IMG/VR virus record: IMGVR_UViG_3300041585_000069
Coordinates: 1 to 30,959 of that record
Strand: one strand, 5' to 3'
Origin: a virus
DNA: 30,959 nt
In this document: positions 1-30,959 of the stretch, piece after piece
Layout: the number at the start of each line of letters is the position of its first letter
Numbering within the stretch: the first letter of the stretch is position 1
Notes under the pieces: model-generated
The model's input: the letters and a program-made list of their open reading frames with translations, nothing else
Told to the model about the DNA's origin: nothing
The model's database searches: none
Position numbers and translations under genes: made by a program

Positions 1-228
1 GCGCTCCGTCCAGTAGGACTCGGCGCAGTGCCCGCGCTGGCCGAACAGGCGGAAGAACACGGCGTCGATCCAGTTGGCCAGGAAGCCGGCGGGCTTGCGC
101 TGAAGCCGCATGCGGAAGGCGTAGCTGCTGAGCGTTTCGTCGGGGAAGCCGCCCAGCAAGGCGGTGCCGAATTGATCCAGCGCGATCAGGATGTTGAAGA
201 AATACTGAAAAATTGCGTTCATGGCCAT
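1..228 (-). CDS. Phage hypothetical protein (partial, C-terminus outside window)
   Basis: The frame is open from the ATG at 228 to the window edge (76 codons). A GGAGG lies 7 bases before this ATG. A second ATG at 222 would give an ATGA overlap with the preceding stop, but it is 13 bases from the GGAGG, so 228 is preferred. The N-terminus is hydrophobic (FQYFFNILIAL) and is followed by LLGGFPDETLSSYAFR and later by HCAESYWTER. From memory, the PDETLSS motif and the HC...E ending recur in a small protein found near tail or lysis genes of proteobacterial phages. Its function is not known to me. It sits directly after the DUF4376 gene. Confidence 0.7.
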   Translation of the reverse strand, partial: MAMNAIFQYFFNILIALDQFGTALLGGFPDETLSSYAFRMRLQRKPAGFLANWIDAVFFRLFGQRGHCAESYWTER

Positions 229-818
229 TGGATTGCCTCCAGTTCTGTAGTGGTGGTAGCGGCGTCAATTTGCACCCGCAGCGCCCGCCCAGTGCTATGG
301 GCAGTTTGCACTTTGGCCCCCAGCAGCAGGCCGACAGAGATCATGTTGTCGGCGGTGAGCGTGATGGCGGTGTTGTCAGCCAACGTAAACGTGATGTTTG
401 GTACGTTACCTGCCAGCTTCAGCACGCTCATCATCTGTGCAGCGTTGCTGATGTTTGTCCTGCCGTCAGGGCCAGAATCGAACGTGCCGAACGGGGTAGG
501 CAGGGGAGCGTTGATGGCAGTGGCGCGGGCGAGTTTGATGGCGGTCCATCGGTCGGCTTTTTCTCCGATCAAGTTCTTGCGGCCCTCCCACGTTTTGGAC
601 TCGTCGCTCCACACCCAATCTTGCGTGGGTAAGGCGGCAGGGGGGTCAGGCTGGTAGGGCACGACCGCCGCCCCGTCGCGCCGATGCGGGCCGAAGGTGA
701 GCGGGGCATCGAGGCGCATAACCAACATACCTGCGGGCGGCACGGGCGCTTCGCTCTCTTGGATAGCGCTGACAAACTGCACGACTCCATCGGCGCTACA
801 AAAAGCGTAATAGTTCAT
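219..818 (-). CDS. DUF4376-type tail-associated protein
   Basis: This is a 199-residue protein. The C-terminal half (about 85-195) carries the pattern typical of DUF4376: a run of helix, then PTPFGTFDSGPDGRTNI, then TFTLADNTAITLTADNM. Such proteins usually follow tail-fiber or central tail genes and are thought to help tail-fiber assembly, though a direct role is not established. The N-terminal 80 residues (MNYYAFC...VQFVSAIQ) look like a small beta domain. The start ATG at 818 overlaps the stop of the large central tail gene as ATGA, so the two are translationally coupled. Composition is more GC-rich than the adjacent end of the central tail gene. Confidence 0.75.
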   Translation of the reverse strand: MNYYAFCSADGVVQFVSAIQESEAPVPPAGMLVMRLDAPLTFGPHRRDGAAVVPYQPDPPAALPTQDWVWSDESKTWEGRKNLIGEKADRWTAIKLARATAINAPLPTPFGTFDSGPDGRTNISNAAQMMSVLKLAGNVPNITFTLADNTAITLTADNMISVGLLLGAKVQTAHSTGRALRVQIDAATTTTELEAIQWP

Positions 819-3800
819 TTCTTTGTCCCTAGGGTAAATAAGTTAGTGCCTGGGCTCGAAACCGTCGCGGCGTTCAAACTGCCAGTACCCAGAGAGCCTC
901 CCGACTGAGTAACTGTAAGCGTCACTACAACTGCAAATGAACCAGCACCAGGGGACGCTGCATAAACTGTTCCTGGTTGCACGACTGGATTAGAAGCGCT
1001 GGAGTTGAAAATATTTACGTGAGTTGCTTTTAGAACCCCGGCAATATACACTTTTGCTGTCACATTTACGGCAACAGCGATTCCTGGGTTATAGCTACCG
1101 TCTACCACAAGTACATAATTAACGTAAACTGGAAAGCCTTGCGTGTTCATGGTAACTGACAGCGCTGTTGTTTCCCCCGATCCAGAAAATAAAAGCAGGT
1201 CTGTCGAGCGCTCCGCGTACCCTGGGACCGTAACAGCATTACCTGCAATTTGAATCGTATCTACAGCCAGCGCCGCGATGTAGGTCGAAGCTGTCGCTGC
1301 TGTGATCTGGCCATTTATGTTTGTGCCGAAGGTCGCGCCGACGGTGGCGTAATTTTCAGGTTTGCCTGTGCCGCCAATCGCCGCCCATGCGTTGCTTGAC
1401 ATAGGCCCAAAGCGTATGTTCGACAGTCCAGTGTTTACGATAGATGAATCAAAAAACAGGGGGCCTGTAATAACCACAGCCACCGTTCGCATGACAACGC
1501 CGTTCCTTAAATACCGGACGCTCGTACCGTCATAAGTGACCGCATAGGTATTTCCTGCGGTATGTCCGCCAGCCAAAAACCATGGATTGGTGCTGCTTTC
1601 ATAGATGTAGAGGTCGTTGTTGTTTGGGATGTGCCACGCATAGTCCAGAGAGTCGTAGCTTGAGTTTGCTGTTGGGTCGGCATTCAGCCCCGCCATAAAG
1701 TACGATGTCCCCGGCACAACAAATGAGCAGTACGCGCCGCCAGCAAACCCGTCCAGGCTATAACAGTCAGAGTTCCATGAACCTGTGCCACCTGATACTG
1801 AGTTTCCAGAAAGCGTGAGCGAACCCCGCACGGCGAGCCTTATGTCGCTCGATGCGTTATCTGCAGGCCGCCCTGTACCAGACACTCCACTCCAGTTGGC
1901 CGTAGTAGCGGCCAAGTTCGCTTTTGCAGTAGCGTCTGCTGCGGCAGCTGAAATTGCAGCAGCTTGGGCAGCATCGGCTTTGACTTGGGCCGCAGCAATT
2001 GCCCGTGCTTCTGCTGGGGTTACGATGCCGTCTGCGTAAGCGTTAGCTTGGGTGCGGGCTAGGTTTGCTTTTGTCTGTGCAGCTGCATCGGCTGTTGAGA
2101 CTGCCGCGTTTGCTTTAGTAGTGGCATCGGCTGCTGCTGCAGCAATTGCGGCAGCTTGGGCTGCGCTGATTGCGCCGTTGGTAGTTGCGTCAGACTGGTT
2201 TACAGTGGCGTTTAGGTCGCCTGTATAAACATTCCGGTCAAGGTCTTGCGTCCAGGCGCCCCATCCAGCCGCACTAGCAGATGTTGGATTAGCGGCGTAC
2301 CGGCGATATGTCACCGTGCCTTGGTAAGCATATTGGTAAACACCCCCGCCGCTGTTGTCGCCGTACTGCTTGATTGTTTCCAAAGTGCAATAATATGTGC
2401 CCCCGGTAATGCCAAGATAGGGTGCTATCTTAAACTGCTTGGAAGTGCCAACCGGATATTCACTCGGTGGGTCGTTACGATCACGCGCTCCAAACACTCC
2501 TGCTGCGCCACCCATATCCACAGTGGGCAATGATGTTATTTGCCCCCCGCCAGCACCGCCCAAAGTGCCATTCGAATTCAGGGTCACTTGTGAGTTCAGC
2601 AGGCTTATGGTGGGGTTTGCGCTTGCCGCGTCAATGTTTGATGGGCGAGAGCCCACCTGCGCCCAGGTCTGCTGAGAGTTGAGCAGCGCTGCATCACTCG
2701 GTTGGCCGGATAGGTTGCTGCCCCAGGTGGCGCCGACGGTGGCGTTCGGCGCAGGCCGGTTGCCGTCGTTGTTAGAAACCCCAGACCACCACGATGTTGT
2801 GCCGGCAGAGGCAATTCCGTTGTTGGTGGTGGTGTCTGATTGGTTCTGAGTTGCGTAGTCTGCCGCCTTGCCAGTACCGCCAGGTATTTGAGTCCAGCTA
2901 GCCCCTGTCAACGGGCTAGATTGGGTGTAGTTGATGCCGTGGCCGGATATTGCGCTAGTGTCCAGCGTCACCTGCCATCCAGATTGCCAGGTCGCTACTG
3001 CGTAATTTGAATAGCCTGCGCGCACCCCAGTCACAATCACCTGCGGGTATTCCCAAACCGATCCCGGCTCGCCAATCCAGACGGCGCAGTACGTGCCGTC
3101 ATAGCCAAAACGGATGGTTTTTTCGGCAGCGGCCGAGCCCACCATTTTAGCGTAAGCGTTGTACCAAGCACCGGCTTGGTAATTGTAGCCACCGACTTCC
3201 AACGTGAATGATTTGTCCGTCGAGTACTCGTATACCTCGACGAAGAATCGGAGCATTGTGTTTGACCACCCTTGCGGCAGGCGAATCTTCAGAGCGCCAA
3301 CTACCCCTGGCGCGTTAAAAGCAGCATTACCACCTGCTGGGTGGTTGATGACAGTGACAGCCCCTTGTTGGTGGCTATTGAGCAAATCAGTGTCTGCGGG
3401 CTTAGCGTTCACCTGCGCCCAGGTCTGCTGAGCATTCAGCAGCGCTGCATCACTCGGTTGGCCAGTGAGGTTTCCACCCGAACCCGGCAATCCCCAGGTG
3501 GCGCCGACAGTGGCGTTGAGGTCGCCGGTGTAGGCGTTGCGGTCAAGGTCTTGCGTCCAGGCGCCCCAGGTGCTGCCTGCGGGGTCCGCAGCGTATCGGC
3601 GCCACGTAGCAGTGCCTTGATAAGCGTACTGGTAGACGCCGCCCCCTGACGAATCCGGGTACTGCTTGATCGTCTCCAGGGTGCAGTAGGTTGTCCCGCC
3701 GCTGATACCGATGCTTGAGGCTTGCTTGAACTGCTTGACGTGCCCGACGGCGTACTGGCTCGGGTTGTCATTGTTGTTCCGCGCTCCGAAAAACGCGCCG

Positions 3801-6800
3801 TTGCCACTGTCGATTGTCGGCAGCGTCGTGACCTGCCCGCCGCCGGCTCCTGTTAGCACCCCCAGGCTTGTGATGTTGACTAGGGCGTTCTGGATGCCCT
3901 CCGACCCGCCCAGCGCGGCGAGGTTCGACGGACGGCCACCCACGCCCGCCCACGTCGCCATGGTGCCCGACACGGCGGCCAGCTTGGCAATGAGCGCCGA
4001 CCTGGCGGAATAGGCGCTGTTGAAGTAGCTGCTGAACGTCGCGCCGGTTATGGGCGTGTCCTGCGAGTAGTCGGTCCAGCCCGGCAGCAGGCCGTTGAGG
4101 TAGTTTGTCAGCGTGGTGAAGGCGGTGTCGAGCGTGGCTTTTTCGGTGGTGATGCCGTAGGTGGCGGCTTGCGCGCCCAGGCTGGACTGGCTGCCGCTGA
4201 TTTCGCTCCAAGCCAGGTAGGCCCCAGGCTTTTCGCCCTTGGACAGCACGTTGTCGCTGCCAATGGCGATGAGCGCAACAGTGGCCGCGTCCGCGACTAC
4301 TTTGGCCGCGTCGGCCAATGTCTTGCTGGCCGCATCGAACCGGGTAAGCAGCGCCTGCCGGGCCGCGTACATGGCCGCCCAGGTGCTGCGGAAAGCGGGG
4401 CCGGCAATGTTGGTGTCGCCGGCTACGTTGCTCCACAAGGTCGGGCTGGTGAGGCCGGCCAGGTAGGCGGTGAGCGCCGCCACCGCGTTGTCGTAGGCGG
4501 TTTTCTCGGTGGTGATTCCGTAGGCCGTGGCCTGCGCGTCAATGCCGGCCTGCTCTGCGGTGGCCCGCGTGTAGTCGAGGATGACGGGCGGCTTCTCGCC
4601 CGCGCTCAGCACGTTGTCGCTGGCCGCGCTCACGATGCCCGCCTGGGCTGACGCGCCAGCGTTGCCCATCACCTGCGCGCCGGTGATGGTGTAGGCGTAG
4701 GCGGTGACGGCTGCAAGGCTTTCCTCGGCGCCGCCGTACACGTTGAAGCTGGTGAGCTTCACGTACACGGTCTGCCCGATCAGCCCCAGGTCAAGCGGGC
4801 CGCTCTTTGCCACACCCTGGTCAACCCGCACGAATTTGTCGCCGCCTGAGTGCGAGGCGCTGCTGGTGCCGTAGGCACCCCGCGTGAGGCCGCCCAGGTT
4901 GTAGGCCAGGGCAGCGGTGAGGCTGGCGGTGGTGAAGGCCAGAAACTCTTTTGTCGCGCCAGCGACGTAGCAGAGTGTGGACAGCTTGGCCGCGTCTGTG
5001 GCGCTGCCGCCGAGCAGCGTGCCGGCGGTGATCGCCACGCCCAGCGTGCCGGCCGCGTCGGCGGTGACCGTGCCGTAGCGCGAGGCGCCGTTGAGTGTGC
5101 CGACCTGCTTGTAGTTCGACCCGTCCAGGCTCACCCACAGGTGGGCACCGCCCCAGCCCGCGCCCGCACCGCTGGCCGCAACGTAGATTTCCAGCCCGTT
5201 GGCAGTCAGTACGCCCGGCGCCTCAAAAATGACCGGCGCACTCACGCTGCCAGGCGTCACGTTGTAGTCAGCGGCGAAGCCGCTGCCGGGCTGGCTCGGG
5301 TACAGGCTGGCGTGCGCAATGCCGGCGGGGAAGTCCTCTGCCTCAAAGTCGATATTGCCGTCGTCGTCGCCGACTTCCTTCACTTTTGTGAGGCGAACAG
5401 CGGTGAGGTTCAGGCCCTGCGACGGGTCGGTGAGGGTCACCAAGTCCATTGCCTCCAACTCCACGAAGTTGGCCGGCAGGCGGAAGGCGTAGGCGCAGCG
5501 CACGTACAGCGACCGCTGAAGCAGCAGTTGCGCCACCTGGCGCGCCACCGAGTAGCTGGTGATCCAGGGGGCTTCGAGAATGTCCTTGGAGCGAATGCCG
5601 CTGGCGTCGATGTCGGTCTGGTCTTTGGCCTCGGCGATTTCCGCGTTGTACTGATTCGCGCTGTTGTTGAACTTCACGCGAATATGGTTGTAGGCGTCGG
5701 CCCCGGCCTTGCGGGTCACCTTCAAGTCGTCCTGGCCGCCAACAATGTGGTCGTCGTTCAGGTCAAAGATTGGCGTCACGTTCGGCGTGAAAGTGCGGCC
5801 GTTGCCGGTCTGCGCCGTGTCGCCGAATGGAATCATCTTCAGTTTGCCGCTTGACCACACCGGAGCGGTGTTGGTGAGTTCGGCGAAGCGCGCCACAAGC
5901 TCAAGCGCCGTTACTTGGTCAATGATGACGGGCGACATGAGCAGGCCAGCCGACACACAGTAGTCCGACCAGGCTGAGTCGCCGCTCAGCCGATCCGGCG
6001 GGAACCCCGCGCCGCCCCGGGCGTTGGTGAGGATTTCGTACAGCACCAGGCTTGGATCGGGGTCGGGCTGCGTGGCGCTCACGGTGTAGGCCATCGGGCC
6101 CTGCACCTCGAAGGTGTGATTCTCCACCTGCGCGCCGGTGCCCAGGTCGTAGTCCTGCCCGGCCACGTAGGCAAAGCCCGAGTAGCCAATGGCCACCTGC
6201 GCCGGCACCTGCGCAGCCGCCAAGGCCGCCAGGGGGGCCCAGGAGGCCTGCCCGACGCCGCCAGGAACGAACGACAGCCCCAACCCCATCAAGGCGCCCT
6301 GCGCGTAGCCAGCGGGCACGTATTGGTAGGTGACCTGTACGGTGACGCCGCGCAGCGCGTCGCTCACGAATGTGAACACGCCGGCGGTGACGGAGTAGTC
6401 GCCACCCTGCGACAAGGTGACGTTCTGCAAGTAGCCGGGGCTTTCATTGTCGCCCGAGGCTGTAGCCGGCACGGTGTAGGTGTAGTCCACCGACACCGCC
6501 GCCTTGAAGTCGGCCGCGTGCGCGCAGGTGAACGCCATTGCGCCAGAGCCCGGAATGGCGTAGGCCTCGGTAACGGTGGTGATGGTGCCGGGGAGGATGC
6601 CGCCCGAGAACAGTTCTTTGCCGCGCCAAATTCGCGGAATGCCGGTAATGTTGCCGTGGCATAGGCCCATCATGACGCTGGCGCTGTAGCTGTAGCTGGT
6701 GCTCTGCGTCTTGGTGCCTCCGCCCTTGCCTCCGGCCTGGCTGGTGCTGGTGTGCGGGGTTGCCTTGAATCCGCCGTACCAGATGACGTTGCCCGGAATG

Positions 6801-6904
6801 CGGTTCACCCCGAACAACAGTGGAATCGGAATGCCGTAAACGCTGCTCTGAATGCGCAGGTCGTCGATCTTCTGATCGCTGGTGGAATTGCGCTTGCCGC
6901 TCAT
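815..6904 (-). CDS. Central tail / tail-tip protein (J-like, host specificity)
   Basis: This is a 2029-residue protein. ATG 6904 overlaps the NlpC/P60 stop as ATGA; the open frame extends to 7039, but that extension is antisense-frame noise inside the upstream gene. The N-terminus (LRIQSSVYGIPIPLLFGVNRIPGNVIWYG) is the pattern of tail-tip proteins that follow DUF2460, DUF2163 and NlpC/P60. It forms the tail-tip hub, and its C-terminal part presumably contacts the receptor. In order it has a hub region (1-600), beta-rich modules, two tandem helical repeats each starting DNVLSxGEKP (coding about 4625-3955), two copies of a beta module of roughly 110 residues (3860-3496 and 2545-2205), an Ala-rich coiled coil (2190-1905), a LamG-like stretch, and a DUF1983-like end (...IAGNAVTVPG...). 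The last 2.6 kb is visibly less GC-rich than its neighbours. Confidence 0.88.
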   Translation of the reverse strand: MSGKRNSTSDQKIDDLRIQSSVYGIPIPLLFGVNRIPGNVIWYGGFKATPHTSTSQAGGKGGGTKTQSTSYSYSASVMMGLCHGNITGIPRIWRGKELFSGGILPGTITTVTEAYAIPGSGAMAFTCAHAADFKAAVSVDYTYTVPATASGDNESPGYLQNVTLSQGGDYSVTAGVFTFVSDALRGVTVQVTYQYVPAGYAQGALMGLGLSFVPGGVGQASWAPLAALAAAQVPAQVAIGYSGFAYVAGQDYDLGTGAQVENHTFEVQGPMAYTVSATQPDPDPSLVLYEILTNARGGAGFPPDRLSGDSAWSDYCVSAGLLMSPVIIDQVTALELVARFAELTNTAPVWSSGKLKMIPFGDTAQTGNGRTFTPNVTPIFDLNDDHIVGGQDDLKVTRKAGADAYNHIRVKFNNSANQYNAEIAEAKDQTDIDASGIRSKDILEAPWITSYSVARQVAQLLLQRSLYVRCAYAFRLPANFVELEAMDLVTLTDPSQGLNLTAVRLTKVKEVGDDDGNIDFEAEDFPAGIAHASLYPSQPGSGFAADYNVTPGSVSAPVIFEAPGVLTANGLEIYVAASGAGAGWGGAHLWVSLDGSNYKQVGTLNGASRYGTVTADAAGTLGVAITAGTLLGGSATDAAKLSTLCYVAGATKEFLAFTTASLTAALAYNLGGLTRGAYGTSSASHSGGDKFVRVDQGVAKSGPLDLGLIGQTVYVKLTSFNVYGGAEESLAAVTAYAYTITGAQVMGNAGASAQAGIVSAASDNVLSAGEKPPVILDYTRATAEQAGIDAQATAYGITTEKTAYDNAVAALTAYLAGLTSPTLWSNVAGDTNIAGPAFRSTWAAMYAARQALLTRFDAASKTLADAAKVVADAATVALIAIGSDNVLSKGEKPGAYLAWSEISGSQSSLGAQAATYGITTEKATLDTAFTTLTNYLNGLLPGWTDYSQDTPITGATFSSYFNSAYSARSALIAKLAAVSGTMATWAGVGGRPSNLAALGGSEGIQNALVNITSLGVLTGAGGGQVTTLPTIDSGNGAFFGARNNNDNPSQYAVGHVKQFKQASSIGISGGTTYCTLETIKQYPDSSGGGVYQYAYQGTATWRRYAADPAGSTWGAWTQDLDRNAYTGDLNATVGATWGLPGSGGNLTGQPSDAALLNAQQTWAQVNAKPADTDLLNSHQQGAVTVINHPAGGNAAFNAPGVVGALKIRLPQGWSNTMLRFFVEVYEYSTDKSFTLEVGGYNYQAGAWYNAYAKMVGSAAAEKTIRFGYDGTYCAVWIGEPGSVWEYPQVIVTGVRAGYSNYAVATWQSGWQVTLDTSAISGHGINYTQSSPLTGASWTQIPGGTGKAADYATQNQSDTTTNNGIASAGTTSWWSGVSNNDGNRPAPNATVGATWGSNLSGQPSDAALLNSQQTWAQVGSRPSNIDAASANPTISLLNSQVTLNSNGTLGGAGGGQITSLPTVDMGGAAGVFGARDRNDPPSEYPVGTSKQFKIAPYLGITGGTYYCTLETIKQYGDNSGGGVYQYAYQGTVTYRRYAANPTSASAAGWGAWTQDLDRNVYTGDLNATVNQSDATTNGAISAAQAAAIAAAAADATTKANAAVSTADAAAQTKANLARTQANAYADGIVTPAEARAIAAAQVKADAAQAAAISAAAADATAKANLAATTANWSGVSGTGRPADNASSDIRLAVRGSLTLSGNSVSGGTGSWNSDCYSLDGFAGGAYCSFVVPGTSYFMAGLNADPTANSSYDSLDYAWHIPNNNDLYIYESSTNPWFLAGGHTAGNTYAVTYDGTSVRYLRNGVVMRTVAVVITGPLFFDSSIVNTGLSNIRFGPMSSNAWAAIGGTGKPENYATVGATFGTNINGQITAATASTYIAALAVDTIQIAGNAVTVPGYAERSTDLLLFSGSGETTALSVTMNTQGFPVYVNYVLVVDGSYNPGIAVAVNVTAKVYIAGVLKATHVNIFNSSASNPVVQPGTVYAASPGAGSFAVVVTLTVTQSGGSLGTGSLNAATVSSPGTNLFTLGTKK
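2205..2545 (-). repeat. Beta module copy B in central tail gene
   Basis: This is the second copy of the module at 3496-3860. It reads GAGGGQITSLPTVD, YCTLETIKQY, GGGVYQYAYQGT and QDLDRNVYTGDLNATV. DNA composition is more AT-rich here than in copy A, so the duplication is either old or was assembled from two sources. Confidence 0.8.
3496..3860 (-). repeat. Beta module copy A in central tail gene
   Basis: This copy encodes a segment running from GAGGGQVTTLPTID to QDLDRNAYTGDLNATV, containing YCTLETIKQY and GGGVYQYAYQGT. The same block recurs further downstream at 2205-2545 with moderate divergence. Both copies are followed or preceded by PSDAALLN(A/S)QQTWAQV segments. The pair looks like an intragenic tandem duplication of a receptor-facing module. 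Confidence 0.8.
3955..4625 (-). repeat. Two tandem helical repeats (DNVLSxGEKP) in central tail gene
   Basis: Two successive units each begin DNVLSAGEKP or DNVLSKGEKP and continue through ATAYGITTEK or AATYGITTEK, then an AALTAYLAGL- or TTLTNYLNGL-like helix, and end with a Y.AR..L helix. The units start near 4625 and 4262. Repeats of this type are common in central tail proteins and probably form extended helical linkers between the tail hub and the distal modules. Confidence 0.75.
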
Positions 6905-7326
6905 GCGAACAGGCTCCAATACTTGACGGGGCGCCCGGCCAGCGGGGCTTCGGTGAAGCGAGAGCGAATGACGCCCATGCCGATGTAGGCGTGGGCCAGC
7001 ATGCCGGGCTCGATGAGGATGCCGCCATGCGAATAGCACCGGCCGAACTTGAACAGCGCCACGTCGCCGGGCCGGGCTTCCTCGTCAAGGGCCAAGCGCC
7101 GGGCGTACCTGTCAAGCCAGCCCATGTAGCGTTCTTCGCTGTTGTGCAGGTGCCAGTCGGTCGGGTAGAACCCGGTGTCCACCGGCGTCACCATGCCCGC
7201 CGCCTCGAACACGGCGCACAGAATCTGCGCACAGTCCACGCCAGCGCCTTTGATGCGAGCATGGTGGTGGTACGGCGTGCCAAGCCAGGTGAGGGCTTCA
7301 GCAACAACAGCTTCGCGGGTGGTCAT
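6901..7326 (-). CDS. NlpC/P60-family tail-tip cysteine peptidase
   Basis: This is a 141-residue protein. The open frame continues upstream to 7875, but that part is antisense-frame noise; homology-like sequence begins at MTTREAVVAEALTWLGTPY. The candidate catalytic Cys32 lies in GAGVDCAQ, His100 in YSHGGIL, and H113 in AHAYIG may be the third residue. NlpC/P60 proteins in this tail position (after DUF2163, before the central tail gene) are thought to open peptidoglycan during DNA entry or to process tail proteins. A 29-base gap separates it from the upstream stop, and this gap holds a copy of the CTACC-N5-GATAG element ending 5 bases before the ATG. There is no clear Shine-Dalgarno apart from bases inside that element. 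Confidence 0.88.
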   Translation of the reverse strand: MTTREAVVAEALTWLGTPYHHHARIKGAGVDCAQILCAVFEAAGMVTPVDTGFYPTDWHLHNSEERYMGWLDRYARRLALDEEARPGDVALFKFGRCYSHGGILIEPGMLAHAYIGMGVIRSRFTEAPLAGRPVKYWSLFA

Positions 7327-7331
7327 GTTGG

Positions 7332-7346
7332 CTATCGTAACGGTAG
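7332..7346 (-). promoter_or_regulatory. CTACC-N5-GATAG element, copy 1
   Basis: On the minus strand this reads CTACC GTTAC GATAG. Flanking bases extend the symmetry to GCTACCG...CGATAGC with one mismatch. It lies between the DUF2163 stop and the NlpC/P60 start, 5 bases before the ATG. It is one of seven intergenic copies in the window. Confidence 0.6.
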
Positions 7347-7355
7347 CTGAGCCGG

Positions 7356-8255
7356 TCAAAGCACGGTTTCGGGGGCGGGCACGTAGGGCATGCCGCGAAA
7401 GCGCACCACGTTGGAGAACGACGCCTCGCAGGTGCCAACAGTTTTGTCGCAGCCCGGGTACGCATCGAAGGTGTCGCCAATGGCCACGGCGAACGGCAAG
7501 GGGTTCAGCGTCACTATTTGATGCACCAGGCCGCTCACTGTGACCGAGCTTTTCACCGTGCGCGACAGCCCGCTGTTGGCGCCGCTGGTGAATGTCACGG
7601 TGCCCATATCGAAGCGCGCCTCGGGGTTCACCGAGATTGCGCCCAGGTCGGCCTGAAAGCTGTTTTTGGCCGCGTTGGTGGCGCTGCTGGCAGACTTGCT
7701 GATCTTCAGCGAAGCCCGGCTGATGCCGCAGGCCGAGTCGTACAAGGTGTTCAGGCACGACGGCTGCCACACCTCGCGTGGCAGGCTCACGTTCAAAAGC
7801 TCCATGTCGCTGCTCAAGCGCAAGTCCGCGCCCATGCGCGTTACGCTCACCTCGGACACGCGGCCAGAGAACCACGGCAGCATGCCCGTTGGCGCTGCCG
7901 CCAGCGGGGCGTAGAACGCCCGCGACATCGCCACGCGGGCGTTGTCCATGCCGCCCCGGCTGATGAAGGCCATGAGCGCGACGCCGTTCACCGTTACCGC
8001 GCTGCCGGCGGCGATCTTCATGTCCACCGTGTCAACGTCAACGCCTATGGTGCTGGTGGTGGCACCGCGCTTCAAGCCGGGGCCCAGCACCCAGGTGGCG
8101 CCGTTGATGGTGACGGGCCGGTCGCCGGAAGTCCAACGCAGCACGGCGCCGCCCAACAGGGTGACGGTGTAAAGGTCGATGCTGGCGATGTTGGTGTTGG
8201 TGCGCAGCATGGCCGACAGCGCGCCGGGCGACACCTCCCACGATGGAACTCTCAT
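7356..8255 (-). CDS. DUF2163 / BR0599-type tail-tip protein
   Basis: This is a 299-residue protein starting at the ATGA overlap at 8255. The C-terminal third has the diagnostic pattern: PSCLNTLYDSACGI, then FTSGANSGLSRTV, and the terminal block GCDKTVGTCEASFSNVVRFRG followed by PYVP. These features define the DUF2163/BR0599 family, which sits between DUF2460 and NlpC/P60 genes in siphoviral and gene-transfer-agent tail modules. It likely forms part of the tail-tip hub that binds the distal tail protein; the four conserved cysteines could bind metal. The first 140 residues (about 15-140) form the beta-rich DUF2163 part. The long open frame upstream to 8813 is discarded because it lies antisense-frame within the DUF2460 gene. 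Confidence 0.9.
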   Translation of the reverse strand: MRVPSWEVSPGALSAMLRTNTNIASIDLYTVTLLGGAVLRWTSGDRPVTINGATWVLGPGLKRGATTSTIGVDVDTVDMKIAAGSAVTVNGVALMAFISRGGMDNARVAMSRAFYAPLAAAPTGMLPWFSGRVSEVSVTRMGADLRLSSDMELLNVSLPREVWQPSCLNTLYDSACGISRASLKISKSASSATNAAKNSFQADLGAISVNPEARFDMGTVTFTSGANSGLSRTVKSSVTVSGLVHQIVTLNPLPFAVAIGDTFDAYPGCDKTVGTCEASFSNVVRFRGMPYVPAPETVL

Positions 8256-8851
8256 GGCTTTTGCGTCCTGAATTCCACTGTTTTGGCTTCCCAAAGCTGC
8301 TTCATGAATTGCGTGAACTCGGTCGTGTCGTTCACGAAACCGCAGCGCCAGTAGTAAGTGCCCGTCCAAGTGAGCGCGGCCGAGGCGGCGGGGGCGGTCA
8401 GAAAGGTAACGACGCCGACAGCACTCACCGTGTAGTGCGTGCCAACAGTCTTGAGCACGCCGGCCACGTAGATGCTCGGCGCCGCGTTCAGGTCGTACAC
8501 CGGCTCGGCAAAGCCGCCACGGGCGCGCACAAGCTGGAATGCGGTTGCGCTGTCGTTGCCTACACCGAACTGTTGCGCGGTGGCCGTGTTGTCGTCCGCG
8601 TCGTTGAACAAGAAGGTGTCGAACGAGCCGCCCATGAGGTTGAAGAACCCCATGATGGTTTGAAGCTCCACCAGGCTGCCGGTCTCGCGCAGCACCTCGT
8701 AGCTCAGCTTGTAGTGGTAGCGCGGCGACGTTTGATACCGCAAACGAAACTCGCGTCCCGACGTTGTTTCGGTGCGGCCGGTTTTCCACAGCGGCGAGCG
8801 CGTCGAACTCCAAGCCAGGCCCGGTAGGCTGGGGTACACCTGCTGGCTCAT
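8252..8851 (-). CDS. DUF2460 distal-tail-type protein
   Basis: This is a 199-residue protein with ATGA overlaps at both ends (tape measure upstream, DUF2163 downstream). Signature sequence includes LPGLAWSSTRSPLWKT, then YKLSYEVLR, then the block MGFFNLMGGSFDTFLFNDADDN, and a final Y..R..F..D....TQFM.QLWE.KTVEF. This matches DUF2460 (TIGR02217), whose gene-transfer-agent member is the distal tail protein. It is expected to form a hexameric ring at the tail end that joins the tube to the tip complex. Length is close to the family norm. Confidence 0.9.
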   Translation of the reverse strand: MSQQVYPSLPGLAWSSTRSPLWKTGRTETTSGREFRLRYQTSPRYHYKLSYEVLRETGSLVELQTIMGFFNLMGGSFDTFLFNDADDNTATAQQFGVGNDSATAFQLVRARGGFAEPVYDLNAAPSIYVAGVLKTVGTHYTVSAVGVVTFLTAPAASAALTWTGTYYWRCGFVNDTTEFTQFMKQLWEAKTVEFRTQKP

Positions 8852-11514
8852 ACGAACTTCCCGTTTCGCTGCGCCGAGCGAAGCGCCTTCACCAGCGCGT
8901 CACCGTTGTTGCGGAACAGCCGCTCCACGCTCTGCGCGTCAATCGCCTGCACATGGAGGGCCACCGCCCCGCCGCCCCCGCCCCCGCCCTCGGCCATCGC
9001 CCGCACGGCGTCGGCCTGCTTGGCGGGCAGCACCATTTCACGGGCGTGCAGTTGGGTAATGGGGTTCACGCCGGCCGGAATGTCGTAGCCGCCGCTGGCC
9101 GACGCAGCCACCAGGCCACCAATGACCATTGCATAAGTCTCGGCGTAGGCGGCAGCGGCCAGCGCGGGGCCCACATAGGGCACGCTCGCCACCGACGCGG
9201 CAGCAGCGCCAGCGGCAATGCCGGCCTCGGCGGGGATGACGCTGGCCGCTTCCGCCTTCTTGCTGACGATGGACGCCCCCGTGCTGAAGCCCATCAAGGC
9301 CGCCAGCGCCCTGAACATGCCGCTGCTGGCCATGAGTTTGGTTGACTCGCCGGCCAGGTAGGCGGCCACGGGCTTGGTCACCATCATTTGCACGTAGGTG
9401 GTGGCCATGCTCATCCACATGGCCTTCATCTTTGCGCCGAAGGTTTTGCTCCGGTCGAACATGGAATCCAGCCCGCTTTGAAACTGGCCCTGCATGGTTT
9501 TCTGGAAATCCATGATGGGCTTGTTCTTGGCGATGGCCGTGTCGTTCGCTAGCTTCACCTGCTTGCCCTGGTACTCCATTTCGAGCGTGAACAGTTCTTC
9601 GGCGATCCTGCGCCGCTCCGCCGCGTCAACGGTGAGCAGCGCCAGCCGGTCGGTGAGCGCCTGGCGCTCTGCGGCATACCGGGCGGCGGCCAGTTGAGCG
9701 TGCAACGCAAGTTCCTCCGTCTCGGTGATTTGGCCGAACTCCTTGAGCACGCGAATCTTTTCCTCCTGCCCGGCGATGTCGATGTCGGCCAACTTCTTGG
9801 CATAGGCCAAGTCTTGCTCCACCAGCTTTTTGTTGCGGTCGTCGAGGGCCTTGGCGAGTTCGCGCTCATTCACCACGGCCGCGTCGCGCCGCTTCATGCC
9901 AATGAGGGCAAGCTCACCTTCGATCTTCAGTTGCGCAGCCTTCAGGCCGTTCAGCTTGGCCACGTCGCCGGCCTCTACCTTGCGCTGCTGGGCCGCGTTT
10001 TGGGCGAGTTCGGCCTTCTTGCCGGCCGCCTCGGAGTCCAGGCCGGCGTTCTCGATTACCAGCTTTTGCGCGTAGAAGGCGCGGTCGCTGGAAAGCTCCT
10101 TGTCGTGCTGCTCGGCGTTCAGGCGGGTAGCCTCTGCCAGGGCCTGCTTTTGAAGCGCCAGGGCCGCATCCATGCCCGCCTTGGCGATGGCGCCGGTGTT
10201 GTCGTCCTTGGCCTTGATGACAGCGCGCTTGCCTGACGAGTCGGCGGGGCTGGTGGTGGGGGTGACCTTGCCCTTGGCCAGCGGGTCGTTCATGAGGGCC
10301 TTCTCAAGATCGGCAGAGCCCTTGGCCGCGATTTCGAGGATTCGCCTGCCGCTGTCGGCCACGATTTTCTCGCGCCGCTTGAACCCGTCTTCCCACGCCT
10401 TCGTGGCGCCGGCAAAGTCTTTCTCAACAATCACCTTTTCCACTATTTCGCCGAACGTGACGATCCAGTCAACAGTCTGCGCAATGGCGCTGCCCACAAG
10501 CTCAAAGCTAACTGCAAGGCCGGTACCGAAAATGACCACGGCTGCTTGCAGCACGCTCAACAGGTTGGCGAAGAACCGCATGCCCGTCATGCCGGCGGTG
10601 TTCACGCCAAACACGCCGTTGATGCTCTCGCCGATGGCCGAGAAGGCACCCTTCAGGGCCGACCACAGGGCCTTCACGCTTCCAACAATGGAGTCTTGCA
10701 CCACAAGGTAGGTGCTCATGACGCCGCGCATGACGGTAACGGCCGCAGGGCCCTCGCTCTTGAAGAAGTCGGCCATGCTGGTGAGGCCAGGAATGAGAGC
10801 TTCGCCAATGGTGCGGGAAATGCCCTTCATGACCAAATCCATGCCCGCCTTGGACTCCTTGTATCGGTCGGAGGCAGCCACACTCTCTACGCCGACAACG
10901 AGGTTCAAATCGGAAGCGGCCTGCCGGGTTTCCTCCGTTTCGCCCTTGAACTCGTTGATGAACCGGGTGAGCGTGGTGTACTCGCGCCCGTAGATTTTGT
11001 TGGCCTCAATGTTGCGGTCTGTGCCCTCGCGGAACCCCATGAGCTTGGCGTTCACGTCCATCATGATGTCGCGGCTGTCGCGGAAGGCGCCGTTCGAGTC
11101 TTTCACCTTCACGCCCAGCGCGGCGAACTTCTCGCCACCCTGCGACAGGGCCATCGTCACTCGCTTGCCGGCAGAGGCCACGTTCTCGGCGTCAATGCCG
11201 GCCAGGCGCAGCGCAACGCCAAACGTGCTGGCTTCGGTGGTGCTGATGCCCAGCCCGCGCCCCATTGCAATGGCTGACCGGGTAATGTGGTCGGCGTCGG
11301 CAACGAACTGGCGCATGGCGGCGCCACCCGCCACGGCGGCCGTGATGGCGGCCAGGCCCCGGGTAACCATCGCAAACTGCCCTTGCAGGCCTTCGAGCGA
11401 GGCCTTCATTTGGCCCACCGAATTCTTCACCGCGTCGGCGGCCTGACGCGCCGCAGCAGTCGCGCCGGTGGCGTCACCACCGAACACTACATTCGCACCT
11501 TGCTCTGTCGTCAT
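8848..11514 (-). CDS. Tail tape measure protein
   Basis: This is an 888-residue protein. The N-terminal region (to about 280) is Ala-rich and helical, with FVADADHITRSAIAMGRGLGIS and LRLAGIDAENV as in other tape measures of this type. Residues about 285-350 carry long hydrophobic helices, and 440-700 is charged coiled coil. The end has NPITQLHAREMVLPAKQADAVR, a run of glycines, and HVQAIDAQSVERLF...RNGKFV, a C-terminus seen in lambda-H-like and HK97-like tape measures. It sets tail length and guides DNA release. At about 1.5 angstrom per residue the tail would be roughly 130 nm. It starts 9 bases after the gpGT stop; the junction contains eight consecutive C on the coding strand and no strong ribosome-binding site, so coupling to gpGT translation is likely. 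Confidence 0.93.
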   Translation of the reverse strand: MTTEQGANVVFGGDATGATAAARQAADAVKNSVGQMKASLEGLQGQFAMVTRGLAAITAAVAGGAAMRQFVADADHITRSAIAMGRGLGISTTEASTFGVALRLAGIDAENVASAGKRVTMALSQGGEKFAALGVKVKDSNGAFRDSRDIMMDVNAKLMGFREGTDRNIEANKIYGREYTTLTRFINEFKGETEETRQAASDLNLVVGVESVAASDRYKESKAGMDLVMKGISRTIGEALIPGLTSMADFFKSEGPAAVTVMRGVMSTYLVVQDSIVGSVKALWSALKGAFSAIGESINGVFGVNTAGMTGMRFFANLLSVLQAAVVIFGTGLAVSFELVGSAIAQTVDWIVTFGEIVEKVIVEKDFAGATKAWEDGFKRREKIVADSGRRILEIAAKGSADLEKALMNDPLAKGKVTPTTSPADSSGKRAVIKAKDDNTGAIAKAGMDAALALQKQALAEATRLNAEQHDKELSSDRAFYAQKLVIENAGLDSEAAGKKAELAQNAAQQRKVEAGDVAKLNGLKAAQLKIEGELALIGMKRRDAAVVNERELAKALDDRNKKLVEQDLAYAKKLADIDIAGQEEKIRVLKEFGQITETEELALHAQLAAARYAAERQALTDRLALLTVDAAERRRIAEELFTLEMEYQGKQVKLANDTAIAKNKPIMDFQKTMQGQFQSGLDSMFDRSKTFGAKMKAMWMSMATTYVQMMVTKPVAAYLAGESTKLMASSGMFRALAALMGFSTGASIVSKKAEAASVIPAEAGIAAGAAAASVASVPYVGPALAAAAYAETYAMVIGGLVAASASGGYDIPAGVNPITQLHAREMVLPAKQADAVRAMAEGGGGGGGAVALHVQAIDAQSVERLFRNNGDALVKALRSAQRNGKFV

Positions 11515-11522
11515 GGGGGGGG

Positions 11523-12073
11523 TCAGCCTCGGGTTACCGGGAACAGGTCGAGCAGGCTGTTGCCGTGCTCGTCAATGCCTGACTTGTTGGCCGCCTTCGC
11601 CTGGTGCTCATGCACGCCCATGTAGGACGCCACAAGCCAGTGCAACGGCGGGTTCTTGTCTTGAAACTTGGTGATGGCGGCCAGGCGGGGCAGCGTCATG
11701 TGGTCGTCTATGTACTCCCACGTCCACCCCGGAAAACAGGTGAGCAAGAAGGAGTACAGGTCGTCCCAATCTATCGGCTCCCCGCCCCCGCTTCCCCCGT
11801 GGCCACCAGCCCCGACTGGCCCATGATGGAGGCCACGCACATCGCCGAGTTGCGCAGATCGAGCAAGTCCAAAACCGCGTCCCGCGTCAACTCGGGGTAG
11901 TTGCGCGACAGCGCGGCGTGAACCACCACCGCCACGTCTTCCAGTTGGTCTTCGCCGGCCAGGCCACCGCCCAGCTTGTTGATGCTGGCCTTGTGCTCTT
12001 TGAGTTGCCGGAAGGACAGGGCCGGCACGACCCAATCCTTGCCGCCCATGTTGATGTTGTCGCCTTGGATCAT
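11523..12073 (-). CDS. Tail assembly chaperone, frameshifted long form (gpGT-like)
   Basis: This is a proposed -1 frameshift product. Translation starts at 12073 in the short chaperone and moves to the overlapping frame that ends at 11523, before the tape measure. The downstream-only part starts near GGGEPIDWDDLYSFLLTCF and ends LLDLFPVTRG, and it has no suitable start codon of its own near the overlap. The frame relation is exactly -1. The overlap holds GCC ACG GGG GAA GCG at 11803-11789, where the ribosome could slip G-GGG; this is not a perfect X-XXY-YYZ heptamer. In lambda-type phages the long form binds the tape measure and recruits tail-tube subunits. The exact slip point is inference. 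Confidence 0.7.
11771..12073 (-). CDS. Tail assembly chaperone, short form (gpG-like)
   Basis: This is a 100-residue, mostly helical protein. It starts at ATG 12073 with a good GGAG spaced 6 bases upstream and lies 3 bases after the major tail gene stop. It begins MIQGDNINMGGKDWVVPALSFRQLKEH, a pattern shared with tail-chaperone or tail-assembly proteins that sit between the major tail protein and tape measure. It should coat the tape measure protein during tail assembly together with the frameshifted form. The reading frame ends at TAG 11771, just inside the region where the second chaperone frame takes over. Confidence 0.8.
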   Translation of the reverse strand: MIQGDNINMGGKDWVVPALSFRQLKEHKASINKLGGGLAGEDQLEDVAVVVHAALSRNYPELTRDAVLDLLDLRNSAMCVASIMGQSGLVATGEAGAGSR

Positions 12074-12076
12074 GGG

Positions 12077-13165
12077 TTACTCCGAAGTGGCCAACGTCAT
12101 GACGTTGCCCGAGCCGTTGTCGAAGGCCTGGAAGTCGAATTCCGGCACCGCGAAGTCCTCGTTCTTGAAGCCGATGCTCATCTTGGAACTCACGCACAGC
12201 GGGAAGTCCATCGTGATGATCTTGCCCAGGTAGGCCACAGTCATGGTGCAGCCGAAGGTGGGCGCGTAGCCCATCGGCAAGTTCTGCACCACGATGTTGC
12301 TGGACGACGAGTTGCTGGCGAAGGCGGCCAAGGTGTTGTACTGGAAGTGAATGAACACCGTGAGGCCCGTGTCGGCAGTCGAGAACACGTAGGCGCCGGT
12401 GGCAGGGTTCACGGTGTACTGGCCGGCAGCCGGCGCGCTCACAACGCGCTTCAGCGAGGTTCCCGTGGCGGCGTACTGGCAGCCCTTGTCCACGGCAAAG
12501 GTGTTGAAGGCGGGCAGCGCGGCCGTGCCGTTCACCGGCGGCGCTGCCATGTCGGTCATGGCAGCGGTGGTGAGGGTGATGGTGCCGGTGGCGCCCACGC
12601 CGGTGGCGCCGGTGAACACGTTTGCACCGTTCACGCCAACACCAGCAGCCGGCGCGGCGCTGTAGGCGCCCGATTGCTGCACCTGCAAGCCGGTGGCGTT
12701 GCCGGCGTTCACGGAGGTGACCACCATGATGGTCTTGGCGCCGCCAACCGCCGCCAAGGTGCCGGCGGAAGCGGTAATGGTGTCACCCACCACGTAGCCC
12801 GTGCCGCCCGCCATACTGGCACTGACGGTGCCCAGCGCGCCTGCGGTGGGCACGACCACGCCCACGGTGTCGGTGTAGAGGCCCACGATGCCGGGATTGA
12901 TGGTCTGCCCGAAGAACAGCGCATTCCACACGGCGGCAGTAATGCGGGCTGGCTTCACCTTGATCTGCAACTTCACCTTGCCTCGGGCGGCGGCCAGCGC
13001 GAACTGGTTTTGGCCGTGCAGTTCCTTGATGTCGCCCGAGAAATCGACGCTACCTTCTTGCAGCGCCATGAGCGGGTAGGGGGTGGGATTCAGCACGCTC
13101 GCGCCAAGCGCGGTCTGAAGTTGGGTAACGGTCATGTTGCCGGCACCGAAAGCGTATTGGCTCAT
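12077..13165 (-). CDS. Major tail (tube) protein with inserted repeat domain
   Basis: This is a 362-residue protein. Start ATG 13165 has AGGA 6 bases upstream, and this AGGA abuts the right end of a CTACC-N5-GATAG element. Residues 1-110 and 200-362 look like a tail-tube fold (MALQEGSVDFSGDIKELHGQNQFAL, RGKVKLQIKVKPARITAAVWNALFFG; near the end ITMDFPLCVSSK and FAVPEFDFQAFD). Between them, about residues 112-190, is an insert with GGTGYVVGDTITA and AGNATGLQVQQSGAYSA, a beta repeat I know from phage and surface proteins. The protein polymerises into the tail tube, and the insert would decorate the outer surface. The 362-residue length is above the usual 150-250 for this class, as expected for an inserted domain. 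Confidence 0.85.
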   Translation of the reverse strand: MSQYAFGAGNMTVTQLQTALGASVLNPTPYPLMALQEGSVDFSGDIKELHGQNQFALAAARGKVKLQIKVKPARITAAVWNALFFGQTINPGIVGLYTDTVGVVVPTAGALGTVSASMAGGTGYVVGDTITASAGTLAAVGGAKTIMVVTSVNAGNATGLQVQQSGAYSAAPAAGVGVNGANVFTGATGVGATGTITLTTAAMTDMAAPPVNGTAALPAFNTFAVDKGCQYAATGTSLKRVVSAPAAGQYTVNPATGAYVFSTADTGLTVFIHFQYNTLAAFASNSSSSNIVVQNLPMGYAPTFGCTMTVAYLGKIITMDFPLCVSSKMSIGFKNEDFAVPEFDFQAFDNGSGNVMTLATSE

Positions 13166-13173
13166 TGCATTTC

Positions 13174-13188
13174 CTATCGTTTTGGTAG
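13174..13188 (-). promoter_or_regulatory. CTACC-N5-GATAG element, copy 2
   Basis: On the minus strand this reads CTACC AAAAC GATAG, continuing into GGAAA, and it ends 8 bases before the major tail gene ATG. The final G starts the AGGA ribosome-binding site, so anything bound here would block translation or transcription of the major tail gene. It is nearly identical over 19 bases to the copy at 20930-20944. Confidence 0.65.
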
Positions 13189-13215
13189 TGGTGAAGGGCG
13201 AATTGAAGGGCGCGG

Positions 13216-13641
13216 CTACACCGCTTTGATGCTCACGGGAATGAGGGCGTAGCCCTGCTGTTGCAGCAGGCCCTCGTCGGTTTCAATGCGGCCTTCGATC
13301 CAGCAGTGCTGCACCAGGCCGCCAAGGGTTTGCTTGCCGGTCACCTGGCTTGGCGCCAGCGCGGCAAACACGGCATCGAGCAACGGGTTGAGGATGGAGG
13401 CCGGGGCGGTGTTTTTGTCGCCGCCGGTGTGAACGTAGACGAGCACGTCGCACGACATGGTGGACACGCTGGGCATGCCCGGCACGGTGGCCACGCTCTC
13501 GCCGCGCTGCACCAAAAACAGCGCGGGCTGGTTGGCCGAGTTCACGTCGGCGAAGTGCTTGAACTGTCGGCTGGCCGTGTTGAAGCCGGCGGCTGTTTTG
13601 AGCAGCGCGAACAGTGCGGCGTAAATTGGCTCGCGGGTCAT
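13216..13641 (-). CDS. Tail terminator-like / minor tail protein
   Basis: This is a 141-residue protein whose start overlaps the gp10-like gene as ATGA (13641-13638). It begins MTREPIYAALFALLKTAAGFNTASR and has a beta-rich centre (NQPALFLVQRGES, SCDVLVYVHTGG) and an ending GYALIPVSIKAV. Length, position directly before the major tail gene, and the alpha/beta pattern fit tail-terminator proteins that cap the tube and contact the head-tail connector. The family assignment rests on context and pattern rather than a diagnostic motif. Confidence 0.7.
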   Translation of the reverse strand: MTREPIYAALFALLKTAAGFNTASRQFKHFADVNSANQPALFLVQRGESVATVPGMPSVSTMSCDVLVYVHTGGDKNTAPASILNPLLDAVFAALAPSQVTGKQTLGGLVQHCWIEGRIETDEGLLQQQGYALIPVSIKAV

Positions 13642-14129
13642 GCCTTCACCCCCTGCCCGGCCGCCTTGTACTCGCCATTGGCCAGCACCGCGTCGGTCAT
13701 GCGGCGCACGATGTCTGCCTTCATTTCGGCCAGCGTGGAGCGCAGGAACGAACGCTCTGGCAGCTTCACCTGGCGGGTGTGCGCAGCAACCACCGCAGGC
13801 TTGCCGCCGGTCTTGCTCTTGCGCAGGTGGGCCCGCACGCTCACGGCGCCCGTGAAGCCGTATTCATGGGCGCGGGCGTAACTCACGTTTGTGCCCACTT
13901 GCGCGGTCGCCGTGGTGGGCCCGTTGGTGAGCTTGAAGGTGATGCTGCGGCGCAGGCGGCCAGTGCGAACGTGCAGCACCTGATCGCTGAGCTTGTCGCC
14001 CTTCACCCGGGCCACCATTTCGACGGCCACGCGGGCAACCACCTGGCGCAACCTGTCCATCATGGCCGGGCCGAGCAGCGCGGTGTTGCGGATGAGGGCG
14101 TCACCACCCACGACGCGGCCGTGGATCAT
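13638..14129 (-). CDS. HK97 gp10-like tail completion protein
   Basis: This is a 163-residue protein starting at ATG 14129, which overlaps the connector stop as ATGA. The longer open frame to 14336 is shadow sequence. Central sequence is typical of the HK97-gp10/virion-morphogenesis family: VRTGRLRRSI, then VGTNVSYARAHEYGF, then PERSFLRSTLAEM with a helical end. Members act at the head-tail or tail-completion step. Neighbours on both sides (connector and terminator-like protein) support this role. Confidence 0.85.
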   Translation of the reverse strand: MIHGRVVGGDALIRNTALLGPAMMDRLRQVVARVAVEMVARVKGDKLSDQVLHVRTGRLRRSITFKLTNGPTTATAQVGTNVSYARAHEYGFTGAVSVRAHLRKSKTGGKPAVVAAHTRQVKLPERSFLRSTLAEMKADIVRRMTDAVLANGEYKAAGQGVKA

Positions 14130-14683
14130 GTCGGCACCACCTTGCAGTAAGAGGCCAGCGAGCTTTTCACCGTGCTGGGCATGGGCGTGGTGATGAACGA
14201 AACCGTTTCGCCGGCAACGCTCTTGCTGGCGTTGCCGATGCGGTCTTTCTCGCGGTAGCGGAACGACACCCAATCGAGGCAGGCCTGGTCGATGTCGCTG
14301 GGCGGCGTAGCGAAGCCCGCGGTGTAGTTCAGCCACACATTGCGCCGGCCCATTGGCCAGCGGCCGCCCACGTAGGTGAAGCCGCGACTGTCGAAGCCCC
14401 AGCCAACAGCGCGAACACCGTCGATCGATTGAGGCAGCAGCACGCCGTTCACGTACACGCTCTGCACGGCCGCAATGGGGTAGCCGGCCGCCATGATGCG
14501 GTCGCCGCCGGTGCCGTCGCGCTTCTCGGCGAAGGAGGCCGTGAGGACGCTGCGGCCAAGGTAGTTCACGATGTCGGCGCTGGTGTTGGTAATGAGGCGC
14601 GCCAGCAGCGCGTCCTCGGCTGACGAGGTGAGGCCCAGCCAGTCCTTGACGGCAGCAAGTGTGGTGAAGTCGCCAGCGGCCAC
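14126..14683 (-). CDS. Head-tail connector (gp6-like adaptor)
   Basis: This is a 185-residue protein with a GTG start at 14683. The N-terminus FTTLAAVKDWLGLTSSAEDALLARLITNTSADIVNYLGR is the helical pattern of phage head-tail adaptors that form a ring under the portal. A later NVWLNYTAGFATPPSDIDQACLDWVSFRYREKDRIG is also typical of this family. It is expected to bind the portal base and dock the tail. The start is set by homology-like sequence; there is no clear ribosome-binding site, and the upstream stop is 16 bases away, so reinitiation is likely. Confidence 0.87.
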   Translation of the reverse strand: MAAGDFTTLAAVKDWLGLTSSAEDALLARLITNTSADIVNYLGRSVLTASFAEKRDGTGGDRIMAAGYPIAAVQSVYVNGVLLPQSIDGVRAVGWGFDSRGFTYVGGRWPMGRRNVWLNYTAGFATPPSDIDQACLDWVSFRYREKDRIGNASKSVAGETVSFITTPMPSTVKSSLASYCKVVPT

Positions 14684-14699
14684 GGTCTAGGCGTCTTGC

Positions 14700-15065
14700 T
14701 TACTGCGCAGCGGCGGAGGCGGCGCGGTCGGCTTCGATAGCAGCCTCATGCTCGTCGGCGCGGCTGGCTTCGGCTTCGGCGGTGTGGGCTTCTGCGGCGG
14801 TGGCGGCAGCTTCGGCAGCGGCAGCGGCAGCGGCGCGGGCGGCGTTTGACGGCCGGCCTCCCTTGTTCTTGGTGGTCGCGGCGAACGCGGCGACTTCGGC
14901 TTCGACTTCGGCTTCGACTTCGGCTTCGGCCGGGGCGATGGCGAAGCCGTGCGCGGCCAGAGTGGGCGCGGCGTGGGCGGGCACGTCGAGGAAGCCGTCT
15001 ACCACCTGGAAGGTTTCGCCTTCAAAGGAAACGCAGGTGGAGCCGGCGGGGGCAGTGAGTCGCAT
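14700..15065 (-). CDS. Small Ala/Glu-rich phage protein
   Basis: This is a 121-residue protein if translation starts at ATG 15065; the frame stays open to 15140, where an in-frame ATG overlaps the repeat element. The first 45 residues (MRLTAPAGSTCVSFEGETFQVVDGFLDVPAHAAPTL split over two strands) resemble small proteins found between capsid and connector genes. The rest is low complexity: a run of EVEAEVEAEV, then KNKGGRPSNAARAA, which resembles an AT-hook-like GRP core, then Ala/Glu. It is probably helical and flexible. Function is unknown. There is no clear ribosome-binding site before 15065. Confidence 0.65.
   Translation of the reverse strand: MRLTAPAGSTCVSFEGETFQVVDGFLDVPAHAAPTLAAHGFAIAPAEAEVEAEVEAEVAAFAATTKNKGGRPSNAARAAAAAAAEAAATAAEAHTAEAEASRADEHEAAIEADRAASAAAQ
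14893..14929 (-). repeat. 12-base tandem repeat encoding EVEA repeats
   Basis: The unit ACTTCGGCTTCG (plus strand) repeats about three times, encoding the alternating Glu/Val/Ala stretch of the Ala/Glu-rich protein. A slippage-prone tract like this can vary in length between relatives. Confidence 0.75.
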
Positions 15066-15132
15066 GAGGAAAGTCCGGTGAGGTGTTTGGCGGGCGCCGC
15101 CTGAAGTGCGGACGGCGCCCGGGGTGCTACAG

Positions 15133-15149
15133 GCTACCACATTGGTAGC
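15133..15149 (-). promoter_or_regulatory. CTACC-N5-GGTAG element, copy 3 (perfect inverted repeat)
   Basis: On the minus strand this reads GCTACC AATGT GGTAGC, six perfect base pairs either side of five bases. It lies 8 bases after the major capsid stop and 68 bases before the next gene. It could form an RNA hairpin, but no T-run follows, so a simple terminator is unlikely. Confidence 0.6.
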
Positions 15150-15157
15150 GGTAAAGA

Positions 15158-16651
15158 TCAGCCGTTGGCGATGTTGGTGATCGTGGCCACAGCGAAGGGG
15201 CAGTACACGGCGAGAACTTGCTCGCTGTAGACGCCGCTTTCGTACTGGCGCGACCGAACCGGCCAGTCAATTTGGTAGTAGTCCTGGCGGGTTATCACTT
15301 CCGCCACGTTCTGCACCTCGTTGTTCTGGTAGTAGATCGGCAATTCTTCGCAGTACGCCATGATCGTGCCCGGGGGCAGCTTCGGGTGAATGCGAACCGG
15401 GATGATCTGCCCGCCACCCGGCATGAACGGGTTGAAGTAGTTGTTCACCACGCCGCCGGCCGTCACGCCGTAAGGACTCTTGCCGTCGGTGTTCACGCGC
15501 AGCAGCGAGCCCGAGCCAGACGCGGCCATGATCTTGGTCGTGATGTTCTTGATTTCCTGCGAGTTGCAGTAGATGACCGTGGCGCCGAGTTGGTACGAAT
15601 CCCACATGGATTGCAGCAGCGCGTCGATTTCCACCACCGAGCCTCGGCCCGACGAGGTAAGCGGCGTGCCCACACCGACCGTGCCAATCGGCATCACCGT
15701 GTTGATGGCGCCAGACGCCGACTTGAAAGCCGTATAGAGCAGGCCGTCGCTGCCGGTGGTGTTGGTGGTGTTGTCAGCCGTGATGGCCGAGGCGTTTTGC
15801 GTGCCCACGCCAATGGCGGAAATGCTCACGCTGTTGATGGTGGTGATCGCCACCAGCAGCTCCGCGCCAGAGGCGCCGAAGTACCAGGCATAGGCCACAG
15901 CGCCGCTCACCGAAGCAACCGTCGCGGTAATGGCCTGACCGGCGGCCGGGGTAATGGTGGCCACGGGCGACTTGGTGGACGATCCGCCCTTCACGGTGAA
16001 GGCGGTGCTGCCGTCAGCCGGGGTCACCGACTTGGTGGTGGCCACGCCGACGGCGCTCACTGCGGAGTTGAAGTAGCCCTCCAACGTGAGCGACACGCAG
16101 TAGACGTTGTAGGCAGTAGCGGCCAGCGCGGTCGTGCCGGCAACAGCGGCCAGGGTGGGGGTGGCGGGGGCGGCAACAGTGACCGATACGTTGCCGGCAA
16201 TGATGCTCATTTCTTCCTTGAGCATCATTTTCTGCAACAGGCGAATGGCCATCGTGGCGCGCACGTCTTCAAACGAGCGGCCGGCGTTCACCGCCTCGAA
16301 GGTCACGTTGTCTTCTTCGCCAATGGTGGCGTAGCTGGCAGCCTTCGCCGCAGTGGTGTAGGACATCACGCCAGCGCGCTTGCCTTCAGGCACCCAGCCG
16401 GTGCTGTCGAAGCCCGAGCCGATGATGCTGGAAACCACGCGCCAGTTGGTCGCCAGGCCGACACCACCACCCACGCGAGGGATGGAGTTGCGCAGCGGCG
16501 TGAACACCGGGTACAGGTTCTTGGCGGGGCCTTGCAAGTCGAAGGCAACGAGGTTGGTTGCTTGCGTGATCGACTTGGAAATGTCGTTGTCGGGCTCGGC
16601 CAGCGCGCCCTTCATGAGAGCGAGCGTTTCGGCAGTGGTTTGTGCATTCAT
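15158..16651 (-). CDS. Major capsid protein (HK97-fold) with Ig-like insertion
   Basis: This is a 497-residue protein. ATG 16651 has GGAG 7 bases upstream; an in-frame TTG four codons earlier is less likely. Residues 1-150 (ITQATNLVAFDLQGPAKNLYPVFTPLRNSIPR, IGEEDNVTFEAVNAGRSFEDV) and 310-497 (VVEIDALLQSMWDSYQLGATVIYCN, PIYYQNNEVQNVAEVITRQDYYQIDWP split by eye) look like an HK97-fold coat protein. About residues 155-305 is a Ser/Thr/Ala-rich beta insertion (AATAYNVYCVSLTLEGYF, AVAYAWYFG) resembling Ig or Fn3 domains. The gene follows the protease-scaffold gene, as in canonical head modules. The insertion probably projects from the capsid surface. Confidence 0.88.
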   Translation of the reverse strand: MNAQTTAETLALMKGALAEPDNDISKSITQATNLVAFDLQGPAKNLYPVFTPLRNSIPRVGGGVGLATNWRVVSSIIGSGFDSTGWVPEGKRAGVMSYTTAAKAASYATIGEEDNVTFEAVNAGRSFEDVRATMAIRLLQKMMLKEEMSIIAGNVSVTVAAPATPTLAAVAGTTALAATAYNVYCVSLTLEGYFNSAVSAVGVATTKSVTPADGSTAFTVKGGSSTKSPVATITPAAGQAITATVASVSGAVAYAWYFGASGAELLVAITTINSVSISAIGVGTQNASAITADNTTNTTGSDGLLYTAFKSASGAINTVMPIGTVGVGTPLTSSGRGSVVEIDALLQSMWDSYQLGATVIYCNSQEIKNITTKIMAASGSGSLLRVNTDGKSPYGVTAGGVVNNYFNPFMPGGGQIIPVRIHPKLPPGTIMAYCEELPIYYQNNEVQNVAEVITRQDYYQIDWPVRSRQYESGVYSEQVLAVYCPFAVATITNIANG

Positions 16652-16761
16652 GGGGTTCTCCAAAAGGTCAGGGGAGGCAGAAAACGGGGGGGGCGTGACG
16701 TAGTGAGGTGTTCGGACCGGCTGTTGCGCTGTGCGCTCAGCGCCGGGGTTGGGTTGCAGGG

Positions 16762-18165
16762 TTAGAAGGGGCGTCCCATGCGAATGGCGTTGCCGCCGTC
16801 TGCGTGGAGCTTTCGGATTTGTGCGAGTGCGGTTCCTTCATGGTCAACAGTGCCGTCAGCCTTCAACAGCGGCTTGCCCTCGGCAACAGTGGCGGCGTCG
16901 GCTGCGGCCTGCACGGCATCAAGGCCCAGGTCGTCACCCTTCTGGATCACCAGCAGGCGGCCTCGCGGCTGCGCGGGCAGCTTGTCGAAGCGGGCCTTGA
17001 GTTCGGTGAACTGCTTGGCGATGTCGGCCACGCTGCCTTCGAGGCCGGCCACCTTGCCGATGGCGGCGTCACGCTCGGCGGTGAGCGCGGCCAGGTCGGC
17101 GGTGACGCGCTTGGCGATGTCGCCACCGGCGGCGGCGTAGTACATGGTCGATCCGCCGCTCACGTGCCGATTGCTGTCGGGGCTGTCGGGGTTCACGTTG
17201 GCTGACATTTCGGCCACTTCCTCAGTGACCATCGCCACCAGCGTGCGCCCACCCTGCACCAGCAAGTCGTGCAGCATGGAAGGCACCACCGAGTTGTCCT
17301 TCTCGCGGGCGGCTTCTTCGTTCTGGTTCTGCACCAGCGATCCAAGCTGCTTCAACAGCATGGCAAGCTGCGCCGACGTGCCCATGCCCTTGGCAATGGC
17401 GACCGATTCGGTAGTCGAAATGGCCGCGACTTCAAAATTCGAGGCCAGGGCGGCCGCGCCTTCTGCCTTGGCTACCCCGGGGGTAGCGGCAGCAGGCGCA
17501 GGAACGGGCGCAGGGGCGGCCGTGGGCTCGGCCGTGGGGGCCGGCGTGGGGGCCAGGCCGGCGGCGTGCTCGCCCTTGGCAAAGGCCAGCAGCGCCACCG
17601 GGTCGGCGGTGCCCTTGTCCAGCAGTTCGGCCAGGGCCAGCACGGCTTCGCGCTGCGCGGCCTTGAGGATGGCGTCGGCATCAAGCTCGATGCCGTCGCC
17701 CTTCCACAGGCTGATGACGCATTCCGGGTTGGCGGGGCGGTCAACCAGCGAGATTTCGCTCAGCTTCATGCCGCTGATGACGCCATCGACCTTGGCCGTG
17801 GACTTGCCGCCGATGGAGAAGCCCTTGTAGACGCCGGACTTCACCTTTTTCCAGGCCGCGTCATCAACGATGTGGGCTTCGATCATCATGCCCGTGTCGT
17901 CCACGCTCACCGACTTGGCGATGCCGACAGCCGAGGGCTGGTGCATTTCGCGGATGTTGGCGAACTTCATGTAGTCGTCCACCGCGTCCACCATCGCCGA
18001 CTTGGTAACGCGCTCGCCCTGACTGTCCAGCGACAGCGTGCTGGCGTAGCCGTACACCAGGCGCTTTTCGTCGTCCACCTTGTTGATGTCAACGAAGAAG
18101 GAGGCGTGAGCAAGGCCCACGCCAAGGGTGGCGGCAAGGGTGGCGGCGGCAGCGGCTTTGGTCAT
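16762..18165 (-). CDS. XkdF-type prohead protease fused to scaffold-like region
   Basis: This is a 467-residue protein. Residues 20-155 match the XkdF/prohead serine-protease pattern: RLVYGYASTLSLDSQGERV, MHQPSAVGIA (His75), GVYKGFSIGGK (Ser117) and LSEISLVDRPANPECVIS (Glu137). The residue assignments are mine by eye. Residues 180-260 are Ala/Pro-rich linker, and 300-420 are coiled-coil-like (ITADLAALTAERDAAIGKVAGLE pattern). In this phage type, protease and scaffold are often one polypeptide that cleaves itself and the capsid N-terminus. The protein ends GNAIRMGRPF. The first 20 residues resemble a signal peptide (AAAAATLAATLGVGLAHAS), but this is probably just an Ala-rich prohead N-terminus. 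Confidence 0.85.
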   Translation of the reverse strand: MTKAAAAATLAATLGVGLAHASFFVDINKVDDEKRLVYGYASTLSLDSQGERVTKSAMVDAVDDYMKFANIREMHQPSAVGIAKSVSVDDTGMMIEAHIVDDAAWKKVKSGVYKGFSIGGKSTAKVDGVISGMKLSEISLVDRPANPECVISLWKGDGIELDADAILKAAQREAVLALAELLDKGTADPVALLAFAKGEHAAGLAPTPAPTAEPTAAPAPVPAPAAATPGVAKAEGAAALASNFEVAAISTTESVAIAKGMGTSAQLAMLLKQLGSLVQNQNEEAAREKDNSVVPSMLHDLLVQGGRTLVAMVTEEVAEMSANVNPDSPDSNRHVSGGSTMYYAAAGGDIAKRVTADLAALTAERDAAIGKVAGLEGSVADIAKQFTELKARFDKLPAQPRGRLLVIQKGDDLGLDAVQAAADAATVAEGKPLLKADGTVDHEGTALAQIRKLHADGGNAIRMGRPF

Positions 18166-18192
18166 GTGAATTCCGGGTTCGTTGGTCGTTGG

Positions 18193-18477
18193 TCAGTTGA
18201 TGACCGGGAGCACTTCCTTGAGGGCGTAGCGGCTCTCGCCGTCCGACGTGTCCACCTGGCAGGTGAGTTCGTAGTGAACCCCCGACAGGCCGCCCTGCAC
18301 CTTTTGCAGCACCTTGGCGCCCGACACCTGCGGCATGCCCGACAGGATCGCGGCGGGTGCGGCGTCTACACCAATGGACGCGGCAACAGTCAACAGCGCG
18401 TTTGTGACCCCGCCCGTCAGCGCGGAGAAGTCAAACGTGAGGGTGACGATTTCGACCGGGGCTTTGGGCGAGAACAT
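18193..18477 (-). CDS. Fiber-tail-adaptor-like small phage protein
   Basis: This is a 94-residue protein. The ATG at 18477 is chosen because sequence before it in this frame is antisense-frame noise from the neighbour. MFSPKAPVEIVTLTFDFSALTG, then MPQVSGAKVLQKVQGGLSGVHYELTC and a last ALKEVLPVIN fit the small beta proteins annotated as phage fiber-tail adaptors (from memory). Such proteins may join fibres to the virion. Here it sits 17 bases after the LamG-like gene and just before the protease gene, so it could be a head-fiber component. No strong ribosome-binding site is seen. Confidence 0.6.
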   Translation of the reverse strand: MFSPKAPVEIVTLTFDFSALTGGVTNALLTVAASIGVDAAPAAILSGMPQVSGAKVLQKVQGGLSGVHYELTCQVDTSDGESRYALKEVLPVIN

Positions 18478-18494
18478 GGCTGTTTTCGGAGGGT

Positions 18495-19451
18495 CTACGA
18501 TTTGGTGGCGGAAGTGTACTCCCGAACCTTTGCGGTAGCGGTTCCTCGTCGCGGTAGCGATGTTGCCGTCAACAGTCGTTCGCCAGGGGCCACGGCAACG
18601 CGCTTGCCCTGCACCAAGTTCGGCGGGTAGGCGGCCAGGTCTGCGGCGGCCATCGCCTCGGCGACAGAGCCGGCGTGCACAACGGGCATTCGCGGCGGCC
18701 AGTAGCGGCGGACGTTGGTCGGCGCGAACAGTTGCCACGGGTTCGCCACCAAGCGGCGCATTTGCAAGAAGGTAGGCACCTTGTCGCGCCACAGCGCCAC
18801 GGCCAGCGTGACGTGGTTGATGGAGTTTTCGGTGAGCGTGCCGATGCCACCGCCAAACATGGGGAGCATGTAGAGCGGATCTCCGGTGCCGACGTCTATG
18901 GCGTCCAGGCCGTAGCTGTAGGTGGTGAAGCTGCTGGGCTCGGCGCCATTCAAGAACAGCGTGCAAAACAGGCTCACACCATCGCCAAGGCCGGCGTACA
19001 CATTGAGCGCGCCAAGCCTGCGGGTGCCGGGGTAGAAGCCGGACAAACCAGAGACTCCCGCAGTAATGGAGGCTTTGGTTTGTCCGTTCGTGTATTCCTG
19101 CACCAACTCGCCACCGTCATCCAAACACAAGGCCGATTCGATGTAGGTGCTTGCATTTGGCCTACGCCATGAGGCCATGAGCCAGGCGTAGGACGAGGCG
19201 CCAGCCATGCCAGGGCCAATGCGCGGGTAGGTCAGTTTTTGGGTGCCGTTTGACTTTGGCGAGTACCCGGGGCCGTAGGGCGAGGCCACCGAGTTGTTAA
19301 GCGCCGAAGCCGGCGGCCGCACCCCGGTAATGAGGCCCACAGAGTCTTTCGGCGCCCACAGTTCAAGCGGCATTGGCCAGGCGCCGCCACGGTTCGGCAG
19401 CGCCAGGCCCACCGGCGGGGTGGTGCGCTGGGCGAGGCTGCGAATCGTCAC
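18495..19451 (-). CDS. LamG/concanavalin-like virion protein
   Basis: This is a 318-residue protein with a GTG start at 19451 that overlaps the previous TAG stop. Residues 70-225 have a beta-sandwich pattern (SSYAWLMASWRRPN, GVSLFCTLFLNGAEPSSF, NHVTLAVALWRDK), and residues 237-244 are NPWQLFAP. The NPWQLF ending after a LamG-like domain is a recurrent feature of phage structural proteins in proteobacterial phages. It is likely a carbohydrate-binding decoration or fiber protein. The C-terminal 75 residues are Ala-rich and contain two CTACC half-sites in the coding DNA (18538-18534 and 18557-18553). Confidence 0.7.
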   Translation of the reverse strand: MTIRSLAQRTTPPVGLALPNRGGAWPMPLELWAPKDSVGLITGVRPPASALNNSVASPYGPGYSPKSNGTQKLTYPRIGPGMAGASSYAWLMASWRRPNASTYIESALCLDDGGELVQEYTNGQTKASITAGVSGLSGFYPGTRRLGALNVYAGLGDGVSLFCTLFLNGAEPSSFTTYSYGLDAIDVGTGDPLYMLPMFGGGIGTLTENSINHVTLAVALWRDKVPTFLQMRRLVANPWQLFAPTNVRRYWPPRMPVVHAGSVAEAMAAADLAAYPPNLVQGKRVAVAPGERLLTATSLPRRGTATAKVREYTSATKS

Positions 19452-19900
19452 TAGGTTACCGTGGCGCTGATTTCAGAAGTGAAGATTGCGGCTGCGCCAA
19501 ACCCTGTGCCGCAGTCGTTCTTCACCACGATCCTGAACTTGGCTGGCACGAAGCCCAGGGTGAGCATGACCGGGAAGAATCCGATGTGCGTGACGTTGGC
19601 GGTGTTCATGGGCACAGCGCCCAGCGCCCGAAGGTCGGTCTCGTCGGTGACCGTGGTGCCGCTGGTGGGGCCGCTGCGGTAGTTGGTGCCGTCCAGGCTT
19701 TCCTGAATGAACACCATCGCTTGCCGGTTGCCCGTGGGCGAGCCGGACGTGTAAACCTGCACCTCCACAATCACCTCGGTGGGCTGGTTCACTGTGCAGT
19801 CATAGGCTGCGCTCACCGCGTAGGTGGCGGCCGCCAGGGTGGACAGGCCGGTAGCGGCGAGCGCCGTTCTGGCGCCAACGGGTTGCTTGATGACGCTCAT
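19451..19900 (-). CDS. Beta-rich virion-associated protein
   Basis: This is a 149-residue protein; its ATG at 19900 overlaps the upstream stop as ATGA. The pattern is alternating beta strands, with QPTEVIVEVQVYTSG and MVFIQESLDGTNYRSG, and KFRIVVKNDCGTGF near the end. I do not recognise a named family. The ESLDGTNY segment is typical of galactose-binding or Ig-like phage decoration domains. Its place beside the LamG-like gene suggests a shared surface structure. Confidence 0.6.
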   Translation of the reverse strand: MSVIKQPVGARTALAATGLSTLAAATYAVSAAYDCTVNQPTEVIVEVQVYTSGSPTGNRQAMVFIQESLDGTNYRSGPTSGTTVTDETDLRALGAVPMNTANVTHIGFFPVMLTLGFVPAKFRIVVKNDCGTGFGAAAIFTSEISATVT

Positions 19901-20355
19901 GGCGCGGCTCCGATCACGTCGAGCACGCCAACAGTCGGCAAGCCGAGTTCCCGTGCGCGGCTCATGGGTTGAATGGCCAGCGCCTTGAGCGCGTCGGCCT
20001 CGGCGGTGGAAATGAGGCCGCCCGCCGCAAGCTGGTCAATGAGCGAGCGCGTGCCGGGGTAGCCCACGTCAATGCCGCTGGTGGCGCTTCCGCCCTCCTG
20101 CTTGAGGAACAGCATGGCCCAGCGCACCGCAGGCACGTAGGCCGCCGCAGCTTCGAGCTTGTCCAGCAAGTCAGCGCCGGCCGCGCCCATTTCGGCCAAC
20201 ACAGTGCGCGCCGTGAGAAAGCGAGACTGCACCCCGCTGCGCGCTGGGGCGTTCAACAGTTCGGCCACCAAGCCAGGGTTGGCGGGCGGTAGCAGCAGTG
20301 CCGCGTAGCCCAGGCCCAGCGGGTCGGTGGCAAGTTCGTCGCGCAAAACAGTCAT
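19897..20355 (-). CDS. Conserved phage hypothetical protein (helical)
   Basis: This is a 152-residue protein with a strong AGGAG upstream. It begins VLRDELATDPLGLGYAALL, a recognisable start of a small family seen in many proteobacterial siphophages (LxxELxxDPLxxGY). The rest is helical, ending RARELGLPTVGVLDVIGAAP. Function is unknown. The ATGA overlap with the next gene suggests the two are made together. Confidence 0.65.
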   Translation of the reverse strand: MTVLRDELATDPLGLGYAALLLPPANPGLVAELLNAPARSGVQSRFLTARTVLAEMGAAGADLLDKLEAAAAYVPAVRWAMLFLKQEGGSATSGIDVGYPGTRSLIDQLAAGGLISTAEADALKALAIQPMSRARELGLPTVGVLDVIGAAP

Positions 20356-20384
20356 GCAATGCTCTCCTTCGATTCGGGCTCGGC

Positions 20385-20921
20385 CTACACCGACAGTTGA
20401 TACGTAACGGTGAGCGAGTCGCCGGCATTGACGCCCTTGTCGCCGTCAGGGAACAGGCCCGAGCTAAACAGCACGCCTGCGGTGCCGCCCTTGGCGGCTT
20501 GCGTGGCCAGGAATGCGCCCTTCACCGTGCCGGCGCTGGTGAAGGTGAAGAGCACGGCTCCGGTCATGGTCTTGACGCCACCCGACGCGCCAGCCCAGGC
20601 GGCAGCCGCCCGCGTGGTCTGCGAGTACGCCGGATCGTTTGCGCCTCCCGCCTCCCGCCAGCCGTTCGTGCCGGCAAGCTGCGCGGCCGTGTCGCCCGCA
20701 GCGATGGCCACAAAGCCGATGCCGCTCACCAGGCCCAGGTAGAAGGCGCCCGTGTAGGCCACGCCGGCCAGGTACTTGTCGAGCATGTCGTTCTTGCCTT
20801 GGGCGACCACGGCATTGGTGAAAATGCTGCTCCACTTCAGGCGCCCTTGAGCGTCGCGGCATTCGGCTGCGTACACCCCGCGCACGCGCAGGGCTTCGGC
20901 CGGGCCGTTGTTGCTGGTCAT
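20385..20921 (-). CDS. Phage virion structural protein (beta-rich)
   Basis: This is a 178-residue protein. The ribosome-binding site AGGAAACAGC precedes the ATG and overlaps a CTACC-N5-GATAG copy. Sequence order is LRVRGVYAAECRDAQGRLKW, then TNAVVAQGKNDMLDKYL, FYLGLVSGIGF, AAGDTAAQLAGTNGWREAGG, GAVLFTFTSAGTVKGAFL, and GDKGVNAGDSLTVTYQLSV. From memory, this W.....F.N.V...G...LL arrangement with an AGDT and a final GDxLxVTY strand is a family of small phage structural proteins, but its role is not established. It probably sits on the head. Confidence 0.6.
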   Translation of the reverse strand: MTSNNGPAEALRVRGVYAAECRDAQGRLKWSSIFTNAVVAQGKNDMLDKYLAGVAYTGAFYLGLVSGIGFVAIAAGDTAAQLAGTNGWREAGGANDPAYSQTTRAAAAWAGASGGVKTMTGAVLFTFTSAGTVKGAFLATQAAKGGTAGVLFSSGLFPDGDKGVNAGDSLTVTYQLSV

Positions 20922-20929
20922 GCTGTTTC

Positions 20930-20944
20930 CTATCTTTTTGGTAG
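20930..20944 (-). promoter_or_regulatory. CTACC-N5-GATAG element, copy 4
   Basis: On the minus strand this reads CTACC AAAAA GATAG, followed by GAAACAGC and the ATG at 20921, 8 bases away. Over CTACC to GGAAA it differs from the major-tail copy (13174-13188) at a single base. The AGGA ribosome-binding site overlaps its right end. Confidence 0.65.
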
Positions 20945-20979
20945 CCGTACAGGGCGCAGCAGTGCCACCCGGCGGAGCT

Positions 20980-21273
20980 TCAGACGATGGCGCCGGTGTT
21001 CAACAGTCGCCATTTCTTGCCGTCCCACAGAATGTTCTTGCCGAGCGTCAAGTCGTGAAACTGCTTGCCCTTGTCGGCCAGGGAATACACCGGGCGCGCC
21101 GCGGATGCGCCGACGCCGCCAGTGGCCGCAATGTGCCAGCCGTTCGTTTGCATGACCAAGGCGTCGAAGTCGGGCACGTCAATGGTGCCGTCAACCGGGC
21201 AGGTGTAGGTTCGGCCGTTCACCGCGATGGTGCGGTTGTCGGTGGCGGGGGGAATCATTCGGAGCGAGGGCAT
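20980..21273 (-). CDS. Small phage hypothetical protein
   Basis: This is a 97-residue protein with a good AGGA 6 bases before the ATG. It begins MPSLRMIPPATDNRTIAVNGRTY and contains IDVPDFDALVMQTNGW and FHDLTLGKNILWDGKKWRLL. The alternating polar/hydrophobic pattern suggests a small beta protein. Position right after the portal fusion is common for small capsid-decoration or head-completion proteins. No family is recognised with confidence. An upstream gap (21274-21367) carries element copy 5. Confidence 0.65.
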   Translation of the reverse strand: MPSLRMIPPATDNRTIAVNGRTYTCPVDGTIDVPDFDALVMQTNGWHIAATGGVGASAARPVYSLADKGKQFHDLTLGKNILWDGKKWRLLNTGAIV

Positions 21274-21312
21274 GGCGGTTCCTTTCGATGCGGGGGCGGT
21301 GGATCGGTTTGG

Positions 21313-21327
21313 GTATCGTTTTGGTAG
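21313..21327 (-). promoter_or_regulatory. CTACC-N5-GATAC element, copy 5
   Basis: On the minus strand this reads CTACC AAAAC GATAC, with one change in the right half. It lies in the 94-base gap between the portal fusion stop and the next gene, 39 bases before that ATG. The rest of the gap holds nothing else I can identify. Confidence 0.55.
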
Positions 21328-21367
21328 TTTACTGGATCGCGCTGATGGAGCAGTTATGCGCCGCTGT

Positions 21368-24300
21368 TCATTCGGCCACGACGAATCCGTCTTTGTTTAC
21401 CCTGTAGCCCTTGGCTGGCTTGTGACCCGCCACCAGCTTGCCGTGGCATTGTGTGCCGTCGCTGAAGGTGATGCTGGCCACGCTGTCGAGGTCGCCGGTG
21501 AAGTGCCGCTCGAACAGTGCGTCGGTCATGGTGCGGTCGTAGGCGCCAGGCCGGTCACCGGCAAACTCGGCGGCGGGGTCGCCCGGCACGACGCCGTGGC
21601 TGGCCACCACCAGGCTCTTGTGGGCGTCACCATGCACCTTGCTGATGTCGCCGGGGGCAACTGACTTGCGGGCCTTGGGGGCCTTGGGGGTTGGCAACTT
21701 GTTGTCTCCATGCGCTGAACCGACGTACACGCCAATGAATTCAGTTCGGCGGGTGCCGTCGTAGAGCTTCACAGACTTGCCGCTCACGATGTTGATTTTC
21801 GCACCCCGAGCAATGGTGAGTTCCTTCTCTTGGTCGAAGGCCTTGGTGAAGCCGTTTGGAAACATCGCCTCGCTATTCTTTGGCATGACGATGTGCAGCA
21901 GCGTTTTCATGCTGCCGCTGCCGCTGCTGGAAAAGTTTTCGCCCACCGAACGACGCGACGACGTGCAAACGAATCTGTCCTCGAAGTGCGGCAGCATGAC
22001 CGAGCTTCCGGCCTTGAGGCCGCTCAGGATGGCGTCATGCACGTCTGTTGGCAGCGTCATGCCCCGGAACACCACCACGGGCGATGCCATGACGACGGCT
22101 GACTTCTGGAACGCCAAGTCAAGGGCAGGAATTTCGCTTGCCTTTACCGAGTAGGTGGCGCCCTGGTGATTTGCGAATGCCGCCACCGTCGTGTTCAGAA
22201 GCTCTTGCGGGGTCATGCCCAGCTTGGCGTGAATGTCCGCTGCGCCGTACTCAAAGTCGCTCAGCAGTTCGCTCAAGCTGTTCTGCTCGGCCGCCTCATT
22301 CATTTCGTCGTCTGTAAACGTGTCGGCCTTCTTCACCAGTTTGAGGTGGGCCACGGCCTCGTCGCCCAGCGCGTGCATCCATTTGCCCTTGTCTTGCACC
22401 CCGCCCTGCCCGTGCCACATGCCCTGCACCGGCTTGCCGTCCGCGCCGCCTTCGCTGCTCCACATGCCGCCAGGGCCGCGTGGCTGGTCGGGGTTGTAGG
22501 CCTTGAGGATGGCCTCGAAGGCGGCGAGTGCGCGCTCCAACTTCTCGGTGGCGGCTTCCTCTGCGGCGCCTTCATCGAAGCTCAGCACGGGCAGCAAATC
22601 GCACCGACAGTTCGGGTGAAACGGGGGGCCATCAATGAATTCACCATCGGCCTCGAACTGCTCGTTCATGCCGATGGTGACGCCATCGAGCGCGTCGCAC
22701 AGGTCGCAGCAGCCCTCGCCGGTGATCCACTGCTTCTCGCTCACCACGCCGCTGGCCTCATAGGCGGCCAGGTTGCCCTGCACGTCGGCGTAGGCGGTTT
22801 CGGTGCGGGCGATAACCTCGGCCCGTTCGGCGCTGAAGCCGTAGCTGTCTTCGAGTTCGCTGGCCAGCCGGTCGTTGCTCCAACCCTCCTTCATGGCGTC
22901 GGCGATGTCGCTGCGCAGCATTTCGCGGGTGCTCTCGCTGATGCGGGCCACAAGCTCGGCAGCGCGCTCGGCCGCGTGCTGCACAGCGCCCTCGTTCACC
23001 AGCGCCAGCATGTCGGTGGTGGCCATGCCCACCTGCGTGAGCGCCACATGGCCGGCGTCGGCCAGCACCTGCGACAGCACGGCAGCCACCTCGGGGGTCA
23101 TGCTCTCGAAGGGCGCCAGGTCGAGCCCGGCCAGGATGGCGTCAATGAGTTCCTTGTCGGCCCCGGCCTTCTCCATAACCTCTGCGCGGTACACCTGATC
23201 GAGCAACCAGGCGTCGGCGTGCGGGCCGCCGTGCTGTTTACCCACCGGCTCATTCATGAACGCCACGATGGAGTCGCGGCGCGCCAGCAGTTCCTTGCCC
23301 ACGTTCTTGTGCGACGCGGTGAGCCCAGCAACAGCGGCCAGCAGTTTTGCCTCCGGCAGCTTGGCCAGCTTGTCTGCGGCCTTCACGAACGCGCCACGGT
23401 GCGACGCCATGAGCGGGGCAAAGGCCTTGCCGCTGGCGAAGGATTTGTCGAGCATGGCCTTCAGGTCGGGCGTGGCGTCGCCGCCGAAGGGCTTGGGCCC
23501 GCCCTGCGCTCGAAACATGAAGCTGCCGCCCGTGTCCATGATGGCCAGGTTGCCGGCCTTGTCCATGCCCATGTTGTCGAACACCAGGCCCACCACGTCC
23601 CAATTCTTCGTGAGCGCGCTCGCCACGTAGGCGTTGGCCGCCTGCTGCACCTGCTTGTCGGTCAGGTTCTGCCAGCCCTTGCCGCCAAGCGGGGTCACGT
23701 CTTTCCACTCCGAAGCGGACGACGCCTTGCCGTTCACGGTTTCGTGCGTGTGGCCCATTGCCTGCACGCCCATGAGTTCGTAGAGCTGGTCGGCCGCCAC
23801 CTCGGCGTGCACCTGGTCGGCGTTGTCGGGATGCTTCACGTAATGCTTGGTGCCGGCCGGGCTGGTGTAGACCCCGCCGCTGTTGCTGCCAAGCTGGCCG
23901 CCAACCTTTGTCCACTTGCCGCCCTCGTCGCGCTCCTGATTTTCGTCGTATGCCTTGCCCATGACCACGGGCCGGGGCGTGGCGCCGTAGGCCTGCACAG
24001 CGGCCGCAATGATGGCGGCCTTGATGGCGGTCAGGTGCTTGGTGACCTTCCGGGTGAGCACGCGGCGCAGCGCGCCTATTGCCGGGCGATTGCGGTCAAT
24101 AGGAGAAGCGCCTTTTTTTGACGCCTTCCTGATCGCGTCCTGCGCAGCGGCAACAGTCGATTCAGATTTCGCAACAGCGGCAGCGGCAGCGGCAGCGTCA
24201 ACAGCGGGCGGCTTCTCCCCGGGATTGGGCTTCTCCACGGGCCTGGGCGGCGGATCACCGGGATCGTCGGCCTCACCGGGGGCCACGGGCTCTGGCGGTG

Positions 24301-25651
24301 GCGCGGTGGCGGCCTTGTTGTTGGCTTCGAGCAGCAGGGCGTAATCCACCGGGCCGTTGGCAGTGAAGAACACCGGGCGGTCGCCACCCTCCACGGGGTC
24401 GGCGCCGTCGTCAGCGCGGCACTCGTTCATGGTTTTGCGCCCGCTCCTGAGCTTGGCGTCGTTGATGGCGTTTTGCTCGGCCGGGTCGATGGTTTTGCCC
24501 TCGTTCCACTTGACGTGCAAGTCGGTATAGCCGAAGAACCTCCACACCATGATGTCGAGAATGCCCTTCATCCACAGCATGACCGGCTGCAAGCCCTCCA
24601 TGATGGCGGCATCCTGCGCGCTCTCTGCGGTGGCGCGGTTCACGCTGGCCACGAACGGCGTGGGGCTCACGCTGAAGGCGTAGCACACGATGCGGGCCAG
24701 CCACTCATCGAAGCCGTCCTTCAAAGCGCCGTCCTTGGTGTTGATGGGCGCGACGCCGTGGGGAATGAACAGGCCCTTGCGGCGCCCGGCGGTGTTGCCC
24801 GCCAACATGCTCATCCACCAATCGTTAAAGTCGCGCACCTGATCCATGTTCCAGTCTTGCGGGCACGACATCAACAGGTCGGGGGTGCTGCCCTCGGTGT
24901 AGAACTGCATTTGGTGCAGCGAGCGGCGAATGGCAGTGTTCACCGTCATGATGATCTGCTCCACCGGGCTGAAGCCGTACACCTTGTTGCTGCGCCTGTT
25001 GCGCATGGCGTACAGCAGTTCTTCGCTGGTGTAGTTACTCGCCGGCACGCCCTTGAGCACTTGCTGATAGGCCGGGTCGGGCGGTTGCGGGGTGCGGCCC
25101 TGCTCGTTGATGACGCGCTTGATAGTGGACGCATCCATGATGTCGAGGCGGTGCAGGCTGCCGTCGTTGGCCCGCCACGGGTACACCGCCACCGCGTCGA
25201 GCACGAACATATCTTCGAGAATCATGCGCTGCCAGGCGGCGTAGTCGTTCTCGCCATCGGGCAGGCGGAAGAAGGCCTCCACCTCCTTGCAGCGGGCGTC
25301 GGACTTGCCGTGCTCGTCAACCGGCACCACCGAGAAGGTTTGCATGGCCATTTGGTCTTTGCGCGTTTCGATCACCAGGCGCAGCACGTCACAGGCGTCT
25401 GCCAGCGAGCGCATTTGCGCGAAGGTGACGGGCTCGTCGGCACGCGGCTTGTTGCGCAGGTTGAAGCCGGCAGCGAAGTCGAGTTGTCGGCCTCGCACGC
25501 TGGGCTGCATGGCCTCGGGCACCATCGGCGTGAGCGGCAACAGTGGGCCGAACCAGCCCTGCCCGGGCTTGCCGAAGCTGTAGTTCGCCCCGACCGCAAC
25601 GCGCTTGAGCGTGTCGCTGTCGATGGGGGTTTTGGTGCCTTCGCCTGCCAT
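21368..25651 (-). CDS. Portal - kinase-like - MuF - ADP-ribosyltransferase-like fusion
   Basis: This is a 1427-residue protein in one open frame. Residues 1-445 are portal-like (ETRKDQMAMQTFSVVP, PVEQIIMTVNTAIRR, RKGLFIPHGV, ATAESAQDAAIMEGLQPVM). Residues 446-515 are Pro/Ala linker. Residues 581-735 are kinase-like in the HipA/actin-fragmin sense: a Gly-rich start, NWDVVGLVFDN (Asp685, Asn693) and NLAIMDTGGSF (Asp706). Residues 895-1022 are the MuF/SPP1-gp7 domain, with RTETAYA, CCDLCDALDG and HPNCRCD. Residues 1190-1310 are ADP-ribosyltransferase-like, with FRG (Arg1196), FVCTSS (the STS-equivalent) and EKE (Glu1275, Glu1277). The motif KAY-x3-Q-x-R-x2-GG-x-W occurs twice, at 566-580 and 1050-1064, before each effector domain. 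A single portal polypeptide would carry both enzymes in or on the head; delivery to the host is inference. No frameshift is seen. Confidence 0.9.
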   Translation of the reverse strand: MAGEGTKTPIDSDTLKRVAVGANYSFGKPGQGWFGPLLPLTPMVPEAMQPSVRGRQLDFAAGFNLRNKPRADEPVTFAQMRSLADACDVLRLVIETRKDQMAMQTFSVVPVDEHGKSDARCKEVEAFFRLPDGENDYAAWQRMILEDMFVLDAVAVYPWRANDGSLHRLDIMDASTIKRVINEQGRTPQPPDPAYQQVLKGVPASNYTSEELLYAMRNRRSNKVYGFSPVEQIIMTVNTAIRRSLHQMQFYTEGSTPDLLMSCPQDWNMDQVRDFNDWWMSMLAGNTAGRRKGLFIPHGVAPINTKDGALKDGFDEWLARIVCYAFSVSPTPFVASVNRATAESAQDAAIMEGLQPVMLWMKGILDIMVWRFFGYTDLHVKWNEGKTIDPAEQNAINDAKLRSGRKTMNECRADDGADPVEGGDRPVFFTANGPVDYALLLEANNKAATAPPPEPVAPGEADDPGDPPPRPVEKPNPGEKPPAVDAAAAAAAVAKSESTVAAAQDAIRKASKKGASPIDRNRPAIGALRRVLTRKVTKHLTAIKAAIIAAAVQAYGATPRPVVMGKAYDENQERDEGGKWTKVGGQLGSNSGGVYTSPAGTKHYVKHPDNADQVHAEVAADQLYELMGVQAMGHTHETVNGKASSASEWKDVTPLGGKGWQNLTDKQVQQAANAYVASALTKNWDVVGLVFDNMGMDKAGNLAIMDTGGSFMFRAQGGPKPFGGDATPDLKAMLDKSFASGKAFAPLMASHRGAFVKAADKLAKLPEAKLLAAVAGLTASHKNVGKELLARRDSIVAFMNEPVGKQHGGPHADAWLLDQVYRAEVMEKAGADKELIDAILAGLDLAPFESMTPEVAAVLSQVLADAGHVALTQVGMATTDMLALVNEGAVQHAAERAAELVARISESTREMLRSDIADAMKEGWSNDRLASELEDSYGFSAERAEVIARTETAYADVQGNLAAYEASGVVSEKQWITGEGCCDLCDALDGVTIGMNEQFEADGEFIDGPPFHPNCRCDLLPVLSFDEGAAEEAATEKLERALAAFEAILKAYNPDQPRGPGGMWSSEGGADGKPVQGMWHGQGGVQDKGKWMHALGDEAVAHLKLVKKADTFTDDEMNEAAEQNSLSELLSDFEYGAADIHAKLGMTPQELLNTTVAAFANHQGATYSVKASEIPALDLAFQKSAVVMASPVVVFRGMTLPTDVHDAILSGLKAGSSVMLPHFEDRFVCTSSRRSVGENFSSSGSGSMKTLLHIVMPKNSEAMFPNGFTKAFDQEKELTIARGAKINIVSGKSVKLYDGTRRTEFIGVYVGSAHGDNKLPTPKAPKARKSVAPGDISKVHGDAHKSLVVASHGVVPGDPAAEFAGDRPGAYDRTMTDALFERHFTGDLDSVASITFSDGTQCHGKLVAGHKPAKGYRVNKDGFVVAE

Positions 25652-25673
25652 GTGGATTCCTCGGCCTCTCGGC

Positions 25674-27236
25674 CTACTGTTGCGGTTGTCGGTTCAATGC
25701 GTCGAGGTCAGCGCGTGTCCACGGCTTCGACGGCGCGGGGGTGTTGCTGGGCGCGGGGGCCGGCAGAGCGGCGACAGCGGCGACACCGACCTGTGCGCCA
25801 GCCCTCGCCGCGTCCTTGGCCAACTCGGCCTTCATGTACTGCACCAGGCCGCTGTTGCTGCCGTGGCGAATCATGGGTTGCAGGGCGTAGCGCACGGCAT
25901 CCCAAATATGGTTGTGCGCGTCGATCAGCACCGGCAGCACCTGCTTGCTCAGCCGGTCTACCTTGTAGGCCCAAAGGCGCGCCTCCTGGGTCGCGTGGAC
26001 GCAGCGCGGGTGAATGGTAATGTCCACGTAGCCGCGAAGGTGCGCAACGCCGTCTTCGACGCTGCCAGGCCACTTGAGCACGCCGCGCAGGCTGCCGTAG
26101 CCGTGGCGCTGCATGTAGCTGATGGTTTCGGGCCGGGCGCTGTCGGCCAGCGTTACCGCCTCGCGGGCGCCGGGCACCTGATCGAACATTTCCGGCGTCT
26201 TGTCGATGTCTACGCCGATGCCGTAGGCCTCGTATTCGATGAACAGCCGGCCGCTGTTGATCCAGCACTTCACCAGCGTTGTTGGATCTTGCGCGAAGCC
26301 CCAATCGGCGCCGAAGTACGGGCCGAACCACTCGCCCGTGCCCTCGGCGTGCGGCTCGAAGGCCTCCTGCTTCACCTTGCCCTTGAGCACCTGGGCGTCC
26401 GACAGGTTTCGACAATAGCCCTCCCACACATGCAGGTAGGCGTCCCAATCAACCCGGGCGAGGTAGTCCTTTTCCTTGCGGAGTTCTTCGGGGAACCACT
26501 TGTTGTCGCGCCAGTTGATTTGCACCACCACCGCGCCGTCTGGTGGGTTGACCACAAAACGCTTGTAGGTGGGGTCGTCCTCGCTGGCGGGGTTGAAGCT
26601 CACCCAAATTTCGCTGCCAGGCTTGCGAATGGTGGGGATCAAAACCTCCCACGACTCGCTGGAAACCTTCTCGGCTTCCTCCACCCAAACGATGTCGATG
26701 CCCTCCATCGACTTGATCTTGGTGACGTTGTTGCGGATGCCGGCGAACAGAAACTCGCTGCGGCCCTCGCGAAGGTTGCACTTGATGCTGTTTTGCGTGA
26801 TCGTGAAGAACGGGGCCAGGCCCATGTTCCAAATCTGGTCGGACAACAGCTTGTGAACCGAATCGCCAATGGAGTTTTGAAACTCCCGGGCGCACAGAAT
26901 GCGGGTGTCTTGCGAGTAGGCGCGCAGGATGAGGGCGCGGGCGAAGTTCCACGACTTCGCGCCGCCACGCCCGCCGTGGGCCACCTTGTAGCGCGCCGGG
27001 CGAAACAGGAATGCCAGCTTGCGGGGGAACTGCACCGGCTGTGCGTCACGCTCAGCCCGGCTGGCCTTCATGGCCTTGTCAACAGCGGTGCGCGGAATGG
27101 CACGCGCCGCCTTGGTTTTCACCTTGGCGGCGGTCTTTGCCCCCGCTGCGGCCTTCGACCTGTTGCGCGCCGGCTTGGGGGCCGGCAGCGGCAGCAGGGC
27201 GTCAGCCGCCGGATTCGTCTGAAGAATCCGGGTCAA
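25674..27236 (-). CDS. terL: Terminase large subunit
   Basis: This is the packaging ATPase/nuclease. Walker A is GGRGGAKS and Walker B is IDIVWVEEAE, giving a PBSX-type ATPase. The C-terminal RNase H-like nuclease region shows FGADWGFAQDPTTLVKCW, LADSARPETISYMQRHG, and DAHNHIWDAVRYALQ, whose aspartates are the probable metal ligands. The start is uncertain. The frame is open to a GTG at 27287, but that overlaps the small subunit by 86 bases. A TTG at 27236 (35-base overlap) or an ATG at 27071 (MKASRAERD) are more likely. The sequence before MKASRAERD is Ala/Lys-rich and looks coding. It ends with a Pro/Ala-rich tail. Confidence 0.93.
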   Translation of the reverse strand: MTRILQTNPAADALLPLPAPKPARNRSKAAAGAKTAAKVKTKAARAIPRTAVDKAMKASRAERDAQPVQFPRKLAFLFRPARYKVAHGGRGGAKSWNFARALILRAYSQDTRILCAREFQNSIGDSVHKLLSDQIWNMGLAPFFTITQNSIKCNLREGRSEFLFAGIRNNVTKIKSMEGIDIVWVEEAEKVSSESWEVLIPTIRKPGSEIWVSFNPASEDDPTYKRFVVNPPDGAVVVQINWRDNKWFPEELRKEKDYLARVDWDAYLHVWEGYCRNLSDAQVLKGKVKQEAFEPHAEGTGEWFGPYFGADWGFAQDPTTLVKCWINSGRLFIEYEAYGIGVDIDKTPEMFDQVPGAREAVTLADSARPETISYMQRHGYGSLRGVLKWPGSVEDGVAHLRGYVDITIHPRCVHATQEARLWAYKVDRLSKQVLPVLIDAHNHIWDAVRYALQPMIRHGSNSGLVQYMKAELAKDAARAGAQVGVAAVAALPAPAPSNTPAPSKPWTRADLDALNRQPQQ

Positions 27237-27672
27237 CGAATTGCACCAGCAGCAGCGGCGGAGCACCGGCGGGAATGAGCGGCGCACCGTCAGCCCCGGT
27301 CAACTCCTTGCGCTCCACCCAGCCGCCCTTGGTGCGCAGCGCGAACATGGCGGCCGCGACGTTGCCGCCCAGCGCAGCCTGGTACACGCTGGCCGCGATG
27401 TTGCCCATGAGGTCTGAGGTGGAGTGCTCAAGCTCATAGTGAAAATGCTTGCGCAGCGTGGGCTCGCTGATTTTCAGCTTGGCGGCCAACAGCTCGTGGG
27501 TGTCGCCGGCCAGGCGCTGCCGCTGCACGTAGGCGCGGGTTTCGTCGGTGGCCTCGTACTCGGGCTGTCCTGCCTTGGGGCGAACAGCGGCGCCGGTGTT
27601 GCGCTTCTTCTTTGCGCCGGCTTTTTTGGGCCGCGCCTTCGCCTTCATGGCGGCAGGCTTGGAGGTGGTCAT
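27202..27672 (-). CDS. terS: Terminase small subunit
   Basis: This is a 156-residue protein starting at ATG 27672. The open frame continues to 27744, but those 24 residues are not homologous-looking and would run across the CTACC-N5-GGTAG element. The first 35 residues are Lys/Ala-rich and basic. Residues 50-85 form a helix-turn-helix (TRAYVQRQRLAG, HELLAAKLKISEPTLRKHF), which would bind the packaging site. Residues about 85-130 are the oligomerisation part. The stop overlaps the likely start of the large subunit. No strong ribosome-binding site precedes 27672. Confidence 0.87.
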   Translation of the reverse strand: MTTSKPAAMKAKARPKKAGAKKKRNTGAAVRPKAGQPEYEATDETRAYVQRQRLAGDTHELLAAKLKISEPTLRKHFHYELEHSTSDLMGNIAASVYQAALGGNVAAAMFALRTKGGWVERKELTGADGAPLIPAGAPPLLLVQFVDPDSSDESGG

Positions 27673-27712
27673 GAGGGAGCGCTCGCTGAAAGGGGTAAAG
27701 AATTGAAGTCTA

Positions 27713-27727
27713 CTACCCTTCCGGTAG
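27713..27727 (-). promoter_or_regulatory. CTACC-N5-GGTAG element, copy 6
   Basis: On the minus strand this reads CTACC GGAAG GGTAG, followed by TAGACT. It lies 40 bases upstream of the terminase small subunit ATG. A half-site (CTACC CAAAA CCGAG) follows at 27758-27744 in the same gap (27673-27794); the rest of this gap holds nothing else that I recognise. Confidence 0.6.
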
Positions 27728-27794
27728 CCTACGACAGCGAGCACTCGGTTTTGGGTAGCGGGGCATCACACCCCGCCCCCGTGGGCCGCGTCGA

Positions 27795-28076
27795 TCAGCC
27801 GGTGTAGGCCGCCGAATCGCTGGCCGTGGCTGCCTTGTGGGCCTGCGCAGCCGTCGCGCCACCCGCCAGCGCACCCTTCGCGCTGGCGATGTAGGCCTGG
27901 CTGCGGCCGGACCCCTTGAAGCTGAAGCCGCCCTTCGCGCCTGCGGCCTTCACGTCCTTGGTGGTCATATTCTTGCTGCCGGCGATCTTGATCGTCTTGC
28001 CGCCCTTGGCGGCGGGTTTGGCGGCTGCGGCGGCCTTTTGGGTCGCCGACTTCTTGGGTGCGAATTTGCTTGCCAT
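27795..28076 (-). CDS. Small basic Ala/Lys/Gly-rich protein
   Basis: This is a 93-residue protein. Start ATG 28076 has a strong AGGAG at 7 bases. It begins MASKFAPKKSATQKAAAAAKPAAKGGK, continues MTTKDVKAAGAKGGFSFKGSGRSQAYIASAKGALAGG in two parts, and ends ASDSAAYTG. It is highly basic and Ala-rich, so it could bind DNA or be a small virion protein. No named family is recognised. It is the first gene after the terminator at 28169-28135, so a promoter for it should lie between 28135 and 28077 or further upstream, with read-through of the terminator; I see no convincing one. Confidence 0.7.
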   Translation of the reverse strand: MASKFAPKKSATQKAAAAAKPAAKGGKTIKIAGSKNMTTKDVKAAGAKGGFSFKGSGRSQAYIASAKGALAGGATAAQAHKAATASDSAAYTG

Positions 28077-28134
28077 GTTGCTTCTCCTGGGGGTCATTGC
28101 GATGGGTGTGCGGCACCGTCAGCCCAGCGCAGGC

Positions 28135-28169
28135 AAAAGAAAAGCCGCGCCGGGTTTCGCCGGGCGGCT
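28135..28169 (-). terminator. Rho-independent terminator (minus strand)
   Basis: On the minus strand AGCCGC-CCGG, a short CGAAAC loop region, then CCGG-C-GCGGCT form a stable stem with one bulged C, followed directly by TTTTCTTTT. It faces the accessory gene cluster upstream (28490-30950) and would end its transcript before the late genes. Confidence 0.8.
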
Positions 28170-28489
28170 GTTCAACTGCACACACAAGGATTGTCAGGGC
28201 CAAAGAGCAAGCCTCGATTCGATTCCGACCCAACAATCACCGGGGTGATCTGCGCGGAATGAATCTCAGCCTGCCTGAACTGTGCCCTACTTGGTGCGCG
28301 GCGTCAACTACCTTGCGGGTAGCTGTCTAGCCCCCAACAGTGAGCCAAATTTGTCGCGCAAGCGGACTTGCTGCGCAGCCGCTTCACTTCACGTCACGTA
28401 GCGCGGCCGGGCATTTGTAGCCGGCCCAATTCGGGCGCCAGCCCGGCAGAGGGCAGATTAGACCGACCGGACTACGAAGATCGTTCGGT
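28170..28489. other. Gene-free stretch with regulatory-looking repeats
   Basis: No coding region is supported here. It holds the element at 28308-28322, a TTGACG at 28307-28302 adjoining it, a hairpin AAGCGG...CCGCTT near 28369-28393, several inverted CCGGGC/GCCCGG segments near 28407-28447, and the inverted repeat at 28459-28492. A weak promoter is possible with TTGACG and CACAGT 17 bases on; only 3 of 6 bases match the -10 consensus. A packaging site could also lie here. Confidence 0.5.
28308..28322 (-). promoter_or_regulatory. CTACC-N5-GGTAG element, copy 7
   Basis: On the minus strand this reads CTACC CGCAA GGTAG, immediately followed by TTGACG. If the TTGACG is a -35 box, this copy would overlap or adjoin a promoter for the late genes, the expected place for an operator. 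It lies 231 bases before the nearest downstream ATG (28076). Confidence 0.6.
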
Positions 28490-28492
28490 CTA
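28459..28492. repeat. Inverted repeat TAGACCGA...TCGGTCTA
   Basis: The outer arms are TAGACCGA (28459-28466) and TCGGTCTA (28485-28492). The left part, TAGACCGACCGGACTA, is by itself a near-palindrome differing at one base from TAGACC-N4-GGTCTA, the kind of operator bound by some TetR-family regulators. The right part is a half-site of the same pattern. It overlaps the last codon of the small gene at 28490. No T-run follows, so it is not a clear terminator. Confidence 0.5.
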
Positions 28493-28741
28493 TATCACGT
28501 TGGGCGGCTCGTGGAGGGCCAGCTCTGTCCGCGCCTTCCACAGCGACTCCAGCACCGACAGCAGTGTTTCAGCGCAGTGCTCTGGCTCGTCCTGCAACAT
28601 CGGGTACGGCTTGCCGGCTGCCAAGCGTTCCGCCATCAGGTGCAAATGCCGAGATGCGCTGCAGGTGTTCTCAGGGAAATTGCGTGCCCGGTTCACTCGC
28701 TTGCGGATGTTCGCCAGCATCCGCTTGTCGTGTTCATTCAT
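28490..28741 (-). CDS. Small hypothetical protein
   Basis: This is an 83-residue protein with AAGGA 6 bases before the ATG. It is helical and contains RMLANIRKRVNRARNF, LHLMAERLAAGKPYPM, and CAETLLSVLESLWKARTEL, ending EPPNVI. No family is recognised. The final PNV is encoded by a GCCCAACGT that matches the outer box of the attC-like sites (GTTGGGC on the plus strand at 28499-28505). It lies at the end of the accessory array. Confidence 0.65.
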   Translation of the reverse strand: MNEHDKRMLANIRKRVNRARNFPENTCSASRHLHLMAERLAAGKPYPMLQDEPEHCAETLLSVLESLWKARTELALHEPPNVI

Positions 28742-28769
28742 GTGTTGTCCTTCGCCTCGTTCACCAGCC

Positions 28770-28861
28770 GCTCAACCCGCCAACCAACCGGAATTGCCCC
28801 GGCAGCACCGCACGCTTGGTTATTCGGTAAGCGGGCAATCCGGTTATTGGCCACGTTAGGT
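28770..28861 (+). repeat. attC-like site 1
   Basis: The 92-base imperfect palindrome has outer boxes GCTCAAC (28770-28776, RYYYAAC) and GTTAGGT (28855-28861, GTTRRRY), and inner arms at about 28780-28798 and 28834-28850. The left arm (CCAACCAACCGG...) has extra unpaired bases compared with the right (CCGGTTATTGG). This is the arrangement of an integron attC read on the plus strand. The methyltransferase stop codon lies just outside the right box. Confidence 0.6.
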
Positions 28862-28862
28862 T

Positions 28863-29540
28863 TCACAACAGCCCCGCCTGCACAGGCTGGGGCGCTTCCT
28901 CGGGCGGCAGTAGCGTGCCCTGAGCCTGGGCGCGGCTGATGCGTTCGCAGGCGATGTCGAAGTAGCGGCGTTCGCGCTCGATGCCGGTGAAGGCTTTGCC
29001 AAGCTGGGCGCACGCTACGCCGGTTGTCCCGCTGCCCATGAACGGATCAAGCACGGTCGTAGCGTCGGCGTGCATTGCCAAGCACCACGCCATCAGGGCC
29101 GTCGGCTTCTGCGTTGGGTGTTGCTTGCCTTCGCCGCTGTTCTGGTACGCATCGATCCGAGACATCCTGAAGACGCGCGTGGCGCCGTTCTTGCTTGTCC
29201 AAGCCAGTTCAAAATCACCGCTGCTGAATTTCTGGCACTTGTCCCAAGACAACCACCGCGACCGCTGCGGCAGTTCATACAGTTGCCCGCCCCAAACAAT
29301 GGCGTCGTCGGCCTTGTCCACGGCCATCAGCAGGCCATCGCCGCATAGTTTGTCCCAAGCCGGCGCAGCCCCCCACATGGCAGCGCGCCCGTTCTTGCCG
29401 GAAAAGTCACCATGCCATGCGTCGCCAATCTCATACGGCGGGTCCGTCAACAGCAAGTCAAACTTTGGCAGCAGCGGCAGCACCTCGCGGCAGTCGCCGT
29501 GCCAAAGTTCCGCGTTGCCTATCGTCACTTTCTCTGCCAT
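28863..29540 (-). CDS. Beta-class DNA (N4-cytosine or N6-adenine) methyltransferase
   Basis: This is a 225-residue protein with AAGG 5 bases before ATG 29540. Motif IV is TDPPY (32-36), and then come HPTQKP (141-146) and the AdoMet-binding DPFMGSGTTG (165-174) with GIE (186-188) following. Catalytic motif first and AdoMet motif last define the beta class. It methylates an amino group of adenine or cytosine in an unknown sequence. No restriction enzyme is next to it, so protection of phage DNA or gene regulation is more likely than a restriction-modification pair. It is flanked by attC-like sites on both sides. Confidence 0.93.
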   Translation of the reverse strand: MAEKVTIGNAELWHGDCREVLPLLPKFDLLLTDPPYEIGDAWHGDFSGKNGRAAMWGAAPAWDKLCGDGLLMAVDKADDAIVWGGQLYELPQRSRWLSWDKCQKFSSGDFELAWTSKNGATRVFRMSRIDAYQNSGEGKQHPTQKPTALMAWCLAMHADATTVLDPFMGSGTTGVACAQLGKAFTGIERERRYFDIACERISRAQAQGTLLPPEEAPQPVQAGLL

Positions 29541-29571
29541 CTTCGCCTTTCAGTTGTTCGCCACCAGTGAA

Positions 29572-29625
29572 ACCTAACTTCCGCTCAACCGGACGGCTTC
29601 GCCGCCGGTTAGCTTTACGTTGGGC
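29572..29625 (+). repeat. attC-like site 2 (best match)
   Basis: This is a 54-base site. Boxes read on the plus strand are ACCTAAC (29572-29578) and GTTGGGC (29619-29625). Inner arms are CTCAACCGG and CCGGTTAG, with one extra C in the left arm, 5 and 6 bases from the outer boxes, and a CGGCTTCGCCG tip. These spacings and the extra base in the left inner arm match the usual attC form. The last 17 codons of the minus-strand gene at 29574 are made of this site. Confidence 0.75.
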
Positions 29626-29912
29626 CGCAGGCACAGTTGCAGCCTGCGCGCAAATTCAGCCTCGCACTCCCGTTGCGCTTCGTCCAGCGTGTCCCACGTG
29701 CCTGCCCACTCGTTCCACGGCGTTTCGTCAGCCGTGTAGAGGGGGTAGGCTTTCCAGCCTTTCCACGACAACAGAAACCGCCCGAAAGGCGTGTCGGCAA
29801 TGCAGTGGTCATAGCGACAAGCGTTGTCACGCTTGCGTGCGGCCGTCCACTCAAGCGGCCTAACCCCGCGCTCAAGCGGAGCACCAACGGCATGGGTAGT
29901 TTCGTTCGTCAT
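29574..29912 (-). CDS. Hypothetical protein ending inside attC-like site
   Basis: This is a 112-residue protein with AGGAGCAGGA before ATG 29912. The body contains LEWTAARKRDNACRYD, ADTPFGRFLLSWKGWK, and WDTLDEAQRECEAEFARRL, a pattern I know from small phage and mobile-element proteins, with unknown function. The last residues (RPNVKLTGGEAVRLSGS) come from reading through the palindrome at 29572-29625, so the functional protein probably ends near QLCL. Such attC-derived tails are known in integron cassette genes. Confidence 0.7.
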   Translation of the reverse strand: MTNETTHAVGAPLERGVRPLEWTAARKRDNACRYDHCIADTPFGRFLLSWKGWKAYPLYTADETPWNEWAGTWDTLDEAQRECEAEFARRLQLCLRPNVKLTGGEAVRLSGS

Positions 29913-29941
29913 TCCTGCTCCTGTGCGGGCCGCTGGTGCCC

Positions 29942-30010
29942 GCTTAGCTTTTCACCATTGAACCCCCGGACTCGGCAAAAGCGCCGAGCCGGTTATTGGC
30001 CACGTCAGGG
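29942..30010 (+). repeat. attC-like site 3 (degenerate)
   Basis: This is a 69-base imperfect palindrome. Outer boxes are GCTTAGC (29942-29948) and GTCAGGG (30004-30010), both off the AAC/GTT rule by one or more bases. Inner arms are near ACCATTGAACCCCCGG-ACTCGGC and GCCGAGCCGGTTATTGG. The right arm and box, CCGGTTATTGGCCACGTCAGG, differ at one base from site 1's right end over 20 bases. It may be a decayed copy. Confidence 0.5.
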
Positions 30011-30181
30011 CGCACGCTTTGCAACCAGCCTTGCGCGCCGACGTGCGAGCTTTTCGGCCAGCGCTTTGATGGCGGGCCAGTCTTCGGGGTGCGCGTACAA
30101 CTCCAGCCGGCGCAGGCCCAGGGCATCGCGGGCAGCGCGCAAGGCGCCAACCCGCTCGGCTGTCGTCTTGGCTGGGCTCAC
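30005..30181 (-). CDS. Small phage protein, RLELYAHPEDW family
   Basis: This is a 58-residue protein starting at GTG 30181, which overlaps the upstream stop as GTGA. Residues 24-47 (RRLELYAHPEDWPAIKALAEKLAR is the core) form a short strand and a helix followed by Arg/Lys. I have seen this pattern in small proteins of phages and plasmids, sometimes resembling antitoxins, but no function is established. The stop codon lies inside the right box of attC-like site 3. Confidence 0.65.
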   Translation of the reverse strand: MSPAKTTAERVGALRAARDALGLRRLELYAHPEDWPAIKALAEKLARRRARLVAKRAP

Positions 30182-30378
30182 GCGGCCTTGACCGCGATGG
30201 CATAGCCACACGCTTCGCGAATTGCTCGGGCACTCGCTTTGGCTTGCCGACTGGTCAGACCGGCGTACATCGTGTGCGTCGCGTCGCTGGACTTCCACTT
30301 TCCAACCACGTCCCAAACCCGCGGGCCGGTGTTGCTCATGTAGGCTTTTGCGTGTTGGCGAGCGGTTGTGGTTTTCAT
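30178..30378 (-). CDS. Small hypothetical protein
   Basis: This is a 66-residue protein: MKTTTARQHAKAYMSNTGPRV..., then WDVVGKWKSSDATHTMYAGLTSRQA, and a helix ending ACGYAIAVKAA. The ATG at 30378 is the best start; an upstream extension to 30432 would begin inside the promoter. The ribosome-binding site is weak (GAG 8 bases away). No family is recognised. It is the first gene after the promoter at 30432-30404 and is translationally coupled with the next by GTGA. Confidence 0.65.
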   Translation of the reverse strand: MKTTTARQHAKAYMSNTGPRVWDVVGKWKSSDATHTMYAGLTSRQAKASARAIREACGYAIAVKAA

Positions 30379-30403
30379 GTGTTTCTCAGGTTGGCGTGCC
30401 TCT

Positions 30404-30432
30404 ATTATACACCACCGTTTCCGGTAACGCAA
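30404..30432 (-). promoter_or_regulatory. Sigma70-type promoter
   Basis: On the minus strand -35 is TTGCGT (30432-30427), the spacer is 17 bases, and -10 is a perfect TATAAT (30409-30404). Transcription would start near 30397 and run to the terminator at 28169-28135, covering the small accessory genes and the methyltransferase. Confidence 0.8.
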
Positions 30433-30439
30433 GGGGTGC

Positions 30440-30485
30440 GCGCAACTATTTTTCTGCTTCGCAGCCGCTGACCATGACGTTGGGC
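30440..30485 (+). repeat. attC-like remnant 4
   Basis: Outer boxes are GCGCAAC (30440-30446) and GTTGGGC (30479-30485), one base off the rule in the left box. The interior is short and pairs only through CTGC/GCAG, so this is a remnant or a chance match. The gene at 30490 ends four bases after the right box. Confidence 0.35.
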
Positions 30486-30489
30486 GTCG

Positions 30490-30690
30490 TCAGGAGCGCG
30501 CCGCTTCGATGGCGCCGTACATCCAGCCGCCCAGGAAGGCGTACCAGGCGGCGCCGAACAGTTTTGCCACGCTCGGGGCAGGCACGCCGTCGTGCCGGCC
30601 GATTGCATGCCAGTAGGCGATCCTGCCCAGGCCGAGGAACACGAAGCAGGCGAACGCGGCCAGCAGGGCGACGTAGAGGATGGTGCTCAT
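30490..30690 (-). CDS. Small membrane protein
   Basis: This is a 66-residue protein whose start overlaps the upstream stop as ATGA (30690-30687). Residues 3-22 (TILYVALLAAFACFVFLGLG) form a clear membrane segment, and 42-60 (AKLFGAAWYAFLGGWMYGA) a second weaker one; between them is a short charged loop (RHDG). Small two-segment proteins in phages include holin-like and superinfection-exclusion proteins, but nothing here decides between them. Confidence 0.65.
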   Translation of the reverse strand: MSTILYVALLAAFACFVFLGLGRIAYWHAIGRHDGVPAPSVAKLFGAAWYAFLGGWMYGAIEAARS

Positions 30691-30950
30691 GAGGCCACCT
30701 CAATCGCAGCGACGGCAGCGACGGCCTCAAGTGCCGCAATGGCATCAAGCGATGCGCGGTTCGCCTCCTGCACCAGACTGCCGTGGCCGCGCTCGTTCAT
30801 CACCCGCACCAGCATGGTGGTGAAGTGCGCCCGCTTCAGTTCATCGCTCGCCTTCTTACCGGCTTCGATCATGACGTTGAGATTGATGCGCTCGACATTC
30901 AGCGCCGCCGTCTCGTACTCAAGGCCCGAGCGAACGCCGCGAGGCGCCAC
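30687..30950 (-). CDS. Hypothetical helical protein (possibly truncated at window edge)
   Basis: This is an 87-residue protein from a GTG at 30950; the frame is open to the window edge, so the true start may lie outside. Sequence is helical, with LEYETAALNVERINLNVMIEAGKKASDEL as two stretches and MLVRVMNERGHGSLVQEANR, and an Ala-rich end (ALEAVAAVAAIEVAS). No family is recognised. It is translationally coupled with the membrane protein gene. Confidence 0.6.
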   Translation of the reverse strand: MAPRGVRSGLEYETAALNVERINLNVMIEAGKKASDELKRAHFTTMLVRVMNERGHGSLVQEANRASLDAIAALEAVAAVAAIEVAS

Positions 30951-30959
30951 GAGGCCGGT

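Follow-up and report, generated by a model that had tools for sequence, protein, structure and literature searches.

A beta-rich domain, most likely at the G-loop position, is present in every compared relative of an HK97-fold phage capsid protein

The major capsid protein of this virus is predicted to adopt the HK97 fold and to carry, most likely at the position of the G-loop, a beta-rich domain of about 147 residues. Since this domain is present in every relative compared, it seems to belong to the fixed architecture of the head and not to be an optional decoration. The window analysed here is the whole virus record of 30,959 bases, which may itself be a fragment. The relevant features of the head region are the following.

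15158..16651, minus strand: major capsid protein, predicted HK97 fold, 497 aa, phrog_13692 family (fold, PHROG match, neighbours and two annotated relatives)
16762..18165, minus strand: prohead (S78-type) protease ORF, directly upstream of the capsid gene (Pfam PF14550 / PF04586 above cut-off)
14126..14683, minus strand: head-tail adaptor, downstream of the capsid gene after a small ORF (phrog_442, E 2e-29)
15746..16189, minus strand: beta-rich domain, residues ~155-302, most likely at the G-loop position (pLDDT, alignments A1, A2 and A5, register with HK97)
15983..16075, minus strand: extra hairpin region inside the domain, residues ~193-223 (alignments and model)
16196..16264, minus strand: predicted P-domain spine helix ending at the insertion, residues 130-152 (DSSP of the model)
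15725..15742, minus strand: predicted short helix after the insertion, residues 304-309 (DSSP of the model)

As judged from its AlphaFold2 model, the product of the ORF at 15158-16651 (minus strand) is an HK97-fold major capsid protein. The model, built from a 65-sequence alignment, had a mean pLDDT of 86.8 and a pTM of 0.85. In a VIA structural comparison, 492 of the 993 aligned chains reached a Z score of at least 8, and the rows shown were mostly phage coat proteins and encapsulins. The best match was the coat protein of SPO1 (9vel_D; Z 18.5, 272 aligned residues, rmsd 5.1); SU10 (7z46_J; Z 17.7, 278 aligned, rmsd 5.3) and HK97 prohead II (2gp1_A; Z 16.9, 244 aligned, rmsd 3.5) were also matched. 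The SU10- and SPO1-type (Herelleviridae) major capsid proteins are thus alike in fold and gave the best structural matches. At the level of sequence, the capsid protein (P0001) matched phrog_13692 over its full length (E 4e-103, residues 4-495), as did all 65 family members, and the model gives a structural identity to this PHROG, which is listed as being of unknown function. P0001 had no Pfam or NCBIfam match at E<=1, and PF05065 (Phage_capsid) matched neither P0001 nor any other part of the record. PF17236 (SU10_MCP) did not match P0001; 4 of the 65 family members matched it at E<=0.1 (best 1.4e-6), and so did the Bacillus phage Goe8 protein P0003.

The gene neighbourhood was that expected of a coat gene, with the prohead protease on one side and the head-tail adaptor on the other. 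In annotated relatives, an adaptor or connector lay one to two genes downstream of the capsid gene, and an annotated protease was found upstream in two records only. For two homologues, those of Alicyclobacillus phage MMB025 and Arthrobacter phage Sonali, the annotation reads major head or major capsid protein, and in the other annotated records examined the homologue is labelled hypothetical. Two further ORFs of the window were observed. A small Ala/Glu-rich ORF (14703-15068, minus strand) directly follows the capsid gene. Further away, a single 1427-aa ORF (21368-25651, minus strand), two stretches of which had no PDB match at E<=0.1, joins a portal domain (residues 99-413) to a Mu F domain (912-1019) and has long extra regions.

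The original prediction had described about 150 residues of Ser/Thr/Ala-rich beta sequence inside the capsid protein, and this description was confirmed. Ser, Thr and Ala account for 73 of the 147 residues of the domain versus 87 of 350 elsewhere in the protein (Fisher P 1.2e-7), and 8 charged residues (K/R/D/E) fall in the domain versus 53 elsewhere. The strands modelled by AlphaFold2 lie between residues 166 and 277, and the 10-residue blocks across 161-300 had mean pLDDT values of 85-98. The recognisable elements of the coat fold fall outside residues ~155-302, in agreement with a discrete domain that interrupts the coat fold; in the structure prediction, the region did not form part of the core of that fold. 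The placement proposed at the outset (15700-16190, residues ~155-318) took in the domain but overshot its lower edge by about 45 bases. The proposed "Ig-like" character fits the beta-rich model, but the domain matched no Ig, Big, Fn3 or carbohydrate-binding Pfam family, and the label thus comes solely from that model. A PHROG scan with the domain by itself recovered its own family (38 of 38) and, weakly, four others, the best being a "virion structural protein" at 0.0045. A profile search of the PDB with the domain returned one chain, NB1A2, apparently a nanobody (E 0.097), which we treated as a chance match, as we did PapE (E 0.022); sequence searches yielded no credible solved relative of the capsid protein. 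A Foldseek match of the capsid model to the Goe8 protein (151 columns, 23% identity) could stem from a similar beta module located elsewhere in the coat protein, but we make no such claim.

The site of the domain was then considered. HHalign placed "LKEEGQLLNGD" of HK97 gp5 (ending at HK97 residue 227) on "LKEEMSIIAGN" of the capsid protein (ending at residue 154); at E 0.29 this alignment is weak alone, and its register was used only jointly with the modelled helix 130-152, with which it agrees. The insertion starts right after "LKEEMSIIAGN". Because the register and the helix agree, the domain most likely occupies the G-loop position, although this falls short of proof. Several HK97-fold coat proteins likewise contain an accessory domain, including the P22 I-domain, the E-loop insertions of T4 and crassviruses and the BIG2 domain of phi29, but the sites differ: the P22 domain lies in the A-domain beta sheet and those of T4 and crassviruses in the E-loop, whereas the domain described here follows helix 130-152. 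P74-26, too, has an enlarged G-loop, but as a hairpin (residues 166-188) and not a segment of ~147 residues.

HHalign comparisons with the single coat proteins of SU10, HK97 and Arthrobacter phage Jasmine were not significant, nor were those with Goe8-type proteins, taken singly or as an alignment. At the level of motifs, the interval between the helix-end motif and the GL/DGL motif comprises ~7 residues in HK97, 15 in Goe8, 82 in Jasmine and ~147 in the window, the Goe8 and Jasmine equivalences being motif-level and not derived from a significant sequence alignment. In Goe8-type proteins, ~15 residues separate the GD and DGL motifs. The Jasmine interval, in the coat protein encoded at 10519-11733 of its record (L278), suggests that the site has been reused by different fillers. 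We also noted that the Goe8 ORF (L280, 34745-36160), annotated as "putative membrane bound protein", is probably the major capsid protein, since it matches SU10_MCP above the cut-off and lies two genes after the prohead protease. No homologue without the domain was found by sequence, and the term "insertion" therefore refers to the comparison with other coat-protein families.

We next examined how constant the domain is. An insert of 135-169 residues was present in 253/253 relatives longer than 440 aa. With the window included, the alignment held 254 capsid sequences, 208 of them distinct (207 of the 253 relatives), after four partial loci (L096, L098, L150 and L166) of 257 had been left out; reduced to 65 non-redundant sequences, window included, it always showed the domain. 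Each scan retained its 80 best matches, a limit that biases the set towards close relatives, and searches with the core only were added as an offset. A tblastn search with the post-domain region alone recovered exactly the five phage records that the complete protein had found. A profile of the core without the domain matched 1/369, 4/385, 2/61 and 4/249 genomes, seeds included, and all 10 resulting genome loci (3 seeds and 7 others) carried the domain; six of the seven were new, and the seventh (L366) was identical to L090, already counted. The named hosts included Caulobacter, Brevundimonas (phage from sewage), Thermoanaerobacterium, Arthrobacter (phage from soil) and N. gonorrhoeae, as well as a Herbaspirillum strain isolated from human sputum. 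What varies is the hairpin region at ~193-223, which is absent from the Thermoanaerobacterium, Alicyclobacillus and Arthrobacter (Sonali) phage homologues; the Sonali protein is otherwise an end-to-end homologue with the domain (HHalign E 3e-42, 29% identity).

The domain also shares the history of the core. Insert and core identities were correlated over 2080 pairs (Mantel r 0.78, with 0 of 2000 permutations as high), indicating that the domain travels with the core. Together with its presence in all relatives compared, this co-inheritance led us to reject an optional module swapped between phages. The idea of a decoration on an otherwise bare coat protein did not hold either: T4 Hoc likewise displays Ig-type domains on a phage head, but it is a separate protein whose Ig domains are reported to be variable (PMC10385173), unlike the domain found here in all relatives compared.

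At long range, core and insert diverged about equally (identity 0.427 and 0.455), whereas at short range the insert was less conserved (0.688 versus 0.828 for the core; 17 pairs). In finer bins, the domain was the least conserved at short range of the folded segments that were compared, with an identity of, for instance, 0.843 versus 0.921 for the core. For dN/dS we took the pairs with a core identity of 0.90-0.995 and finite values (1602 pairs), and from these 76 non-overlapping pairs with a core dS of at least 0.05. The median was 0.14 for the domain versus 0.075 for the core, and the domain exceeded the core in 68 of the 76 pairs. The domain, taken as a whole, thus showed no positive selection; it is under purifying selection, with a conserved framework and a freer surface. 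Its faster short-range evolution is compatible with surface exposure, as is the G-loop position, in line with the surface location first proposed; it would also fit a domain that is exposed, adhesive or under loose constraint, and purifying selection is compatible with a binding role too.

Which function, then, might the domain serve? We consider it fairly probable that the domain is an integral part of the coat protein which takes the place of the G-loop and helps the shell to assemble or to remain stable. This reading builds on the HK97-fold model, the confidently predicted beta domain, its presence in every relative compared, its co-inheritance with the core and the purifying selection acting on it. 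As to orientation and contacts, we infer that the domain would project outward near the two- and three-fold contacts and would touch the E-loop or domains of neighbouring subunits. It could thereby do the work of the G-loop in guiding procapsid assembly, and could also replace a separate cement protein by stiffening the mature head, any adhesion being secondary. An assembly or stiffening role is the likeliest because of the known contacts of G-loops and the roles of inserted domains in other coat proteins. In the HK97 procapsid, the G-loop pairs with the E-loop of a neighbour (PMC5957328); the G-loop of R4C contacts an E-loop (PMC10276861), and the enlarged G-loop of P74-26 contacts both the E-loop and a decoration protein (PMC6775164). 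Inserted coat domains, such as those in the A-domain of P22 and in the E-loop of T4 and crassviruses, are mostly tied to assembly or stability in the reports available (PMC5701804, PMC5957328, PMC10172136, PMC7602432).

Alternatively, the domain could be mainly a surface adhesin for glycans of the host surface or of the environment, a role that has been reported for T4 Hoc. Its beta-rich, Ser/Thr/Ala-rich and low-charge character would suit such a role, as would the fact that, of the folded segments compared, it changes fastest at short range; a link to adhesion has also been drawn for Ig-like domains of phage heads (PMC7602432, PMC10385173). Given the members in N. gonorrhoeae and in the sputum-derived Herbaspirillum strain, some glycan binding may occur. 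However, the presence of the domain in 253/253 relatives, its dN/dS of 0.14, the lack of a carbohydrate-binding or Ig Pfam match and the non-mucosal nature of the other named hosts all speak against this explanation, which we consider unlikely. Binding to mucus or glycans as the main role, as the original prediction had envisaged for such domains, was rejected, since neither family nor motif evidence was found for it and the non-mucosal hosts argue against it.

Less likely still is a neutral spacer, i.e., an exposed beta domain that was captured once in an ancestor, tolerated, and kept since it folds well, without a specific role. Relaxed constraint relative to the core would agree with this, as would the very different length of the same motif interval in other coat proteins, but none of the relatives compared, which come from named hosts of several phyla, has lost the domain, and five residues within the domain are invariant in alignment A2 (V183, G223, S228, T270 and D293). 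A docking platform for a head decoration or fibre protein encoded by another gene is very improbable: phi29 gp8.5 meets the BIG2 domain of its coat protein (PMC7602432), the P74-26 G-loop contacts a decoration protein (PMC6775164) and a small ORF without assigned role lies 3' of the capsid gene in the window and five annotated relatives, but no match to a decoration-protein PHROG was obtained at E<=0.1 for any of these six small ORFs, their few PHROG matches being to unknown families or weakly to RusA, portal and SSB.

Taking the assembly or stability role further, we tentatively propose, at somewhat less than even confidence, that the beta domain may have permanently replaced the G-loop and become an obligatory inter-capsomer staple in a widespread family that includes gonococcal prophages, and that the G-loop may be an evolutionary port of graded size for outer-shell domains in tailed phages. 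The corresponding series of sizes runs from ~7 residues in HK97 through 15 in Goe8, the 23-residue G-loop of P74-26 and 82 in Jasmine to 147 here. Accessory domains in HK97-fold coat proteins were known, and so were Ig-type domains in coat proteins (PMC7602432); what appears to be new here is a whole folded domain at the probable G-loop position. Within the literature covered on the G-loop and on Ig-like insertion domains, which took in few subscription papers, we found no whole domain at the G-loop. These results suggest the G-loop as a place where phage heads can gain additional built-in domains, and they are relevant to the question of how a coat protein comes to take over cement functions.

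The gonococcal prophage copy (L101, 2501-3982) is 37% identical to the capsid query over 99% of its length. A KEGG note on a relative ties the family to NGO0498 of a gonococcal dsDNA prophage, which the accessible part of PMC1931599 lists only as a 499-aa hypothetical protein. Siphovirus particles from gonococcal prophages have been imaged (PMC12186493), and the accessible parts of these two papers name no capsid gene for gonococcal phages; the family described here is probably the coat protein of the phages whose particles were imaged.

Finally, a separate insertion with a GGTGYVVGD motif had been predicted in the major tail protein, and it was indeed found.

12077..13165, minus strand: major tail tube protein P0002, 362 aa (phrog_8234; VIA structural match)
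12509..12844, minus strand: optional insertion with GGTGYVVGD, P0002 residues ~108-219 (alignment of relatives; low model confidence)

P0002 matched the tail tube protein 9jgi_G (VIA Z 12.9, 200 aligned residues, rmsd 6.0). Its model was poor at the insertion, with block pLDDT values of 42-56 over residues 111-210. The insertion by itself had no phage match at E<=0.001, and among 45 tail homologues one matched phrog_807 and one phrog_1280, both PHROGs with Ig-like names. After 79 of 177 tail-protein matches had been left out for being shorter than 239 aa, 98 relatives remained, and only 5 of these contained the ~110-residue insertion; L262 is an example of a close relative without it. The search with the tail protein itself supplied four of the five long tail proteins, and two of them (L259 and L260) are nearly alike. 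By sequence comparison, the tail-tube insertion is a truly optional module of this virion, and this separates it from the fixed capsid domain of the same particle.
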